Shown: positions 1-64,000, counted from the first letter of the stretch. The stretch is DNA of 64,000 bases from Sphingomonas vulcanisoli (GCF_011761305.1 NZ_JAAOZC010000004.1:124001-188000), one strand, 5' to 3'. Translations and numbers: made by a program. The notes: a model not told the origin generated them from the letters alone.

Positions 1-34
1 TCCCCACCCCCTCTCCCCGATGGGGAGAGGGGCT
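1..34. repeat. Right end of a GGGGAGG-type palindromic repeat
   Basis: A hairpin of CTCTCCCC, a GAT loop and GGGGAGAG fills the first bases and ends a few bases before the hisZ start codon. It resembles the CCTCTCCC/GGGAGAGG subfamily at 19346 and 53179. The window edge cuts it, so its full length is unknown. Its right arm (GGGGAGAGG) is also the only Shine-Dalgarno-like sequence in front of hisZ. Confidence 0.6.
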
Positions 35-37
35 TAG

Positions 38-1150
38 ATGACCATCACTCCCGGCCTCCTCCCCGAAGGGTTGCGCGATCGGCTGCCGCCGCAGGCGGAG
101 GCCGCGTCCCGGCTGATGCACCGCGTGATCGTGGCGATCGGGCGGCATGGATATGCGCGCGTGTCGCCGCCGCTGGCCGAGTTCGAGGAGGAATTGCTCG
201 GGCGGCTCAAATCGTCACGCGCGCAGGATCTGTTGCGGGTGGTTGATCCGGTCTCGCAGCGGACGCTGGCGCTGCGCCCCGATCTTACCGCGCAGGTCGG
301 GCGGATCGCGGCGACGCGGATGGCACACGCCCCCCGTCCGCTCCGTCTTGCTTACGGCGGGCAGGTGGTGAAGCTGCGCGCGACCCAGCTCCGTCCCGAG
401 CGCGAGCTGGCACAGGCAGGCGCGGAACTGATCGGCAGCGATACGGTGGCGGCGGTGACCGAGGTGCTGCGCGTCGCGTTGGACGCGCTCAAGGCCGCAG
501 GCGTGACCGACATCACGATTGATCTCACCCTGCCCGATCTGATCGAGACGTTGAGCGCCGGACCCCTGCCGCTATCGCCCAGCAAGACGCGGGAAGTGCG
601 GGCATTGCTGGATGCCAAGGACGCGGGCGGCCTCGCGGCGGCGGGTGCGAGTGATTATCTTCCCCTGCTCGAAGCCTGCGGGCCGATCGAGACTGCTTTG
701 CCGAAACTCCGCGCGCTGCCCGCCATGGCAGCGCTGGAAAGCCGTATCGCGGGTGTCGAGGCGATCGCCAGGGCCATCGGCGGCACGGTGACGCTGACGC
801 TCGATCCCACCGAGCGGCACGGCTTCGAATATCAGACCTGGATCGGTTTCTCGCTGTTCGGCCACGGGCTGGCGGGCGAGATCGGGCGCGGCGGCGCTTA
901 CACTTTGATCCACAATGATGAGGCGGAGGAACCCGCGGTGGGTTTCTCGCTGTTCCTCGATCCGCTGGTGGATATCGGTTTGGGTGTCGAGGAAGCGCGG
1001 CGCGTTTTCCTACCGGTCGGGCATGATCCCGAAGCGGCAGCGGCGCTGCGGCGCGAGGGCTGGACGACGGTGGCGGCGCTGGAGGCCGATGAGGCCCCTA
1101 ATAGCTGCACCCACGTGCTTGAGGGCGGGGAGCCGCTGCCCCTGCCCTGA
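38..1150 (+). CDS. hisZ: ATP phosphoribosyltransferase regulatory subunit HisZ
   Basis: This is a 370-residue protein of the HisZ family, a class II (HisRS-type) aminoacyl-tRNA synthetase fold that has lost synthetase function and serves as the regulatory partner of short-form HisG in the first step of histidine synthesis. The N-terminal third shows the recognisable motif 2 region (ALRPDLTAQVGRIAATR, about residues 78-94, then a CYL-like LRLAYGGQVVK stretch). A later segment FEYQTWIGFSLFG (about 264-276) matches the end of the fold. Length is normal for the family. No hisG is adjacent here. The ATG at 38 lies 4-6 bases after a repeat arm with a good GGAGAGG ribosome binding site. Cytoplasmic. 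Confidence 0.9.
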   Translation: MTITPGLLPEGLRDRLPPQAEAASRLMHRVIVAIGRHGYARVSPPLAEFEEELLGRLKSSRAQDLLRVVDPVSQRTLALRPDLTAQVGRIAATRMAHAPRPLRLAYGGQVVKLRATQLRPERELAQAGAELIGSDTVAAVTEVLRVALDALKAAGVTDITIDLTLPDLIETLSAGPLPLSPSKTREVRALLDAKDAGGLAAAGASDYLPLLEACGPIETALPKLRALPAMAALESRIAGVEAIARAIGGTVTLTLDPTERHGFEYQTWIGFSLFGHGLAGEIGRGGAYTLIHNDEAEEPAVGFSLFLDPLVDIGLGVEEARRVFLPVGHDPEAAAALRREGWTTVAALEADEAPNSCTHVLEGGEPLPLP

Positions 1151-1240
1151 CCGTCATGCCGGGCTTGTCCCGGCATCCACCCATCCTCAAGCTCCGGAGT
1201 TTGTGGTGGGGTGGACCCCGGAACACGTCCGGGGTGACGA
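1151..1240. repeat. Intergenic repeat, TCATGCCGGG...CCCCGG...GTGACGA type
   Basis: This convergent intergenic element contains two stem-loops: GCCGGG CTTGT CCCGGC near 1158 and a CCCCGG...CCGGGG hairpin near 1217-1234. It is of the type common in alphaproteobacterial genomes that begins with GTCATGCCGGGCTTG. It separates convergent hisZ and rnr and may act as a bidirectional terminator. It differs from the GGGGAGG and TCGACTTCGCTCG families elsewhere in the window. Confidence 0.6.
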
Positions 1241-1245
1241 AAACA

Positions 1246-3540
1246 TCAGCGATGCCGGATATTGGCCGGACGCCCGCGCCGTCCGGTCGGGCGCCGATCC
1301 TTGCGCGGGCCGCCGCGCGATGGCCGCATCGGCGCGCGTTCCGCGCCATCGGGCAACGCGAAGCGCAACGCGCCGCCGATCGGGTCGGCTTCGACCAGCC
1401 GCAACGGTAGACGCTGGCCCGGGAAGAAACGCTCACCGCTCTGCTCGCCGATCAGGGATTGCGAGGCTTCGTCGTAGCGGAAATATTCGTCGCCCAATGT
1501 CGAGGCGGGAACGAGGCCGTCGCCGCCCAGCCCTTCCACTGTCGCGAAGAAGCCGAACGCGCGGACGCCGGTGATCCGCGTCTCCAACACCTCGCCGACC
1601 TTTTCGGACAGGAACGCCGCAACATAGCGATCGATCGTCTCGCGCTCCGCCGCCATCGCGCGCCGCTCGGCGGCCGAGATCAACTCACCGACCATCGAGA
1701 GATCGGCGGCATCGGCGGGCGCGAGCCGCGTCTGCTGGACCGCGGGGGCAAGATCATAAGCACCAACCAGCGCGCGATGCACCAAAAGGTCCGAATAGCG
1801 GCGGATCGGCGAGGTGAAGTGGGCGTAGCTGCCGAGCGACAGGCCGAAGTGGCCGTGGTTGGCCGGCGCGTAATAGGCCTGAGTCTGGGTTCGCAGCACC
1901 TGCTCCATGATCTGCGGGCGCGAGTCATGGTCGTCTAGCTTCGCGAGGATGCGGTTGAAGGTCGCGGGCTTCACGACCTGGCCCAGCGCGAAGGCGATAT
2001 CGAAGGTGGCGAGATACTCCTTGAGCGCGACGAGCTTCTCGCGGCTCGGCGGCTCGTGGACGCGGTACATCACCTGCGCCTTCTTCGCCTCCAGCGCCTT
2101 CGCGGCGGCGACGTTGGCGGCGATCATATAATCCTCGATCAGCCGCATCGAATCGAGCCGTTCGCGCGGGGCGACCGAGAGGATACGGCCTTTCTCATCG
2201 AGCACCACGCGCCGTTCGGGCAGATCGAGATCGAGCGGCTCGCGCGCGGCGCGGGCCTTGGCGAGCACGGCCCAGCAGGCCCAAAGGGGTTTGAGTGCGG
2301 TTTCCAGCAGATCGGGGGCCACGTCCCTCGACTTCGCTCGGGACGAACGGCTCTCTCCTCCGTTCGTGTCGAGCGAAGTCGAGACACGCTCGCCGTCAAC
2401 AAGCGCCTGTGCATCCTCATAAGCGATATTCGCCGCGACGCGGATGACGGCGCGGGTGAATTTCCACGCCTTGAGCGCGCCGTTCTTCGCGATCGTCAGA
2501 TGGCAGGCAAGCGCGGCGCGGTCCTTGCTCTCTTTCAAGGAGCAGATATCCGCCGAAAGCGTCTCGGGCAGCATCGGCACGACGCGATCGGGGAAATAGA
2601 CGCTGTTGCCGCGCTTCCTCGCCTGCTTGTCCAGCGCGCTGTCGGGGCGGACGTAATAAGCGACATCGGCAATCGCGACGATCGCCTTGAAGCCGCCGGC
2701 ATTGCCCGGATCCTCATCCGCCGCCGCCCACACCGCATCGTCATGGTCACGCGCATCGACGGGATCGATCGCGACGATCGGCAGGTGGCGGAGATCCTCA
2801 CGGCCTTCGCCCAGCGGCTCCTTCGCCATCCTTTCGGCCTCGGCGATCACCTCTTCGGGGAAGCGATCGGGAATGTTGTGCTTATGGATTGCGATCAGGC
2901 TGAAGCTCTTGGCCTCGAACGGCTTGCCAAGCTTCTCGGTGACGCGCGCAGTAATCCGCGGCGGCCGCCCGGTCTTCTCCGCCATGACGAGATCGCCCGG
3001 CCCCGCATCGCCCGCATCGGAGACCAGCAGCTCGCGCCGTTCGTTCTTCTCGACGGGCTTGAGCCACAGCCGATCGCCCTCAAGCCGCAAAACGCCGAGC
3101 ACCAGTTCCTCGCCGCGCGCCAGCCGCTTCATCGGATGCGCGACCCAGCCGTTCCCGGCCTCCTCGGTCCGCGCCAGCATGCGATCGCCGATGCCGAATG
3201 CCGTGCCCCTGCGCCCACGATCGATCACGCGGAGCTTGGGCGGCGCAGCATCGCCGTGCCAGCTTTCGGGCACCGCGATCACCGTCGCGCCCTCGATCTC
3301 GACCACGCGCAGCACCGTCACCTTGGGAATGCCGCCCATCTTGTGGAAGGCGCGGCCGGGGGCGCTATCGATCAGCCCTTCATCGGCCATGTCCTTGAGC
3401 AGCGCCTTGAGCGTGATCTTCTCCTGCCCATGCAGCCCGAAAGCGCGTGCGATCTCGCGCTTGCCGGCGGGTGTGGCGCTCGATGCGATGAAATCGAGGA
3501 TTTGCTGGCGCGAAGGGAGGCCGTGCGGGCGTTGCGCCAT
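1246..3540 (-). CDS. rnr: Ribonuclease R
   Basis: This 764-residue processive 3'-5' exoribonuclease of the RNB family degrades structured RNA and takes part in RNA quality control. An N-terminal winged-helix region (1-70) is followed by cold-shock domains, the RNB catalytic core with the Asp cluster in AIDPVDARDHDDA (about 257-269), an S1 domain (about 640-720) and a basic, Arg-rich tail. Within RNB, at about residues 385-406, lies a 22-residue segment (VSTSLDTNG...SRDV) encoded by a palindromic repeat also found in intergenic positions at 58972 and 60335; it falls where E. coli RNase R has a short loop. The reading frame stays open through it. The start is 3 bases after the stop of the small gene upstream, which suggests co-transcription. 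Confidence 0.93.
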   Translation of the reverse strand: MAQRPHGLPSRQQILDFIASSATPAGKREIARAFGLHGQEKITLKALLKDMADEGLIDSAPGRAFHKMGGIPKVTVLRVVEIEGATVIAVPESWHGDAAPPKLRVIDRGRRGTAFGIGDRMLARTEEAGNGWVAHPMKRLARGEELVLGVLRLEGDRLWLKPVEKNERRELLVSDAGDAGPGDLVMAEKTGRPPRITARVTEKLGKPFEAKSFSLIAIHKHNIPDRFPEEVIAEAERMAKEPLGEGREDLRHLPIVAIDPVDARDHDDAVWAAADEDPGNAGGFKAIVAIADVAYYVRPDSALDKQARKRGNSVYFPDRVVPMLPETLSADICSLKESKDRAALACHLTIAKNGALKAWKFTRAVIRVAANIAYEDAQALVDGERVSTSLDTNGGESRSSRAKSRDVAPDLLETALKPLWACWAVLAKARAAREPLDLDLPERRVVLDEKGRILSVAPRERLDSMRLIEDYMIAANVAAAKALEAKKAQVMYRVHEPPSREKLVALKEYLATFDIAFALGQVVKPATFNRILAKLDDHDSRPQIMEQVLRTQTQAYYAPANHGHFGLSLGSYAHFTSPIRRYSDLLVHRALVGAYDLAPAVQQTRLAPADAADLSMVGELISAAERRAMAAERETIDRYVAAFLSEKVGEVLETRITGVRAFGFFATVEGLGGDGLVPASTLGDEYFRYDEASQSLIGEQSGERFFPGQRLPLRLVEADPIGGALRFALPDGAERAPMRPSRGGPRKDRRPTGRRGRPANIRHR
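2321..2388. repeat. Palindromic repeat inserted in frame inside rnr
   Basis: Two inverted modules, ACGTCCCTCGACTTCGCTCG... and ...GAGCGAAGTCGAGACACG, flank a short CTCTCTCCT centre. The same modules in varied order occur in intergenic positions at 58972-59026 and 60335-60415. Here the element is read as about 22 codons of rnr without breaking the frame, much like Rickettsia palindromic elements. That the element inserted into the gene, and was not excised from relatives, is inferred from its repeat nature. Confidence 0.85.
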
Positions 3541-3543
3541 ACC

Positions 3544-3756
3544 TTAGGAAAGGCCCGGGAAATCAGGGCGTCGGCGCAGGCCTTCTAATTGCTCATTATC
3601 CACCTCGCCGAGATGCCCGGAGACGAGCAGATACTCCGGCCGGTCGCCTATTTCCTCCCGGGTGGCGATCAGCACCAGTTCGGCGAGCGTGCCGCGATGC
3701 TCGGTGCCGTCGCCGGTGAGAATGCAGGGTTCGTCCCAATCGGGGGTAGGGATCAT
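3544..3756 (-). CDS. Small conserved-looking protein upstream of rnr
   Basis: This 70-residue acidic protein has no signal peptide or membrane segment. The start at 3756 is chosen because an AAGGAGAG ribosome binding site precedes it. I do not recognise the family with certainty. Codon use matches neighbouring genes, and the gap of three bases to the rnr start points to co-transcription. The sequence has a mixed strand-helix look (CILTGDGTEHRGTLAELVLIA) without cysteines beyond one near the N-terminus. A role in RNA metabolism would be a guess from position only. Confidence 0.65.
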   Translation of the reverse strand: MIPTPDWDEPCILTGDGTEHRGTLAELVLIATREEIGDRPEYLLVSGHLGEVDNEQLEGLRRRPDFPGLS

Positions 3757-3820
3757 GATCTCTCCTTGGTGCTGCACCATCCTATGCGCGGAAACGTACG
3801 CTGCCGGAAGGGGTCGCTTC

Positions 3821-3942
3821 GATCCTCCCCTGCAAGGGGAGGTGGCATCGCGCAGCGATGACGGAGGGGTGTCACCCTTTTGGATAGCGGGATACCCCTC
3901 CACCATCCTTCGGATGGTCCCCCTCCGCTTGCAGGGGAGGAT
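3821..3942. repeat. GGGGAGG-type palindromic repeat, left border of the ion-channel operon
   Basis: The element has ATCCTCCCC TGCAA GGGGAGG at one end, a CGCGCAGCG-type inner palindrome, a GGAGGGGTGT / ACCCCTCC pair, and a closing CCCCTCC...GCAGGGGAGGATT hairpin. It closely resembles the copies at 7839, 19880, 50072 and 63100. It ends 48 bases before the ClC gene, whose operon is closed on the far side by the 7839 copy. Confidence 0.85.
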
Positions 3943-3990
3943 TTTAGTGCAGTTCCGATGCGCAGAAACTTCCGTTAGAGACTTTGGGGG

Positions 3991-5901
3991 ATGGATTTGA
4001 CGACCCCGCCCGAAGCCGACGCGCCGCGCGACGCCCGCCCCGAAGAGGGGCCGGCGGTCGAAAGCGCCGCGGACGCGCGCCGCCATTTCGCGCGCGAGAT
4101 GGCGGACGGTTTCCTTGCGCCCTTCGGCGGATCGGCGCGCGCGATGCAGGTGGCGAGCCAGAGCGCGCACTGGATGGCGCCGGCGGTGGTTCGCCTGCGC
4201 CGCACCGTTCGCACCAGCGAAGCCGCGCTGATCCTGGTCGCGCTGATGATCGGCATCGCGGCAGGCATCGGCACTTTGCTCCAGAGCGGCATCGCGCATG
4301 GCCTGCAGGTATGGATTTACAATATCGATAGTGATGCGCGGCTGAGCGCGCAGGATCATGTCGCGCCGTTGCGCTTGCTTGCTTTGCCGATCGGCGGCGC
4401 GGTGCTCGCGGGTTTCGGGCTGATGCTCCGCCGCCGCAAGCGGCCCCCGATCGACGTGGTCGAGGCCAATGCGCTCAACGGCGGCGTCATTCCGATCCGC
4501 GACAGTCTGCAGGTTTCCGCCCAGACCCTGCTGTCCAACGGTGCAGGCGCATCGGTGGGGCTGGAGGCGGCCTATGCGCAGATCGGCGGCGGCATCGCCT
4601 CTGTGGCGGGGCAATGGCTCCGGCTGCGGCGCGCGGACTTGCGCATCCTGGTCGGCGCGGGCGCGGGCGCCGCGGTGGGTGCGGCGTTCGGGGCGCCGCT
4701 GACCGGCGCATTCTATGCGTTCGAGATCGTGATCGGCGCCTATACGCCCGCCGCCATCGCACCCGTGTTGACCGCATCGCTGGCCGCTTCGGTAATCGTC
4801 CGTAGCTCAGGCGCGCACGCCTATCTGATCGCGCTGCCCAGCGCCTCGGCGATCCTGACCTGGGATTATCTCCTCTACGCATCGTTGGGCCTGTTCTGCG
4901 CTTTGCTCGGTATCGCCTTGATGCGCCTGGTGACTTTGCTGGAGATCGGTGTCCGACGCTCGCCGATCCCGGACATCTATCGGCCGATCGCCGGCGGCCT
5001 GCTGCTGATCCCGCTGGCCTGGGCGAGCCCGCAGACGCTCTCGGCGGGGCACGGCGCGCTCCACCTCGATCTCACCACGCAGATCGGGCTTGTGCTGCTG
5101 ATCCAGATCTTCCTGTTGAAGGCGCTCGCCTCCGCCGTCTCGCTGGGTTTCGGTTTCCGTGGCGGCCTGTTCTTCGCCTCGCTGTTTCTGGGATCGCTGG
5201 TCGGCCAGATCTTCTCCGGCGTGATCGCGCTGATCCCCGGCGCCAACCCCGTCGATCCCAGCGATGCGGCGGTGATCGGCATGGCGGCGATGGCGGTTTC
5301 GGTGGTCGGCGGGCCAATGACCATGTCGATGCTGGTGCTGGAAACGACGCACGATTTCGCGCTGACCGGCACCGCGATCGCCGCCACGCTCTGCGCCAGC
5401 ACTTTGGTGCGCGAGACGTTCGGCTATTCCTTCTCCACCTGGCGGCTGCACACGCGCGGCGAGACGGTGCGCAGCGCGCGCGACATCGGCTGGATCAAGA
5501 ATTTGACTGCGGGCAATCTGATGCAGGGCAATGCGCCGACGATCGCGGCCACCGCGACGATCGCCGAATTCCGCCGCCGCTTTCCTCTGGGCGCGGCGCG
5601 CAAGGTGATCCTGACCGGAACGGAGGGCGGCTATGCCGGGCTTGCCGCCACGATCGCGGCTTATGGCGAAGACGTGCAGCCGGAAGCCCCGCTCTCTTCG
5701 ATCGCCGTGCTCACCGATCGCGCGCTGGCGCCCGAGCATGACGCGGTGACGATCATGCGCATTTTCGAGGAGGAGGAAGCCGACGATCTCGCCGTGGTCG
5801 CGCCCGATCGCACCATTCTTGGCCTCGTCTCCGAAACCTTCGTCCGCAAGCGCTATACCGAGGAGATCGAAAAATCCCAGCGCGCGCTGTTCGGGGAATG
5901 A
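3991..5901 (+). CDS. ClC-family chloride channel with C-terminal CBS-like region
   Basis: This 636-residue integral membrane protein has about 10-12 hydrophobic segments between residues 75 and 475, then a cytoplasmic tail with CBS-like sequence (about 505-625). ClC signatures are visible but altered: GASVGLEAAYAQIG (186-199) aligns with GxSxGxEGPxxQ and keeps the gating glutamate (E192), while GGLFFASLFLG (391-401) matches GGxFxPSLxxG with Pro changed to Ala. At the position of the proton glutamate of exchangers the sequence reads FEI (244-246), as in channel-type ClCs, so passive chloride flux is more likely than 2Cl-/H+ exchange. The gene is first of a three-gene operon with ATGA overlaps to the next genes. 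An 80-residue acidic/polar N-terminus precedes the first membrane helix. TTTGGGGG lies just before the ATG. Confidence 0.88.
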   Translation: MDLTTPPEADAPRDARPEEGPAVESAADARRHFAREMADGFLAPFGGSARAMQVASQSAHWMAPAVVRLRRTVRTSEAALILVALMIGIAAGIGTLLQSGIAHGLQVWIYNIDSDARLSAQDHVAPLRLLALPIGGAVLAGFGLMLRRRKRPPIDVVEANALNGGVIPIRDSLQVSAQTLLSNGAGASVGLEAAYAQIGGGIASVAGQWLRLRRADLRILVGAGAGAAVGAAFGAPLTGAFYAFEIVIGAYTPAAIAPVLTASLAASVIVRSSGAHAYLIALPSASAILTWDYLLYASLGLFCALLGIALMRLVTLLEIGVRRSPIPDIYRPIAGGLLLIPLAWASPQTLSAGHGALHLDLTTQIGLVLLIQIFLLKALASAVSLGFGFRGGLFFASLFLGSLVGQIFSGVIALIPGANPVDPSDAAVIGMAAMAVSVVGGPMTMSMLVLETTHDFALTGTAIAATLCASTLVRETFGYSFSTWRLHTRGETVRSARDIGWIKNLTAGNLMQGNAPTIAATATIAEFRRRFPLGAARKVILTGTEGGYAGLAATIAAYGEDVQPEAPLSSIAVLTDRALAPEHDAVTIMRIFEEEEADDLAVVAPDRTILGLVSETFVRKRYTEEIEKSQRALFGE

Positions 5902-6983
5902 TGGACGAGACGCATACCTCTTTCCCCCGCCTGCTCGGCACCGCCCTGCTTATCCTGCTCCTTGTGGGCATCGGCGCGGTCATCGGCGCGACCTTGTGGC
6001 CGCGCGTTGTCACGGTCGAGCAGCGCGTGACCGCGCCGATCCGCCGCGATATCGGCGCGCAGGGCTTTGCTGAGCGGCTGCCCGATCTGGTCGAGGCGAC
6101 CTGCCCCGCGATCGTCCAAGTCAACGGCCTGCTCCCGACCCCTTCCGTAGCGAATCTGCCTAAGGGGCACAAAGCGAAGCGCGCGATGCCTCCTCCCCCG
6201 CCGATCACCAACGGCTTTTTCGTCAGCGACGATGGGTATGTGCTGGCGATGGCACCGGGGGCGCATCCGCAAGGGCCGATCAGCGTGCAGATGCCCGACG
6301 GCAGCAATGCCGAAGCCGAGCTTCGCGCGTCCGATCCCGCGACCGGGCTCGTCCTGCTAAAGGTCGATGGCAAGGGCCTGACTACACTCGATTTTTCCGA
6401 CGAAGATTTCCCGCGCATCGGCGCATCGGGCCTGATCCCCTTCGTCGCGCCCGGCCAACGCTGCGCGATCCAGACGGGAATCGTCGCGGCGGACTATCTC
6501 GTCGATCATGCCCATAACGCCGGCACGATCCGCGCCACGCCCGCGCTCGATCCCGTTCTCGTCGGCGCGCCTCTGATCGACAGCGACGGCGATGTCTTCG
6601 GCATCGCCATGCCGGCGGACGGCAAGCGCGGCACGCCCTATCTGCCCGGCAATGTCGCCGCGCGCGTGGTCAGCCAGATGCTGCGCTCGGGCTCGCCGAC
6701 GCGCGCGTTGGGCATCGTGCCTGACGACCTCACGCCCGTCCTCGCGCGCCGGCTCGCTACTGATCGCCAGCGCGGCGCGGTGATCAGCTGGGTGGTTCCG
6801 GGCTCGGCCGCCGACAAGGCCGGGCTGCACGCCGCCGACATCGTCCTGGCAGTCAACGGCGCACCGATCTCCGGCGCATCCGAGCTCTCGCGCACACTTG
6901 ACGGCGCCCGTGGCACAATCCCGTTGACGATCCTCCGTGATGGACAGCAGATCGCGATGACGCTGAGCGGACCGGACCAATGA
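5898..6983 (+). CDS. Membrane-anchored PDZ protein with inactive HtrA-like protease domain
   Basis: A single N-terminal membrane helix (about 10-33) anchors a periplasmic region resembling DegS/HtrA, followed by a PDZ domain (about 268-355; GSAADKAGLHAADIVLAVNG). All three catalytic positions look lost. Where HtrA has TNNHVV this protein has AMAPGAH. The TDLALLK aspartate becomes TGLVLLK (about 148-154). The GNSGGPL serine region reads VLVGAPL (about 219-225). A Pro-rich linker (MPPPPP) precedes the beta-barrel. The gene overlaps its neighbours by four bases on each side, so it is probably translated with the ClC and K+ channels. It more likely acts as a scaffold or sensor than a peptidase. 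Triad loss was judged by eye alignment. Confidence 0.8.
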   Translation: MMDETHTSFPRLLGTALLILLLVGIGAVIGATLWPRVVTVEQRVTAPIRRDIGAQGFAERLPDLVEATCPAIVQVNGLLPTPSVANLPKGHKAKRAMPPPPPITNGFFVSDDGYVLAMAPGAHPQGPISVQMPDGSNAEAELRASDPATGLVLLKVDGKGLTTLDFSDEDFPRIGASGLIPFVAPGQRCAIQTGIVAADYLVDHAHNAGTIRATPALDPVLVGAPLIDSDGDVFGIAMPADGKRGTPYLPGNVAARVVSQMLRSGSPTRALGIVPDDLTPVLARRLATDRQRGAVISWVVPGSAADKAGLHAADIVLAVNGAPISGASELSRTLDGARGTIPLTILRDGQQIAMTLSGPDQ

Positions 6984-7837
6984 GCCCGCGCAAGCGCCGT
7001 CGCACCATCGATCTCGGCACGATCCGCGCGGTGAAAATCGGTACGCCGCCGCCGATCAGCGATATCTATTATGCGACGATGGAGATGAGCTGGCCGACGT
7101 TCATCGCTCTCGTCAGCCTCGTTTTCGTCGGCATCAACCTGCTGTTCGGGCTGCTCTATGCGGCGCTGCCCGGCGCGTTGATTAACGCGCAGCCCGGATC
7201 GGTCGCCGATGGTTTTTTCTTCTCGGTGGAGACGTTGGGCACCGTCGGCTACGGCAATATGGCGCCGGCCACGCACCTCGGCCACCTGATCGCCGCCGCC
7301 GAAATCCTGCTCGGCCTGTTCTTTTCGGCGACGATCACCGGGCTGATCTTCGCGCGCTTCGCGCGGCCGCGCACCAGTTTCGAATTTGCCAATGTCGCAG
7401 TGGTGGGCAGGCGCGAGAACCAGCGGCTGCTGATGATCCGCCTGGCCTCGACCCGGCTCCGCGCGATCGCCGATTGCACCGCGCAGCTCTCCTGGGTGCG
7501 CAAGATAACGCTGAACGATGGCCGCAGCTTTCGTCAGCTTGTCGATCTGCCGCTGGTCCAGTCGCATCACCCCCAGCTCGTCTTCAACTGGACGCTGGTC
7601 CACGAGATCGACGAGGCCTCCGATATGTATCAGGCCCTGCTGGCGGGCGGCGAGTTTCGCCTGACCGCGACGATCAGCGGCATCGATACCCTGCTTGCCA
7701 GCCAGGCGATTGGCGGCACCAGCTACCGGCGCAAGGATATCCTGATCGATCATGAATTTGACGACATGATCGACGACAGCCGCGAAACCTTCGAATTCGA
7801 TCTCACCAAGCTTCACGGTGTCCACCCGCGCTCGTAA
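6980..7837 (+). CDS. Inward-rectifier (KirBac-type) potassium channel
   Basis: The 285-residue protein has the Kir architecture: a short cytoplasmic N-terminus with slide helix, outer helix (about 38-62), pore helix plus filter FFFSVETLGTVGYGN (about 79-93), inner helix (about 100-125) and a C-terminal immunoglobulin-like cytoplasmic domain (about 130-275). The TVGYG filter predicts K+ selectivity. Length is normal for KirBac. It is the last gene of the operon, overlapping the pseudoprotease gene by ATGA. A repeat begins one base after the stop codon and probably terminates transcription. Pairing with an anion channel suggests coupled KCl movement; that is inference. Confidence 0.92.
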   Translation: MSPRKRRRTIDLGTIRAVKIGTPPPISDIYYATMEMSWPTFIALVSLVFVGINLLFGLLYAALPGALINAQPGSVADGFFFSVETLGTVGYGNMAPATHLGHLIAAAEILLGLFFSATITGLIFARFARPRTSFEFANVAVVGRRENQRLLMIRLASTRLRAIADCTAQLSWVRKITLNDGRSFRQLVDLPLVQSHHPQLVFNWTLVHEIDEASDMYQALLAGGEFRLTATISGIDTLLASQAIGGTSYRRKDILIDHEFDDMIDDSRETFEFDLTKLHGVHPRS

Positions 7838-7838
7838 G

Positions 7839-7954
7839 TCCTCCCCTTGAAGGGGAGGTGGCGCGCGCAGCGCGTCGGAGGGGTATCGCGTATCGATGGG
7901 GTGACACCCCTCCGTCAGCCCTATGGGCTGCCACCTCCCCTTGCAGGGGAGGAT
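7839..7954. repeat. GGGGAGG-type palindromic repeat, right border of the ion-channel operon
   Basis: The sequence starts TCCTCCCC TTGAA GGGGAGG directly after the K+ channel stop, contains GCGCGCAGCGCG and GGAGGGGT/ACCCCTCC pairs, and ends CCTCCCC TTGCA GGGGAGGAT. Same subfamily as 3821. It lies between convergent genes (channel operon and beta-lactamase homologue), a usual place for a bidirectional terminator. Confidence 0.85.
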
Positions 7955-7972
7955 CGATGGTCGGCGGGAGTA

Positions 7973-8956
7973 TCAATGCCCCTCGCTCATCCCGAAATCG
8001 ATGGGGAGCGTGCCGAAGCCATCGTAGAGCATCCGCCCGAGCTGGGCGATGTTGCGATCGCGCGGCCCGTGGCCGCCGCTGCCTTGCTCGAACACCGCGA
8101 CGGCAAGCTCATGGCCGTTGGGCAGCGAGATGATGCCGACATCGTTGGAGACGCCGTCCAGCGTGCCCGTCTTGTGTGCGATCAGCGCATCGCCGGGCAG
8201 CATCGCCTTGAGCCGATGCGCACCGGTCCGGCAGCGTGCCATCACATCGAACAGATAGGCGGTATGCTGGCTATCGAGCAGATCGCCGCTGCGCAGCTTG
8301 GCAAGAAGGGTCGCCATCGCCTCAGGCGTCGAACTGTCGCGGACGTCGCCCACCGGCGCGGATTTGGGCACGGTGACGGTGATCCAATGCTTGTGCCGCT
8401 TCCGGCCGACCTCAACGCGCGTCTTGACCTCGCGCGCGCTCAGCAAATCCGCGATCGAGCGATCGACACGCTGGCCGGTAACGCCCGCCTGATGCAGCCA
8501 TTCGCCCACCGCGACGGTGCCGCCAACCGCGCCAAGCAGGATGTCCGCCGCGCTATTGTCGCTGCGCGTGAGCATCAGATCGATCAGATCGGCGCCGCTG
8601 GCCGTGCGGCCGAAGCCCCTCATATTGCCGATCCGCGAGGCCTTGCGCCGCTCGTCCGCCGCCATGCTGTAGACCCGGTCGAGGCTCTGGCGGCCAAGTT
8701 GAACCTGATGGAGGAAGGCGGCGGCGATCGCCACCTTGACCGTACTCGCCATCGGAAAGCGGTCAGCGCCGTTGACCGAAACCATCTCGCCATTGGTGAG
8801 GTCGATCGCAGCGATGCCGACCCGCGCCGGGGCCGAATGGGCCAGCGCGGCGAGGCGGGGTTGCAGCGTCGACGAAATCTGATTGGGCGCGGCAGGCTGC
8901 GCGGACAAGGGCGCAGCGGCTAGAAGCGCCGCACCGGAGAACAGCCATATCCTCAT
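7973..8956 (-). CDS. Class A beta-lactamase-like serine hydrolase lacking Glu166
   Basis: The 327-residue exported protein has a signal peptide (about 1-20, ending LSAQ) and the serine penicillin-recognising fold: SxxK at 71-74 (STVK), SDN at 132-134 and KTG at 262-264. In class A enzymes the omega loop after DRW carries ExxLN; here the matching stretch is DRSIADLL, so the deacylating glutamate is absent, and about 25 extra, basic residues (178-202) follow before the STPEAMATLL helix. It may therefore bind or acylate with beta-lactams without efficient turnover, or act on another substrate. Its ATG overlaps the gspI stop (ATGA), so it is translated with two type II secretion pseudopilins. The start at 8956 is chosen for this overlap and the signal peptide. 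Confidence 0.8.
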   Translation of the reverse strand: MRIWLFSGAALLAAAPLSAQPAAPNQISSTLQPRLAALAHSAPARVGIAAIDLTNGEMVSVNGADRFPMASTVKVAIAAAFLHQVQLGRQSLDRVYSMAADERRKASRIGNMRGFGRTASGADLIDLMLTRSDNSAADILLGAVGGTVAVGEWLHQAGVTGQRVDRSIADLLSAREVKTRVEVGRKRHKHWITVTVPKSAPVGDVRDSSTPEAMATLLAKLRSGDLLDSQHTAYLFDVMARCRTGAHRLKAMLPGDALIAHKTGTLDGVSNDVGIISLPNGHELAVAVFEQGSGGHGPRDRNIAQLGRMLYDGFGTLPIDFGMSEGH

Positions 8957-9321
8957 CGGCTCACCGTCCCCGCATCGAGAAAACCGCGCAAACTCGCCAT
9001 CCTGGCCCCCTTCGCATCGGACACGGAAACCATCACCTGACGCACGTCCGGATCGTCGCTCGCGCCGATCTCCTGCCCGACGTGCCACGCCTCGCCTAAC
9101 ATCGGCTCAATGGGATGAAGGTCGATCGCCTTCTCACCCAGCTGCAGTTCGGCAAGGCGGTTTTCCGCCACCCATTGCGCGCCCGCGCGCCGCTCCAGCC
9201 CGCGCGCGGCATCGATCGAGCCTTCCAGCGCGCGGATCAGCCCGGCGCTGGCGATGGCAAGGATGGCGAGCGCGACCAAAGCCTCGATCAGCGTGAACCC
9301 CTGCTCGCCCGGCCGCATCAT
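8953..9321 (-). CDS. gspI: Type II secretion minor pseudopilin GspI
   Basis: This 122-residue protein has a prepilin leader ending in a glycine before FTLIEALVALAILA (about residues 9-22), with the expected Glu at position 5 after cleavage. That pattern is the type IV pilin/pseudopilin signature processed by GspO. The remainder fits GspI, which forms the pseudopilus tip with GspJ and GspK. It overlaps gspH upstream (ATGA) and the beta-lactamase homologue downstream. Inner membrane until assembly. Confidence 0.82.
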   Translation of the reverse strand: MMRPGEQGFTLIEALVALAILAIASAGLIRALEGSIDAARGLERRAGAQWVAENRLAELQLGEKAIDLHPIEPMLGEAWHVGQEIGASDDPDVRQVMVSVSDAKGARMASLRGFLDAGTVSR

Positions 9322-9785
9322 GACGCCACGCTCGTAGCGGTGGCGCTGAGCCCGTCGAAATGCACCGCGACCGTGCCGAGTATAAGATCGATCGCACCGC
9401 CGGTGCCATCGGGCGCGATCGGCAATGTGCCCGCCGCGGGTTGCGTGGTCAGCTTGAGCCCGTTCGGCAGATCGTGCCGTGCCAGCTCGTCGACCTTATC
9501 GGGCCGCCACTTGCCCGCCTTGGCGTCCCAATCGACGAAGCCATAGCCTTTCTCGTCCCAGGCGAAGGCCGTCGGCCTTTCGTCGATCCGCACATCGTCC
9601 GCCGCCAGCCGCAGCCGTGCCGCGAGCCGCCGCCCTTCCGCGTTTGCCGATCGACCGCGATCGCCACCGCCGATCGCCAGCACGCTCAGCCCCGCGACGA
9701 CGCCGATGATCGCCAGCACGATCAGCATCTCCACCAATGTCAGCCCCTGTTCGCCCCTGCCCCAGGGCTTTGGAAGTGCTTCCAT
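9318..9785 (-). CDS. gspH: Type II secretion minor pseudopilin GspH
   Basis: The 155-residue protein has a prepilin peptidase site (GEQG followed by LTLVEMLIVLAIIGVVAGL, about residues 11-33) and the GspH arrangement of a long helix followed by a beta-rich globular part (VRIDERPTAFAWDEKGYGFV). It connects the pseudopilus tip (GspIJK) to the major pseudopilin shaft. It is first of the gspH-gspI-hydrolase set and divergent from gspJ; the promoter must lie in 9786-9879. Confidence 0.82.
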   Translation of the reverse strand: MEALPKPWGRGEQGLTLVEMLIVLAIIGVVAGLSVLAIGGGDRGRSANAEGRRLAARLRLAADDVRIDERPTAFAWDEKGYGFVDWDAKAGKWRPDKVDELARHDLPNGLKLTTQPAAGTLPIAPDGTGGAIDLILGTVAVHFDGLSATATSVAS

Positions 9786-9879
9786 ATCCGCACTATATCC
9801 CGCATCATGCCGCTGTCATCGGACCGGCCCATCGGGTCGGCGCGCTTCTGATTCACTTCGGCGCGAAGGCGGAGAATAA
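9786..9879. promoter_or_regulatory. Divergent promoter region between gspH and gspJ
   Basis: These 94 bases separate divergent gspH and gspJ and should hold promoters for both transcripts. A GGAG just before the GTG of gspJ (9871-9874) is its ribosome binding site. I see no clear palindromic operator or consensus -35/-10 pair. Confidence 0.4.
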
Positions 9880-10404
9880 GTGGAACCGATCGACGCCAGA
9901 GAGGCCGGCTTCACGCTGATCGAGATGATGGTGGCGCTGGCCTTGCTCGCGCTGATCAGCATCGCGGGCGCGGCGCTGGTGAACAGCGTGATCGGCGCGC
10001 GGGCGCGGGTCGAGCAGCGGCTTGATCGCCTCGCCGATCTCCAGCGCGCGACGACGTTGATCGATGCCGATATCCGCCAGATCGCGCCCGCGCCGATCCT
10101 GCTGCAGGGCAATCGGCTGAGCTTCGGACGCCATGCGGGCACCGGCGCCGCCGGCGATCAGCTCGTCAGCTATGCGATGGAGGGACAGGTGCTGACCCGC
10201 ACCGTCAACGGCGTCCGCCAGCCGATCCTGCCCGATGTCACCGCCTTGCACTGGAGCTTCTTCGTCCGCCCGATCGGCTGGCGCGCCAGCTGGCCCGCCG
10301 ATCCCCGCCAGCCCGATGCCTGGCCCGCCGCGATCGGGGCGGACATCGCGCTCAAGCCGAACGGCACGCTTCGCCGCATCATTGTCCTGCCGGCGCACCC
10401 GTGA
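9880..10404 (+). CDS. gspJ: Type II secretion minor pseudopilin GspJ
   Basis: The 174-residue pseudopilin has the leader REAG | FTLIEMMVALALLALISIAG (about residues 7-30), then a long helix and a globular domain typical of GspJ. With GspI and GspK it forms the quasi-helical pseudopilus tip. It starts with GTG at 9880 after GGAG, and its stop overlaps the GTG of gspK (GTGA). Orientation opposite to gspH-gspI is unusual, because gsp genes usually run in one direction. Confidence 0.82.
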   Translation: MEPIDAREAGFTLIEMMVALALLALISIAGAALVNSVIGARARVEQRLDRLADLQRATTLIDADIRQIAPAPILLQGNRLSFGRHAGTGAAGDQLVSYAMEGQVLTRTVNGVRQPILPDVTALHWSFFVRPIGWRASWPADPRQPDAWPAAIGADIALKPNGTLRRIIVLPAHP

Positions 10405-11279
10405 AGCTTATCCCCGAACACGAACAAGGCCTCGCGCTGATCAACGTGCTGCTGATGGTGGCGCTGGCGAGCGGGCTGATCGCCGCGATCCTGATCGCCG
10501 AAAACGCAGGCATCGCACGCTCCACCCGCCTCCACGAGGCGGCAAGCGCCGACGCCGTGCTGCAGGGTGCCGAGCTTTCCGCCATCGCCGCGCTTCGCCG
10601 CGATATGGTCCAGCACCCCGACAGCGACGATCAGACCGAGGCCTGGGCGCGGATTTCGGACACGGATCGCAAGATCGCGGGTGGCCGCTTCACGCTGCTG
10701 GTGGCAGACGCGCAGGCGAAGCTCAATCTCAATGCGCTCGCCAAGAACGACGGACCCTCGCTGATCCTGCTGCCCGCGATCGTTCAGGCGCTCAAACTGC
10801 CACCTGACACCACGATCAAGATGCTCGCGCTGTTCAAGGCGGTCGGCCCGATTTCCAGCATCGCGCAGCTCGGCCTTGCCGGCATCGACCCTGCCACGAT
10901 CGCCAAGCTGGCAGCGCTCTGCACGGTGCTGCCGCCCGACATGAACCGCATCAACGTCAACGATGCCGATGAGGCGATGCTCTCGGTGCTGCTTGGCGAT
11001 CCGATCCTCGGCAGGCTCCTCGCCAATCGCCGCGCGCGGCTGGGATTGCTGACCGAGGGCGATTTCATCGCCGCCCGATCGCGCGTACCCGCGGCGGCCG
11101 GCTTCAAATCCGATTTTTATTGGGCGCGCGGCCGCGTCACGATCGGCGGCACCACCCGCGAGCAGATCAGCCTGCTCCGCCGCGATATGGCCGATAATCA
11201 GCCCCGCGTCGTGGCGATCAGCCGCTGGCTGGGCGGTGCCGCGCCGCTCGACGCGCCGCCGCTCAAGCCTACCAGTTGA
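10401..11279 (+). CDS. gspK: Type II secretion minor pseudopilin GspK
   Basis: This 292-residue protein matches GspK, the largest minor pseudopilin. An N-terminal prepilin-like segment (EQGLALINVLLMVALASGLIA, about 8-28) lacks the usual Glu5, as is normal for GspK and allows it to sit at the tip. A large globular domain follows with helix-hairpin-helix-like repeats (SSIAQLGLAGIDPATIAKLAALCTVLP; RINVNDADEAMLSVLLG). The GTG start overlaps the gspJ stop. No gspL/M follows, so the locus is split on the chromosome. Confidence 0.85.
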   Translation: MKLIPEHEQGLALINVLLMVALASGLIAAILIAENAGIARSTRLHEAASADAVLQGAELSAIAALRRDMVQHPDSDDQTEAWARISDTDRKIAGGRFTLLVADAQAKLNLNALAKNDGPSLILLPAIVQALKLPPDTTIKMLALFKAVGPISSIAQLGLAGIDPATIAKLAALCTVLPPDMNRINVNDADEAMLSVLLGDPILGRLLANRRARLGLLTEGDFIAARSRVPAAAGFKSDFYWARGRVTIGGTTREQISLLRRDMADNQPRVVAISRWLGGAAPLDAPPLKPTS

Positions 11280-11379
11280 CGAGTTCGTAAAGCCAGGCGC
11301 GCCCGCGCGGGATGGTCATCAGCACGAGCACGACCGGCAGACCAACGATGAGAAACAGATAGTTCAGCGTTTGGCGCAT
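11269..11379 (-). CDS. Possible small one-helix membrane protein
   Basis: A 36-residue reading frame (MRQTLNYLFLIVGLP...) has one strongly hydrophobic helix (about 7-23) and a charged, aromatic C-terminus. It lies downstream of tRNA-Ile2 on the same strand and overlaps the last 11 bases of convergent gspK. The ribosome binding site is weak and I know no family for it, so it may be chance. Confidence 0.35.
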   Translation of the reverse strand: MRQTLNYLFLIVGLPVVLVLMTIPRGRAWLYELVNW

Positions 11380-11433
11380 ACCGCCAAGACGTCGCCAAAA
11401 AGCCAGGTCCACATCGGACGAGGAAAAGTATTT

Positions 11434-11509
11434 TGGTGGGCCCGGCAGGACTCGAACCCGCAACCTAGCCGTTATGAGCGGCCAGCTCTAACCGTTGAGC
11501 TACAGGCCC
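11434..11509 (-). tRNA. tRNA-Ile2 (CAU anticodon, lysidine-modified type)
   Basis: A complete cloverleaf with encoded CCA: acceptor GGGCCTG pairs with CGGGCCC, the D-arm is GCTC...GAGC, the anticodon stem GGCCG/CGGCT carries CTCATAA, and the T-arm has GTTCGAGT. Anticodon CAT is at 11476-11474. The GGGCCTGTAGCTC start resembles alphaproteobacterial tRNA-Ile(CAU), which TilS converts to read AUA, more than elongator tRNA-Met. The first ten bases overlap the 3' end of the upstream kinase-like gene, whose stop codon TAG is formed by tRNA bases 8-10. Confidence 0.88.
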
Positions 11510-12945
11510 ACGGGCGCGGCAATAACCGCACCGCCTCTTGCCTGTCCAGATCGCGCCGGCAAGGAAAGGATCAGACGATCGTCGGCGATGCTGAGCGTAC
11601 CGCCCACCTGATCGGCGAGCTTCTCGACCAGCCGCAAGGCGAAGCCCAACGCGAGCATCGCCGCATCCTGGCTATCCGGATCGCGGAGCTGATCGGCGCC
11701 GCGCCCGACGAGCCTGCCGGGCCGCGTGATCGTCAGCGTCAGGCGGCGGCGCTGTTCCCGATCGCGCGCCAGCCGGGCGACGATCCGCTCGCGCTTGCGC
11801 CCCAGCGGCACCACCGAGGTGACGAGCCGCGTCACCATCCGCTCCAGTTCCTCGGGCTCGACATCGGCAGGCGGCAGATCGCGCGGGATACGGAAATCGA
11901 GCACCAACCCGCGCGCCTCGGCGAGCGGCCCCAAGGCACCGTGCAGCCGCTCCAACATCGATCCGAGATCGAGCGGCGCGTCATGCGCGCGGATCGCCAT
12001 GTCCTCGAAGCGGCCGATCGCATCGGCCAACGCCTGGCCCTGCTCGGCGACTTCACGCGCGATCGTAATGGCATCGCCGCCCGGAAGCTCGGCCTCGCCC
12101 AGTGCCGTCAGCGGATCGCGCAGCCGATGCACGGCGCGCAGAAAATCGTCGCTTTCCGAGCCGACCACGGCTGTGGACGGCGTAGTCGGTGCCGCGACCT
12201 CATCGGCGCGCGGCAGACGCGCCACACCGCGGTATCCCAACAGAAGCCCCGCCTTATCGATGATCGGCGAGGCGGCGACCCGCCAGACACCCGCGCACGG
12301 TCCCTCCGCGATTTCGAGCCTGGCGTCGGCCATCGCCATCTTGGCGCGCCACGCTCCGATCGCCTGGCCGTCGACGCCTTGCGGTTCGGCGCCAAGCCTC
12401 GGCCCCAGCGCCGTGCCATCGGCATCGAAGAAGGCGCCCTCGGCATCGATCGAAAAGGCAAAGCTCTCCAACGCTGGCGCCGCTTCGGACCGCTCCTGCT
12501 GAAACGCCTCGATCCGCGCGAGGAGATCGACGATTTGAGTTGCAGCGGGAGGCGCCAGCGCCTGCGCAATTCCCGCCGGCAGATCGTGGCGCGCGGCAAG
12601 GATCGCGCGGGCGCGGGAGTCAAGTCGCGGCAAGAGCGCGCCCCACTCGCCCTCATGCAACTGCGCCGCCGCCAGCAAGGGCCGGGCGATATCCGCTTCC
12701 TCAGCGAAAAACGCCAACAGAGCGCCGGAAACGCCGGCTTGCGCGGCCCGCACCGCGCTCGCGCGCCGCTGTTCGGAGGAGATGTCCTTGCGGAGAATCT
12801 GTGCACGCTCGACCGCCTGCGCCATCACAGCGGCATCGCCGCCCTGCGCGATCAGATCGATCAACTGGGTCCAGGCGCGGCCACGCGCCGCCGCATTGTC
12901 GGCGTCCCAACCGAGCACTGTCTCGATGCGATCGTCGTAGCGCAA
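11500..12945 (-). CDS. Degenerate sensor histidine kinase-like protein
   Basis: The 481-residue soluble protein has a helical N-terminus (1-150), a PAS-like section (about 160-245), a dimerisation-type segment with a recognisable H-box (VHRLRDPLTAL, His273) and a C-terminal part laid out like HATPase_c (about 330-470). The N-box asparagine and the DxGxG motif are not visible (MVTRLVTSVVPLG; TITRPGRLVG), so ATP binding is doubtful. It may be a phosphotransfer or pseudokinase protein. The start is TTG at 12945 with no strong ribosome binding site, hence uncertain. The stop codon lies inside tRNA-Ile2, so the tRNA may be processed from this transcript. Confidence 0.6.
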   Translation of the reverse strand: MRYDDRIETVLGWDADNAAARGRAWTQLIDLIAQGGDAAVMAQAVERAQILRKDISSEQRRASAVRAAQAGVSGALLAFFAEEADIARPLLAAAQLHEGEWGALLPRLDSRARAILAARHDLPAGIAQALAPPAATQIVDLLARIEAFQQERSEAAPALESFAFSIDAEGAFFDADGTALGPRLGAEPQGVDGQAIGAWRAKMAMADARLEIAEGPCAGVWRVAASPIIDKAGLLLGYRGVARLPRADEVAAPTTPSTAVVGSESDDFLRAVHRLRDPLTALGEAELPGGDAITIAREVAEQGQALADAIGRFEDMAIRAHDAPLDLGSMLERLHGALGPLAEARGLVLDFRIPRDLPPADVEPEELERMVTRLVTSVVPLGRKRERIVARLARDREQRRRLTLTITRPGRLVGRGADQLRDPDSQDAAMLALGFALRLVEKLADQVGGTLSIADDRLILSLPARSGQARGGAVIAAPVGL

Positions 12946-13061
12946 CCCGCGTCCCCCGTGCCGCCCAGAGCCGAAAACTACGCGGGTCCATCCGCCGATG
13001 CAATCGCATCAAATGCTGCGCGACGTTGCGGAGACACGAAATATTATTATACGTGGCCCGC

Positions 13062-13535
13062 ATGGCACAGGCGCCCCTCGACAGCATCGATCGCAAGATT
13101 CTTGCGATCCTGCAACGCGATGGCCGCATCACCAACGTCGATCTCGCCGCCGAAGTCGGGCTTACCGCGCCGCCCTGCCTGCGCCGCGTCCGCACGCTGG
13201 AAGAGCGCGGCTTCATCAAAAGCTATCACGCCCGGCTGAACGGCGCGCAGCTCGATTACGGCATCACCATCTTCGCGATGGTCAGCCTCAAAAGCCAGGC
13301 CGAGGATGCGCTGCGGGCGTTCGAGGCGCACGTCTCGGCGCTGCCCGAAGTGCGCGAATGCCATATGCTCAATGGCGAGATCGATTTCGTGCTCAAGATC
13401 GTCGCACACGATCTGCAGAGCTTTCAGGCCTTCCTGACCTCGAAACTGACGCCCGCCCCCAACGTCGCCAGCGTCAAGACCAGCCTCACCATCCGCACCT
13501 GCAAGGATGAGATGGGCGTACCGATCGAAGCTTAG
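13062..13535 (+). CDS. Lrp/AsnC-family transcriptional regulator
   Basis: The 157-residue protein has an N-terminal helix-turn-helix (IDRKILAILQRDGRITNVDLAAEVGLTAPPCLRRVRTLEERGFI, about 7-50) with the PPCLRRV recognition helix common in alphaproteobacterial Lrp proteins, and a C-terminal RAM effector-binding domain (about 65-150). It probably senses an amino acid. GTG at 13053 is a possible alternative start. It is divergent from the kinase-like gene; the 116 bases between would hold both promoters, including an AT-rich stretch ATATTATTATACG at 13041-13053. Confidence 0.88.
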   Translation: MAQAPLDSIDRKILAILQRDGRITNVDLAAEVGLTAPPCLRRVRTLEERGFIKSYHARLNGAQLDYGITIFAMVSLKSQAEDALRAFEAHVSALPEVRECHMLNGEIDFVLKIVAHDLQSFQAFLTSKLTPAPNVASVKTSLTIRTCKDEMGVPIEA

Positions 13536-13537
13536 TC

Positions 13538-13664
13538 ATCCTCCCCGGCACGGGGAGGTGGCAGGCTGAAGGCCTGACGGAGGGGGTCTCTACCGGGCGC
13601 AGCGCGCGTTGAGAGCCCCCTCCACCATGCTTCGCATGCCCCCCCCTCCCCGTGCCGGGAGGAT
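13538..13664. repeat. GGGGAGG-type palindromic repeat (CCGGCAC loop subfamily)
   Basis: It begins ATCCTCCCC GGCAC GGGGAGG and ends CCTCCCC GTGCC GGGAGGATT, with GGAGGGGGTCTC / GAGAGCCCCCTCC between. The nearest relative is the copy at 51061. It lies between convergent lrp and the TPR gene and likely terminates both. Confidence 0.85.
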
Positions 13665-13674
13665 TTTTCAGCCT

Positions 13675-14937
13675 TTACCCCTGGCTGGGGTGATCGATCA
13701 GGATCGCCCAGAGATCAGCGAGATCCTTGCGCTGGCCGGTGACCTTGGCGAAGGCCGCCTTCGCGCCCGCAGCATCGCCGGACTTGTACAGCGCAATGCC
13801 GATCCGCGTGTTGACAACGTTGGCGTCGACGCCGCCCTTCTGCAGCGCGACATTGTAGAGATCGAGCGCCTTCGCATACTCGCCATAACCGAGATAGGCG
13901 TCCGCGGTCGAAAGCGCGGCCTTGCCCGTCGCCGCGGCGCGCGCGCTCTTGTCGCTGGCTGCGAGCGAGGCCTTGTCGGCCGGCATCTTGGTGGTCGCGA
14001 TCTGGTTGATTTCGCTGGCGTTGCGGTTGGTGGCGAAATTGACGAGGCCCTTCTTCACGCCCGCATCCAGCACGGCCTTCGCCTCGCCGGGGAACCTCAG
14101 ATAGACCAACTCGGCATATTCCAGATATTCGTTTGCATTGTGCAAGCCGCCCGAGGCCAGCAACAGGCGGTTGGCGTCGATCTTGTAATCATTATCGCCG
14201 ACTGCACCTTCCATGAAGAAGATCATCGCGTCGTGCCAAACGTCGCCCTTCGGCACGGCAACGACCCACTTCTTGATCAGGCCGCTCGCCTGCTGACGAA
14301 CGGCGGCATAGTCCGGTGAACTGCTCTTCACCTGATAGGCGATGTTGAAGCCCTGGCCGTACCACTCGTTGGGCACGGGCTTGCCCGCGGCGTTGGCCTT
14401 ATCGATCGCCTCGTTGAGGAATTGCAGCGCCTTCAACGGCTGCGACCGCATCGTTTCGAACAGCACGGGAACGACGTTCTGATCGGTCGAGCCAAGGTTG
14501 AACGCCTGCATCATCGCCTGATTGGCTTTGGCATAATCCTTGGCGTTATAGGCCAGCGTGCCCTGGTTCGCATAAAGCGCGGGCAGGATGGACGGGGCGG
14601 CCTTGTTGCTGGCGATCATCAGATCGATGCCGTGCAGGATCATCGCGTTATCGTTCACGCCCTGGCCGGTTTGCAGGTAGAACTGGCCGACAAACAGCTT
14701 GTCGTCGTCGGTCGCGATCAGCGGCTCGACCGCAGCGAGCTTGGCCTTGGCCGTTTCATAATCCTTCTTCCCTAGCGCGGTCTGGATCTCGACCGCGAGC
14801 GGCAGCACCTTGGCCGAAGGCTTGGGGGCGGCCGCCGCTTCGGGCTCCTTCTTCGCCAACGCGGGCGATCCCGCCATCGCGCCCAGCGCCAGCGCGCAGG
14901 CCAGAGCGATCGTGGAAACCGTCTTCATCGCCTTCAT
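13675..14937 (-). CDS. Exported tetratricopeptide-repeat protein
   Basis: The 420-residue protein has a signal peptide (about 1-28, ...GSPALA|KK) and TPR-like helical repeats: ALGKKDYETAKAKLAAVEP (about 54-72), ALYANQGTLAYNAKDYAKANQAMMQAF (about 120-146), and AYLGYGEYAKALDLYNVALQKGGVD plus NTRIGIALYKSGDAAGAKAAFAKV near the C-terminus. It should act in the periplasm as a protein-interaction scaffold; no enzymatic motif is visible. Partners are unknown. A single-gene unit ends in the repeat at 13538-13664. Confidence 0.75.
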   Translation of the reverse strand: MKAMKTVSTIALACALALGAMAGSPALAKKEPEAAAAPKPSAKVLPLAVEIQTALGKKDYETAKAKLAAVEPLIATDDDKLFVGQFYLQTGQGVNDNAMILHGIDLMIASNKAAPSILPALYANQGTLAYNAKDYAKANQAMMQAFNLGSTDQNVVPVLFETMRSQPLKALQFLNEAIDKANAAGKPVPNEWYGQGFNIAYQVKSSSPDYAAVRQQASGLIKKWVVAVPKGDVWHDAMIFFMEGAVGDNDYKIDANRLLLASGGLHNANEYLEYAELVYLRFPGEAKAVLDAGVKKGLVNFATNRNASEINQIATTKMPADKASLAASDKSARAAATGKAALSTADAYLGYGEYAKALDLYNVALQKGGVDANVVNTRIGIALYKSGDAAGAKAAFAKVTGQRKDLADLWAILIDHPSQG

Positions 14938-15063
14938 CTCCTACTCCTTCGAATGGCGCGACGCGCGCGACCATATGCGGCGTTCCCGATAGTGGAGCGA
15001 AAAGGCGCGGGCAAGGCGCCGGTTCCGCTTCCGCGACGCGACGCGCGTTGCTAACGGCAGGCG

Positions 15064-15822
15064 ATGATCGCGCTCGTCAGCCCCGCCAAGACCCTCGACT
15101 ATAAAAGTCCTCTGCCCGGCGATCCGGTCACCGCGCCGCGTTTCGCCGCCGAAGCGGAGGTGCTGGCGGCGGCGGCGGCGAAGCTTTCCAAGAAGAAGCT
15201 CGGCAAGCTGATGCACATCTCGGACAAACTTGCGGCGCTGAACGTCGATCGTTTCCGGGGATTCGCCGAGGGCGAAGAACGCTCGGCGATCCGCGCCTTC
15301 GCCGGCGATGTCTATCTGGGCTTCGAGGCCAAAACGCTGGAGGCGCCCGCGCTGGCTTTCGCGCAGGATCATCTCCGCATCCTCTCCGGCCTCTATGGCG
15401 TGCTGCGCCCGTTCGACAGCATGCGGCCCTACCGGCTGGAGATGGGCACCGCCTGGGCGCCAGGGCGCAAGAAGAACCTGTATGGCTGGTGGGGCGATCG
15501 CGTCAGCAAAGCGCTGGGCGAGGAGCTGGAGGCGTCAGGATCGAACACCATCCTCAATCTCGCCAGCAAGGAATATTGGCATGTCGTCGAACAGGCACCA
15601 CCCAAGGGCACACGCATCGTATCGATCGATTTCCGGGAGGCCGGCCCTGACGGTCCGCGCTTCGTCAGCTTCAACGCCAAGCGCGCCCGCGGCATGATGG
15701 CGCGCTGGATGTGCGAGCATCACATCACGGATATCGAAGCGATGAAGGGCTTCGACAGCGATGGCTATCGATACAATGCGGAAGGCTCGACCGATGATGC
15801 GTGGCAATTCATCCGGGCCTGA
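15064..15822 (+). CDS. yaaA: Peroxide-stress protein YaaA (UPF0246)
   Basis: The 252-residue cytoplasmic protein begins MIALVSPAKTLDYKSPLP, the diagnostic N-terminus of the YaaA/DUF328 family, and contains FRGFAEGEERSAIRAFAGDVYLGF and the conserved LRILSGLYGVLRPFD stretch (about 108-122) and FREAGPDGPRFVSFNAKRARGMMARW (about 193-218). E. coli YaaA lowers intracellular iron and so limits Fenton damage during peroxide stress, and it binds DNA. Length matches the family. A terminator hairpin follows at 15837. Confidence 0.92.
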   Translation: MIALVSPAKTLDYKSPLPGDPVTAPRFAAEAEVLAAAAAKLSKKKLGKLMHISDKLAALNVDRFRGFAEGEERSAIRAFAGDVYLGFEAKTLEAPALAFAQDHLRILSGLYGVLRPFDSMRPYRLEMGTAWAPGRKKNLYGWWGDRVSKALGEELEASGSNTILNLASKEYWHVVEQAPPKGTRIVSIDFREAGPDGPRFVSFNAKRARGMMARWMCEHHITDIEAMKGFDSDGYRYNAEGSTDDAWQFIRA

Positions 15823-15836
15823 CCAATCATAGCGAA

Positions 15837-15866
15837 GGGCGGAGGCTCCGTTCGGAACCTCCGCCC
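15837..15866. terminator. Bidirectional stem-loop terminator
   Basis: GGGCGGAGG and CCTCCGCCC arms enclose a further TCCG/CGGA pair around a TT tip, giving a near-perfect 30-base hairpin between the convergent yaaA and GCG-protein genes. No strong T-run follows, so termination efficiency is uncertain. Confidence 0.65.
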
Positions 15867-15895
15867 TCACGATCACCTGGGATCAAGCTGACGGC

Positions 15896-16156
15896 TTAGC
15901 GATAGCGCCAGCCGTCGTGCCAGCGCTCACGATGCTGCCAGTAGCGGTGGCCATCCCAATAGCCACGGTTCGGACCATCGTACCAAGTTCCCACGACAAG
16001 GCCGGGTCCACCGACAACCACTGGGCCGCGATTGGAGCGGCAGTGGCCATAATAACCGCGATGCGCACCGGGGCCGCAGCCATCAGCGGCGAAAGCGGAA
16101 GTTGTGGCGGTCAAAGCAATACCCGCGCCGAGCGCGGCAAGCATGAACTTCTTCAT
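15896..16156 (-). CDS. Small secreted GCG_CRPN-motif protein
   Basis: The 86-residue exported protein has a signal peptide (about 1-23, ...TSAFA|AD) followed by GCGPGAHRGYYGHCRSN (about 26-42). This matches the GCG...CRPN prefix motif found in short alphaproteobacterial secreted proteins, here with Ser in place of Pro. The rest is Gly-, Tyr-, Trp- and His-rich (WDGHRYWQHRERWHDGWRYR), suggesting metal or surface binding. Strong AGGAGAG ribosome binding site. Function unknown; the motif assignment is from memory of the family. Confidence 0.75.
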   Translation of the reverse strand: MKKFMLAALGAGIALTATTSAFAADGCGPGAHRGYYGHCRSNRGPVVVGGPGLVVGTWYDGPNRGYWDGHRYWQHRERWHDGWRYR

Positions 16157-16409
16157 GACGAACTCTCCTCATACTCAACCGTCGCCCGCGAGCGGCGGAA
16201 CTGGACTTCGCCCCGCAAGGTCACGGGCTTCCATCAGTCACCACAAAATTCGCATATCGGCCGTGAGTTCCAACTGAACACGTTGTTGTTTTAGCGAAAG
16301 CTTTGCGGCGACTTCATGCGCGCGACTAAGGTCTTAAAATGTCGCAGTTTACAGTCATCGGCCTCCGAAAGGTTGCAATCGCGCAACCAACTGCGTCTGG
16401 GAAATTCCT

Positions 16410-16443
16410 CGCGCGCGTATACGTACGCGTACGCGTACGCGCG
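16410..16443. promoter_or_regulatory. Alternating purine-pyrimidine (Z-DNA-prone) tract upstream of gyrA
   Basis: For 34 bases every step alternates pyrimidine and purine, with CG runs and three TACGCG units. Such sequence flips to left-handed DNA under negative supercoiling. It lies 78 bases before the gyrA start. The arrangement suggests supercoiling-sensitive control of gyrase, which is homeostatically regulated in bacteria; the link here is inference. Confidence 0.6.
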
Positions 16444-16521
16444 GGCTGGTCAGACGGTGCCGGAATGACTAGATGAGGGAAGCCGGGTGCGCCCGCGCCA
16501 CCATCTGACAGGAAAACCGAT

Positions 16522-19335
16522 TTGGCCACCGTACCGCCGCCCACCGAAGGCAGCGACATTTCTCCGATCAACATCGTCGATGAAATGAAGTCGAGCTACC
16601 TCGATTACGCGATGAGCGTGATCGTGGCGCGCGCGCTCCCCGATGTCCGCGACGGTCTCAAGCCCGTCCACCGCCGCATTCTCTACGCCAGCCAGGAAGG
16701 CGGGTTCGTCCCCGGCCGGCCGTACCGCAAGTCCGCCAAGATCGTCGGTGACGTCATGGGCAACTATCACCCGCATGGCGATAGCTCGATCTACATGGCG
16801 CTGGCCCGCATGGCGCAGGATTGGGCGATGCGCGTGATGCTCGTCGATGGCCAGGGCAATTTCGGATCGATGGACCCCGATCTGCCCGCTTCGATGCGCT
16901 ACACCGAAGCGCGCCTGTCCAAACCGGCGATGGCGCTGTTGGAAGATATCGACAAGGACACGGTCGATTTCGGCCCGAATTATGATGGTTCGCGCACCGA
17001 GCCGCTGGTGCTCCCCGCCCGCTTTCCCAATCTGCTGGTCAATGGTGCGGGCGGCATTGCGGTCGGCATGGCGACCAACATTCCGCCGCATAACCTGGGC
17101 GAGGTGCTCGCGGCCTGCCGCGCCTATATCCAGAAAGAAGTGCTGGGTGGTGAGCTGATCACCAACGAAGAGCTGATCGAGATCGTCCCCGGCCCCGATT
17201 TCCCGACCGGCGGCCTGATCCTCGGCCGCGGCGGCGCGCGCAACGCCTATACGCTCGGCCGCGGATCGATCATGATGCGCTCGCGCCATGTCGTCGAGAC
17301 CGGACGCAACGATCGCCAGTCGATCGTCCTCACCGAGATCCCCTATCAGGTCGGCAAGTCGGGCCTGGTCGAGGGGATCGCCGAGGCCGCCAAGGACAAG
17401 CGTATCGAGGGCGTCTCGGATATCCGCGACGAGAGCAACCGACACGGCGTCCGCATCGTCATCGAACTCAAGCGCGATGCCACGCCCGAAGTCGTGCTGA
17501 ACCAGCTCTGGCGACACACGCAGGCGCAATCCTCCTTCCCCGCCAACATGCTGGCGCTTCGCGGCGGCCGCCCCGAAGTTCTGACACTCCGCGACATCAT
17601 CGAAGCGTTCGTCCGCTTCCGCGAAGAGGTCATCACCCGCCGTTCGAAGTTCGAGTTGCTCAAGGCACGCGATCGGGCGCACGTCTTGCTCGGCCTCGTG
17701 CTGGCGGTCTCGAACCTCGATGAGGTGGTGAAAATCATCCGCGGATCTAAGGGTCCGCCCGAGGCTCGCGCGCGGCTGCTCGAACGCGAATGGCCGATCG
17801 CGGAGATCGCGCCCTATATCAAACTGGTCGAGGCGTTCGATGGTGCCAGTGATGGCGACACCTATCGGATGAGCGATGCGCAGGTCCGCGCGATCCTCGC
17901 ACTCCGCCTATCGAGCCTCACCGCGCTCGGTCGCGACGAGATCGGCGGCGAGCTCGAGACGCTGGCCGCCTCGATCACCGAACTGCTCGAAATCCTCGCC
18001 AACCGCGCGCGGCTCTACGAGGTGATGGGCGAGGAGCTGGACGCGATCGACGCGGCTTTCTCCACGCCGCGCCGTACTGAAATCACCGCCGGCGGCGACG
18101 ATATCGACGACGAGGATCTGATCGAGCGGCAGGACATGGTCGTCACCGTCACGCTCGGCGGCTACATCAAGCGCACCCCACTCGATACCTTCCGCACCCA
18201 GGCGCGCGGCGGCAAGGGCCGCTCGGGCATGGCGACCAAGGATGAGGATGCGGTCACCAAATTGTTCGTGACGAGCACGCATACACCGGTGCTGTTCTTC
18301 TCCACCGCGGGCAAAGTCTATCGCATGAAGGTGTGGAAGCTGCCCGAGGGCGCCCCGCAGGCGCGCGGCCGGCCAATGGTCAACCTGCTGCCGCTGGCGG
18401 CGGGCGAGACAATCTCCACCGTGCTGCCGCTGCCGGAGAATGAGGAGCAGTGGAAGGATCTCCACATCCTGTTCGCGACTGCCAAGGGCCTCGTCCGTCG
18501 CAACAGCATGGATCAGTTCACCCGCGTGCCCACCGCCGGCAAGATCGCGATGCGCTTCTCCGAAAGCGACGAGGATGACGCCGAGAACACCACCGATCGC
18601 CTGATCGGCGTGACCTTGCTGACCGAAGAGGACGACGTCCTGCTCGCCACGCGCAACGGCAAAGCGATCCGCTTCGCCGCGACCGACGTCCGCGAATTCC
18701 AGAGCCGCACCTCGGCGGGCGTGCGCGGTGCGCGGCTGCTCGGCGACGACGAGGTGATCTCGCTCTCGATCCTGCGCGGCACGCCATGGGACAAGGATAG
18801 CGAGACCAAGGAGAAATATCTCAAGGCCGCCCCGTGGAAGGAAGGCGAACGCGAGAGCGATCTCGATCCCGCGCTGGTCGAGCAGATGGCGGCAGCCGAG
18901 GAATTCGTGATGACCGTCTGCGCCAATGGCTATGGCAAGCGCAGCTCGGCCTATGAATATCGCCGCACCAACCGCGGTGGCCAGGGCATCACCAATATCG
19001 ATAATCTCGGCCGCAACGGCCCCGTCGTCGCCAGCTTCCCCGCGCATAATGGCGAGCAATTGATGCTCGTCACCGATCAGGCCAAGCTGATCCGCATGTC
19101 GGTCGGCGACACCCGCGTGATCGGCCGCGGCTCCTCGGGCGTGCGCCTGTTCGACGTCGGCAAGGACGAACATGTCGTCTCGGCGGCGCGGATCGAGGAG
19201 AGCGAGGACGAGGCAGAGGGTGATGTCCGCAGTGAGATCGAGGCGGTTTCGCCGGAGGTGGATCCACAGGTGGAGGGCGATACGGGCGAGGATCTGTCCG
19301 ATGGCGGTGAGGCTGAAGGGCCCACGCCCGAATAG
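16522..19335 (+). CDS. gyrA: DNA gyrase subunit A
   Basis: The 937-residue type II topoisomerase subunit breaks and rejoins DNA. The catalytic tyrosine is Y127 in [10 protein letters not shown]. The quinolone-determining region reads [19 protein letters not shown]88 matches E. coli S83, while M92 stands where E. coli has D87. The C-terminal beta-pinwheel (about 540-880) includes the GyrA box QARGGKG. An acidic tail (about 895-937) follows. The start is TTG at 16522, supported by AGGAA upstream and by the conserved [22 protein letters not shown] starting a few residues in. Confidence 0.96.
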
Positions 19336-19345
19336 CGTATTGAAG

Positions 19346-19516
19346 CCCTCTCCCGCCTTCGGGCCCCACAAAAGTATTACTTTTGTGGGAACCCTTCCGC
19401 GGGAGAGGGGTGGGTGAGGGTCTTCTTCTCCGTCGCGCCTACGGCCAAGAAGAAGACCCTCACCTCCCATCGCCTGCGGCGACAGGCCCCTCCTCTCCCG
19501 CGAAGGCGGGAGAGGG
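19346..19516. repeat. CCCTCTCCCGC-type composite repeat
   Basis: The element is about 170 bases. CCTCTCCCGC and GCGGGAGAGG arms appear twice, with inner hairpins CCCACAAAAGTATTACTTTTGTGGG (19370-19394) and GAGGGTCTTCTTCT/AGAAGAAGACCCTC. Same subfamily as 53179. It ends just before the DUF952 gene and may supply its GGGAGAGGG ribosome-binding purines. Confidence 0.8.
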
Positions 19517-19530
19517 ATTATGGAGCATCT

Positions 19531-19875
19531 ATGGAACCCGTAGCCTACAAAGTCCTCACCGCACCTCAAATGGCGGAGCTGGAATCGCACGGCCGCTTCG
19601 CCGGCGCGCCGATCGACCTGAGCGACGGCTACATCCACCTCTCCACCGCCGCCCAGCTCGCCGAAACCATCGCCAAGCATTTTGCCGGCCAAAGCGATCT
19701 CCACATCGCCTCGGTCGATCTTGAGACGCTGGGGAACGCGATCAGATGGGAGGAATCGCGCGGCGGCCAGCTCTTCCCGCACCTCTACGGCGAAATGACG
19801 CTGGAAACAGTGCTCGCCTACGGCCCATTGGAACATGAGCCCGACGGATCAATCATGCTGCCGGTAGCGGGATAA
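19531..19875 (+). CDS. DUF952 family protein
   Basis: This 114-residue cytoplasmic protein matches DUF952: YKVLTAPQMAELESHGRFAGAPIDLSDGYIHLSTAAQL (about 6-43) carries the typical DGYIHLST motif, and GQLFPHLYGEMTLETVLAYGPL (about 82-103) the second conserved block. The family has a glutathione-S-transferase-unrelated small fold of unknown biochemical role. The gene is a single unit between two repeats (19346-19516 and 19880-19997). Confidence 0.85.
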   Translation: MEPVAYKVLTAPQMAELESHGRFAGAPIDLSDGYIHLSTAAQLAETIAKHFAGQSDLHIASVDLETLGNAIRWEESRGGQLFPHLYGEMTLETVLAYGPLEHEPDGSIMLPVAG

Positions 19876-19879
19876 GCCG

Positions 19880-19997
19880 ATCCTCCCCTGAAAGGGGAGG
19901 TGGCAGGCAAAGCCTGACGGAGGGGTATTACCCTCTCGATAGCGAAACACCCCTCCACCATGCTACGCATGGTCCCCCTCCCCTTGCAGGGGAGGAT
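19880..19997. repeat. GGGGAGG-type palindromic repeat
   Basis: ATCCTCCCC TGAAA GGGGAGG begins it, GGAGGGGTATT...ACACCCCTCC lies inside, and CCCTCCCC TTGCA GGGGAGGAT closes it. Same subfamily as 3821, 7839 and 63100. Its final T forms the first base (complement of the stop) of the DUF488 gene on the minus strand, so it abuts two convergent genes. Confidence 0.85.
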
Positions 19998-20428
19998 CAA
20001 GGAAACAGGTCCACCACCTCCGCATCCGGCGCCACCGCCCTCAGCAGCAAGGTCCGATGGCAGCCCCCAGGCTCCCGCTCGAAACATAGCAAGGCACTCG
20101 GCTTCTCCGCCGCCAGACCGATCATCTGCGCCGCCTGCGCGATCGCCTCGGGCAGTTCGAGCTGCCCCGCATAGACCCTCTCCAGCACATCATGCTTGCC
20201 CTTGCGCGCCGCCTCCCGCCCCTCCGCGGGCGTGCCCAGCGCCTTGAGGTTGACATATTCGATCCCAGCATCGCGCAGCCCGTTGGCGAGGATATTCTTG
20301 GAAAAGCCCGGCCGCCGCGAAAGGGGCACCGCGCGCACATCGATCAGCCGCGCGACACCCGCGGATTTGAGCGCATCAATAACTTCAGGTTGCGTGGCTT
20401 TCTCATAGCCGATGGTGAAGATTTTCAT
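19997..20428 (-). CDS. DUF488 family protein
   Basis: The 143-residue protein starts MKIFTIGYEKATQPEVIDALKSAGVARLIDVRAVPLSRRPGFSK, the hallmark N-terminus of DUF488, and has the late Cys/His-bearing block LLCFEREPGGCHRTLLLRAVA (about 113-133). The conserved ECxxCHR-like element suggests a metal or nucleic-acid role, but no activity is established. The start at 20428 fits the family N-terminus, although the ribosome binding site is weak. Confidence 0.85.
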   Translation of the reverse strand: MKIFTIGYEKATQPEVIDALKSAGVARLIDVRAVPLSRRPGFSKNILANGLRDAGIEYVNLKALGTPAEGREAARKGKHDVLERVYAGQLELPEAIAQAAQMIGLAAEKPSALLCFEREPGGCHRTLLLRAVAPDAEVVDLFP

Positions 20429-20491
20429 TGTTTGCAGATGGATAGGAGGATCAACGCCTTCAAGGCCTCCCACCACCGGCAGGTCCTGATC

Positions 20492-21274
20492 CTATTTCTC
20501 GGCGATCCGCTTCGCCGCCTCGATAAGCTCCACCGGCATCATCGCAATGATCGTGCTGTTATGCTCCACGCCGATCTCGGTGAGCGTCTGTAGGCGCCGC
20601 ATCTCGAGCGCGCCCGGTGTGCCGCCGATCGTCGCCGCCGCATCCGCCAGCGTCTGCGCCGCCTCCTTCTCGCCCTCGGCCTTAATGATCCGCGCGCGCT
20701 TTTCGCGCACCGCTTCGGCTTCGCGGCCGATCGCGCGCTGCATCTGTTCGGGGATGTCGAGATCCTTCATCTCGATCGAATCGACCACCACGCCCCAATG
20801 ATCGCAGGCGCGCGCCAGCATATCCTGCAGGCGCTGGTTGATCAGGATGCGATCCTTGAGCAGTTGATCGAGATCGCTCTGGCCGATCGCGTCGCGCATC
20901 GCCGTCTCGGCCGCCTGGATCACGGCATTGCCCCAATCCTGCACCGTGGTGGTGACGAGCATCGCATCCTTGGCGCGGAACCACAGCACGGCATTGACCT
21001 TCACCGGCACGCCATCCCGCGTCACCGTCTCTTGTGTATCCAGCACGCGCGTCACCGTACGCAGATCAACCTTCACGACGCGATCGACGAACGGAATCAG
21101 CCAGAACCATCCCGGGCCCTTCGATTCGCCCAGCCGCCCGAGGCGGAACAGCACCGCGCGCTCATATTCCTGGTTCATGCCGAAGCTCTTCAGGCCGGCG
21201 ATAAACGCTGCCCCCAGCACGAAGAAGGCGGGAACGCCGACAATCGGCAGGGCATGGATCACGGCGGGCAGCAT
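20492..21274 (-). CDS. Slipin family SPFH/band-7 membrane protein
   Basis: The 260-residue protein has an N-terminal hydrophobic hairpin-like segment (about 8-28) and a band-7 domain ([40 protein letters not shown], about 34-73), then a coiled-coil region rich in Ala/Glu/Lys ([30 protein letters not shown], about 183-212). This is stomatin/slipin architecture. Such proteins oligomerise on the inner membrane and organise microdomains or guard membrane proteases. In many genomes slipin sits next to an NfeD protein; none is seen here. Confidence 0.88.
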
Positions 21275-21329
21275 TGCATGTTCCTTCGCCGGTTCAAAAG
21301 CCCGGCGAACCCTTCTACGACGCCCCGCG

Positions 21330-22640
21330 ATGACACACCAGATTCACATCGTCGGCGGCGGCCTGGCCGGTTCGGAAGCCGCCTGGCAGTTGGCCGAGCG
21401 CGGGATCAGGGTTCGCCTGTCCGAAATGCGCGGGGTGGAGGGCACACCCGCCCACCAGACTGATCACCTCGCCGAACTGGTCTGTTCGAACAGCTTCCGC
21501 TCCGATGATCCCGATCGCAACGCGGTGGGTCTGCTCCATGCCGAGATGCGTGCGCTGGGATCGCTGATCCTCGCCAAGGCCGATGCCCATCGCGTGCCGG
21601 CGGGATCGGCGCTGGCGGTGGATCGGGACGGCTATTCGGCGGCGGTGACGGAGGCGATCGACGCGCACCCCAATATCGAGCTCGTCCGGGAGCGGATCGA
21701 CACGCTGCCCCAAGGTCCATCGATCATCGCCACCGGGCCGCTCACCGGCGCGCTGCTGGCCGAGGCGATCAAGGCGGAGACGGGCGAGGAGGCGCTCGCC
21801 TTCTTCGACGCCATCGCCCCGATCGTCCACCGCGACAGCATCGATATGTCGGTCGCCTGGTTCCAGTCGCGTTGGAACAAGGGCGATGGCAGCGATTACA
21901 TCAACTGCCCGATGAACAAGGAGGAGTATCTCGCCTTCCACACCGCGCTGCTCGAAGGCGAGAAGGGCGAATTCAAAGAATGGGAGAAGAACACGCCCTA
22001 TTTTGAGGGCTGCATGCCCGTCGAGGTGATGGCCGATCGCGGAACCGATACGCTCCGCTACGGTCCGATGAAGCCCGTCGGTCTCGATGATCCGCGCACC
22101 GGGCGCTGGCCCTATGCGGTCGTCCAACTGCGGCAGGATAATGCGCTGGGCACGTTGTGGAACATCGTCGGCTTCCAGACCAAACTCAAACATGCCGAGC
22201 AGGTCCGCATCTTCCGCATGATCCCGGGGCTGGAGAAAGCCGAATTCGCGCGTTTGGGCGGCCTCCACCGCAACACCTTCCTGCAAAGTCCCAAGCTGCT
22301 CGATCCCGAGCTCCGGCTGAAATCCCGCCCCACACTCCGCTTCGCCGGGCAGATCACCGGCTGCGAAGGCTATGTCGAAAGCGCCGCGATCGGGATGCTG
22401 GCGGGCCGCTTCGCCGCGGCCGAACTGCTGGGCGAGCCGATCACCCCTCCTCCGCCCGAAACCGCGCTCGGCGCCTTGCTCGGCCACGTCACCGGCGGCG
22501 CCAATGCCGAGACCTACCAGCCGATGAACGTCAACTTCGGCCTGTTCCCGCCGATCGAACTCCGCGCCAAGAAAGCCGATCGCAAGCCGCTGATGGCCGC
22601 GCGCGCCCGTGAAGCCCTGGCGAGATGGCAGGCTGCATAA
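21330..22640 (+). CDS. trmFO: tRNA uridine-54 C5-methyltransferase TrmFO
   Basis: The 436-residue flavoprotein makes ribothymidine at position 54 of tRNA using methylene-tetrahydrofolate and FADH2. The Rossmann start [21 protein letters not shown] (about 5-25) binds [24 protein letters not shown] and [12 protein letters not shown] are family-conserved; the C-terminal [22 protein letters not shown] block closes the FAD site. Length is standard. It is divergent from the slipin gene. Presence of TrmFO in place of TrmA is usual in many alphaproteobacteria. Confidence 0.96.
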
Positions 22641-22681
22641 ACGCCATTGCCCGATGCGCGGTCGGGTAGCACACTCACCCG

Positions 22682-24004
22682 ATGCCGCACCCCCTGCTCA
22701 TCCTCGCCGCGCTCGCCAATACCGCCGCGACGCCGGCGCCGGATCCTGCCGAATTGCGCAAGACGATCGCCGCGCTGGTCGGCTTCGGCACGCGGCACAC
22801 GGCATCCGACACGCAATCGCCCACGCGAGGCATCGGCGCCGCACGCCGCTACGCCGCAGGCCGTTTCGAAGCGTTTTCGAAAGCGTGCCACGGCTGTCTC
22901 ACGGTCGAGACGGTCGGCCGCACCTTCACCGGTCCACGGGCGCCGAACGGTGTCCGTGTCGAGGATGTGATCGCGATCCAGAAGGGCTCGGGCGATCCGG
23001 ACAAGGTCGTGATCGTCCAGGGCCATATCGATAGCCGCATCAGCGATGTGATGAACGCGACCGGCGATGCCCCCGGCGCCAATGATGACGGCTCCGGAAC
23101 CGCGCTCGTCATCGAATCCGCGCGTCTGCTCAGCCGCGAGAGGTTCACCGGCACGATCGTCTATGCAGCGCTCTCGGGCGAGGAACAGGGATTGTGGGGC
23201 GGCACGCTGCTTGCCGAGACCGCCAAGGCGCGTGGCTGGAAGGTGCAGGCAGTGCTCAACAACGATATCGTCGGCAACACGCACGGAATCGGCGGCGAGC
23301 ATGTCGATGACGTCGTCCGCGTGTTCAGCGAGGGCATCGTGCTCTCGGCCGAACCCACCCAGATCAAGCAGCAGCGGGCGATCGGCGGCGAAGACGACAG
23401 CCCCAGCCGCGCGCTGGCCAAGGCGGTGCAGGCGACGGGCGATGCGGATCCGGTCATCGGCCTGCATGTGTTCCCCGTCCGCCGCGCCGATCGTTTCGGG
23501 CGGGGCGGCGATCACACCGCCTTCCTGGAGGCAGGTATCCTCCCCGCCGTGCGGATCACCGAAGCGGTGGAGAATTACGATCGCCAGCACCAGGACCTGC
23601 GGACCGTGGATGAGCGCGTCTATGGCGATACGATCGATTTCGTCGATTTCCCGTATCTCGCCAAGGTGACCGCGCTCAACGTGGCGGTCCTGCGCCGTCT
23701 GGCGAGCGCACCGGCAGCGCCTGAGCATGTCACGATCGAGGGCGCGCTGAGCGACGATACCAGGATCAGCTGGCCGTCGGTCGCGGGGGCCGCGGGCTAT
23801 CGCATTGTGTGGCGCCGCGCCGACGGCACGCCGAACTGGACCGATCGCAAAGATGTCGGCGCCGATGTCAACGCGATCACGCTCACGCACATCAACATCG
23901 ACGATCATTTCTTCGGCGTGGAAGCGCTATCGGCGAACGGCGCGGAAAGCATCGCCACTTTCGGCAGCATGCCGCTGCGGCCCACGCCGGGGCATGTGAA
24001 GTAA
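22682..24004 (+). CDS. M28-family zinc aminopeptidase
   Basis: The 440-residue protein carries the M28 metal ligands in order: GHIDSR (about 117-122), GANDDGSGTA (about 132-141), SGEEQGLWGG (about 163-172), NNDIVGN and GRGGDHTAF (about 270-278). The C-terminal ~80 residues look like a fibronectin type III-type beta domain (ISWPSVAGAAGYRIVWRRADG). A short hydrophobic N-terminus (LLILAALANTAATPA) suggests export. Substrates are probably peptides. An inverted repeat at 24006 terminates it. Confidence 0.9.
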   Translation: MPHPLLILAALANTAATPAPDPAELRKTIAALVGFGTRHTASDTQSPTRGIGAARRYAAGRFEAFSKACHGCLTVETVGRTFTGPRAPNGVRVEDVIAIQKGSGDPDKVVIVQGHIDSRISDVMNATGDAPGANDDGSGTALVIESARLLSRERFTGTIVYAALSGEEQGLWGGTLLAETAKARGWKVQAVLNNDIVGNTHGIGGEHVDDVVRVFSEGIVLSAEPTQIKQQRAIGGEDDSPSRALAKAVQATGDADPVIGLHVFPVRRADRFGRGGDHTAFLEAGILPAVRITEAVENYDRQHQDLRTVDERVYGDTIDFVDFPYLAKVTALNVAVLRRLASAPAAPEHVTIEGALSDDTRISWPSVAGAAGYRIVWRRADGTPNWTDRKDVGADVNAITLTHINIDDHFFGVEALSANGAESIATFGSMPLRPTPGHVK

Positions 24005-24005
24005 C

Positions 24006-24029
24006 GCGCTCCGCCGAAAACCGGAGCGC
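24006..24029. terminator. Stem-loop between convergent genes
   Basis: GCGCTCCG and CGGAGCGC arms enclose an eight-base CCGAAAAC loop, two bases after the peptidase stop codon. It lies between the convergent M28 peptidase and EF-hand genes and lacks a T-tract. Confidence 0.6.
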
Positions 24030-24037
24030 TGCGGGCT

Positions 24038-24505
24038 TCAGCTCTCGTCTTCGTCCTTGGGCTTTTCCGCAGGCGTGCAATTCACCTTCGGCTTGCTCTT
24101 CCGCTGGATCTTGGTCGTCGCGAACTCAGCGGCATCCAGTGCGCCGCTCTTGTCCTTGTCGGCGTCGGCGAAGCGGTCCTCGGTCTTGACCGCATATTCG
24201 TCGAAGCTGAGCTTGCCGTCGCCATTCACGTCGAGCTTGGTGAAGGCCTTGTGCCGGGCGGCGAGGAACTCGTCACGGCTGACCTTGCCGTCCTTGTCAT
24301 GGTCATAGCGGCTGAACCGCTTCTCCTCGCGCGTTTTCTCGCTGGCGGTGGGCGGATCGGGCAGGGCGTCATCGCTCTGCACATTGGTGGCGGCGGCGGC
24401 GAGTTGCGCAAAAGGCGAATGGGTGCCGCTGGGCGTCTTCCACAACAGCATCACGCCGCCCGCGACCAGCAACCCGGCCACCGCCCCGATCAGATAGCGC
24501 CACAT
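24038..24505 (-). CDS. Membrane-anchored EF-hand calcium-binding protein
   Basis: The 155-residue protein has an N-terminal membrane segment (WRYLIGAVAGLLVAGGVMLLW, about 2-22) and three EF-hand-type loops: YDHDKDGKVSRDEF (about 67-80), LDVNGDGKLSFDEY (about 91-104) and ADADKDKSGALDAAEF (about 113-128). A charged Lys/Pro tail follows. Probably a periplasmic Ca2+ buffer or sensor; a partner is not apparent. Confidence 0.82.
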   Translation of the reverse strand: MWRYLIGAVAGLLVAGGVMLLWKTPSGTHSPFAQLAAAATNVQSDDALPDPPTASEKTREEKRFSRYDHDKDGKVSRDEFLAARHKAFTKLDVNGDGKLSFDEYAVKTEDRFADADKDKSGALDAAEFATTKIQRKSKPKVNCTPAEKPKDEDES

Positions 24506-24528
24506 CTTCTGCCCTCCTGAACTGGACG

Positions 24529-25182
24529 CTAACGCCGCGTCAGCCGCAACGCCAGCAGGCGCATCAGCCTGCCCGGTGAGCCCTGTCGCCTGACACCCGG
24601 CGTATCAGCATCGATCCGCGCCAGCCGCGCCAATGCGGCGAGCGGCAGCAGCGCGCGCGGCCATCGGCCTGAGACGCCGGACAGCGCCGCGCGCGCCTGG
24701 GCCCGCGCCTCCGTCTGGACCTTGGCATCCGAATGGCGATGGCCCAAATCCGCTAACGCCCAGCCCTCGCCTGCCGCACCCGCCCGCGCATCCTCATTGC
24801 TGAGCAAGCGAGCGGCAAGCCTGAACAACCGCATACCCCGTTCCTGCCCATGCCGCGTGATCGCCGCTGCATCGGGGACGCCATCGAGAAGAGCCGACCA
24901 GCCATGTTCGATCCCGGCGAGCGCCTTCCCTGTCACGCCGAGCGGCAACACCTCCGCGGCGATCAGCCCGAGCAAGGGCTCGGCAGGCGGGGGCGCGTGA
25001 TCGAGCCGCTCCAGCGACTCTCGCCACCAGGCGAGCCGGATCAGCCCGACATGCGTCTCCTTGGTCGCGCCGACGATCGCCCCCATCCGTTCATCGAGCG
25101 CGAAAAGGGCGGTCAGCGCGGCGCGCTTGTCCGCAGGCGCATAAGCGACGGCAAGCGCGCGCTCGGGATCGACCAGCGCCAT
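24529..25182 (-). CDS. Squalene/phytoene synthase-family protein, NDUFAF6-like
   Basis: The 217-residue protein resembles the truncated alphaproteobacterial squalene/phytoene synthase relatives: ALTALFALDERMGAIVGATKETHVGLIRLAWWRESLERLD (about 22-61) aligns with the first conserved block (AFN.E...EIRLQWWR). The aspartate-rich DxxxD metal motifs needed for prenyl synthase chemistry are not visible, so it is probably not a carotenoid enzyme; NDUFAF6-like respiratory complex I assembly is one option. The start at 25182 follows a GGAGGATTT ribosome binding site. It trails pdhB by 31 bases and may share its transcript. Confidence 0.68.
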   Translation of the reverse strand: MALVDPERALAVAYAPADKRAALTALFALDERMGAIVGATKETHVGLIRLAWWRESLERLDHAPPPAEPLLGLIAAEVLPLGVTGKALAGIEHGWSALLDGVPDAAAITRHGQERGMRLFRLAARLLSNEDARAGAAGEGWALADLGHRHSDAKVQTEARAQARAALSGVSGRWPRALLPLAALARLARIDADTPGVRRQGSPGRLMRLLALRLTRR

Positions 25183-25213
25183 CAAATCCTCCCCATGATT
25201 TCCTGGGGAGGAA

Positions 25214-26614
25214 TTACTTGTAGCAAACCTTCTTCGCCGCCTCGACGACCTGATCGGCGCGGACCAGCGCCATCTGCTCCAGGTTCGCCGCATAAGGCAG
25301 CGGCACATCGACATTGGCGACGCGCAGAACCGGCGCATCGAGATCGTCGAAACCCTCTTCCATTGCGATCGCCATGATCTCGGACGCGATCGAGCAGGTC
25401 GGCCAGCCTTCCTCGACCACGACCATGCGATTGGTCTTCTTGAGGCTGGCGAGCACCGTGCCTTTGTCGAGCGGACGCAGCGTGCGCAGATCGATGACCT
25501 CGGCCTCGATGCCCTCCTCCGCCAGCCGCTTCGCGGCCTCGAGGCTGACGCCGACGCCAATCGAATAGCTGACCAGAGTCACGTCCGTGCCTGCCCGCGC
25601 GACGCGCGCCTTGCCGATCGGCAGGACATAATCATCAAGCTTAGGCACCTCGAAACTCTGCCCATAAAGCAATTCATTCTCGAGGAAGACGACCGGATCG
25701 TTGGAACGAATCGCCGCCTTGAGCAGCCCCTTGGCGTCCGCCGCCGAATAAGGCGCGATCACGATCAGGCCGGGAACGCTCGCGTACCAGGGACCGTAAT
25801 TCTGCGAATGCTGCGCGCCGACCCGCGCGGCGGCGCCGTTGGGGCCACGGAACACGATCGGGCAGCGCATCTGCCCGCCGGACATATAATTGGTCTTGGC
25901 GGCCGAATTGATGATGTGGTCGATCGCCTGCATCGCGAAGTTGAAGGTCATGAACTCGATGATCGGACGCAAGCCCGCCATCGCCGCGCCGGTGCCGACG
26001 CCGGCGAAGCCATATTCGGTGATCGGCGTATCGATCACGCGCTTGGGGCCGAATTCATCGAGCAGACCCTGCGTTACCTTGTAGGCGCCCTGATATTCGG
26101 CGACTTCCTCGCCCATCACGAAGACGCGATCGTCCTTGCGCATCTCCTCGGCCATCGCGTCCTTGAGCGCCTCGCGGACGGTCATCTTGACGAGTTCGGT
26201 GCCTTCGGGCGCCTCGGGATCTTCATGCGTGTTCGCCACGTCGGCGACCAGCTCGCGCGCGGCAGTGGGCATCTGGCGGGGCATTTCCTCGGGCTCTCCC
26301 GAATCCTCGGCCTCGCCCTTCACGTCCGGCTTGGGCTCGGCTTTAGCTGCCGATTGCGCCGGGGCCTCATCATCCTCCCCCTGGATCAGCGCGATCACCG
26401 TACCGACCTTCACGCCATCGGTGCCTTCGGGGATCATGATCTGGGCGAGCGTACCCTCGTCCACCGCTTCGAATTCCATCGTTGCCTTGTCGGTCTCGAT
26501 CTCGGCGAGCACATCGCCGGATTTCACTGTATCGCCCTCCTTGACCAGCCATTTGGCGAGCGTGCCCTCCTCCATCGTCGGAGAGAGCGCGGGCATTTTG
26601 AGTTCGACAGCCAT
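25214..26614 (-). CDS. pdhB: Pyruvate dehydrogenase E1 beta subunit with N-terminal lipoyl domain
   Basis: The 466-residue protein fuses a lipoyl domain (1-80; lipoylated Lys in [13 protein letters not shown]) through an acidic Ala/Pro/Glu linker (about 80-145) to the E1 beta transketolase-like domain ([38 protein letters not shown] onward). It decarboxylates pyruvate with PdhA and thiamine diphosphate. The lipoyl fusion on E1 beta is a known alphaproteobacterial trait. The start is one base after the pdhA stop, indicating translational coupling. The E2 gene does not follow in this window. Confidence 0.95.
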
Positions 26615-26615
26615 C

Positions 26616-27677
26616 TCAGTAAGTATCCACCAGCACGTCGGTGTAGAGTTCTTTCGCGTCGGGCTCGGGGCTCTCTTCGGCGAAGGCGGCGGCATCGGCG
26701 ACGATCTTGCGGATATCCTTATCCAGCGCCTTCAACTGATCTTCCTTAATCCCTAGCCCCTCCAGCTCGCGGGCGAGGTGATCGATCGGATCGCTCTTGT
26801 CGCGGACCGACTGCACCTCTTCGCGTGACCGATATTTGGCCGGATCGGACATCGAATGGCCGCGATAGCGGTAGGTTTTGAGTTCGAGCAGGATCGGCCC
26901 CTTGCCGCTCTTCACCCATTCGCGCGCCGTCTCGGCGGCGCCGCGGACCGCCAGCACGTCCATGCCGTCGACCTGGAGGCCCGGAATGCGGAAGCTCTCG
27001 CCCCGGCGATAGAGCTGGTCCTCGGCCGAGGCGCGATTGACGCTGGTGCCCATGGCGTACTGGTTGTTCTCGATCACGAAGATCACCGGCAGCTTCCAGA
27101 GCTCCGCCATGTTGAAGCTCTCATAGACCTGGCCCTGGTTGGCCGCACCGTCGCCGAAATACACGAGAGCCAGCCCGCCATCCTCGGCATATTTATGCTT
27201 GAAGCCGAGCCCGGTGCCGATCGAGACCTGCGCGCCGACGATGCCGTGGCCACCGTAGAATTTATGTTCGACGCTGAACATGTGCATCGATCCGCCCTTA
27301 CCGCGCGAAATGCCCGCGCCGCGGCCGGTCAGCTCGGCCATGATGATCTTGGGATCGATACCATAGGCCAGCATATGGCCGTGATCGCGATAGCCGGTGA
27401 CGACCGAATCCTTGCCCGGCTCCAGCGCGGACTGCAGGCCGACCGCGACCGCTTCCTGCCCGATATAAAGATGGCAGAAGCCTCCGATCAGGCCGAGGCC
27501 GTAAAGCTGGCCGGCCTTCTCCTCAAAGCGGCGGATCAGCAGCATCTGGCGATAGAATTCGAGGAGCTCGTCCTTGCTGCCTTCGAAACGCCTCGGTTCC
27601 TCGGGCCGCTCGCGATTGGGGGCCGGCGGCGCGGCGGTGCGCGGGGTCGCGGATCGTGCAGCAGCAGCCTTGGCCAA
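26616..27677 (-). CDS. pdhA: Pyruvate dehydrogenase E1 alpha subunit
   Basis: The 353-residue thiamine diphosphate enzyme subunit has an Ala/Pro-rich N-terminus and the TPP-binding motif [31 protein letters not shown] (about 172-202). The phosphorylation-loop-like [20 protein letters not shown] (about 268-287) and [21 protein letters not shown] are family blocks. The start is TTG at 27677, supported by GGAGAGG seven bases upstream; no other suitable start precedes the conserved region. Operon order is ftsB, pdhA, pdhB, typical of alphaproteobacteria. Confidence 0.95.
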
Positions 27678-27775
27678 CTCAGACCTCTCCTAGACGCATT
27701 TCATGCGATCGAAACGATTATCGGCGGCCATAGTGCATCAGCTGCAACAATCGCGCGATTGCAGGAAACGCAACT

Positions 27776-28084
27776 CTAGTTGCGCGGAATGATGACCTCG
27801 TCGGGACGGACCTGTCCGGTTTCATGGCGTACCAGCTCATCGGCATAATCGGGATCGACGTGACGTGGATCGAGCAGATCGGCGTGATGCTGCAGCTTGA
27901 TCTGCTGCACCTTAAGCGCATCCAGAGTGGCGAGCTTGGCCGCCTTCTGCTGGTGATAGCCCGCCAGCGAGAGCAGTCCGTTCGGCCCGAAAACGGCGAA
28001 CCCGGCAAAATCGGCGATGATGAACAGCGCCACCGCCGGCAGGGCAGCGGACTTAATCACCGATAATGTCGAACGGCGTGCCAT
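27776..28084 (-). CDS. ftsB: Septum formation initiator FtsB/DivIC
   Basis: The 102-residue bitopic membrane protein has one membrane helix (AALPAVALFIIADFAGFAVFG, about 13-33) followed by a coiled-coil (GYHQQKAAKLATLDALKVQQIKLQHHADLL, about 42-71) and a short conserved tail (DPDYADELVRHETGQVRPDEVII). FtsB links FtsQ and FtsL in the divisome and helps activate septal wall synthesis. Location upstream of pdhA is the usual alphaproteobacterial neighbourhood. Confidence 0.88.
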   Translation of the reverse strand: MARRSTLSVIKSAALPAVALFIIADFAGFAVFGPNGLLSLAGYHQQKAAKLATLDALKVQQIKLQHHADLLDPRHVDPDYADELVRHETGQVRPDEVIIPRN

Positions 28085-28188
28085 CGCAGGACAGAATCAC
28101 AATGGTTTCAAGGATTCAAGCGAAATACCGATCATTGCGTGGATGGAGCGGTGGGCTGAGTCGGTCAGGCGGTGAGGCGAGTCGATAG

Positions 28189-28284
28189 CCCCTCCCCTTC
28201 AGGGGAGGGGTTGGGGTGGGGGAGTCAGGTAAGGCTCGCTCCGCTCGCCCCCACCCCCAAACCCCTCCCCTGAAGGGGAGGGGC
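28189..28284. repeat. CCCCTCCCCTTCAGGGGAGGGG-type repeat
   Basis: Two perfect hairpins, CCCCTCCCC TTCA GGGGAGGGG and CCCCTCCCC TGAA GGGGAGGGG, enclose TTGGGGTGGGGG / CCCCCACCCCCAA and a GCTCGCTCCGCTCGC centre. Same subfamily as 62066. Its right arm reaches the stop codon of the UlaG-like gene on the minus strand. Confidence 0.85.
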
Positions 28285-29361
28285 TTAATGCAACGCCGGC
28301 ACGCTCCAGGGCTGCCCCACTTCCAGCGCGCGGAAACGCTCGGGACTAATCCCGCGCTTCGCCACGGTCGCGCGTAGCAGCGCGGGCGGATCGCCGATCG
28401 CTTCGCTGGAAAGCCGGAACGTGCCCCAATGCACCGCCAGCCCATAGGAAGCGCCAAGCCTGCGAAACGCATCTACCGCCTCGACCGGACCGATATGATT
28501 GCTCGCCATCAAATCCCGCGGCACGAAGGCGCCGATCGGGAGGATCGCCAGCCGATACGGCCCGTCCTTCGCCGCCGCGATTGGCCAGCTGCCATCGCCC
28601 CAGCCGGTATCTCCCGCGAAGAACAGGTTGCCGCCCGGCAGCGTCACCGAAAATCCGGACCACAGCGCGCGATCGCGATCGGCCATCCAGCGCGATCCCC
28701 AATGGTGAACGCGCTCGATGGTCACGGTAATTCCAGGCCGCACCTCCACCTTTCCACCCCAGTCGCGCGTCGCAGCGGGCAGGCCGATCACGCTATCATT
28801 GCCGAGACTGGTGACAATCATCGGATGATCACGCGCCCACAGCCGCTTGAGCGTGGGGACATCCATATGATCGTAATGATCGTGGCTGACGAGGATGAGA
28901 TCGATCTTGGGCAGATCGTCAAAACGCACGCCGGGCTCACGCACGCGCCTCGGCCCCAAAATCCCCCAAGGGCCCGCACGTTCGGCATAGACGGGATCGG
29001 TGAGGATGTTGATCCCGCCCGCCTGCACCAGCACGGTCGAATGGCCGATCCAGGTTGCCGTCATTCCCGTGCCTTCCACGCGCGGCACCGGATGCCCCGG
29101 CGTGACCGCGACATGATCGGGCCACGCCGCCCGCGCCTGACCCGAAAAGAAGCGCAGCATCCGCACGGGCTGCATCTGCTGCGGCGAAAAAGCGTCCCCA
29201 TCCTGGTTGGCGAACCGCTTGCCATCATAATGGACGCTGATCGGCCCGCGATAATAGATGCGGTCCAGGAAGGGGGGCACCACTACCGGCGCGAGCAGCA
29301 ACAGGATGATCAGGAAAAGCAGCGCCGTCCCCAAGCGCCGCAGAATGCCGCCGATTCGCAT
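28285..29361 (-). CDS. Metallo-beta-lactamase-fold hydrolase (NAPE-PLD/UlaG-like)
   Basis: The 358-residue protein has an N-terminal membrane helix (about 10-32) and an MBL fold with WIGHSTVLVQAGGINILTDPVY (about 107-128), the metal motif SHDHYDHMD (about 160-168), FFAGDTGWGDG and VHWGTFRLSSE (about 308-318). This pattern is typical of N-acylphosphatidylethanolamine phospholipase D-like proteins. It is likely periplasm-facing and acts on a lipid or phosphate ester. The start at 29361 follows AAAGG. A 94-base divergent region with a perfect palindrome separates it from the lipoprotein gene. Confidence 0.86.
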   Translation of the reverse strand: MRIGGILRRLGTALLFLIILLLLAPVVVPPFLDRIYYRGPISVHYDGKRFANQDGDAFSPQQMQPVRMLRFFSGQARAAWPDHVAVTPGHPVPRVEGTGMTATWIGHSTVLVQAGGINILTDPVYAERAGPWGILGPRRVREPGVRFDDLPKIDLILVSHDHYDHMDVPTLKRLWARDHPMIVTSLGNDSVIGLPAATRDWGGKVEVRPGITVTIERVHHWGSRWMADRDRALWSGFSVTLPGGNLFFAGDTGWGDGSWPIAAAKDGPYRLAILPIGAFVPRDLMASNHIGPVEAVDAFRRLGASYGLAVHWGTFRLSSEAIGDPPALLRATVAKRGISPERFRALEVGQPWSVPALH

Positions 29362-29399
29362 CGCCGGGCCTTTCGCCGCCAGCGTCGGCGAAGGCAAGC

Positions 29400-29417
29400 G
29401 TATTGCATCCGCAATAC
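29400..29417. promoter_or_regulatory. Perfect palindrome GTATTGC-ATCC-GCAATAC between divergent genes
   Basis: Two 7-base arms separated by four bases form an operator-like inverted repeat between the UlaG-like hydrolase (minus) and the lipoprotein (plus). Its placement 38 bases from either start fits a binding site for a dimeric regulator controlling both. No candidate regulator is adjacent. Confidence 0.5.
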
Positions 29418-29454
29418 AGTTCGGTTTATTGGGTCGGCCAAAGGAGAAACCGCG

Positions 29455-29973
29455 ATGCGCTCGTCCCTCATCCTCTTGCCCGTGCCCTTGCTGCTCGCCG
29501 GGTGCGACGTGCATTCCAACCCGGCGACGCAGGGCGGCAACGATGTCCACATCAGCATGGCGCAAAGCGATTCCGGTGGCAGCGGGCGCGTTTCGGTCAA
29601 CGTTCCCGGCTTCGACGCCAAGCTTTCGCTGCCGACCTTCTTCATGAAGGGCGGCCATATGGATATCGACGGCCTGAAGCTCGCGCCCGATACGACGATC
29701 CGCTCGGTCGACATTCTCGGCCACGACAAGGATAGCGACAAAGGCGACGATAACGATAACGATAACGTCCACATGACCTTCACCAACCCCAAGGCGCCGG
29801 CGGAGCTCGTCGCTTATTATCGCCAGGCGGCGGGGGATGCGGGCTTCACCGTGAGCCCGATCAGCGGCGATGGCGGCCTCATCGCCACCAAGGAAAAGAA
29901 GAAAGTGACCGTTTCGCTGACCGGCGAGGGCGCCGGCAGCCGCGGCGCGATCGACGTCGTCGAGGGCGGCTGA
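29455..29973 (+). CDS. Small lipoprotein of unknown function
   Basis: The 172-residue lipoprotein has a signal peptide with lipobox LLLAGC (Cys17). The mature part begins polar, carries an acidic Asp/Asn run (HDKDSDKGDDNDNDN, about 90-104) and a C-terminal helix-strand region (AELVAYYRQAAGDAGFTVSPISGDGGLIATKEKKKVTVSLTG). No catalytic motif is seen. An excellent AAGGAG lies eight bases before the ATG. A five-base gap to the MAPEG gene indicates one transcript. Confidence 0.72.
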   Translation: MRSSLILLPVPLLLAGCDVHSNPATQGGNDVHISMAQSDSGGSGRVSVNVPGFDAKLSLPTFFMKGGHMDIDGLKLAPDTTIRSVDILGHDKDSDKGDDNDNDNVHMTFTNPKAPAELVAYYRQAAGDAGFTVSPISGDGGLIATKEKKKVTVSLTGEGAGSRGAIDVVEGG

Positions 29974-29977
29974 GACG

Positions 29978-30373
29978 ATGGCAAACCCACTCCTCTGGCT
30001 CGGGCTGACGCTTGTTCTCGCGCTCGTCCAGATCTTCCTCGCGGGCCATTTCCGGACCAAGCAATATGGCACGGACTGGAACGTCGGCGCGCGGGACAAG
30101 GAAATGCCGCCGCTCGATCCGCTCGCCGGCCGCCTTGTCCGCGCACAGGCCAATCTGTTCGAGACGCTGCCGCTGTATATCGGCGGCCTGCTCGGTGCGG
30201 TCGCCGCCGGCCACCTCGGCTGGAAGACCAATATCGGCGCGCCGCTCTATTTCTTCGCGCGACTGATCTACGTGCCGCTCTATGCCGCCGGTATCCCTTA
30301 CATCCGCTCGCTGGTGTGGCTGGCTGGAACGGCCGGGCTGCTCCTCATCCTATGGGCGCTGATCGCCGGGTGA
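29978..30373 (+). CDS. MAPEG-family membrane protein
   Basis: The 131-residue protein has four membrane helices (about 4-24, 55-78, 82-102, 108-129) and the MAPEG feature RLVRAQANLFETLPLYIGG (about 52-70), where the R-xx-N-x-E pattern binds glutathione in eicosanoid and microsomal GST enzymes. Bacterial members are mostly uncharacterised. It follows the lipoprotein gene by five bases. Confidence 0.88.
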   Translation: MANPLLWLGLTLVLALVQIFLAGHFRTKQYGTDWNVGARDKEMPPLDPLAGRLVRAQANLFETLPLYIGGLLGAVAAGHLGWKTNIGAPLYFFARLIYVPLYAAGIPYIRSLVWLAGTAGLLLILWALIAG

Positions 30374-30404
30374 CGAAACGCGGGCAGGCCGCTACAGGCA
30401 GCCG

Positions 30405-30800
30405 ATGCCTGCTGTCCCGCCCCTGATCCTCGTCATGCTCGGCGGCGCGCTCGGCGCCGGTTTCCGCTACAACATCGGTGTCGTCGCGCTGCGCAATCTT
30501 GGCGCGGATTTCCCCTATGCCACGCTGATGATCAACATTCTCGGCGGCTTCCTGATGGGCGTGCTGGCCGGTTCGCTCGCCCGCCCCCCGCTGACGGGGC
30601 CGAATGCGGAGCCGCTGCGGCTGTTCCTCGGTATCGGCGTGCTCGGCGGCTTCACCACCTTCTCCTCGTTCAGCCTGGAGACGGTGAATATGCTCAACCG
30701 CGGCGCGCCGGTGCTCGCAGCGGGCTATGCGCTCGCTTCGGTGATCGGATCGGTGCTGGCGCTCTACGCGGGGCTGCTAGCCGTCAGGCTGATGGCATGA
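30405..30800 (+). CDS. crcB: Fluoride channel/exporter CrcB (Fluc)
   Basis: The 131-residue protein has four membrane helices and the Fluc signature: LGGALGAGFRYNIG (about 11-24), NILGGFLMGVLAG with the conserved Asn (about 45-57), and GGFTTFSSFSLETVNML (about 77-93) containing the Thr/Ser/Phe residues of the fluoride pore. It forms antiparallel dimers that expel F-. No fluoride riboswitch is recognisable in the 31 bases upstream. It overlaps the rluC-like gene by ATGA and starts a four-gene run. Confidence 0.93.
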   Translation: MPAVPPLILVMLGGALGAGFRYNIGVVALRNLGADFPYATLMINILGGFLMGVLAGSLARPPLTGPNAEPLRLFLGIGVLGGFTTFSSFSLETVNMLNRGAPVLAAGYALASVIGSVLALYAGLLAVRLMA

Positions 30801-31879
30801 GTGCGGAGGCGCGCAGCTTCATCGTCGCCGATGATGACGACGGCATCCGGCTCGATCGCTGGTTTCGCCGCCACATGGCCGACGCCAGCTTCAACATCGT
30901 CTCGCGCTGGGCGCGGACCGGGCAGTTGCGCATCGACGGCAAGCGCGTCGCGCCGGGCGATCATATCGCCGCGGGCCAGGTGATCCGCGTCCCCCCGCTG
31001 GAGCCCGTCGCGCCCGAAAAGGCCGCCAAGCCCAAGAAGGAGCTCCCGCCGGAAGACCTGGAGTTCGTCCAGAGCCTCGTGCTGCACAAGGACCGCCACG
31101 CGATCGTGGTAGACAAGCCGCCGGGCCTCGCCACCCAGGGCGGCACCAAAACCGAACGCCACCTCGATGGCCTGCTCGATGGGCTGCAGTTCGATGCGGA
31201 GAACCGCCCCAAGCTGGTCCACCGCCTCGATAAGGATACCAGCGGCGTGCTGCTGCTGGCGCGATCGGCCAACGCCGCCGCGCATTTCTCCAAGGCCTTC
31301 TCCAGCCGCACGGCGCGCAAGCTCTATTGGGCGCTGGTCGCGGGCGTGCCTGCCGTCCACGACGGCATGATCGATCTGCCGATCGCCAAGCAGCCGGGCA
31401 CCGGCGGCGAGAAGATGCATGTCGATGAGAAGGAGGGCTCGCCCGCCCGCACCCGCTATCGCGTCGTCGAGCGCGCGGGCAATGCCGCCGCGTGGGTCGA
31501 ACTCCAGCCTCATACCGGCCGCACTCATCAGCTCCGCGTCCATATGGCAGCGATCGGCCATCCGATCGTCGGCGACGGCAAATATGGCGGGCAGGATGCT
31601 TTCCTCACCGGAGGCGTCAGCCGCAAGATGCACCTCCACGCCCGCCGCCTCCGCGTCGATCATCCCGACGGCGGTCAGCTTGAAGTCGCCGCCGAGCCGC
31701 CCACGCATTTCGCCGAAAGCATGGCCCTGCTTGGCTTCGACCGCGCGCTCGGCGATCAGATGCCGTTCGATCAGCCCAAATTCTCCGAGACGGCCGAGGG
31801 CAAGAAAAAGGCGGTCAGCGCCGCTGCCAAGGCCCGCCGCAAGGACCGTAAGGGCGAACGGCGTTCGCGCGGCCGCTAG
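30797..31879 (+). CDS. RluA-family pseudouridine synthase (RluC-like)
   Basis: The 360-residue enzyme has an N-terminal S4 RNA-binding domain (RLDRWFRRHMADASFNIVSRWARTGQLRIDGKRV, about 18-51) and a catalytic domain with the nucleophile Asp in HRLDKDTSGVLLLARS (about 142-157). The basic Lys/Arg tail (KKKAVSAAAKARRKDRKGERRSRGR) is suited to rRNA binding. Most like RluC, which modifies 23S rRNA uridines 955, 2504 and 2580 in E. coli. Stop TAG overlaps the GTG of the HAD gene. Confidence 0.9.
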   Translation: MSAEARSFIVADDDDGIRLDRWFRRHMADASFNIVSRWARTGQLRIDGKRVAPGDHIAAGQVIRVPPLEPVAPEKAAKPKKELPPEDLEFVQSLVLHKDRHAIVVDKPPGLATQGGTKTERHLDGLLDGLQFDAENRPKLVHRLDKDTSGVLLLARSANAAAHFSKAFSSRTARKLYWALVAGVPAVHDGMIDLPIAKQPGTGGEKMHVDEKEGSPARTRYRVVERAGNAAAWVELQPHTGRTHQLRVHMAAIGHPIVGDGKYGGQDAFLTGGVSRKMHLHARRLRVDHPDGGQLEVAAEPPTHFAESMALLGFDRALGDQMPFDQPKFSETAEGKKKAVSAAAKARRKDRKGERRSRGR

Positions 31880-32538
31880 TGAGCCGCCTCGCCGTCTTCG
31901 ATTGCGACGGGACGCTCGTCGATAGCGGCGCCAGCATCTGCGCGGCGATGGCCCAAGGCTTTGCCGCGTGCGGCCTGCCCGCGCCCACGACACTGGCAAC
32001 GCGATCGATCATCGGTCTGTCGCTCCCGCAGGCCATAGCGCGACTTCTCCCCGAGGGAGAGCCGGCGACGCATGCCCTGTTGATCGAAGCCTACAAGGCC
32101 AGCTTCTTCGCGGCCCGCCAGCAGGGCGAACTGCACGAACCGCTCTATGAGGGCATCGCCGATGCTATCGCGGAGCTGGAAGCGCGCGGCTGGCTGCTCG
32201 GCGTGGCGACGGGCAAATCCGATCGCGGGCTCAACGCCATCCTTGAGGCGCATGGCCTTCATCCGCGTTTCGTGACGTTGCAGACCGCCGATCGCCACCC
32301 TTCCAAGCCGCACCCGTCGATGCTGCACCAAGCGATGGCCGATGCCGGCGCCGCGCCCGAAACGACGGCGATGATCGGCGATACCAGCTACGATATGGAG
32401 ATGGCCAAGGCCGCGGGCGCGGCGGCGATCGGGGTCGCCTGGGGCTATCATTCGGCCGATCTGCTGCGCGAAGCGGGGGCGGATGCGGTGGCCGATCGTG
32501 CCTCGGATCTGGTGGCGCTGCTCGAAGCCCTGCCGTGA
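31879..32538 (+). CDS. HAD-superfamily phosphatase, phosphoglycolate phosphatase-like
   Basis: The 219-residue HAD hydrolase has motif I DCDGTLVDS (nucleophile Asp8, about 8-16), a helical cap, motif II GVATGKS, motif III Lys in SKPHPSML and motif IV GDTSYDMEMAKAAG (about 153-166). Closest in pattern to Gph/PPase-type phosphatases. It may clear 2-phosphoglycolate or another phosphometabolite. The GTG start shares a base with the rluC-like stop; its own stop overlaps the GTG of the ATP12 gene. Confidence 0.86.
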   Translation: MSRLAVFDCDGTLVDSGASICAAMAQGFAACGLPAPTTLATRSIIGLSLPQAIARLLPEGEPATHALLIEAYKASFFAARQQGELHEPLYEGIADAIAELEARGWLLGVATGKSDRGLNAILEAHGLHPRFVTLQTADRHPSKPHPSMLHQAMADAGAAPETTAMIGDTSYDMEMAKAAGAAAIGVAWGYHSADLLREAGADAVADRASDLVALLEALP

Positions 32539-33215
32539 AGCGTTTCTACAAGGAGGCGTCGCTCGGCGCAGATGGAGCAATCCTGCTCGACGGCCGCCCG
32601 GTCAAAACGCCCGCGCGCATGCCGCTCGTGTTGCCGACGCCCGCGCTCGCCGAAGCCGTCCGCGCGGAATGGGCGGCGCAGGGTGAGGAGATCGATCCGC
32701 GTGCCATGCCGCTGACAGGCCTCGCCAACGCCGCGATCGATCGCGTCCTTCCCGATCCTGCCGCCTTCGCAATTCCGCTCGCCCGCTACGCCGAGGCGGA
32801 CCTGCTCTGCTACCGCGCCGATGCCCCGGCCGAGCTGGTGACGGCGGAAGCCGAGGCCTGGGATCCCCTGCTCGATTGGGCGCGCGCGCGTTTCGATGTG
32901 CATTTCGAAATCGTCAGCGGCATCCGTCACCGCGCCCAGCCCGAAGCGACGGTCGCCCGCCTTACCGAGGCACTGACCGCGGTCGATTCCTTCGCACTGG
33001 CGGCGATGAATCCGCTGATCACGATCGGCGGATCGCTAGTCGCCGCGCTCGCCGTGACCGAGAGCGCGATCGAGGCCAGCGCGGCCTTCGATGCGCTCCA
33101 CATCGATGAACTCTGGCAGGCCGGCCATTGGGGCGAGGATACGCTCGCAACCCAAGCGCGAGAGGCGCGGCGCATGGACTTTCTCGCCGCCGCTCGCTTC
33201 CTCGCGTTGCTCTAA
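32535..33215 (+). CDS. ATP12-family F1-ATPase assembly chaperone
   Basis: The 226-residue cytoplasmic protein matches ATP12: MKRFYKEASLGADGAILLDGRPVKTPARMPLVLPTPALAEAVRAEWAAQ (1-49) is the diagnostic N-terminus, with YAEADLLCYRADAP and WDPLLDWA...FDVHFEIVSGI later. In mitochondria ATP12 guards F1 alpha during assembly; alphaproteobacteria retain homologues. It ends the crcB-rluC-HAD-ATP12 run, and a compact hairpin begins at its stop codon. Confidence 0.92.
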   Translation: MKRFYKEASLGADGAILLDGRPVKTPARMPLVLPTPALAEAVRAEWAAQGEEIDPRAMPLTGLANAAIDRVLPDPAAFAIPLARYAEADLLCYRADAPAELVTAEAEAWDPLLDWARARFDVHFEIVSGIRHRAQPEATVARLTEALTAVDSFALAAMNPLITIGGSLVAALAVTESAIEASAAFDALHIDELWQAGHWGEDTLATQAREARRMDFLAAARFLALL

Positions 33216-33237
33216 TCCTCCCCGGCACGGGGAGGAT
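33215..33237. terminator. Solo GGGGAGG hairpin (minimal repeat unit)
   Basis: ATCCTCCCC GGCAC GGGGAGGAT is a perfect 9-base-pair hairpin with the same sequence as the outer arms of the longer repeats at 13538 and 51061. It lies exactly between convergent ATP12 and the membrane-protein gene, so it probably terminates both. It suggests that the longer elements are built from two such hairpins. Confidence 0.75.
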
Positions 33238-33238
33238 G

Positions 33239-33802
33239 TCAGTGCAGCGTGACGGCAGGCCCCTTCGGCAGGAACCAGCGCGCGATCAGCAAGCCGGGGC
33301 CGACCAGCATCGCCAGGCTGGCGACGAGATTGTAGATCGCAAAGTGCCAATCGGCATGCATCCAGATCGGATCGCTGAGCGTGAGCAGCACCGCACCCGC
33401 CGCCGAAAAGCCGATCACCAGCCGCGCCCGGCTCTCGAAATCGGTCACCCGTCCCGCCACGGCAAGCAGACTGAAACCGATCAGGCCGGCGACCACCACC
33501 TCATGGATGAAGCCGCCCAGCATCCACGGGCCACCCTGCGTCGAGAACCCCTGTGGATTGTAATCGACCACCGCCACCGGGCCCTTGCCGTAGAGCACCG
33601 TGCCGCCCGCCGTTTCGGGGTTGGGGATGATGTAGCGGCCGACATGCGGGAGATTGTTCGCCGCGGCGAGCTGGACATTGGCGCTCTGCTGTTCGCTCGC
33701 GCTCGAGAAAGCGAGATGGTTGAGCGGGCTCGCCCAGAAAATGAAGCCGATCACGAACATCAGCATTCCGCCGAGCAGGCTGCCGATCAAGACCCGGACC
33801 AT
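33239..33802 (-). CDS. Predicted four-helix inner-membrane protein
   Basis: The 187-residue protein has hydrophobic segments at about 4-25, 98-116, 125-142 and 155-180, and a soluble loop (about 30-95; VGRYIIPNPETAGGTVLYGKGPVAVVDYN). The second half, with histidines and polar residues in or near helices (GGFIHEVVVAGL, DPIWMHADWHFAIYNLVA), is conserved-looking. I do not recognise a named family. Good AGGGGAGAG ribosome binding site. Confidence 0.65.
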   Translation of the reverse strand: MVRVLIGSLLGGMLMFVIGFIFWASPLNHLAFSSASEQQSANVQLAAANNLPHVGRYIIPNPETAGGTVLYGKGPVAVVDYNPQGFSTQGGPWMLGGFIHEVVVAGLIGFSLLAVAGRVTDFESRARLVIGFSAAGAVLLTLSDPIWMHADWHFAIYNLVASLAMLVGPGLLIARWFLPKGPAVTLH

Positions 33803-33834
33803 ATCGCTCTCCCCTGTTGCGGGGCGAGCCTAGC

Positions 33835-34479
33835 CTAACCCGCCAGTGGCGTCATCAATTTGCGCGCGAAGCCGATCAGGCCGGTCTGGCGCGAGCGGCG
33901 CAGCCGCTCGGCCTCCAGGATCGTGCGGACCTGCGCGAAGCAGCGCTCGACGTCGTCGTTGATCAGGACATAATCATAGCCATCCCAATGGCTGATCTCG
34001 CTCGCCGCGCGCTCCATCCGCGAGGCGATGACGTCTTCGTCATCGGTGCCGCGATTGATCAGCCGCCGCTCGAGCTCCTCCACCGAAGGCGGCAGGATGA
34101 AGACGCGCACGACATCGCCGCCCGCCTTCTGAAACAGCTGCTGCGCGCCCTGCCAATCGATATCGAACAGCACGTCCTGCCCCGAACGCAGCATGTCGTT
34201 CACCGCCTGCTTGGGCGTGCCATAGCGATGGCCGAAGACGTGCGCCCATTCCACCAGCTCGTCCGCGTCCGCCATCTCCTTGAAGCGGGGAACATCGGTG
34301 AAGAAATAATCGCGGCCTTCCACTTCGCCGGGCCGCATCGGTCGCGTCGTCACCGACACCGACATCGAAATTTCGGGATCGGCCGCCAGCAGCATGCGCG
34401 CGATGGTGGATTTGCCCGCGCCCGAAGGCGAAGAGAGGACGAAAAGAACGCCGCGATGATCGAGGCCGGGCTGAGGCAT
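33835..34479 (-). CDS. gmk: Guanylate kinase
   Basis: The 214-residue enzyme converts GMP and ATP to GDP and ADP. Walker A SSPSGAGKST (about 16-25), the GMP-binding TTRPMRPGEVEGRDYFF (about 44-60) and FDIDWQGAQQL (about 104-114) are intact, and the lid RGTDDEDVIASRMERA is present. Slightly longer than E. coli Gmk through a basic C-terminus. Likely its own transcription unit; the molybdenum hydroxylase operon ends 58 bases upstream. Confidence 0.95.
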   Translation of the reverse strand: MPQPGLDHRGVLFVLSSPSGAGKSTIARMLLAADPEISMSVSVTTRPMRPGEVEGRDYFFTDVPRFKEMADADELVEWAHVFGHRYGTPKQAVNDMLRSGQDVLFDIDWQGAQQLFQKAGGDVVRVFILPPSVEELERRLINRGTDDEDVIASRMERAASEISHWDGYDYVLINDDVERCFAQVRTILEAERLRRSRQTGLIGFARKLMTPLAG

Positions 34480-34537
34480 GGCCGCTCTTGTCGCCAGCGG
34501 CTCCGGAAATCAACCGAGGATGCCAGCGCTGCTGCGG

Positions 34538-36871
34538 CTACAGCAATTTATCCAGCGTTATCGGCAGATCACGCACCCGCTTGCCCGTCGCGTTGAACAC
34601 CGCGTTGGCCACCGCTGCAGCCACGCCGGTGATCCCGATCTCGCCGATCCCGCGCGCGCCCATCGGCGAATGGGGATCGGGGATGTCGGTCCAGATGACG
34701 TCGATCTCGGGCACGTCGAGATGCACGGGCACGTGATAATCGGAGAGGCTAGGGTTCATGATCCGGCCGTTGCGCTCATCGAACTCGGTCTCCTCCATCA
34801 GCGCGAGGCCGAGGCCCATGATCATTCCACCGCGAAACTGGCTGCGCCCCGTCTTGGGATTGAGGATGCGGCCGCAATCGAACGAACCGAGCATTCGCGG
34901 CACGCGCACTTCACCCGTGACGGCGTTGACGCGCGCCTCGACGAAAACCGCACCGTGGGAATGCATCGACCAATGCTGCAGCTCGAGCGGCGGCGGAGCC
35001 GCAGCTTCCACGACCAGTTCGTCGCGCTGCGCGCGCGACAGGATCGAGGCGTAGCTTTCGTGCCGGCCATCATCCTCGAGCGCGGCCAGTCCAGCATCGA
35101 AACAACCCACCTCGTCGGGCTTTAGACCGGCCAGCGGCGAATCGTTGCCGGCGAGTTTGAGCAATTCAGTGACCAGCGCCTTGTGCGCCTCGATCACCGA
35201 GGCGCCGATCGACGCGGTCTGCTGCGATCCGCCCGCCAGAACAACACCCGGGAAGATCGTGTCGCCATAGCGGAAGACCACCTGTTCTATTGGCAGCCCC
35301 AAGCGATCGGCGGTCACCTGCGTGTGCGCGGTCGCGGTGCCCATGCCCATTTCGTGCGCGGCGATATCGACGGTGGCGTGACCGTCCCGGGTCAACGTGA
35401 TCCGTGCGGCGCCGCCGGACATGCGGTGATAGGGATAGGTCGCGGTGGCGACGCCCATGCCGATTAGCCATTCGCCTTCCCGCCGGCTGCCGGGTGTCTT
35501 CGGCCGATCCGTCCAGCCGAAGCGTTCGGCGCCGTCCCGATAGGCCTTCTCCACATCGCGTTGAGAAAAAGGCAGCCCCATCAGCGGATCCTTGTCCGGC
35601 TCATTGATCAGCTTGAGCTCGATCGGATCGATGCCCATCGCCGCCGCCAGCTCATCGACCGCGCTTTCAAGTGCGAAGGTGCCGACCGATTCGCCCGGCG
35701 CCCGCATGAAGGTGTTCGCCAGCATATCGATATGGGTGACACGGACATCGAGGAGGAAGCTGTCCGCGCCGTAAACGCTCATCGTCGGCAGGATGAAAGG
35801 CTCCGGCATGGCGTTATGAGACGTCATCGCCGTGATGCCGGTGTGGATCAGCGCGGTGAACTTGCCGCTGGCATCGGCGCCGATCGCCACCCTTTGTTCG
35901 GTGAGCGTGCGCCCGCCGACCACCCGGTAGACGCCTTCGCGCGAAAGCATGATCCGCACCGGCCGCCCGGCAAGCTTGGCCGCCGCCGCGCCGAGCACCT
36001 GGTGATCCCACAGGCACTTGCCGCCGAACCCGCCACCCACGAACGGCGAGCTGACGCGCACCTGATCCTCGGCAATGCCGAACACCTTGGAGAGCGACCA
36101 GGCCGTGTGCGCGACGAGCTGCGAGGCATCGTGGACGCGCAGCGCATCGCCATCCCAGGCGATCGTCGCGGCGTGCAGTTCGATGGCGTTGTGGTTGTGG
36201 CGCGGGGTGAGATAGGCAGCATCCACCTTATGCGGTGCTGCGGCGAGCGCCTCCTCTGCCTTGCCGATCTCGGCATGGAGCGGTTCGCCCATGAACATGC
36301 CCTGGTCGGTGCCTGCCGCCTTGGCATCGGCAAAGCTGAGCGTCGCAGGGTCTTCATCGTAAGTGACGTGGATCAGCGTTTTGGCGTGATCGGCCTGCTC
36401 CTGCGTCTCGGCAAGCACCACCGCGATCGGCTGGCCGTTCCAGTGGACGCTGGGATCCTGCATGATCGTAAGGTCCGCACCGCCGGCGGCCTTCGGGCTG
36501 CTTCCGAACAGCGGCACCTTCTCCATGCGCGGCGCATTCTTGTAGGTCATCACCAGGACGACGCCGGGCGATGCCTCGGCGGCCGCGGTGTCGATGGTGG
36601 CAATGCGGCCCTTGGCGATCGTGCTGAACGCCACGGCGGCATAGACCATGCCCTCCAGCGCGAATTCCGCCGCGAACGGCGCCGTGCCCCCGACTTTGAG
36701 CGGCCCATCGATCCGCGACAGCGCCTTGCCGATGCTGCCATGCTGCTGGCGCATGATCGGATCTGGGATGCCGCCGGGAATCCAATTATCGGGAGCTAGC
36801 GCGACCGCAGTCTTCATCACGGTCTGCAGCGCGCCCTGAACCGTCGCCTTGGCGTCTTCGACCATGCTCAT
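34538..36871 (-). CDS. Aldehyde oxidoreductase molybdopterin-binding subunit (PaoC-like)
   Basis: The 777-residue large subunit of a xanthine dehydrogenase-type enzyme holds the molybdenum cofactor. FVGGGFGGKCLWDHQVLGAAAAKLAGRPV, the MRAPGESVGTFALESAVDELA stretch (the conserved MRAPGE segment) and the C-terminal GARGIGEIGITGVAAAVANAV with the catalytic Glu are clear. It pairs with the FAD and 2Fe-2S subunits upstream, joined by ATGA overlaps. The PaoABC resemblance points to aromatic aldehyde oxidation; substrate is inferred. The start at 36871 is set by the overlap with the FAD subunit stop. Confidence 0.9.
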   Translation of the reverse strand: MSMVEDAKATVQGALQTVMKTAVALAPDNWIPGGIPDPIMRQQHGSIGKALSRIDGPLKVGGTAPFAAEFALEGMVYAAVAFSTIAKGRIATIDTAAAEASPGVVLVMTYKNAPRMEKVPLFGSSPKAAGGADLTIMQDPSVHWNGQPIAVVLAETQEQADHAKTLIHVTYDEDPATLSFADAKAAGTDQGMFMGEPLHAEIGKAEEALAAAPHKVDAAYLTPRHNHNAIELHAATIAWDGDALRVHDASQLVAHTAWSLSKVFGIAEDQVRVSSPFVGGGFGGKCLWDHQVLGAAAAKLAGRPVRIMLSREGVYRVVGGRTLTEQRVAIGADASGKFTALIHTGITAMTSHNAMPEPFILPTMSVYGADSFLLDVRVTHIDMLANTFMRAPGESVGTFALESAVDELAAAMGIDPIELKLINEPDKDPLMGLPFSQRDVEKAYRDGAERFGWTDRPKTPGSRREGEWLIGMGVATATYPYHRMSGGAARITLTRDGHATVDIAAHEMGMGTATAHTQVTADRLGLPIEQVVFRYGDTIFPGVVLAGGSQQTASIGASVIEAHKALVTELLKLAGNDSPLAGLKPDEVGCFDAGLAALEDDGRHESYASILSRAQRDELVVEAAAPPPLELQHWSMHSHGAVFVEARVNAVTGEVRVPRMLGSFDCGRILNPKTGRSQFRGGMIMGLGLALMEETEFDERNGRIMNPSLSDYHVPVHLDVPEIDVIWTDIPDPHSPMGARGIGEIGITGVAAAVANAVFNATGKRVRDLPITLDKLL

Positions 36872-37842
36872 GCCGCCAGCTCCTGCAGGGCCGCTACGAT
36901 CATGCGCTTGGCCAGTTCGATCTTGAAGCCATTCTCGCGGTAGCCCTTGGCATTCGCCAGTTCAGCTTCGGCAGCCCGGCGGAAGCTGACTTCCGTGGCC
37001 GGCGCGCCGCGCAATGCCGCCTCTGACTGCCACGCGCGCCACGGCTTGGTGCCGACTCCGCCGAGCGCGAGACGCACGTCGCGCACCCGGCCGTCCTCGA
37101 TGTCGAGCGCCGCCGCGACCGAGACCAAAGCGAAGGCATAGGAGGATCGATCACGGACCTTGCGATAGATGGCACGGCGGCCGAAGCCGAGCGCAGGCAC
37201 CTCGATCGCGGTGATCAGCTCGCCCGGCTCCAGCATCGTCTCGATTTCGGGATGGCCTTCGGGGAGGCGGTGAAGATCGGTGAGCGGGATCGTGCGCTTG
37301 CCCGCCCGCCCCTCGAGATGGACGATCGCATCGTGCGCGACGAGCGCGATGCACATATCGGAGGGGTGCGTGGCGATACAGGCGTGCGACGTGCCGAGGA
37401 TGGCGTGGTTGCGGTTGAACCCGTCCAAAGCATCACAGCCCTGCCCTGGCTGCCGCTTGTTGCAGCGCGAACCTTCATTGTCGTAAAAATAGGCGCAGCG
37501 CGTCCGTTGAAGGATATTGCCACCAACCGTCGCCATGTTGCGGATCTGCCCGCTCGCCCCGGCGAGGATTGCCCGCGCAATCAGCGGAAAATCACGGCGC
37601 ACTGTCCGGTCTTCGGCCAGCGCGGTGTTCTTCACCGCAGCGCCGATCAACAGGCTGCCGTCGGCGCGTGCCTCGATCGCCTGGGCGAGACCGGTCACGT
37701 CGACCAGCGCCTCGGGCCGCTCGATCGTCTCGCGCATCAGATCGACGAGATTGGTGCCGCCGCCAAGATATTTGGCGTTCGCTCCCGCCCCAGATACCGC
37801 CGTCGCGGCATCGGCGGCACGCGCATATGTGAAAGGCGTCAT
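36868..37842 (-). CDS. Aldehyde oxidoreductase FAD-binding subunit (PaoB-like, with cysteine cluster)
   Basis: The 324-residue subunit has FAD-binding motifs KYLGGGTNLVDLMR (about 25-38) and ATVGGNILQRTRC (about 104-116). A Cys cluster (RCAYFYDNEGSRCNK...GQGCDA, about 115-139) matches the extra [4Fe-4S]-binding loop of E. coli PaoB, which most xanthine dehydrogenase FAD subunits lack. It transfers electrons from the iron-sulfur subunit. ATGA overlaps on both sides. Confidence 0.88.
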   Translation of the reverse strand: MTPFTYARAADAATAVSGAGANAKYLGGGTNLVDLMRETIERPEALVDVTGLAQAIEARADGSLLIGAAVKNTALAEDRTVRRDFPLIARAILAGASGQIRNMATVGGNILQRTRCAYFYDNEGSRCNKRQPGQGCDALDGFNRNHAILGTSHACIATHPSDMCIALVAHDAIVHLEGRAGKRTIPLTDLHRLPEGHPEIETMLEPGELITAIEVPALGFGRRAIYRKVRDRSSYAFALVSVAAALDIEDGRVRDVRLALGGVGTKPWRAWQSEAALRGAPATEVSFRRAAEAELANAKGYRENGFKIELAKRMIVAALQELAA

Positions 37843-38342
37843 GCGGGTTCTTTCGCATAGGTTTCGGCGATCGCATCGACGATGCCATTGTAAGCGCCGC
37901 AGCGGCAAAGATTGCCGCTCATCCGTTCGCGCAATTCGTCATGATCGAGCGTCATCACATCGGACGAGAGATCGGCGGTCACGAAACTCGGCAGGCCGCG
38001 CCTGACCTCCTCCGCCATCGCCACCGCCGAGCAGAGCTGCCCCGGCGTGCAATAGCCGCACTGGAAGCCGTCATGATCGATGAACGCCTGCTGCAGAGGG
38101 TGCAGAGGTTCGCCGCCCAGCCCTTCCACCGTGACGATCGCGCGGTCCTGATATTGCACCGCCAGCGCCAGGCAGGCGTTGATCCGCTCGCCCTCCACCA
38201 AAACGGTACAGGCCCCGCACGCGCCCTGGTTGCAGCCTTTCTTCGAGCCGGTCAGCCCTAGATGGTCCCGCAGCAGATCGAGCAGCGAGGTCCGCAGATC
38301 GACCTCGAGCTGGTGCGTTTCGCCGTTGATATTGAAATTCAT
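37839..38342 (-). CDS. Aldehyde oxidoreductase 2Fe-2S subunit (PaoA-like)
   Basis: The 167-residue subunit carries two [2Fe-2S] clusters: plant-type GCNQGACGACTVL (about 36-48) with a later Cys (about 57), and the helical-bundle CGYCTPGQLCSA with GNLCRCGAYNGI (about 94-105 and 144-155). E. coli PaoA has a Tat signal for periplasmic export; here translation begins directly at the ferredoxin fold, so the complex should be cytoplasmic. First gene of the operon. Confidence 0.9.
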   Translation of the reverse strand: MNFNINGETHQLEVDLRTSLLDLLRDHLGLTGSKKGCNQGACGACTVLVEGERINACLALAVQYQDRAIVTVEGLGGEPLHPLQQAFIDHDGFQCGYCTPGQLCSAVAMAEEVRRGLPSFVTADLSSDVMTLDHDELRERMSGNLCRCGAYNGIVDAIAETYAKEPA

Positions 38343-38416
38343 GCCCGCTCCGCCGATCCGCTACGCCGAAGGCGTAAAGCGCGAGAGATTTGCAAAGGTT
38401 GCGCGATCAAAACGAA

Positions 38417-39661
38417 TTACCGCAGGCCAACATCGCTCATCTCGATTTCGGGCCGCTTGCCCGAGATGATGTCCGCCAGCGCCTGCCCCGATCCACATGC
38501 CATCGTCCAGCCGAGCGTACCGTGGCCGGAGTTGATGTAGAGATTGGACAAATGCGTCGGGCCGATGATCGGCGGGCCGTCGGGGGTCATCGGCCTCAGG
38601 CCACTCCATAGCGTCACGTCAGTGGTCTTGGCGACGCCAGGGAACAGATCCTCCAGTGCATAGACCAAGGTCTCCTGCCGGCCCTCCACCAGCGTCGAGG
38701 TATAACCTGAAACCTCGGCCATGCCGCCGACGCGGATCGTGTCGCCCAGCCGGGTGATCGCCACCTTGTAGGTCTCGTGCATGATCGTGGACACGGGTGC
38801 GCGGCCCAAGTCGCCGATCGGCACGGTGATCGAATAGCCCTTGATCGGGTAGATCGGCAGGCGGATGCCGAGCGGCTTGACCATCCCGCGCGTGTAGCTG
38901 CCCAGTGCCACGACGAAGGTATCCGCGGTAATCGCCCCCTCACTGGTCTCGACCGCCACGACGCGGCCACCCTTCCGAACCAGCCGCCGCGTCTCGACCC
39001 CATAGCGGAAGGTGACGCCCATCTCGGCGCAGCGCGCGGCGAGCGCGTTGGTGAACTTGAAGCAATCGCCGGTCTCGTCGTTGGGCAGACGCAGTCCCCC
39101 CGCCAGCCGATCACGCACCTTGTCCAGACCGGGCTCGGCGCGGACGCAGCCGTCGCGATCGAGCACCTCATAGGGCACCCCCTCCCGCTCCAGCACTTCG
39201 ATATCCTTGTGCGCGGCCTGGACCTGCTTTTCGGTCAGAAAAACCTGCAGCGTACCCAACGCGCGTTCGTCGTAGTGGAAACCCTCGCGGGCGCGGACCT
39301 CGATCAATTTGTCGCGGCTATATTCGGCGATGCGGACCATGCGATCCTTATTCACCTTATAGCGTTCCTCGGTGCAGTTCATCAGCAGCCGGGTGAGGAA
39401 CACCAGCATATCGGGCTTGGCCTTGAGCCGCAGCACCAGCGGCGCATGTTTCGCCAGCATCCAGGCGATCGCCTTGCGCGGTACGCCGGGCGCCGCCCAG
39501 GGCGAGGCATAGCCCGGCGAGATTTCGCCGGCGTTGGCGAAGCTCGTCTCGAGCGCGGCGCCCGGCTGGCGATCGATCACCGTCACTTGGTGACCGGCGC
39601 GCGCCAGATAATAAGCGGTGGTGACGCCGATCACGCCGCTGCCCAGCACCACGACCTTCAT
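38417..39661 (-). CDS. dadA: D-amino acid dehydrogenase small subunit DadA
   Basis: The 414-residue flavoprotein oxidises D-alanine (and other D-amino acids) to 2-oxo acids and feeds electrons to the respiratory chain at the inner membrane. N-terminal FAD site [43 protein letters not shown] (about 3-45) and C-terminal [18 protein letters not shown]...[16 protein letters not shown] (about 353-393) are diagnostic. Its ATG overlaps the alanine racemase stop, giving an alr-dadA catabolic pair. Confidence 0.95.
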
Positions 39662-40779
39662 GCCGCCTCCTCATCGATCACCCGGACATGGTAACGCGCA
39701 CCGAGGCTGGTGAGTATCTCGTAGGAAATCGTCCCTGCCGCCGCCCCGACTTCATCGAGGCTCTGATGGGGCCCGATCAGCTCCACCCAATCCCCCTCGT
39801 GAAGCGATACGGGGGGCAGATCGGTGACATCGATCGCCATGCTATCCATCGAAACCCGGCCAAGGATCGGCAGGCGCTGGCCGCCGTAATAAGCCGCACC
39901 GCGCCCGCTCAGTGACCGTAGCCAGCCGTCCGCATAGCCGAGACCAAGCGTGGCGATCCGTGTCTCCCGTGTGGTGGTGAAGGTGAGGCCGTAGCCTACG
40001 CCCGTGCCCGGCGGCACGGTGCGCAGCTGGATCACCTTGGCATCAAGCGATACGACCCGCTCCAAGGCAAAATTCGGGTGTTCGGTGGGAATGCCGCCAT
40101 AGAGCGCGATGCCGACACGGACGAGATCGCCGGCGAATGCTCCACCCAGCACGGTTCCGCCCGAATTGGCCAAGCTGCGGGATACATCGGGGAAAAGTGC
40201 GGCGGCTTCCTCGAATATCCGCAACTGACGCGCATTGGCGGGCGCATCGCGATCCTCGCTGCAGGCGAGATGGCTCATCACCAGCTTCAGATCGATCGTC
40301 TCACGAAAGCCCGGCTCGCTGGCGATCGCCTCAACTTCCTCAGGTGGCATGCCGAGACGCGACATAATGGTATCGAACTGCAGCGCCGCCGGCAGCCGCT
40401 CGCCCCGCGCGCTGGCCAATGCCGCCCATTCTCGTGCCTGCGCGAGCGAGTTGAGGACCGGGATCGCGCCGATCGCCGGATAGTCCGGCGCGCTGCCCGG
40501 ATAGAGGCCGTTAAGCACGTACAATGAGACATCGTCGGGCAGCAGCGGCCGCACGACGCGCGCCTCATCGAGCTGGACAACGAAAAAGGTCCGGCATCCC
40601 GCCGCGAGCAGCGCGGGCACCACGCGCTCCACGCCCAGCCCATAAGCATCGGCCTTCACCACCGCCCCGCACGCCGCGCCGTCCCGCGCCGCCAGCGCAG
40701 CGAAGCGCCGGTAATTGGCCTTGAGCGCGCCAAGATCGATCGTCAGCCGGCCGCCCGCGCTTGCCTCGGAAATCACCAT
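39658..40779 (-). CDS. alr: Alanine racemase
   Basis: The 373-residue PLP enzyme interconverts L- and D-alanine. The PLP lysine lies in [11 protein letters not shown] (about 40-50); [24 protein letters not shown] and [16 protein letters not shown] (about 288-303, second catalytic region) are conserved. The start at 40779 is preferred: conserved sequence begins soon after, and an AGAGGGG lies upstream. Coupling to dadA by ATGA suggests a catabolic (DadX-like) role, although it may be the only racemase. Confidence 0.93.
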
Positions 40780-40915
40780 CGCCCGGCCCCTCTGCCCGAG
40801 GAATGCCGCACGCTCAATCGCATCCGATCGCAAGGGAACGTCTCGACACCCCACCGGTTGACCCTGCTTTCACCCATCATCCTGATATCGGGGCACAATC
40901 CATGACGACGCAGAA

Positions 40916-41614
40916 ATGGTCCCAGCGCAGGCTGAACGCGTGAGCACAGCCTCAACGCTCCGCCCGGTGCTGTTCGATATCGACGGCACGTTGATCGATA
41001 GCAATCCGCTCCACGTCCTCGCCTGGAGCCGTGCGTTTCGGGAGCATGGCTATGAGATCGCCGACGAAGCGATCCACGCGCAAATCGGCAAGGGCGGTGA
41101 CAATCTTCTCCCCACGCTGCTGCCGCAGGCCAATAGCGACGAGCAGGCCGCGATCGATGCGCGGCAGGGCGAAATCTTCGCGGCGGACTATCTCGCCGAG
41201 GCGAAACCGTTTCGCAACGCCGCCGAATTGCTCCGGCATGCGGCGGCGGCAGGCAAACAGATCGTGCTCGCCTCTTCCGCCACGCAGAGCGAGGTCGATC
41301 ATTATGCCGGCCTGCTGGGCATCGCCGACATCCTCGCCGCGACCACCAGCATCGACGACGTCAACTGCTCGAAGCCCGAACCGGATATTTTCGCCGTGGC
41401 GCTGCGCAAGATCGGCTTGGAGCCGACGGGCGCGCTGGTGGTCGGCGATACGATTTGGGACGTGGAAGCGGCCAGCCGCATCGGACTGGGGACGATCGCG
41501 CTGCTATCAGGCGGGGTTTCCGCGCACGATCTGGAGCAGGCCGGCGCAATCGCCATCTATGAGGATGCCGCGCGGCTGCTTGCCTTTTACGCGCAATCGC
41601 CGCTCGCCCGCTGA
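40916..41614 (+). CDS. HAD-superfamily hydrolase, beta-phosphoglucomutase-like
   Basis: The 232-residue HAD protein has motif I LFDIDGTLIDSNPLHVLAWSRAF (about 19-41), motif II VLASSA (about 117-122), motif III Lys in CSKPEPDIF and motif IV VVGDTIWDVEAASRIG (about 175-190). The cap helix resembles phosphatase/phosphomutase subfamily I. The start could be ATG 40916 or GTG 40940, the latter being closer to the conserved region. Divergent from alr; 136 bases between hold both promoters. Confidence 0.82.
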   Translation: MVPAQAERVSTASTLRPVLFDIDGTLIDSNPLHVLAWSRAFREHGYEIADEAIHAQIGKGGDNLLPTLLPQANSDEQAAIDARQGEIFAADYLAEAKPFRNAAELLRHAAAAGKQIVLASSATQSEVDHYAGLLGIADILAATTSIDDVNCSKPEPDIFAVALRKIGLEPTGALVVGDTIWDVEAASRIGLGTIALLSGGVSAHDLEQAGAIAIYEDAARLLAFYAQSPLAR

Positions 41615-41618
41615 CTGC

Positions 41619-41864
41619 TCAGCGGCCGCCGACCAGCCCCAGGGTCTGCAGCACCGCCACCAGCATCAGCGCCGCGAGGCCCGCCGAGACGATGCCGACC
41701 ATCATATCGCCCGAGGACCGTGCCGCACCGATACCGACGAAGAGGCCGAGACCGGCCATCACGCCCGGCAGCACCAGCGCCGGCAGCGCCTGCGCTACGG
41801 CCGCTTTCGATCGTTGGCGCGCGGGTGTGCGGCTGGACGCCAGCCGCGCGAGCGCCCTGCTCAC
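41619..41864 (-). CDS. Small two-helix membrane protein, TetR-linked operon
   Basis: The 81-residue basic N-terminus (SRALARLASSRTPARQRSK) precedes two membrane helices (about 27-48 and 54-76). No family recognised. It overlaps the preceding gene by ATGA, so it is co-expressed with the 127-residue protein and presumably under the same TetR-type control. It is convergent with the HAD gene, five bases apart. Confidence 0.6.
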   Translation of the reverse strand: MSRALARLASSRTPARQRSKAAVAQALPALVLPGVMAGLGLFVGIGAARSSGDMMVGIVSAGLAALMLVAVLQTLGLVGGR

Positions 41865-42244
41865 AACGCCCTCCGCCGACGCTCGGACCGAGCCTGCCCG
41901 ACGCTCGCCAGCACCAGTTCCAGCTGATCCACCGAAAAGCCAGCGGCGAGGAACGCCTTCGTCTCGGAGACGGGAAGCTGATAGCCATAATGCCAGGCAT
42001 TGACCGCCAGCCGACGCAGCCTCTCCAGCATGGGATCGGCGAGGCGGGAATGGGTGCTGCGCCCGAACAGGCTGCCCATCGCGCGCGACAGCCGGCTGGG
42101 CTCACGCAAACTCGCCAGGCCATCGGTGCGGGCGAGCGCGATCGTCGTCCATTCCAGCGGCGAGAAATGCCCGGCGGTCGATACGGGCTTGTCCATCGTG
42201 GGCGCGGGAGACAGCGGGTCGGCGGAAAAATTGATATAGGCCAT
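41861..42244 (-). CDS. Unknown soluble protein, apparent TetR target
   Basis: The 127-residue protein has no membrane segments; a helical C-terminal half (LADPMLERLRRLAVNAWHYGYQLPVSETKAFLAAGFSVDQLELVLASV) suggests a small helical bundle. In-frame upstream starts exist (MLRPGDR...), but MAYINFSADP is taken as the start. It is the first gene behind a promoter covered by two TACCGAnnGGTA-type boxes, hence probably controlled by the TetR protein encoded next door. No function can be assigned. Confidence 0.6.
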   Translation of the reverse strand: MAYINFSADPLSPAPTMDKPVSTAGHFSPLEWTTIALARTDGLASLREPSRLSRAMGSLFGRSTHSRLADPMLERLRRLAVNAWHYGYQLPVSETKAFLAAGFSVDQLELVLASVGQARSERRRRAL

Positions 42245-42455
42245 GATCGTTGCTTTCGAACGAGCGCCGTCAATCCCGGCGATCCGATCGCCGGGGCGGA
42301 GCATCTGAGGAACGCGGGGAAAACCGCACGGCAAACCGCGCGCGCTTTCGGATTACAAGATAGCGATCCTCACGGACCGCCGATGGTCAGCCAGCCAATT
42401 CGATCATCGGTGATCTCCCTTTACGGGGCGTCATCCGATCGGATGGCGTCTTCCA

Positions 42456-42512
42456 TACCGAGTGGTATATAAGCCGATCGGTGTTCCGTCAAGAGTTCTG
42501 TACCGATAGGTT
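42456..42512 (-). promoter_or_regulatory. Promoter flanked by two TetR-type operator boxes
   Basis: On the minus strand TTGACG (42492-42487) and TATACC (42469-42464), 17 bases apart, form a good sigma-70-like promoter pointing to the 42244 gene. Box 1, TACCGAGTGGTA (42456-42467), covers the -10, and box 2, TACCGATAGGTT (42501-42512), lies just upstream of the -35. Both match the box over the tetR start (43126-43137). Confidence 0.65.
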
Positions 42513-42517
42513 GGTAA

Positions 42518-43126
42518 TTATTTTCCGGGCCAAAGCTGCAGGCTGGTTTCGACCAGACCGCGCAATTCCTCGGGAGTGGCGCCCGCCTGCGCCTGCAACG
42601 CCAGGCCCTGCAGGATCGCGAAAAGATGCCGGGCAAGGCCCACAGGTTCGATGCCTTCGGGCAGATCCCCTTCATCGCGCGCGCGCGCGAAACGCTCGAT
42701 CACCGCGTCGGCCGATGATGCGCGGCGCTTGAGCACTTCGGTGCGAATGGATTCGGCCTCGGGCCCGCACGTGACCGAGTTCATCGCCATACAGCCTTTG
42801 GGATCGCAGCCGCTCTGCAGCGCGAGCGCACCGCGCAGCAATGTTTCGGCAACGCCACGCGACGTCGGCGCATCGAGCGCGGTGCGCATGTAAGCAAGCT
42901 TCTCACGCTCGTAGAGATCGAGTGCCTTATTGAAGAGCGCTTCCTTATTGCCGAACGCGGCGTAGAGACTGGGCTTGGTGATCCCCATCGCCTCGGTCAG
43001 CGCGGCCATCGATGCGCCTTCATAGCCGTGCTGCCAGAAAATGCGCAGCGCCGCCGCGAGCGCGACATCAACGTCGAATTCCCGAGGTCTTCCCTTGACG
43101 GGACAAAGAGCGGCGAAAGCATTCAT
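42518..43126 (-). CDS. TetR/AcrR-family repressor
   Basis: The 202-residue regulator has an N-terminal TetR helix-turn-helix (AALRIFWQHGYEGASMAALTEAMGITKPSLYAAFGNKEALFNKALDLYE, about 24-72) and a helical ligand-binding domain with the CDPKGCMAMNS block (about 104-114) seen in the YcdC/AcrR-like group with a TetR_C_16-type end. The start at 43126 overlaps the palindrome TACCGAACGGTA, suggesting autorepression. The same box occurs twice at the promoter of the two small genes downstream. Confidence 0.88.
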   Translation of the reverse strand: MNAFAALCPVKGRPREFDVDVALAAALRIFWQHGYEGASMAALTEAMGITKPSLYAAFGNKEALFNKALDLYEREKLAYMRTALDAPTSRGVAETLLRGALALQSGCDPKGCMAMNSVTCGPEAESIRTEVLKRRASSADAVIERFARARDEGDLPEGIEPVGLARHLFAILQGLALQAQAGATPEELRGLVETSLQLWPGK

Positions 43127-43137
43127 ACCGAACGGTA
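43126..43137. promoter_or_regulatory. Putative tetR auto-operator TACCGAACGGTA
   Basis: A 12-base imperfect palindrome covers the tetR initiation codon. It shares TACCGA and GGTA half-sites with the boxes at 42456 and 42501. Placement over the start region is consistent with negative autoregulation. Confidence 0.6.
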
Positions 43138-43196
43138 CATAGGGATAGTTGCCCGTAAAGCCAAGCGTTTGCGGCGAAAACACGCTGCGGCGAGAA

Positions 43197-43271
<75 letters not shown>

Positions 43272-43558
43272 AGAACACCATTTTCAACTATTCAGCTCGC
43301 CACCCCGTTAATTCGCCCTGTCTTGGGGAATCACCAAGGTAACAAATCGCCGCAGTTCGGTATCCCCATACTGCCGGCGAACGCATTAGCCGGGGATCGC
43401 GTTAGCCGACAACCCCGTAAGGAACAGAGTGCGAAGGAGCGATGCCCTTTCAGACCTTCGCCTAGCCTCCGCGCTGTGGAAGGGTCATCAAAGAGCCTCC
43501 GATTAGAGACGATGGCCAAACGCCAATCTGCCCGATCCTAACTCGTTCAGATGGCTTA
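43272..43558. other. Gene-free stretch between tRNA-Thr and the acyltransferase
   Basis: These 287 bases hold no convincing gene. A short inverted GCATTAGCCGGGGATCGCGTTAGCC pattern (direct CGCATTAGCCG / CGCGTTAGCCG copies near 43382-43411) is visible. No copy of the tRNA 3' end, integrase or transposase fragment was found, so an island boundary here is not supported by an attachment site. Confidence 0.4.
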
Positions 43559-44755
43559 TTAGCCTGGAAAGGTCTTTGCTCGCGTGCGGTGCGGATCGCT
43601 GTCAGGACTGACGAACGTTTTGGCGAGTAAACGTCCTACCAAGTCGGTCGGTCGTTCAACAAGTCTTTGGTAGATGTCAGCTACGGGCACCATCAGCACG
43701 AGAGCAATTAACGCCGAGTGTACTACCGAGAATTGTCTGCAAAGGCCATTAAGCACCGCGGCAAGGACAATGACATGTAGGAGATATAGACTATACGATA
43801 CCCGCCCTAAGTATCGGGCTATCTTACTCGAAAACACCTCATTGAAATAGCTGTGTAGCACAACAAGTATTATGCCGAGGGCACCGACGCCACAGATCAG
43901 CAAGCGCAAGCCATCTAGAAACGTTCCCACGTGCGCCGTATCCTTTGGACCAGCATTAAGAAGCATTAAAAAGAATAACATCGCCAAACATGATGGCAAG
44001 ATCGCCATCTTGGGGCGGATAGGCTGCTTTAACAGCGCGGTGCTTAATCCTGCGCCAAAGGCAAATAAAAATATATAGCAAAGTGTTTCGTTATAGCTTT
44101 TGGCAATTGTCCCTTCGGGAAATAGAGAGGACGAGGCGCAAGACAAAAACATTAACCCGACGGTCGCCACGCACGTGGGGACGGGCCATTTACGCATCGC
44201 TAGTAAAACTGCTGGAAAAAGAAAGGAAATGCGGAGCTCGTGAACCAAGCTCCACATAACATTATCAAGATTGACGCGGGTCTCGGTCATAAGCAAGTGC
44301 TTAGTAATGTTGCCCGACGTGGCACCTCCGTTCCATAGTTCGTGTAACCAGACGGAACCATCAGAAATTGACTGCCGCCCTATGACATAGCTAAGTAAAG
44401 CAGATATCAATATTGCGATTGCAAAAGCAGGCCAAATGCGAAAGAACCGTTTTGTCGCGAACTGAAAATAAGACTGATAGTGCTGTCCAACTACAGCTCT
44501 AGTGAGCACGAATCCACTTAGCACGAAAAACAGGATTACGGCTTGCGGACCGCAGGTAGCAAACTTGACTGCCAGTGTCGCGATCCAGCGAATTGGCTCG
44601 AGCAGATGATACGAGCTTTGGCCTAAAAGACTGGATGTTCCGCCGGGCGAGATGAGCGATGTATGGTAGAGAGCAACAACGACAGCCGCAAAACCTCGTA
44701 ATCCGTCCAATGCGGACAAATGACGTCGCGCCTCGACGTCCGCGGAAATTGTCAT
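43559..44755 (-). CDS. Acyltransferase 3 family membrane protein (OafA/YrhL type)
   Basis: The 398-residue protein has about ten membrane helices and the family N-terminus LSALDGLRGFAAVVVALYHTS (about 13-33) with the conserved histidine, FFVLSGFVLTR (about 76-86), and the RFFRIWPAFAIAI segment. Members O-acetylate or otherwise acylate surface polysaccharides or lipids in the inner membrane. Base composition and codon use (many AT-ending codons, AT-rich runs) differ sharply from neighbours, which indicates recent transfer. Probably exported-polysaccharide decoration; substrate unknown. Confidence 0.85.
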   Translation of the reverse strand: MTISADVEARRHLSALDGLRGFAAVVVALYHTSLISPGGTSSLLGQSSYHLLEPIRWIATLAVKFATCGPQAVILFFVLSGFVLTRAVVGQHYQSYFQFATKRFFRIWPAFAIAILISALLSYVIGRQSISDGSVWLHELWNGGATSGNITKHLLMTETRVNLDNVMWSLVHELRISFLFPAVLLAMRKWPVPTCVATVGLMFLSCASSSLFPEGTIAKSYNETLCYIFLFAFGAGLSTALLKQPIRPKMAILPSCLAMLFFLMLLNAGPKDTAHVGTFLDGLRLLICGVGALGIILVVLHSYFNEVFSSKIARYLGRVSYSLYLLHVIVLAAVLNGLCRQFSVVHSALIALVLMVPVADIYQRLVERPTDLVGRLLAKTFVSPDSDPHRTRAKTFPG

Positions 44756-44945
44756 TGTTTGGCCGCCCCCTTTACAACAGCCGAACCTTCTAACGAACTA
44801 CGCTGATAACGGGCAGATACTAACCAGCTTGAATCTTGGCGACGGTTAAGGTCGATCGCAAAAGATTGGATAGCCCACGCCGACCTCATCCTGAAAGTCG
44901 CGGGGCCCCGAGCCCGTTCGGCTCGCACGCAAACGGCCCCATGCG

Positions 44946-45811
44946 TCAAGGGACGCCGAACGTCCAGCCCTCGGTGCGCGCAAGCTCCGCTGTCAGTCCC
45001 TCAGGATGCCACAGCGCGCGGTCGCCGGCATGGCGGCGCAGCCAGGCCGCGGTGATCATCGCATCGGTGGCGTGGTTGTCGTACCGTGCCACCGGCGCGT
45101 GCGGACCGGAGCCGAGCGCGGCCAAGGCCTGATCCAGCGTATCGGGTGCGCGCAGCTTGGAGAGGCCGGGGCGCAGACCGGCGGCACGGGCGGCGATGGT
45201 GGTATAGATCTCGATCAGCAGCGGCCCGCGATCGGGAATGGGATCGAGCGGCCAGAGCGGGAGGCGGCCGTCGAGCGCGTGAAGGACGCGCATCCCGGTC
45301 AGGCTCGATTTGCCGACCTGCGCGGCGCCGACGAGATTGAACGTGCTGGTCGGCTGCAGACGTATCGCCAGCGCGTGCCGTTCGGTGACGCGCAGGCGCC
45401 CCCGCCCCTTTTGGAACAGATCGCCGCACGCCCCTGCACCCGGAAGTGACGCGCCAGTTCGCCATGCGCGACGACCCGGCTTGCGGCATAGCCGGGCTCC
45501 TCCCCCGCCAGCCGATCGATTGTCGCCCAAAGCGCACGCATATCGGGCGGGCTTTCGGGCCAGCCGGGAAAGTAGGCCCCGCAATCGGCGAACGGCAGCG
45601 CGGTCGAGAGATCGAGCCCAATCAGCGCATCCGTATCCCCGAGAGCGATCAGCCAATCGCGAACCGCACCGCGCGACCAGGCCCTGCCCGGCGGAGCGAC
45701 CAGCATCGGCGCAGTCTCGCCCAGGCCACATTCGGCCACCGTGATGCCGCGCTGATACGGACTCTTCGCTCCCGACCAGTCGATCGCGACGAAGCGCGTG
45801 AAGCGGCTCAC
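44946..45811 (-). pseudogene. DUF429-type predicted nuclease, frameshifted
   Basis: The N-terminal half (FVAIDWSGAKSPYQRGITVAEC, then LIGLDLSTALPFADCGAYFPGW) reads in one frame from ATG 45811, while the C-terminal half (LVGAAQVGKSSLTGMRVLHALDG...LLIEIYTTIAARAAG...YDNHATDAMITAAWL) reads in another to the stop at 44946. The switch lies near 45425-45435, after GRA and before CGDLFQKGRG, consistent with one base lost. Together they form a full-length DUF429 protein (RNase H-like fold). It is either a real frameshift or a sequence error; both halves look well conserved, so loss would be recent. Confidence 0.7.
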
Positions 45812-46140
45812 CGCTTACGCGGGCGGGGCGGCTTCTTGGCCAACGCACGATCGCGCGCGCGATCGATCATGGCGCGCACCCGATCCGGATCCCCTGTATC
45901 CTCCCGCACCAGCACCGCCGGCCAGCCATCATAGTGCGGCGTCTGCCAATAGGTCTCGGGATCGGTCTCCATCAGCATGAGCTTGGTGTCCATGTCGATG
46001 AGCAGGCAGAAACTGCCCGCCTCCCGCCCCGGCGCGAGGATGGCGTGGCCGTTGGCCTTCACCGCCGGATCGCCATAATGGGTCGATCGCTCGGTGCCTT
46101 CGAGGCTGAGCGCATAGGCCATCGCCTCCTCGAACGTCAT
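45808..46140 (-). CDS. MmcQ/YjbR-family protein
   Basis: The 110-residue protein shows the MmcQ/YjbR pattern: MTFEEAMAYALSLEGTERSTHYGDPAVKANGHAILA (1-36) and KLMLMETDPETYWQTPHYDGWPAVLVRED (about 53-81). The fold is a double-wing type with proposed DNA binding, of unknown function. It is linked by ATGA to rarA upstream and to the DUF429 gene downstream. The basic tail (ALAKKPPRPRKR) is compatible with nucleic-acid binding. Confidence 0.86.
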   Translation of the reverse strand: MTFEEAMAYALSLEGTERSTHYGDPAVKANGHAILAPGREAGSFCLLIDMDTKLMLMETDPETYWQTPHYDGWPAVLVREDTGDPDRVRAMIDRARDRALAKKPPRPRKR

Positions 46141-47447
46141 GCGCCCCGCTCCTCGCGTAGCGTCTGCCAATAAGCGAGCCGTTCGGCGATCTTGGCTTCG
46201 AAGCCCTTGTCGCCGGGCGCATAGAAGGTCTGCGGCGCCATGCCCTCAGGCCAATAGTCCGCACCCGAAAAGCCGTCGGGTGCGTTGGGATCGTAGGCAT
46301 AGCCTTTGCCGTAGCCGATCTGCTTCATGAGCTTGGTCGGCGCGTTGAGGATGGTCTGCGGCGGCATCAGCGATCCGGTTTCCTTGGCGCTGCGCTTGGC
46401 GGCGCCGAACGCCTTGTAGCCGGAGACCGATTTGGGCGCGGTGGCGAGATAGACGACGGCGTTGGCGATCGCGAGTTCGCCCTCCGGAGAGCCCAGGAAA
46501 TCATAGGCGTCCTTGGCGGCGAGGCATTGCACCAGCGCCTGCGGATCGGCGAGGCCGATATCCTCGCTCGCCATGCGGACGATGCGGCGGAGCAGGTAGA
46601 GCGGCTCCTCGCCCGCCACCAGCATCCGCGCGAAATAATAGAGCGCCGCCTGCGGATCGGAGCCGCGCACCGCTTTGTGCAGCGCGGAGATGAGGTTGTA
46701 ATGGCCCTCGCGATCCTTGTCGTAGACCGGCATCCGCCGGTGCAGCAGCGCGGCGAGCGCGGCGGGATCGAGCGGCTCGGCGGGGCCGATCGCGAACAGC
46801 GTCTCGGCCTGGTTGAGCAGGAAGCGGCCGTCGCCATCGGCGCTGGCGATCAGCGCGGCGCGGGCGTCCTCGGTCAGCGGCAGGCCCCTGCCCTCCTCTT
46901 CCTCAGCACGATCGAGCAGCCTGGTCAGCGCAGCGCCATCGAGGCGGTTGAGGATCAGCACCTGCGCGCGGCTGAGCAAGGCGGCGTTGAGCTCGAACGA
47001 GGGGTTCTCGGTGGTCGCGCCGATCAGCACGACGGTGCCATCTTCGACATAGGGCAGGAAGCCATCCTGCTGGGCGCGGTTGAAGCGGTGGATCTCGTCC
47101 ACGAACAGCAGGGTGCGCTGGCCGATGCGGACGTGATCGCGCGCCTCGGCAAAGGCCTTCTTGAGATCGGCTACCCCTGAGAAGACCGCCGAGATGGAAA
47201 CAAAGCGCAAGCCCACCGCATCGGCGAGCAGCCGCGCGATGCTGGTCTTGCCCGTGCCCGGCGGCCCCCAGAGGATCATCGACGACAGCCGACCGACCGC
47301 GACCATCCGCCCGATCGCGCCCTCCGCGCCGGTGAGATGCTCCTGCCCGATCACCTGATCGAGCGACCGCGGCCGCAGCCGATCGGCGAGCGGCGCGGTC
47401 GCGGGGACGGCATCGGGAGCAGGGTCGCCTGCGAAGAGATCGGCCAT
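46137..47447 (-). CDS. rarA: Replication-associated recombination protein RarA (MgsA)
   Basis: The 436-residue AAA+ ATPase acts at stalled replication forks. It begins ADLFAGDP and has the conserved ADRLRPRSLDQVIGQEHL (about 20-37), Walker A GPPGTGKTS (about 58-66), Walker B LLFVDEIHRFNRAQQDG (about 109-125) and sensor 1 VLIGATTENPSFELN. The C-terminal tetramerisation domain is complete (YGKGYAYDPNAPDGFSGADYWPEGM). Start 47447 is preferred over MVGM at 47456. It leads an ATGA-linked set with mmcQ and the DUF429 gene. Confidence 0.94.
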   Translation of the reverse strand: MADLFAGDPAPDAVPATAPLADRLRPRSLDQVIGQEHLTGAEGAIGRMVAVGRLSSMILWGPPGTGKTSIARLLADAVGLRFVSISAVFSGVADLKKAFAEARDHVRIGQRTLLFVDEIHRFNRAQQDGFLPYVEDGTVVLIGATTENPSFELNAALLSRAQVLILNRLDGAALTRLLDRAEEEEGRGLPLTEDARAALIASADGDGRFLLNQAETLFAIGPAEPLDPAALAALLHRRMPVYDKDREGHYNLISALHKAVRGSDPQAALYYFARMLVAGEEPLYLLRRIVRMASEDIGLADPQALVQCLAAKDAYDFLGSPEGELAIANAVVYLATAPKSVSGYKAFGAAKRSAKETGSLMPPQTILNAPTKLMKQIGYGKGYAYDPNAPDGFSGADYWPEGMAPQTFYAPGDKGFEAKIAERLAYWQTLREERGA

Positions 47448-47522
47448 GCCAACCATATAGGCCGGGCGGCGGGTTTCTTCACCAGCCCGGCCTGTATCTT
47501 CAGCATCCTCACCCATAGACGC

Positions 47523-47553
47523 TTGACAAAGAGCGCTCACGATATATCTTGAG
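47523..47553 (+). promoter_or_regulatory. padR promoter with near-perfect palindromic operator
   Basis: TTGACA at 47523-47528 is a perfect -35; TATCTT or TATATC at 47543-47550 serves as -10. CTCAcGATATATCtTGAG (47536-47553), an 18-base palindrome with one unmatched pair and a GATATATC core, covers the -10. This AT-rich core is typical of PadR-family binding sites, so autorepression is likely. Confidence 0.65.
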
Positions 47554-47581
47554 TTTCATGAGAACAGCAAAGAGGCATCCC

Positions 47582-48247
47582 ATGCGGGAATTTCACCACA
47601 TCATTCATCACAAGATCGGGCGTGCGATGCGCGGCGGCTTCGGCGGCGGTCATCGCGGCGGACGCGACGCGATGCGTGCCGCGTTCAGCCTAGGGGCCGG
47701 CGGCCGCGACGGCGCGGACTTAGGCGACGAGTTCGGGCGCGGAGGCGGACGGCGCGGCTTCGGCGGCGGCGGCCGGGGCGGCCCCGGGCGGCGGCGCCTG
47801 TTCGATGGCGAGCAGCTCCGTCTGCTCCTCCTCGCGCTGATCGCCGAGGGCCCGCGCCACGGCTATGATCTTATCCGCGAGATCGACGAGCGTTCAGGCG
47901 GCGCTTATGCCCCCAGCCCCGGCGTCGTCTATCCGACGCTGACCATGCTCGACGAGATGGGCCTGATCGACGAGATCAAGGAAGCCGGCGCGCGCCGCAG
48001 CTTCGCCATCACCGAGGCGGGCAAGGCCAAGATCGCCGAGCAGCAGACCGAGGTCGACGCCCTCCTGGAGCGGCTCGCCGCGATCGGCCAGGCGCAGGCC
48101 AGGGGCGACCGCGCCCCGATCCGCCGCGCGATGCTGAACCTCGGCGTCGCCTTGCGCGAAACCGTCAGCCGCGATGAGGACGGCAGCAAGGCGCACAAGA
48201 TCGCCGAACTGCTCGACGAAACCGCGCGGAAGATCGAGCAGCTCTGA
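47582..48247 (+). CDS. PadR-family regulator with Gly/Arg-rich N-terminal extension
   Basis: The 221-residue protein has a PadR winged helix (LRLLLLALIAEGPRHGYDLIREIDERSGGAYAPSPGVVYPTLTMLDEMGLID, about 80-131) and a C-terminal helical dimerisation part. Unusually, about 75 residues of Gly/Arg/Phe-rich, His-containing sequence (RGGFGGGHRGGRD...GRGGGRRGFGGGGRGG) precede the domain, resembling RGG-box disordered nucleic-acid-binding segments. The start at 47582 follows AGAGG; ATG 47558 is also possible. It is followed by a DUF2218 gene, a frequent PadR partner. Confidence 0.86.
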   Translation: MREFHHIIHHKIGRAMRGGFGGGHRGGRDAMRAAFSLGAGGRDGADLGDEFGRGGGRRGFGGGGRGGPGRRRLFDGEQLRLLLLALIAEGPRHGYDLIREIDERSGGAYAPSPGVVYPTLTMLDEMGLIDEIKEAGARRSFAITEAGKAKIAEQQTEVDALLERLAAIGQAQARGDRAPIRRAMLNLGVALRETVSRDEDGSKAHKIAELLDETARKIEQL

Positions 48248-48390
48248 TGGCCGGCCGTCTGGCGGTCCTCCGCCGGCGGCTGGGCATCATGCCCGAGACC
48301 GCCGGCACTTTTCTCCGCATCGATGCTTTCGATACCGGAGACCCGGCGCGGGCCTTGGCGCCCGATACCCTTTCAACCTACGAGGTTTTC

Positions 48391-48720
48391 ATGACGACGA
48401 CCGAACCGCATAGCGCGACCGCGCGCACCCCCACCGCCCACGCCAGCCGCTATCTCCAGCAGGTGTGCAAGCATTGGCAGCATAATATGCCGGTGGAATT
48501 CACCCCCGAACAGGGCACGGTCACCTTCCCCAAGAATGCGCGCGGCGCCGATTGGCCCGGCGATGCGACCGTGACCTTCACCGCCGAAGCGGATGCGCTG
48601 GTCACGCGCATCGACGCGACATCGTCGGGACAACTCGAAGGCCTCAAAGGCGCCGTCGCCCGCCACATCGATCGCTTCGCTTTCCGTGAGGCACCGCTGC
48701 CCTTCGATTGGCAGGGGTGA
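48391..48720 (+). CDS. DUF2218 family protein
   Basis: The 109-residue protein matches DUF2218: TAHASRYLQQVCKHWQHNMPVEFTPEQGTVTFP (about 15-47) followed by a beta-rich region and the end GAVARHIDRFAFREAPLPFDWQG. Family members are linked to iron or siderophore genes in some genomes; function is unproven. An in-frame ATG at 48247, overlapping the padR stop (TGATG), would add 48 residues; 48391 is preferred because CGAGG precedes it and the family begins there. Confidence 0.82.
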   Translation: MTTTEPHSATARTPTAHASRYLQQVCKHWQHNMPVEFTPEQGTVTFPKNARGADWPGDATVTFTAEADALVTRIDATSSGQLEGLKGAVARHIDRFAFREAPLPFDWQG

Positions 48721-48757
48721 CGCGGGGCTAGTTGACGCCCTGCGTAAACTACATATC

Positions 48758-48849
48758 CCGTTCTCCCTGAGCTTGTCGAAGGGCTGCCCTTCTTTAAGCG
48801 CACCGCAAACCCAAGAAGGGCGGTGCTTCGACAAGCTCAGCACAAACGG
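48758..48849. repeat. CTGAGCTTGTCGAAGG-type inverted repeat
   Basis: CCGTTCTCCCTGAGCTTGTCGAAGG and GCTTCGACAAGCTCAGCACAAACGG form outer inverted arms; inside, GGGCTGCCCTTCTT pairs roughly with AAGAAGGGCGGTG. It resembles a repeat common in sphingomonads. It separates convergent DUF2218 and HI0933 genes. It is a third family, distinct from the GGGGAGG and TCGACTTCGCTCG elements. Confidence 0.8.
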
Positions 48850-48863
48850 ATTTATGCTTTACC

Positions 48864-50030
48864 TTACAACGCCGCCGCGCAGGCCGCCGCACTCGCCCAG
48901 GCCCATTGGAAATTATAGCCGCCGAGCCAGCCGGTGACGTCGACGCATTCGCCGATCGCGTACAGGCCGGGCACGCGGCGCGCGGCCATCGTCTGGGAGG
49001 AGAGATCGGCGGTGCTGATGCCGCCGACGGTGACCTCGGCCTTGGCGAAGCCTTCGCTGCCGCTGGGGTGGAAGCGCCAGCGGGAAAGCGCGGCTTCGGA
49101 GGCGGCGAGCTTGGCATCGGGCAGGTTGGCAAGTTCGCCGGGCAGCGCGAGGCGATCGGCGAGCGCTTCGGCGAGGCGCCCCGGCAGCGCCAGCGTCTTG
49201 GCGAGCGTGGCGCGCGGCTGGGCGCGTTTGGCCTGCTTCAGCCAGCCGGGCGCCGCATCGGGCAGGAAATCGATCGCAATCTCCGCGCCCGGCCGCCAGT
49301 AGGAGGAGATTTGCAGGATCGCCGGCCCGGAAAGGCCGCGATGCGTGAACAGCGCCGCCTCGCGGAACGCCGCTTTGCCATGATGCGCGACGACTTCCGC
49401 CGCGACCCCCGCCAGCTCACGGAACAGCAGATCATCGCCGGTGAGGACCAGCGGCACGAGCGCGGGGCGCGGCTCGGCCACCTTGAGCCCGAAGCGGCGC
49501 GCGCAATCATAAGCGAAGCCGGTGGCGCCGAGCTTGGGGATCGAGGGGCCGCCGGTGGCGATCACCAGCGCGGGCGCGGAAACGGTGCGCGCGCCGACGG
49601 TGACGCGGAAGCGGCCATCGGCATGGTCCACCGCGGCGATCGGCTGGCCGAGTGCGATCTCCACCCCGCCCTTGGCGCATTCGTCGAGCAGCATCGCGAC
49701 GATCTGGCGCGCCGATCCATCGCAGAACAATTGGCCGAGCGTCTTCTCGTGCCAGGCGATGCCGTACGCCTCGACCAGCGCGATAAAGTCGGCGGGGGAG
49801 TATCGAGCCAGCGCCGATTTGGCGAAGTGCGGGCTCGCCGAAAGGAAGCGATCGGGCGCGGTGCCGGTGTTGGTGAAATTGCACCGCCCGCCGCCCGAGA
49901 TCAGGATCTTCTTCCCCGCCGCATCGGCATGATCGACCAGCAGCACGCGCCGCCCGCGCTGCCCGGCAAGCCCCGCGCAGAACAGGCCCGCCGCCCCGGC
50001 GCCCAGGATGATCGCATCATATTCGGCCAT
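48864..50030 (-). CDS. HI0933/BaiN-like flavoprotein oxidoreductase
   Basis: The 388-residue FAD/NAD(P)-binding protein has an N-terminal Rossmann motif DAIILGAGAAGLFCAGLAGQRG (about 5-26), the family motif KKILISGGGRCNFTN (about 40-54), and the C-terminal RVPGLYAIGECVDVTGWLGGYNFQWAWASA (about 354-383). All are diagnostic of the HI0933 family; BaiN, a member, reduces bile-acid intermediates, while most have unknown substrates. Single gene between two repeats. Confidence 0.9.
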   Translation of the reverse strand: MAEYDAIILGAGAAGLFCAGLAGQRGRRVLLVDHADAAGKKILISGGGRCNFTNTGTAPDRFLSASPHFAKSALARYSPADFIALVEAYGIAWHEKTLGQLFCDGSARQIVAMLLDECAKGGVEIALGQPIAAVDHADGRFRVTVGARTVSAPALVIATGGPSIPKLGATGFAYDCARRFGLKVAEPRPALVPLVLTGDDLLFRELAGVAAEVVAHHGKAAFREAALFTHRGLSGPAILQISSYWRPGAEIAIDFLPDAAPGWLKQAKRAQPRATLAKTLALPGRLAEALADRLALPGELANLPDAKLAASEAALSRWRFHPSGSEGFAKAEVTVGGISTADLSSQTMAARRVPGLYAIGECVDVTGWLGGYNFQWAWASAAACAAAL

Positions 50031-50071
50031 TCAGGGGACGTTAGGGCGCATCGACGTCGATTGCGATCATC

Positions 50072-50190
50072 GATCCTCCCCTGCAAGGGGAGGTGGCGCG
50101 CGCAGCGCGTCGGAGGGGTGTCGAGCTATCGACAGCGGGATACCCCTCCGTCAGCCCTGCGGGCTACCACCTCCCCTTACAGGGGAGGAT
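50072..50190. repeat. GGGGAGG-type repeat, left border of the metallo-beta-lactamase gene
   Basis: ATCCTCCCC TGCAA GGGGAGG, GCGCGCAGCGCG, GGAGGGGTGTC...ATACCCCTCC and CCTCCCC TTACA GGGGAGGAT appear in the same order as at 7839. It ends ten bases before the lactamase ATG, and its last GGGGAGGA lies close to the separate GGAGGGAG ribosome binding site. Confidence 0.85.
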
Positions 50191-50200
50191 TTGGAGGGAG

Positions 50201-51100
50201 ATGGATATGCGGTGGACAATGGCTCTGGCGGCGTTGCTTTTTGCCGGCTCGGCACAGGCGCAGGACGATCCCCTGCTCAAGCCGATCCTGCCCGACTATG
50301 CCCAGCGGTGGATGGGGCCGCAGGGGCCGGTGCATGTTTATGGCGATGTCTGGCTGGTCGGGACGGCGGGGATCGATGTCGGGCTGATCAGAACGAAGGC
50401 GGGACTGATCCTGATCGATGGCGCCTTCCCGCAGGCGGTGCCGATGATCGAGGCCAATATCCGAGCGCTCGGCTTCAGCCTCAAGGACGTGAAATTCATC
50501 CTTTCCACCGAGCCGCATTGGGATCACGCCAGCGGCATGGCGGCGCTGGCGCGGGACAGCGGCGCGACGGTGATCGCCAGCGCGGCAGCGGCGCCGGTGC
50601 TGCGCGGCGCGGTCGATCCCGGCGATCCGCAGGGCGCGCTCGAACCCTATCCCGCGCCGCCGCGCATCCGCACCGTGCGCGATGGCGAGGCGATCGAGCT
50701 CGGCGGCACCACCATCGTCCCGCGCGCGACGCCCGGCCACACCAGCGGCAGCATGAGCTGGACGTGGCGCGCCTGCGAGGGCGGCGCGTGCAAGGCGATG
50801 GTATTCGCCTCCAGCCTGACCGCGGTGGCCGGAACCGGGTATCGCTTTTCCGACCCGGCCCATGCGTCCCGCGTCGCGATGTTCCGCACCACTTTCGCCC
50901 GGATGCGCGGCTTGCCCTGCGATATTCTCATCACCGCGCACCCCGAACAATCGGGAATCGACAAGAAGATCGCCGCCAAGGATTTCGTGGATCCCGCCGC
51001 GTGCCGCACTTATGCCGGCGCCATGGAAAAGCGGCTCGATGATCAGATCGCGGGCGAGCAATCCTCCCCGGCACGGGGAGGTGGCATGGCGAAGCCATGA
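50201..51100 (+). CDS. Subclass B3 metallo-beta-lactamase, Glu116 (B3-E) variant
   Basis: The 299-residue exported protein has a signal peptide (1-20, GSAQA|QDD). The MBL metal motif reads STEPHWDHASG (102-112): Glu104-Pro-His106-Trp-Asp108-His109, where classical B3 enzymes have HxHxDH, so the first zinc-1 ligand (position 116) is glutamate. The other ligands are present: TPGHTSG (H180, position 196) and ITAHPEQSG (H247, position 263). EHH-type B3-E enzymes have been described from relatives such as Sphingobium. The cysteine pair (C192, C197) fits B3 enzymes. The last 12 residues (SSPARGGGMAKP) and the stop codon come from a repeat element. Confidence 0.88.
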   Translation: MDMRWTMALAALLFAGSAQAQDDPLLKPILPDYAQRWMGPQGPVHVYGDVWLVGTAGIDVGLIRTKAGLILIDGAFPQAVPMIEANIRALGFSLKDVKFILSTEPHWDHASGMAALARDSGATVIASAAAAPVLRGAVDPGDPQGALEPYPAPPRIRTVRDGEAIELGGTTIVPRATPGHTSGSMSWTWRACEGGACKAMVFASSLTAVAGTGYRFSDPAHASRVAMFRTTFARMRGLPCDILITAHPEQSGIDKKIAAKDFVDPAACRTYAGAMEKRLDDQIAGEQSSPARGGGMAKP

Positions 51101-51190
51101 CGGAGGGGGCTATCCGCTAGTTGCAACGCCGGATGGAGAGCCCCCTCCACCACGCTACGCGCGGTCCCCCTCCCCGTTCCGGGGAGGATG
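51061..51190. repeat. GGGGAGG-type repeat overlapping the lactamase 3' end
   Basis: It begins ATCCTCCCC GGCAC GGGGAGG and ends CCTCCCC GTTCC GGGGAGGAT, with GGAGGGGGCT / GAGCCCCCTCC between; close to the 13538 copy. The first ~40 bases are translated as the C-terminal tail of the B3-E lactamase, and the TGA at 51098-51100 is part of the element. Confidence 0.85.
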
Positions 51191-51271
51191 ATTGCGGCGT
51201 TCAGGCTCGGGTCAGGCCGAAATCGCTACTGAAGCGTTGTTAGGTGGAATCCTAATATCCGGGTGGCTTTC

Positions 51272-51502
51272 ATGTTCAGTGCAGTGTTGCTTACGATCAT
51301 CCTGGTGCTCGCCGCGATCGGTGTCTTCATCGCCTGGGGGATGTGGCGGCATTATGCCGAGCATCGCACCAGCGCCTTGCTGTACGAAGGGCATAGCCTG
51401 ACGCCGCCGCCCTCGACCGTCTGCCCGAAATGCCGCCGCCGTGCCTATGGGCGCCGCGCGATCGCGGATCATTATTGCGAGACCTGCGACCTGCATTATT
51501 GA
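51272..51502 (+). CDS. Small membrane protein with a C-terminal zinc-ribbon-like motif
   Basis: The 76-residue protein has one membrane helix (FSAVLLTIILVLAAIGVFIAWGMW, about 2-25) and a cytoplasmic end with two CxxC pairs (CPKCRRRAYGRRAIADHYCETC, about 50-71) spaced like a zinc ribbon. A start at GTG 51263 would add three residues. Convergent with marR, three bases apart. Family not recognised; rubredoxin-like metal binding is possible but shorter than usual. Confidence 0.65.
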   Translation: MFSAVLLTIILVLAAIGVFIAWGMWRHYAEHRTSALLYEGHSLTPPPSTVCPKCRRRAYGRRAIADHYCETCDLHY

Positions 51503-51505
51503 AAG

Positions 51506-51997
51506 TCAGCGTCTCGCGCGGTCCAGATCGGCGACCAGTGCGCGCTCGGCGGGCGGCATCAACAGCTCGAGCACCCGCCAGAAGCCGGTCACCGCCTCCT
51601 GCCCGGCCTGGCCATATGCCTCGCTCAAACGCTCCCGCATCAGCTCGAACAGCTCATTCTCGAGCTTGGCGCCGCTCGCCGTCAGATACAGCAGCCGCTG
51701 GCGGCGATCCTCCTGGCCGGCGCGGGTCTCGATGAAATCGCGCTCGGCAAGCTCGCCCAGCACCCGGCCGAGCGATTGCTTGGTGATGCCGAGGATCTTG
51801 AGCAAAGCACCGATCGTCAGCCCGGGCTGACGCGCGACGAAGTAAAGTGCGCGATGGTGCGCCCGGCCCATTCCCTCCTCCGCCAGCAGCTGATCGGTGC
51901 GTTTATAGAGGTGCGAATAGCCGAAATAGAGCAGCTCGGCGCCGCGCCGGATCTCGGGTTCACGCAGGAAAAGCGGGGAAGCAGACGGGACAGTCAC
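51506..51997 (-). CDS. MarR-family transcriptional regulator
   Basis: The 163-residue protein has a winged helix (HHRALYFVARQPGLTIGALLKILGITKQSLGRVLGELAERDFIETRAGQEDRRQRLLYLTASG, about 46-109) flanked by the dimerising helices typical of MarR, including the wing motif EDRRQRLLYLT. Start is GTG at 51997. It is divergent from ilvE with 86 bases between; control of ilvE by this regulator is plausible from position. Confidence 0.9.
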   Translation of the reverse strand: MTVPSASPLFLREPEIRRGAELLYFGYSHLYKRTDQLLAEEGMGRAHHRALYFVARQPGLTIGALLKILGITKQSLGRVLGELAERDFIETRAGQEDRRQRLLYLTASGAKLENELFELMRERLSEAYGQAGQEAVTGFWRVLELLMPPAERALVADLDRARR

Positions 51998-52083
51998 ATT
52001 GACCCTTTTAGCCGCGCGTCGTAGCGGACTGCAACCGGCCTAAGCCGATCTTATGCAACGAAAGCCCAAGAGCGAGACCCGTG

Positions 52084-53172
52084 ATGACTGCCCTGTCCTT
52101 CGCCATCGAAGAGCACCCCGCCCCGCTTGCCGCCAACGCGCGTGCGGAAAAGCTGGTGAGCCCGGGCTTCGGCAGGGTGTTCACCGATCATATGGTCTCG
52201 ATCCGCTATACTGAGGGCGAGGGTTGGCACGACGCCAAGGTGACTGCGCGCGTGCCGCTGATGCTAGATCCAGCCACCGCGGTGCTGCATTATGCGCAGG
52301 AGATTTTCGAAGGCCTCAAGGCCTACCGCACGCCCGAAGGCGGCGCGGCGCTGTTCCGGCCCGAAATGAACGCGCGCCGCTTCGCCGATTCGGCGACGCG
52401 GCTGGCGATGGCGCCGCTGCCGGAAGAATTGTTCCTCGAATCCTGTCGCCGGCTGGTCAGCATCGATCGCGACTGGATCCCCGAGAGCGAAGGCGGATCG
52501 CTCTATCTGCGGCCCTTCATGATCGCCAGCGAGGCATTCCTGGGGGTGAAACCTTCGTCCGAATATCTCTATCTGTGCATCGCCTCCTCGGTCGGCGCTT
52601 ACTTCAAGGGCGGGCCGACCAGCGTGACCCTGTGGATATCCGACGAGTTCACCCGCTCGGCGCCGGGGGGCACGGGTGCAGCCAAGTGCGGCGGCAATTA
52701 TGCCGCCAGCCTGCAGGCGCAGGCCGAGGCGATCCGCGAGGGCTGCGATCAGGTGGTGTTCCTCGATGCGGTCGAGCGCCGCTGGATCGAGGAATTGGGC
52801 GGCATGAACACCTTCTTCGTGTTCGATGACGGCACTCTGCAGACGCCGCCGCTGGGCGGCACGATCCTGCCCGGCGTCACGCGCGATTCGCTGCTGACGC
52901 TGGCTGCGGATCAGGGAATGACGGTGCGCGAAGAGCCCTATGCGATCGATCAATGGGAGGCCGATGCGCGCAGCGGCCGCCTGCGCGAGGCCTTCGCCTG
53001 CGGCACGGCGGCGGTGGTGACGCCGATCGGCCGGGTGCGCGGCCGCGATCGGGATTTCACGATCGGCAACGGCGGCCCGGGCCTGCTGACCGAACAGCTC
53101 CGCACCCAGCTCACCGATATCCAGCGCTGCACCGCACCCGATCCCCATGGCTGGGTAGAGCGCGTGTTCTGA
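52084..53172 (+). CDS. ilvE: Branched-chain amino acid aminotransferase
   Basis: The 362-residue PLP fold-type IV enzyme carries out the last step of valine, leucine and isoleucine synthesis. LHYAQEIFEGLKAYRTPEG (about 63-81), RPFMIASEAFLGVKP, and the PLP lysine in AAKCGGNYAASLQAQAEA (about 200-217) with FLDAVERRWIEELGGMNTFFVF and GTILPGVTRDSLL are all as in the long IlvE subgroup. The ATG at 52084 directly follows an in-frame GTG (52081), so the start is uncertain by one residue. Confidence 0.95.
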   Translation: MTALSFAIEEHPAPLAANARAEKLVSPGFGRVFTDHMVSIRYTEGEGWHDAKVTARVPLMLDPATAVLHYAQEIFEGLKAYRTPEGGAALFRPEMNARRFADSATRLAMAPLPEELFLESCRRLVSIDRDWIPESEGGSLYLRPFMIASEAFLGVKPSSEYLYLCIASSVGAYFKGGPTSVTLWISDEFTRSAPGGTGAAKCGGNYAASLQAQAEAIREGCDQVVFLDAVERRWIEELGGMNTFFVFDDGTLQTPPLGGTILPGVTRDSLLTLAADQGMTVREEPYAIDQWEADARSGRLREAFACGTAAVVTPIGRVRGRDRDFTIGNGGPGLLTEQLRTQLTDIQRCTAPDPHGWVERVF

Positions 53173-53178
53173 CGACTT

Positions 53179-53324
53179 CCCCTCTCCCGCAAGCGGGAGA
53201 GGGAGGGGCCCGCATATCGAGCATAGCGAGATATGTGGGAGGGTGAGGGCACGAGGGCGAAGCCCGAGTTCCACCCTCTCAACGTCGCTCACCCTCACCC
53301 AACCCTCTCCCTCAAGGGAGAGAG
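53179..53324. repeat. CCCTCTCCCGC-type composite repeat
   Basis: CCCCTCTCCCGC AA GCGGGAGAGGGAGGGG opens it, a CATATCGAGCATAGCGAGATATG hairpin and CCACCCTC...GAGGGTG pairs follow, and CCCTCTCCCTCAAGGGAGAG closes it. Same subfamily as 19346. It lies between convergent ilvE and the SGNH esterase. Confidence 0.8.
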
Positions 53325-53325
53325 C

Positions 53326-54141
53326 TTAAGGAGCGACCCCCGCCCGCGCGATCGCGGCGCGGGTGAGCGGGGCCATCGCGATATAGCCCGCCGCGCTCGG
53401 GTGGACGCCGTCGAGCGTCATTTCAGGCCGCATCGATCCATCGGGCAGGCCGATCGCCGGCGCATAATCGACGAAGATCACGCCTTCCCGATCGGCGAGC
53501 GCGCGCAGCCGGGCGTTGAGCGCGGCAATCACCGGCGCGGGCGCGATCTGCGGCGCCCAGGGCATGCGCGCGGCGGGCGGGACGGCGGCGAGCACCACCT
53601 TGATCCCCGCCGCCTTGGCCAGCGTCACCATCGCCGCGATATTCTGCTCGACGGTCTCAAACGTCGAAGGTCCGGTATTGCCCGCGACATCGTTGGTGCC
53701 CGCCATGATGTGAACGACGCGCGGACGCAGCGCGAGCACGTCGGCGGAAAAGCGCAGCAGCATCTGCGGCGTCGTCTGGCCGCTGATGCCGCGATCCACC
53801 CAGCCGTTGCGGAACAGCGCGGGATCGCCATAGCCCCAGGCCTGCGTGATCGAATCGCCCATGAAGACGACTCGGCGCGCGGCGGCGGGCTGCGCCTTCA
53901 GCGAGAGGTTTTCCAGCCGGTAATGGCAAAGATCGGGCCAGTCCGCGCGCCGCTGCTCGGCATAGGCCGCGTTATAGGCATTCAGCGATGCGGGCGGCGG
54001 GATGGTGGCGTGGTTGGCCGGCGCGTACATCGCATTGCGCCACGCGACGAGTTCCGGCGGAATCGGCAACGGCGGCGGGCAGGGATTTTCGGTGATGCCG
54101 GTCACCGCGATTGCTGCGGCGAAGAGCGCGGGCAAGGCCAT
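53326..54141 (-). CDS. Exported SGNH/GDSL hydrolase
   Basis: The 271-residue protein has a short signal-like N-terminus (ALPALFAAAIAVTG) and the SGNH blocks: FMGDSITQAW (block I, Ser about 98), DRGISGQTTPQM (block II, Gly), MAGTNDVAGN (block III, Asn) and DGVHPSAAGY (block V, Asp-His). Likely a periplasmic esterase acting on carbohydrate esters or lipids. A TTG at 54150 could extend it by three residues. It lies just downstream of tRNA-Gln. Confidence 0.88.
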   Translation of the reverse strand: MALPALFAAAIAVTGITENPCPPPLPIPPELVAWRNAMYAPANHATIPPPASLNAYNAAYAEQRRADWPDLCHYRLENLSLKAQPAAARRVVFMGDSITQAWGYGDPALFRNGWVDRGISGQTTPQMLLRFSADVLALRPRVVHIMAGTNDVAGNTGPSTFETVEQNIAAMVTLAKAAGIKVVLAAVPPAARMPWAPQIAPAPVIAALNARLRALADREGVIFVDYAPAIGLPDGSMRPEMTLDGVHPSAAGYIAMAPLTRAAIARAGVAP

Positions 54142-54162
54142 CCGGTGCAACGCTTCCGTGTT

Positions 54163-54237
54163 TGGCTGGGGCGGGAGGATTCGAACCTCCGAATGGCGGC
54201 ACCAAAAGCCGCTGCCTTACCACTTGGCGACGCCCCA
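54163..54237 (-). tRNA. tRNA-Gln (UUG)
   Basis: Acceptor TGGGGCG/CGCCCCA with discriminator G and encoded CCA, D-arm GCC...GGC with AAGTGGTAA loop, anticodon stem GCGGC/GCCGC with loop TTTTGGT and anticodon TTG (54205-54203), and T-arm GGAGG TTCGAAT CCTCC. The U1-A72 opening pair is typical of tRNA-Gln. Confidence 0.92.
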
Positions 54238-54251
54238 ACGGAGGCACGCCC

Positions 54252-54974
54252 TTAGAGGGGAGTGTTGCGGGAGGGCAAGGTCTCGAATCGGGTGCGGCGG
54301 TTGTGGAGGTGGGTGATCGCGGCGGCGCCGAGGATCGGGGCGATCAGATTGACGATGGGGACGAGGAACAGCGCGGTCATCGCCGCGCCGATCGCCCAGC
54401 GATCGCCGCGGGTGGCGCGGAGCCAGGCGCGGCGGCTGATGCGGTCGCCATGGCGCAGCGCGACCATCGCGCCGAGATCGTGGCCGAAGGCGGCGCCGTT
54501 GACGATCACGAACAGGATCAGCGGGCCGATGCCCGTCACCAGGAGCAGCAGGTAAAAGGGCAAGGCGATCAGATTATAGAGCAGAACGCGCAGCGCCGAG
54601 GCGAGGCCGAGCCAGGCGCCGCGCGCTATCCCCATCGGGCGGGCGGCAGCGGCGGCCTGCGGGTAATGCCGCGCCTCGACCACGCTAATAACGCGATCCA
54701 TGTAGGCCGAGATCACGCCGAGCGCGACGGCGGGGAAGAGCAGCCAGATCGCCAGCGCGATCAGCGCCAGCGCGCCGAAGCTCCCGCCGGCCAGGCCGAG
54801 CGGACAGCTATCGTCGCCGATCCAGCCGCAGGGATCGACGCCTTGCAATGCCCAGACGGCGAGGCTCCCAAGCGCGGCGAAGATCAGCAAGGTGAGGAGC
54901 AGCGAGCGGAGGAGAATGGCGAGGATGCGCCGATCCGCGAGATCGCCGATAGCCAGGGTGAGCGCGGGGGACAT
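54252..54974 (-). CDS. EI24 domain membrane protein (CysZ-like)
   Basis: The 240-residue protein has about five to six hydrophobic segments and the EI24/CysZ pattern SPALTLAIGDLADRRILAILLRSLLLTLLIF at the start, LLFPAVALGVISAYMDRVISVVEARHYP and IVNGAAFGHDLGAMVALRH (about 157-175). CysZ members transport sulfate; others in this family are uncharacterised. Ends with an amphipathic, Arg-rich tail. It precedes tRNA-Gln on the same strand. Confidence 0.84.
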   Translation of the reverse strand: MSPALTLAIGDLADRRILAILLRSLLLTLLIFAALGSLAVWALQGVDPCGWIGDDSCPLGLAGGSFGALALIALAIWLLFPAVALGVISAYMDRVISVVEARHYPQAAAAARPMGIARGAWLGLASALRVLLYNLIALPFYLLLLVTGIGPLILFVIVNGAAFGHDLGAMVALRHGDRISRRAWLRATRGDRWAIGAAMTALFLVPIVNLIAPILGAAAITHLHNRRTRFETLPSRNTPL

Positions 54975-55008
54975 TGCGGGAGAACAGTGCGCCGGCTGAC
55001 CTGTTCCA

Positions 55009-55135
55009 ATCCTCCCCCGCCAGGGGGAGGTGGCAGCGCAGCTGACGGAGGGGGAGGATGCGGCGACCTATGATAGGGCGGCCCCGACCGCCCCCTCCGA
55101 CGCCTCTGGCGCCACCTCCCCCTAGCGGGGGAGGA
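55009..55135. repeat. CCTCCCCC-type palindromic repeat
   Basis: ATCCTCCCCCGCCAGGGGGAGG opens and CCTCCCCCTAGCGGGGGAGGA closes, with GGAGGGGGAGG / CCCCCTCCG inside and a GCGGCCCCGACCGCC hairpin. A variant of the GGGGAGG family with five-base G/C runs. It lies between glk (downstream on the minus strand) and the EI24 gene, both read leftward, so it is between co-directional genes. Confidence 0.8.
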
Positions 55136-55143
55136 AAAGCAAT

Positions 55144-56112
55144 TTAGCCCACCCGCTTCGCATATGCCGCCGCAGCACCCAGCAAGCCCGGCTGCGGATA
55201 GGTGATCAGCTTCACCGGGATCGACGCCATCCGCCGCTCGAAGCGGCCCTTGGCGGTGAAGCGTTCGGCGAAGCCCGAGAGCGCCAGCCGGTCCTTGAGC
55301 CGCAGGCCGAGCCCGCCCGCGATCACCACCCCGTGCGCGCCATGCTCCAGCGCCAGATCGCCGGCCACCGCGCCCAGCGACAGGCAGAAGCGATCGAGCG
55401 CCGCCGCCGCATGGGGATCGCTGCCCTCCAGCGCGGCGGTCCACAGCGTCTTGTCGTCGCCGGGCACCACCGCCCGCCCGTCGCGCTGCGCCAGCGCCTG
55501 ATAGATTTCCGAAAGGCCGGGGCCGGAGACGATCCGTTCGTTGGAGACGCGGCGATAGCGTTGGCGGGCCAGCGCCAGGATCGCATCCTCGATCACGTCC
55601 AGCGGCGCGAAATCGCCGTGGCCGCCCTCGGTTTCGATCACATGCAGGCCGCTCGCATCGCGCAGGATCAAAGCCACGCCGAGCCCCGTGCCCGGCCCGA
55701 CGACGCTGATCACCCCGGTTGCGGGCAAAGGCTCGTCCGGCCCGCACAGATGATGCAGATCGTGCGGCTCTACCGCCGCGACCGCATAAGCGACCGCGCC
55801 GAAATCGTTGATCAGCAGGAAATCATCGACATCCAGCTCCTGCTTCAAGGCGGAGGGCCGGATCACCCAGGGGTTGTTGGTGAGCTTGATCGCATCGCCC
55901 TCGATCGGGGCGGCGATGGCGATCACCACCGCGCGGGGCAGCTTGCTTCCCGCTTTCTCCTCGAACGCGCCCCAAGCCAGCGCGAAGCTCGCATAATCGG
56001 CGGTATGGAGCGTCACCTCGGGCGCAATGGACGTGACCTTGCCGCCCGCCACATCGGCGATCGCGAAGCGGACGTTGGTCCCGCCGAGATCGACCGCGAC
56101 GACCTGGATCAT
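55144..56112 (-). CDS. glk: Glucokinase
   Basis: The 322-residue ROK-unrelated Glk-family enzyme phosphorylates glucose with ATP. AVDLGGTNVRFAIADV (about 6-21, phosphate-binding), NNPWVI, LINDFGAVAYAVAAV with the catalytic Asp (about 101), GPGTGLGVALIL and ETEGGHGDFAPL (about 159-170) are all conserved. Ugd precedes it by five bases, so UDP-glucose oxidation and glucose entry share a transcript. Confidence 0.95.
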   Translation of the reverse strand: MIQVVAVDLGGTNVRFAIADVAGGKVTSIAPEVTLHTADYASFALAWGAFEEKAGSKLPRAVVIAIAAPIEGDAIKLTNNPWVIRPSALKQELDVDDFLLINDFGAVAYAVAAVEPHDLHHLCGPDEPLPATGVISVVGPGTGLGVALILRDASGLHVIETEGGHGDFAPLDVIEDAILALARQRYRRVSNERIVSGPGLSEIYQALAQRDGRAVVPGDDKTLWTAALEGSDPHAAAALDRFCLSLGAVAGDLALEHGAHGVVIAGGLGLRLKDRLALSGFAERFTAKGRFERRMASIPVKLITYPQPGLLGAAAAYAKRVG

Positions 56113-56117
56113 GGCGT

Positions 56118-57461
56118 TCAGCCCTCGGCCTTGGCCAGCTCCCCGACGAGGCCGTTGCCGCGGCCGACGCTGGTATAGTCGAAGCCCGCCTTCTCGGCCT
56201 CATCGATCGGGTAGATGTTGCGCAGATCGACCAGCACCGGCGTCTTGAGCAGGCCCTTGAGCCGGGCGAGATCGAGCGCGCGATAGGCATCCCATTCGGT
56301 GACGATCACCAGCGCATCGGCCCCGTCCGCGGCCGCATAGGGATCGGCGACGAATTCGACGTCCTTCAGCACCTTGGCGGCCTGCTCCACGCCCTCGGGA
56401 TCGTGCGCCTTCACGGTGGCGCCCGCATCCTGCAGCGCCTGGATCACCGCCAGACTGGGGGCATCGCGCATGTCATCGGTGTTGGGCTTGAAGGTCAGAC
56501 CCAAGATGCCGACGGTCTTGCCGCGCACATCGCCGCCCATCGCCTTGATCACCTTGCGGCCCATCGCGCGCTTGCGGGCATCGTTGACCTGCACCACCGC
56601 CTCGACGATCCGCACCGGCGTATCATAATCGTCGGCGGTCTTGAGCAAAGCCAGCGTATCTTTGGGGAAGCACGAACCGCCATAACCGGGGCCGGCGTGG
56701 AGGAACTTGGCGCCGATGCGGCCATCGAGGCCGATGCCGCGCGACACATCCTGCACATTGGCGCCGACCGCCTCGCAGAGATCGGCGATCTCATTGATGA
56801 AGGTGATCTTGGTCGCCAGGAAGGCGTTGGCGGCATATTTGATCAGCTCGCTCGTCCGCCGCGCGGTGAACAGGATCGGCGAGCGATTGAGATAGAGCGG
56901 GCGATAGATGGCACGCATCACCTCTTTCGCTGCCTCCTCCTCGGTGCCGACGACGACGCGATCGGGACGCTTGAAATCGTCGATCGCCGCGCCTTCGCGC
57001 AGGAACTCGGGGTTGGAGCAGACGTAGATCTCCTTGCCCGGCGCGCCCTCGCGCATGATCCGCTCGACTTCGTCGCCGGTGCCGACGGGCACGGTCGATT
57101 TGGTGACGATCACGGTCTTGCCCTTCACCGCCTTGGCGATCTCTTCCGAGGCGGCATAGACATAGGAGAGATCGGCATGGCCATCGCCGCGGCGGGACGG
57201 CGTGCCGACCGCGATGAACACCGCGTCCGCATCGGCGACGCCCGCGGCGAGATCGGTGGTGAAGGACAGGCGGCCCGCCTTGACGTTGGTCGCGACCAGC
57301 GCATCCAGGCCCGGTTCGTAGATCGGCATGACGCCGGCCTCGAGCTTTTCGATCTTGGCGGCGTCCTTGTCGACGCAGATCACGTCATGCCCGAAATCCG
57401 AAAAACAGGCGCCCGAGACGAGCCCGACATAGCCCGTACCGATCATCGTAATGCGCATCAT
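56118..57461 (-). CDS. ugd: UDP-glucose 6-dehydrogenase
   Basis: The 447-residue enzyme oxidises UDP-glucose to UDP-glucuronate with two NAD+. N-terminal Rossmann MIGTGYVGLVSGACFSDFGHDVICVDKD (about 6-33), VGTPSRRGDGHADLSYV, the STVPVGTG motif, ELIKYAANAFLATKITFINEIADLC and the catalytic cysteine in GPGYGGSCFPKDTLAL (about 253-268) are intact. Provides precursor for exopolysaccharide or glycolipid (for sphingomonads, glucuronosyl sphingolipids). Starts the ugd-glk pair. Confidence 0.96.
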   Translation of the reverse strand: MMRITMIGTGYVGLVSGACFSDFGHDVICVDKDAAKIEKLEAGVMPIYEPGLDALVATNVKAGRLSFTTDLAAGVADADAVFIAVGTPSRRGDGHADLSYVYAASEEIAKAVKGKTVIVTKSTVPVGTGDEVERIMREGAPGKEIYVCSNPEFLREGAAIDDFKRPDRVVVGTEEEAAKEVMRAIYRPLYLNRSPILFTARRTSELIKYAANAFLATKITFINEIADLCEAVGANVQDVSRGIGLDGRIGAKFLHAGPGYGGSCFPKDTLALLKTADDYDTPVRIVEAVVQVNDARKRAMGRKVIKAMGGDVRGKTVGILGLTFKPNTDDMRDAPSLAVIQALQDAGATVKAHDPEGVEQAAKVLKDVEFVADPYAAADGADALVIVTEWDAYRALDLARLKGLLKTPVLVDLRNIYPIDEAEKAGFDYTSVGRGNGLVGELAKAEG

Positions 57462-57528
57462 CTACCCCTGTGAACCCGCATGAAGCGCCTTTGCCTCTAA
57501 CCGCTGCACCCTGCTTTGCAATGCAGCA

Positions 57529-58323
57529 TCAGCGCGCGGCGGCGGCCATTTCCCGATTGCGCAGGATCGCGGCCTGCAGCGTATCGCGCAGCAGCGGGCG
57601 CAGCGCCTCGGGCTGATCGAGCACATCCAGCCCCTTGCGCGTGCTGCCACCCGGGCTGGCAACGCGATCGGCGAGCGCACCCGGGCTCTCCTCCGATCCC
57701 GCCGCGAGCAGCCCCGCGCCGGCGACGGTGGCGATCGCCATCCGCTCGGCCTGTGCGGGATCGAGGCCGACGTCGGCCCCTGCCGCCGCAAGCGCATCGA
57801 TAAAGCGGAACAGGAAGGCCGGGCCCGATCCGGCCAGCGCGGTGACCGCATCGAACAGGCTCTCGTCCACCCATTCGACCAGACCGAGCGGCGCCATCAG
57901 CCCGGCGATGCGCTCTTCCTCGGCGATGCCGTCGGTGCAAAGCGCGACGACCCCTTGCCCGATCACGACCGGCGTGTTGGGCATGGCGCGAACGATGGTA
58001 TGCGGCGTGGGGAAGCGCTGGCGCAGCGCGGCGAGATCAACGCCCGCCAGGATCGACACCAACAACGTCTCGGGCGCCAGCAGCGGCGCGAGCCAGGGCG
58101 CGACCGCATCGATCATCTGCGGCTTGACGCCGAGCAGCACCATGGCCGGCACCGCGCCATCGGGCGGCGCGGAATCGAGCACGGTGACCCCCTCGGCAAA
58201 GGGCGCGCCCGATTTGCGGATGATGGTGAGCTGCGCGGGATCGAGCCCGGTTTCCAGCCACCGCCGCAGCATCGCGCCCGCCATATTGCCGCAGCCGATC
58301 GACCAGATCGGGCCTTCGATCAT
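57529..58323 (-). CDS. proC: Pyrroline-5-carboxylate reductase
   Basis: The 264-residue enzyme makes proline from 1-pyrroline-5-carboxylate with NAD(P)H. WSIGCGNMAGAMLRRWLETG (about 7-26) is the nucleotide site, ILLG-type VLLGVKPQMID follows, and VTALAGSGPAFLFRFIDALAAAGADVGL plus VASPGGSTRKGLDVL (about 226-240) form the conserved active region. The start at 58323 follows AAGGA. It trails the helix-hairpin-helix gene by 19 bases, indicating one transcript. Confidence 0.95.
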   Translation of the reverse strand: MIEGPIWSIGCGNMAGAMLRRWLETGLDPAQLTIIRKSGAPFAEGVTVLDSAPPDGAVPAMVLLGVKPQMIDAVAPWLAPLLAPETLLVSILAGVDLAALRQRFPTPHTIVRAMPNTPVVIGQGVVALCTDGIAEEERIAGLMAPLGLVEWVDESLFDAVTALAGSGPAFLFRFIDALAAAGADVGLDPAQAERMAIATVAGAGLLAAGSEESPGALADRVASPGGSTRKGLDVLDQPEALRPLLRDTLQAAILRNREMAAAAR

Positions 58324-58342
58324 GCTTCCATCCTTAGCTGCG

Positions 58343-58870
58343 TCACCCGAGCTTGCCGTAGGCCTCCTCGAACGCCGCGGTATCGCCCTTGGCCAGCAAG
58401 CGCGCCTGTTCCACCCATTTGTCCCGCCGGATGCGGCCCTTGAACGCGCCAAGTTGCGCGTCGATCGCCTGGACATCGCCCTCGTCCCACGCTGCGATCT
58501 GCGCGAAGGTGGTGACGCCGAGTTCGTTGAGCCGGGTCGCGGCCTTGGGGCCGAGGCCCTTGAGCGTGGTCAGCGTATCGCCCGCATGCGTCACCTGATC
58601 CTGGCCCGAAGGATGCGCGTCCAGCCCCATGAACTGATCGACGACATCCTCGATCGCCGCCGAAACCTCCGAACCGACGCCATGGCCTTCGGCGGTGGGC
58701 GCAGTGGCCGGAGCGGGCGTGACTTTGGCGACCGGCGCGGGGCGCTGATTGAGCATCGCCTCGGGCTTGCCCTCGAACGACACATGCTGCTTGCGGCCAC
58801 GGACAAGGAAGAAGAACAGCGCGACCAGAACGACGATCACGGCGATGATAAGGATCGTAGTCTGGTTCAT
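58343..58870 (-). CDS. Membrane-anchored protein with helix-hairpin-helix domain
   Basis: The 175-residue protein has an N-terminal membrane helix (ILIIAVIVVLVALFFFLV, about 6-23), a Pro/Ala-rich spacer (about 40-65) and a C-terminal domain LTTLKGLGPKAATRLNELGVTTFAQIAAWDEGDVQAIDAQLGAFKGRIRRDKWVEQARLLA (about 100-160). That domain matches the predicted 5'-nuclease-like HhH module also fused to NuoE in some alphaproteobacteria. It may tether DNA or a protein to the membrane. Co-transcribed with proC. Confidence 0.76.
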   Translation of the reverse strand: MNQTTILIIAVIVVLVALFFFLVRGRKQHVSFEGKPEAMLNQRPAPVAKVTPAPATAPTAEGHGVGSEVSAAIEDVVDQFMGLDAHPSGQDQVTHAGDTLTTLKGLGPKAATRLNELGVTTFAQIAAWDEGDVQAIDAQLGAFKGRIRRDKWVEQARLLAKGDTAAFEEAYGKLG

Positions 58871-58971
58871 GACATCCCTGTTGTGTGCGGGCCTGGTGCA
58901 CCGGCTTGCGCGCGCCTCTAGCTTCCCGAATGCGATAAAGGCAAGTTAGGGCAGTACCCACCTCGCTAACT

Positions 58972-59026
58972 CGTTTGTGTCGAGCGAAGTCGAGACACGT
59001 CCCTCGACTTCGCTCGGGACAGACGG
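58972..59026. repeat. TCGACTTCGCTCG-type palindromic repeat
   Basis: GTGTCGAGCGAAGTCGAGACACGT followed by CCCTCGACTTCGCTCGGGAC; the two modules form nested hairpins. The same modules lie inside rnr (2321-2388) and before xseA (60335-60415). It is intergenic between purD and the HhH gene, both read leftward. Confidence 0.85.
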
Positions 59027-59035
59027 TGTTGTGGC

Positions 59036-60313
59036 TTACCTCCGCTCCCGCGCCACTTCGCGCCAGCCGATGTCGCGGCGGCAGAAGCCGGAGGGGAAAT
59101 CGATCCGGTCGACCGCGGCATAGGCCTTGGCCTGCGCTTCGGTGACGCTCGCGCCGGTCGCGGTCACCGCCAGCACGCGGCCGCCGTTGGCGATGAGCTG
59201 CCTATCCCGCAGCGCCGTGCCCGCCTGGAAGACGATCGCCCCGCCCCTCTCGGCGGCTTCAATCCCCGCGATCGATCCGCCTTTCTCGGGCGTGCCCGGA
59301 TAGCCCTTCGCCGCCAGCACCACGGTCAAGGCGGTACGATCGGCCAGCGTGGGAGGATCGGTCTCGCCCAGCCGCCCCTCGGCCACTGCCAGCATCAGAT
59401 CGATCAGGCAGCCGCCGAAGCGCGGCATCAACACCTGCGCCTCGGGATCGCCGAAGCGCGCATTATATTCGATCAGCTTCGGCCCCTCGGCGGTGAGCAT
59501 CAGCCCCGCGTAGAGTACGCCGGCATACGGCGTGCCCGCCTCCGCCATCGCCTTGACCGTGGGTGCGATGATCTCGCGCATCGCTCGGGCCTCAAGCTCG
59601 GGCGTCAGCACGCGCGCCGGGCTGTAGGCGCCCATACCGCCGGTGTTGGGGCCGATATCGCCATCGCCGACGCGCTTGTGATCCTGTGCCGATCCAAACG
59701 GCACGAAGCTGATGCCATCGGTGATCGCGAAGAAGCTTGCCTCCTCGCCCTCCAGAAATTCCTCGATCACCACCTCGGCGCCCGCGCCGCCGAACGCGCC
59801 ATCGAACATATCGTCGATCGCCGCTACTGCCTCCGCAGCGGTAGCAGGGATCACCACGCCCTTGCCCGCCGCGAGGCCGTCCGCCTTGATGACGACCGGC
59901 AGCCCGAAGCGGGGCAAAGCAGCCTTGGCATCGGCGGCATTGGTAAAGCGACCATAAGCGGCGGTCGGGATGCCGGCCCGGGCGCACAGATCCTTGGTGA
60001 AGCCCTTCGATCCTTCGAGCTGCGCGGCGGCGGCGGTCGGCCCGAACACCAGCACACCATCCTCCTTCAGCCGATCCGCCAGCCCTGCGACCAAAGGCTG
60101 CTCCGGCCCGACCACCACTAGCCCGACATTCTCGTCGCGCGCGAAGGCGACGATCGATTCGATGTGCGCGGGATCGAGATCGACGCATTCGGCATGCTGC
60201 GCGATCCCCGGATTTCCGGGCGCGGCGTAAAGCTTGGTCAGCCGCGGCGATTGCGCCAGCTTCCACGCCAGCGCATGCTCGCGCCCGCCCGAACCGATGA
60301 GCAGGACGATCAT
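59036..60313 (-). CDS. purD: Phosphoribosylamine-glycine ligase PurD
   Basis: The 425-residue ATP-grasp enzyme makes glycinamide ribonucleotide, the second step of purine synthesis. [23 protein letters not shown] (1-23), the ATP-grasp region [16 protein letters not shown] (about 141-156), [19 protein letters not shown], and [19 protein letters not shown] (about 224-242) plus [15 protein letters not shown] are diagnostic. Divergent from xseA with a palindromic repeat between the two starts. Confidence 0.97.
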
Positions 60314-60334
60314 CCTATCTATCTTCCCTCTTCC

Positions 60335-60415
60335 CCGTTCGTCCCGAGCGTAGTCGAGGGACGTGCAACGGGCGCTGTGCTAACGTGTCTCGACTTCGCT
60401 CGACACGAACGGAGA
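60335..60415. repeat. TCGACTTCGCTCG-type repeat in the purD-xseA divergent region
   Basis: CCGTTCGTCCCGAGCGTAGTCGAGGGACGT, an 18-base centre, then ACGTGTCTCGACTTCGCTCGACACGAACGG. The outer CCGTTCGT/ACGAACGG ends pair. The element fills most of the divergent intergenic region, and its right end (CGGAGAA) holds the ribosome binding site of xseA. Confidence 0.85.
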
Positions 60416-60419
60416 AATA

Positions 60420-61844
60420 ATGGCAAGTCTGGTCGATACTCCAGTTCCCGGCGACAATTCACCCGCGCTCACCGTCTCCGAACTTTCCGGCGCGCTCAAG
60501 CGATCGGTGGAGGATGCTTTCTCCCATGTCCGCGTCCGCGGTGAGATTTCGGGTTATAAGCGCGTGGCCTCGGGCCATTCCTACCTAACGCTCAAGGACG
60601 ATCGCGCCTGCATCGATGGCGTGATCTGGAAGGGAACACCGGTCAATTTCCGGCCCGAGGATGGTGCCGAGGTGATCGCCACCGGGCGGCTGACCACCTA
60701 TCCCGGCCGTTCGCGCTATCAGATCGTGATCGAGCAGCTTGAGCTGGCCGGCCAGGGCGCGCTGATGGCGTTGCTCGATCAGCGCCGCCGGGCGCTGGCG
60801 GCGGAGGGGCTGTTCGCGGCCGAGCGCAAGCGCGCCCTGCCCTTCCTGCCGCGCACGATCGGGGTGGTCACCTCGCCCACCGGCGCGGTGATCCGCGACA
60901 TCCTCCACCGCCTCGCCGATCGCTGCCCCAGCCACGTCATTCTCTGGCCGGTGGCGGTGCAGGGGGAGGGCGCGGCGGCGCAGGTGGCGGCGGCGGTGCG
61001 CGGCTTCGCGCTGCTGCCGGAGCCGCCCGAGCTGATCATCGTCGCGCGCGGCGGCGGCTCGATCGAGGATCTGTGGGCCTTCAACGAGGAGGCGGTGGTC
61101 CGCGCCGTCGCCGAATCGCCGATCCCGATCATCTCGGCGGTCGGGCATGAGACCGACACGACGCTTTGCGATTATGCCGCCGACGTCCGCGCGCCGACGC
61201 CGACCGCCGCCGCCGAGATGGCGGTGCCGGTGCTCGCCGATCTCGCGGCGGGAGTGCAGGAATTGTGGCTGCGCGCGGGCCGCTGCGCGCGCCGCTATCG
61301 CGATCATGGCGCCGAACGGCTGGGCAATGTCGCGCGCCGCCTGCCGCCGCCCGATCGCTTGCTCGCGCCCCAGCGCCAGCGGCTCGACGACGCGGGCGAT
61401 CGCCTGCCGCGCGCGCTCGGCCGCCACCTTGCCGAAGCGCGGAGCGAACTGGCGCAGACCTCGGGCGCGCTCCGCCCCGCCTTGCTGACTGCGCGCGTGT
61501 CGCGCGGCAGGGAACGGCTCGGCGCGCTGCGGCTCAGGCCGCAATTGATCCAGCACCGCCTGACCGATGCCAGCGAGCGCCTCGCCCGGTTGTGGCGCGT
61601 CGCCGAGCAGCTCCATCCCGATAAGCCGCTGGCGCGCGGCTATGCGCGGGTCGAGGCGCGCGACGGCCATACTGTCGCCAGCGCGGCGCAGGCCAAGGCG
61701 GCAAACGCCGTGACGCTGGTTTTCGCCGATGGGCGGGTGGCCGCGCGGGTTGAGGATGGCGCGCCGCCTTCCTATGATCGGCCCCAAGCCTCCAAACCAA
61801 CGCGCGCAAAACCCGCGCCAATCGAGCAGCCCAAGCTGCTGTAA
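60420..61844 (+). CDS. xseA: Exodeoxyribonuclease VII large subunit
   Basis: The 474-residue nuclease subunit has an N-terminal OB-fold (FSHVRVRGEISGYKRVASGHSYLTLKDDRACIDGVIWKG, about 34-72), the catalytic domain TIGVVTSPTGAVIRDILHRLADRCP and ARGGGSIEDLWAFNEEAVVRAVAESPIPIISAVGHETDTTLCDYAADVRAPTPTAAAE (about 208-264), and coiled-coil C-terminus. It degrades single-stranded DNA with XseB (not seen here). GGAG at 60411-60414 belongs to the repeat upstream. Confidence 0.96.
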   Translation: MASLVDTPVPGDNSPALTVSELSGALKRSVEDAFSHVRVRGEISGYKRVASGHSYLTLKDDRACIDGVIWKGTPVNFRPEDGAEVIATGRLTTYPGRSRYQIVIEQLELAGQGALMALLDQRRRALAAEGLFAAERKRALPFLPRTIGVVTSPTGAVIRDILHRLADRCPSHVILWPVAVQGEGAAAQVAAAVRGFALLPEPPELIIVARGGGSIEDLWAFNEEAVVRAVAESPIPIISAVGHETDTTLCDYAADVRAPTPTAAAEMAVPVLADLAAGVQELWLRAGRCARRYRDHGAERLGNVARRLPPPDRLLAPQRQRLDDAGDRLPRALGRHLAEARSELAQTSGALRPALLTARVSRGRERLGALRLRPQLIQHRLTDASERLARLWRVAEQLHPDKPLARGYARVEARDGHTVASAAQAKAANAVTLVFADGRVAARVEDGAPPSYDRPQASKPTRAKPAPIEQPKLL

Positions 61845-61855
61845 GGACAAGACCG

Positions 61856-62053
61856 ATGCTGATGGCCCAAGGCCGCCCCGCCCGGCTCCACTATATGGCG
61901 AACACCTTCCGCGTGCTGGCGCCGGGCGATCATGTCGTCTGCGCGGCGAGCGGCGAGCGGATCGCGATTGACGACCTCCGCTATTGGAGCGTTCGCCGCC
62001 AGGAACCCTACGCCACCGCCGACGCCGCCACCGCTGCCGAGCGGGTGGGTTGA
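61856..62053 (+). CDS. DUF2093 family protein
   Basis: The 65-residue cytoplasmic protein matches the short alphaproteobacterial DUF2093 family: PARLHYMANTFRVLAPGDHVVCAASGERIAIDDLRYWSVRRQEPYA (about 8-53), with the conserved L-RYWSV-QE-Y end. It lies 11 bases after xseA, the usual neighbourhood. Function unknown. Confidence 0.9.
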   Translation: MLMAQGRPARLHYMANTFRVLAPGDHVVCAASGERIAIDDLRYWSVRRQEPYATADAATAAERVG

Positions 62054-62065
62054 ACATTGTTATCA

Positions 62066-62202
62066 ACCCCTCCCCTTCAGGGGAGGGGCTAGGGGTGGGG
62101 TGCGCCGACGGGGGCTCGATGCCCCCGGCGGCGCTTTTGCAGCGGGCGTCGACGCTCGCTTCGCTCGCCCCCACCCCAACCCCTCCCCTGAAGGGGAGGG
62201 GC
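62066..62202. repeat. CCCCTCCCCTTCAGGGGAGGGG-type repeat, left border of the M23 gene
   Basis: Same subfamily as 28189: two CCCCTCCCC/GGGGAGGGG hairpins enclose GGGGTGGGG / CCCCACCCC pairs and a variable centre (GCCCCCGGCGGCGC...). The second half is in frame with the M23 lipoprotein and ends exactly before its hydrophobic signal segment. Confidence 0.85.
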
Positions 62203-63099
62203 TTGAGTGCTGCGACAGCCCTCCTCCTCCTCGCCGCCTGCGCCGAACGCCAGACCGCGCCCGGCCCGCACACCCTGCCGCCGCCGCCCGGCCAACCCAT
62301 CGCCCCGCCACCCCCGCAGATCGTCAGCCCCACGCTGTTCCAGCTCAAAGGCGAGGTCACCCAGGGCACCCTGCTCTACGGCACCGCGCCCAAAGACACC
62401 GCCCTCCTGCTCCTCGACGGCAAGCCGCTCCGCTTTGCCGCCGACGGCCGCTTCGTCATCGGCCTCAACCGCGATGCCCCGCCCACCGCGCTGCTCGAAG
62501 CGCGCCTCGCCGACGGTCGCCTGCTCCGCCTGCCGCTCACCGTCACGCCCCGCCAGTGGGACATCAGCAACCTGCCCACGCTGCAGCGCGGCGGCACGGC
62601 GACACCCGCGCAGAAGCGCATCCGCGACGCCGAGATCGCGCAGATCGCCGCCGCCAAGGCGGTCAACGCGGAGAGCGATGGCTGGCGCGGGCCATGGGCG
62701 TGGCCGGCGGTGGGGCGGATCAGCACGCTGTTCGGATCGCAGCGCACCTATGCCAATGGCGTTTCGGGCGCGCCGCACGGCGGCATCGATATCGCCCGTC
62801 CCACCGGCTGGCCCGCGCTCGCGCCCGCCGATGGTGTCGTGGTGCTCGTCACCGATCATCCCTTCACGCTGGAGGGCAATATGGTGATGATCGATCATGG
62901 CATGGGGCTGGTCTCGGCGATCATGCACTTGTCCGCGATCGAGGTGGTGAGCGGCCAGCGCGTCACGCGCGGTGAGGAGATCGGCAAGGTCGGCATGACC
63001 GGCAGCGCCACCGGCCCGCACCTGCATTGGGGCGTAACGTGGAATGCAAGCGCACGGTTGGACCCGCTGCTGATCGTCGGGCCGATGCCGAAGCCCTAA
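62119..63099 (+). CDS. M23-family metallopeptidase lipoprotein
   Basis: The protein has a lipobox LLLLAAC and a Pro-rich spacer, then an M23 (LytM) domain: HGGIDIARPTGWP (first His-Asp ligands), MVMIDHGMGLVSAIMHLS, and GPHLHWGVTW (HxH) near the C-terminus. It should cut or regulate cutting of peptidoglycan cross-links in the periplasm. Start is uncertain: a TTG at 62203 gives a signal with no positive charge, whereas ATG 62119 or other starts inside the repeat add PPLKGRG, which supplies the charged n-region. I use 62119. A repeat follows the stop. Confidence 0.8.
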   Translation: MPPAALLQRASTLASLAPTPTPPLKGRGLSAATALLLLAACAERQTAPGPHTLPPPPGQPIAPPPPQIVSPTLFQLKGEVTQGTLLYGTAPKDTALLLLDGKPLRFAADGRFVIGLNRDAPPTALLEARLADGRLLRLPLTVTPRQWDISNLPTLQRGGTATPAQKRIRDAEIAQIAAAKAVNAESDGWRGPWAWPAVGRISTLFGSQRTYANGVSGAPHGGIDIARPTGWPALAPADGVVVLVTDHPFTLEGNMVMIDHGMGLVSAIMHLSAIEVVSGQRVTRGEEIGKVGMTGSATGPHLHWGVTWNASARLDPLLIVGPMPKP

Positions 63100-63223
63100 A
63101 TCCTCCCCTGCAAGGGGAGGTGGCAGCCCGCAGGGCTGACGGAGGGGTGTCACCCTCTCGACAGCGGGACACCCCTCCACCATTCGCTGCGCGAACGGTC
63201 CCCCTCCCCTTGCAGGGGAGGAT
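63100..63223. repeat. GGGGAGG-type repeat, right border of the M23 gene
   Basis: ATCCTCCCC TGCAA GGGGAGG immediately follows the M23 stop codon; GCAGCCCGCAGGGCTG, GGAGGGGTGTC / ACACCCCTCC and CCCTCCCC TTGCA GGGGAGGAT follow. Same subfamily as 3821 and 50072. It separates the convergent M23 and XRE genes. Confidence 0.85.
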
Positions 63224-63250
63224 CGATGGGCAAACGGTCAGTCGAACTAT

Positions 63251-63814
63251 CTACAGCCCCCGCACCAATTGCTTCGCCACCGCGATCCACGGCGCATCGG
63301 CGATCACCACCTGCCGGCTGCCCGCGCCGGGCGGCAGCAACAGCAGCCGATCGCCCTCCCGCCCGATCATCCGCCCGAAGGCGAAGCGGCCCGCCGGGCG
63401 CGGCGCCAGCACATCGCGGTTGAGCGCGGTGGCGAAGGCCTCGGGCGCCAGCCGCTCGCACCACAAAATATCCCCCGCGCGATAATCGCCGATGCTCTCG
63501 CTGATCCGCACCGCGACATGCGCGGGCAGCACCACCGGCGGCACGACGCGCTGCTGATGCTTCGGGGCATGCGCACCCTGATGGCCGACTTCGGCGGCGA
63601 GCGGCAGATCAGCCTGTTCGGGCAGCCGCACCAGATCGCCGGCCGCAACGCCCAGCGCAGCGGCGATGCGGTTGAGCCAGCCGACCGATACGGTGCGCGT
63701 GCCCGTCTCCAATCGGCCGATCGTTTGCGCGGTAGTCGGCGGCACGCACGCATCGGCGACCTGCTGCAGGGTCATGCGCTTGGCGCGGCGCACCTCGCGG
63801 ATGTTGGTTATCAT
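63251..63814 (-). CDS. XRE-family transcriptional regulator
   Basis: The 187-residue protein has an N-terminal helix-turn-helix (NIREVRRAKRMTLQQVADACVPPTTAQTIGRLETGTRTVSVGWLNRIAAALGV, about 4-56) and a C-terminal beta-rich domain (about 85-180) with RISESIGDYRAGDILWCERL, which resembles the LexA/CI-type S24-like C-terminal fold but shows no clear catalytic Ser-Lys. Start 63814 is chosen for GAGGGA upstream. A palindrome just upstream suggests autoregulation. It may also control the divergent gene. Confidence 0.82.
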   Translation of the reverse strand: MITNIREVRRAKRMTLQQVADACVPPTTAQTIGRLETGTRTVSVGWLNRIAAALGVAAGDLVRLPEQADLPLAAEVGHQGAHAPKHQQRVVPPVVLPAHVAVRISESIGDYRAGDILWCERLAPEAFATALNRDVLAPRPAGRFAFGRMIGREGDRLLLLPPGAGSRQVVIADAPWIAVAKQLVRGL

Positions 63815-63827
63815 CAAATCCCTCAAT

Positions 63828-63844
63828 ATAACCGTGTGGGTTAT
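63828..63844. promoter_or_regulatory. Operator-like palindrome ATAACC-GTGTG-GGTTAT
   Basis: A 6+5+6 inverted repeat lies 14 bases upstream of the XRE regulator start and within the divergent region shared with the gene at 63915. Its size and place fit an XRE dimer binding site for autorepression. Confidence 0.6.
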
Positions 63845-63914
63845 TTATCGCTGTCCCACAGCGCGTTTGACGTGGCAAGCCCAAAATCGAGTCGGGCAAT
63901 CGGGAGACGAACGG

Positions 63915-64000
63915 GTGGAAGCGGACAAGCAGGCGAACGGCGGCAATAGGCGGCGCATTCTGGTGGAGCGCGCATTACCCGATCCGGTCGGCGTGGCGAG
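63915..64000 (+). CDS. N-terminal fragment of a gene running off the window
   Basis: From GTG at 63915, preceded by GGGAGA, the frame stays open to the window end (about 28 residues: EADKQANGGNRRRILVERALPDPVG...). The basic start followed by a hydrophobic/strand-like ILVERAL pattern gives no family. It is divergent from the XRE regulator. Too short to identify; it may be chance. Confidence 0.35.
   Translation, partial: MEADKQANGGNRRRILVERALPDPVGVA

Follow-up and report, generated by a model that had tools for sequence, protein, structure and literature searches.

Three genes on the plus strand occupy positions 3991 to 7837 of the window, the whole 64,000-nucleotide stretch of Sphingomonas vulcanisoli DNA analyzed here (GCF_011761305.1, NZ_JAAOZC010000004.1:124001-188000). 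All three open reading frames are complete and begin with ATG. They encode, in order, a ClC-family protein, an HtrA-like pseudoprotease and a KirBac K+ channel, with the following features.

3824-3940, no strand: REP-like palindrome doublet upstream of the operon (palindrome search)
3991-5901, plus strand: ClC-family protein, 636 aa, with a ClC membrane domain and a divergent C-terminal CBS-like region (Pfam, profile match)
4564-4566, plus strand: Glu192 codon, which aligns with E148, the external gating glutamate in ClC-ec1; glutamate kept (alignments)
4726-4728, plus strand: Ile246 codon, where ClC-ec1 has its inner proton glutamate, E203; glutamate lost (alignments)
5425-5427, plus strand: Tyr479 codon, likely counterpart of ClC-ec1 Y445 (assigned by eye from the helix R motif)
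5898-5901, plus strand: ATGA shared by the ClC stop codon and the pseudoprotease start codon (overlapping start also in orthologous pairs)
5898-6983, plus strand: HtrA/DegS-like pseudoprotease of 361 aa, anchored in the membrane and carrying a single PDZ domain (Pfam, fold match, catalytic triad absent)
5922-5996, plus strand: membrane-spanning helix near the N-terminus, residues 9-33, containing the conserved G26 (AlphaFold helix, hydropathy)
6102-6104, plus strand: Cys69 codon, invariant (ortholog alignment)
6210-6605, plus strand: degenerate trypsin-like domain, residues 105-236 (Pfam Trypsin_2)
6462-6464, plus strand: Cys189 codon, invariant, putative disulfide partner of Cys69 (ortholog alignment)
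6768-6932, plus strand: PDZ domain, residues 291-345 (Pfam PDZ)
6980-6983, plus strand: ATGA shared by the pseudoprotease stop codon and the Kir start codon (in this genome alone among the loci read)
6980-7837, plus strand: KirBac inward-rectifier-type K+ channel, 285 aa (Pfam, KirBac1.1 match, clade)
7241-7255, plus strand: K+ selectivity filter TVGYG (read from sequence)
7840-7952, no strand: REP-like palindrome doublet downstream of the operon (palindrome search)

An earlier, sequence-only reading described three ATGA-joined genes of one operon. This layout holds at both junctions (5898-5901 and 6980-6983), and the gene identities it assigned are borne out by Pfam models scoring over cut-off. 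With both junctions of the ATGA type, co-expression of the three genes is likely in this organism. A scan for promoters and terminators gave nothing above chance. The REP-like doublets that bracket the operon (CCTCCCCTTGCAGGGGAGG, about 95 bp apart) also occur at window positions 19882-19995, 50075-50188 and 63102-63221, and their core palindrome has 101 exact copies genome-wide. Directly past the operon, at 7973-9088 on the minus strand, lies a beta-lactamase-type gene (Beta-lactamase2, 161 bits; STVK, SDN and KTGT motifs).

The first gene product has the ClC membrane fold (Pfam Voltage_CLC, 216 bits against a cut-off of 24.8), and its profile search matches ClC-ec1 and relatives. Like the ClC-ec1/ClcA exchangers, it retains the external gating glutamate, here E192, which is invariant in 82 homologues. 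Unlike them, it carries Ile in place of the inner proton glutamate, a position where each of the 82 homologues has I, L or V, has no GSGIP motif in the aligned region, is of low sequence identity, and bears N- and C-terminal extensions. Both the inner proton glutamate and the GSGIP motif that mark a ClC-ec1-type H+/Cl- exchanger are therefore missing. Because E192 is kept while these two features are gone, labeling the protein a passive channel would be unjustified; the protein might be a channel, or else a transporter of an unusual kind. Its C-terminal part resembles a diverged pair of CBS domains, matching CBS proteins in profile searches at E-values of 7e-6 and 8e-5, with a Pfam CBS score of 12.6 bits that falls under the cut-off of 24. 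The same genome encodes a second, canonical ClC (GSGIP, GREGP and EE) 13 kb beyond the window (G000:C4:201231-202241, L193).

The second gene product has the HtrA/DegS architecture, with trypsin-like and PDZ domains (Trypsin_2, 42.3 bits; PDZ_6, 42.5 bits; both over cut-off) following an N-terminal membrane helix. It matches DegP, DegQ and DegS structures by sequence and by predicted fold (best fold E-value 1.4e-22, from a model of moderate confidence with a pLDDT of 73.7). The membrane helix, trypsin-like domain, single PDZ domain and fold match are shared with DegS, from which the protein differs by loss of all three catalytic residues, by linkage of its gene to a ClC and by an invariant cysteine pair. 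An alignment that includes six intact DegP sequences from related bacteria shows P, G and V where the window protein would carry the catalytic His, Asp and Ser. None of the three residues is present in any of 18 pseudoprotease relatives, all of which have Gly at the Asp position, whereas the triad is kept in 6/6 DegP controls. The sequence-only reading, which spoke of a PDZ protein devoid of catalytic residues, was thus right about the active site and incomplete about the architecture, which comprises a degenerate protease domain as well as one PDZ domain. Although the triad is gone, the pseudoprotease is full-length and under purifying selection, with pairwise dN/dS values of 0.11-0.28 versus 0.03-0.19 for the ClC in six species pairs. 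C69, C189 and G26 of the membrane helix are invariant across 14 orthologs. Homology to DegS and DegP, together with the invariant cysteines, indicates that the folded domain is most likely periplasmic; positive charge flanking the helix on its N-terminal side favors an N-in orientation in some orthologs and is not clear for the window protein. MamO of magnetotactic bacteria is a comparable HtrA-type protein whose active site is likewise degenerate and whose role is not catalytic (PMC4794232), but it works in magnetosome formation, binds metal and has no ClC link.

The conserved core of the operon is the ClC-pseudoprotease pair, which the sequence-only reading did not single out. Our genome draws are samples, consisting of 1,614 genome searches counting repeats and one contig scan. 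Among the best 80 of 302 ClC relatives in the contig scan, which may leave out very close genomes, 12 have a pseudoprotease gene directly after the ClC gene; with the window and genome G201, this amounts to 14/82 subfamily loci. Most ClCs of the subfamily are without a pseudoprotease. Three more genomes (G723, G855 and G809) bring the pair to at least 17 sphingomonad loci, and in genome searches the pseudoprotease ortholog lies beside the ClC in all genomes but one. The 14 pair-linked ClCs form one clade (support 100/99), and linkage requires a single change on the ClC tree, a value as low being reached in 0/500 shuffles. ClC and pseudoprotease trees have their main clades in common. The pseudoprotease start overlaps the ClC stop in 12/14 pairs: six overlap by ATGA, one by TTGA and five through a GTG start with an 8-base overlap; in the two S. 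glacialis genomes the start, which is less certain, has no overlap. No conserved third gene was found behind the pair in the other loci. The pair is old, having arisen once and been co-inherited across sphingomonads.

The partnership is not obligatory everywhere, as two genomes illustrate. In G203, of the same genus, resides the ClC nearest to that of the window (84% identical, sister at 100/100). Homology to the window ends just past the stop codon of this ClC (L211 1-1300), at the ATGATG of the would-be downstream gene, and unrelated genes follow in place of pseudoprotease and Kir. Neither gene was found elsewhere in G203, whose assembly is fragmented, and a single, clean loss of the pseudoprotease is likely. 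In G799, a triad-less HtrA-like relative lies away from any ClC (L214 2531-8847), in the company of genes for an MscS-family channel, a DUF2254 membrane protein and a CitMHS permease, and the ClC of this genome is on another contig.

Four alignment columns (282, 283, 479 and 488, including L282-P283) distinguish pair-linked from unlinked ClCs under a rule of at least 13/14 versus at most 10%. We take positions 282-283, by analogy with known ClCs, to be in the extracellular I-J loop. Position 479, presumably the Y445 place, is F in 13/14 pair-linked ClCs and Y in 68/68 unlinked ones in the alignment of 82. Because pair-linked ClCs are one clade, their shared features are not independent events; the four differences are clade-level and hence weak evidence. 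The window ClC is alone in its pair-linked clade in having Tyr479, with Phe in the other 13 and in G203. It is also the sole member joined to a Kir gene, a coincidence that may be due to chance.

We assign a probability of about one half to the reading that the pair comprises a non-canonical ClC together with a dedicated accessory protein that evolved from an HtrA protease of the DegS type, with Kir having joined only in the lineage of the window. The conserved unit would then be a two-gene module, its ClC acting as an anion transporter or channel. The pseudoprotease is predicted to fold in the periplasm with a disulfide, to use its single helix for packing against the ClC, and to serve as a beta-like subunit in ClC stability or gating. 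Its PDZ domain may bind an envelope peptide, as in DegS, perhaps allowing peptide-responsive sensing. Physical association of the two proteins is what we infer here; conserved coupling of the genes shows co-expression, not contact.

Precedents found for such a partner are eukaryotic. One paper names the CLC beta-subunits OSTM1, barttin, GlialCAM and TMEM9, of which OSTM1 and TMEM9 are single-pass proteins with disulfide-stabilized luminal domains (PMC12403049). As with these subunits, the pseudoprotease is the dedicated partner of a particular CLC: it is inherited with one CLC type, save for the loss in G203 and the unlinked relative in G799. Its layout is like that of OSTM1 and TMEM9, but its fold is that of HtrA, which to our knowledge none of the four eukaryotic subunits possesses. 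Furthermore, binding is proven for the eukaryotic subunits, whereas that of the pseudoprotease to the ClC is a prediction. A literature search that had most subscription papers outside its reach found no described bacterial ClC accessory subunit and no ClC-PDZ or KirBac-ClC operon.

Two other roles for the pseudoprotease deserve consideration. Instead of a stable subunit, it might serve the ClC as a quality-control factor or as a chaperone of its assembly, a doubtful proposal that nonetheless draws on the typical occurrence of the HtrA fold and PDZ domain in envelope quality control and on gene coupling that would supply the protein as the ClC is synthesized. The same evidence suits chaperone and subunit alike, and the invariant helix glycine and cysteines fit either. 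A role in envelope stress signaling, or in regulation of another protease, with mere co-transcription with the ClC, has precedent in MamO, a repurposed HtrA protein that activates MamE (PMC4794232). It would also accord with the G799 relative, situated near MscS-family channel and CitMHS permease genes and apart from a ClC. Set against the single origin of the pair and its strict placement behind one ClC clade, this role seems unlikely.

The KirBac gene has a different history from the pair it follows. It is intact and encodes IRK transmembrane and cytoplasmic domains (Pfam IRK_C, 50.5 bits; IRK, 30.7 bits; both over cut-off) and a TVGYG filter. Homology to KirBac1.1, with which it shares the filter and the IRK cytoplasmic domain, is near whole-length (280 aligned residues, E-value 4e-50); the window protein is shorter, and its gene is joined to a ClC-HtrA operon in this genome alone. 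At 13 other ClC-HtrA loci, for which long flanks were read, and at three shorter ones, no Kir gene was present, and no ClC was found within about 1.5 kb of 27 other KirBac loci. Among 201 family genomes, six contain a KirBac, one of them weak and one that of the window, and none besides the latter is near a ClC or pseudoprotease gene. The only other KirBac in the genus, in G202, sits beside unrelated genes. The 12 and 9 further KirBac loci from class and phylum draws, respectively, two of them truncated by contig ends, likewise lacked a ClC within about 1.5 kb, and their neighbors vary from locus to locus. Because the linkage was found in the window alone and the other KirBac loci read had no ClC nearby, the position of Kir in the operon is a lineage-specific rearrangement, "this genome only" being subject to the possible omission of very close genomes, such as same-species strains, from the contig scan. 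Recent acquisition of foreign DNA is not supported, with an ordinary GC3 (0.835) and placement of the window Kir in a sphingomonad KirBac clade (100/100).

Weak Kir-profile hits (27-35 bits) around the pair in the S. mali/pruni/asaccharolytica group trace to a different, Ion_trans_2 channel, which we regard as a neighbor. Its gene lies about 1-2 kb upstream of the ClC and on the opposite strand, with a CoA-transferase gene between them in the one locus examined (L071, L073, L075 and L076 at about 3950-5030; L032 at 10790-11650; TVGFG filter in the one that was read).

The sequence-only reading had joined the three families in a salt-permeation unit, in which Kir and ClC pass K+ and Cl- together and the PDZ protein senses or tethers. 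Electroneutral salt flux through the two proteins is possible. The two ATGA overlaps and an intact Kir with a normal filter speak for a three-part unit. However, the survey of sphingomonad genomes found the Kir adjacency limited to this genome, the very outcome that reading had named as refuting it, and the ClC may be a channel or a transporter. Both ClC, after helix R, and Kir presumably end on the cytoplasmic side; because these C-termini and the PDZ domain, most likely periplasmic, would be on opposite sides of the membrane, a PDZ tether of both channels is topologically unlikely. We consider a three-part unit distinctly improbable. At most, KirBac would be a local extra that provides co-regulated K+ permeability in the lineage of the window. 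One paper calls the functional role of KirBac channels poorly defined (PMC4607889), and a Synechocystis KirBac6.1 deletion showed no growth phenotype when exposed to salt or osmotic stress (PMC13099474). Very unlikely is a more elaborate form of the accessory subunit, a DegS-like protease turned ligand sensor through which periplasmic peptides gate anion flux, with Kir added to create a stress-gated KCl pathway in the window's lineage.

Shifting attention from three genes to two matters, as the three-gene story rests on a junction found in one genome only. If our reading of the pair as a ClC with its accessory subunit is true, a stable, vertically inherited bacterial ClC-pseudoprotease pair would offer a simple system for learning how single-pass partners control CLC proteins. 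The pair would also illustrate how ion transport can recruit a protease scaffold.
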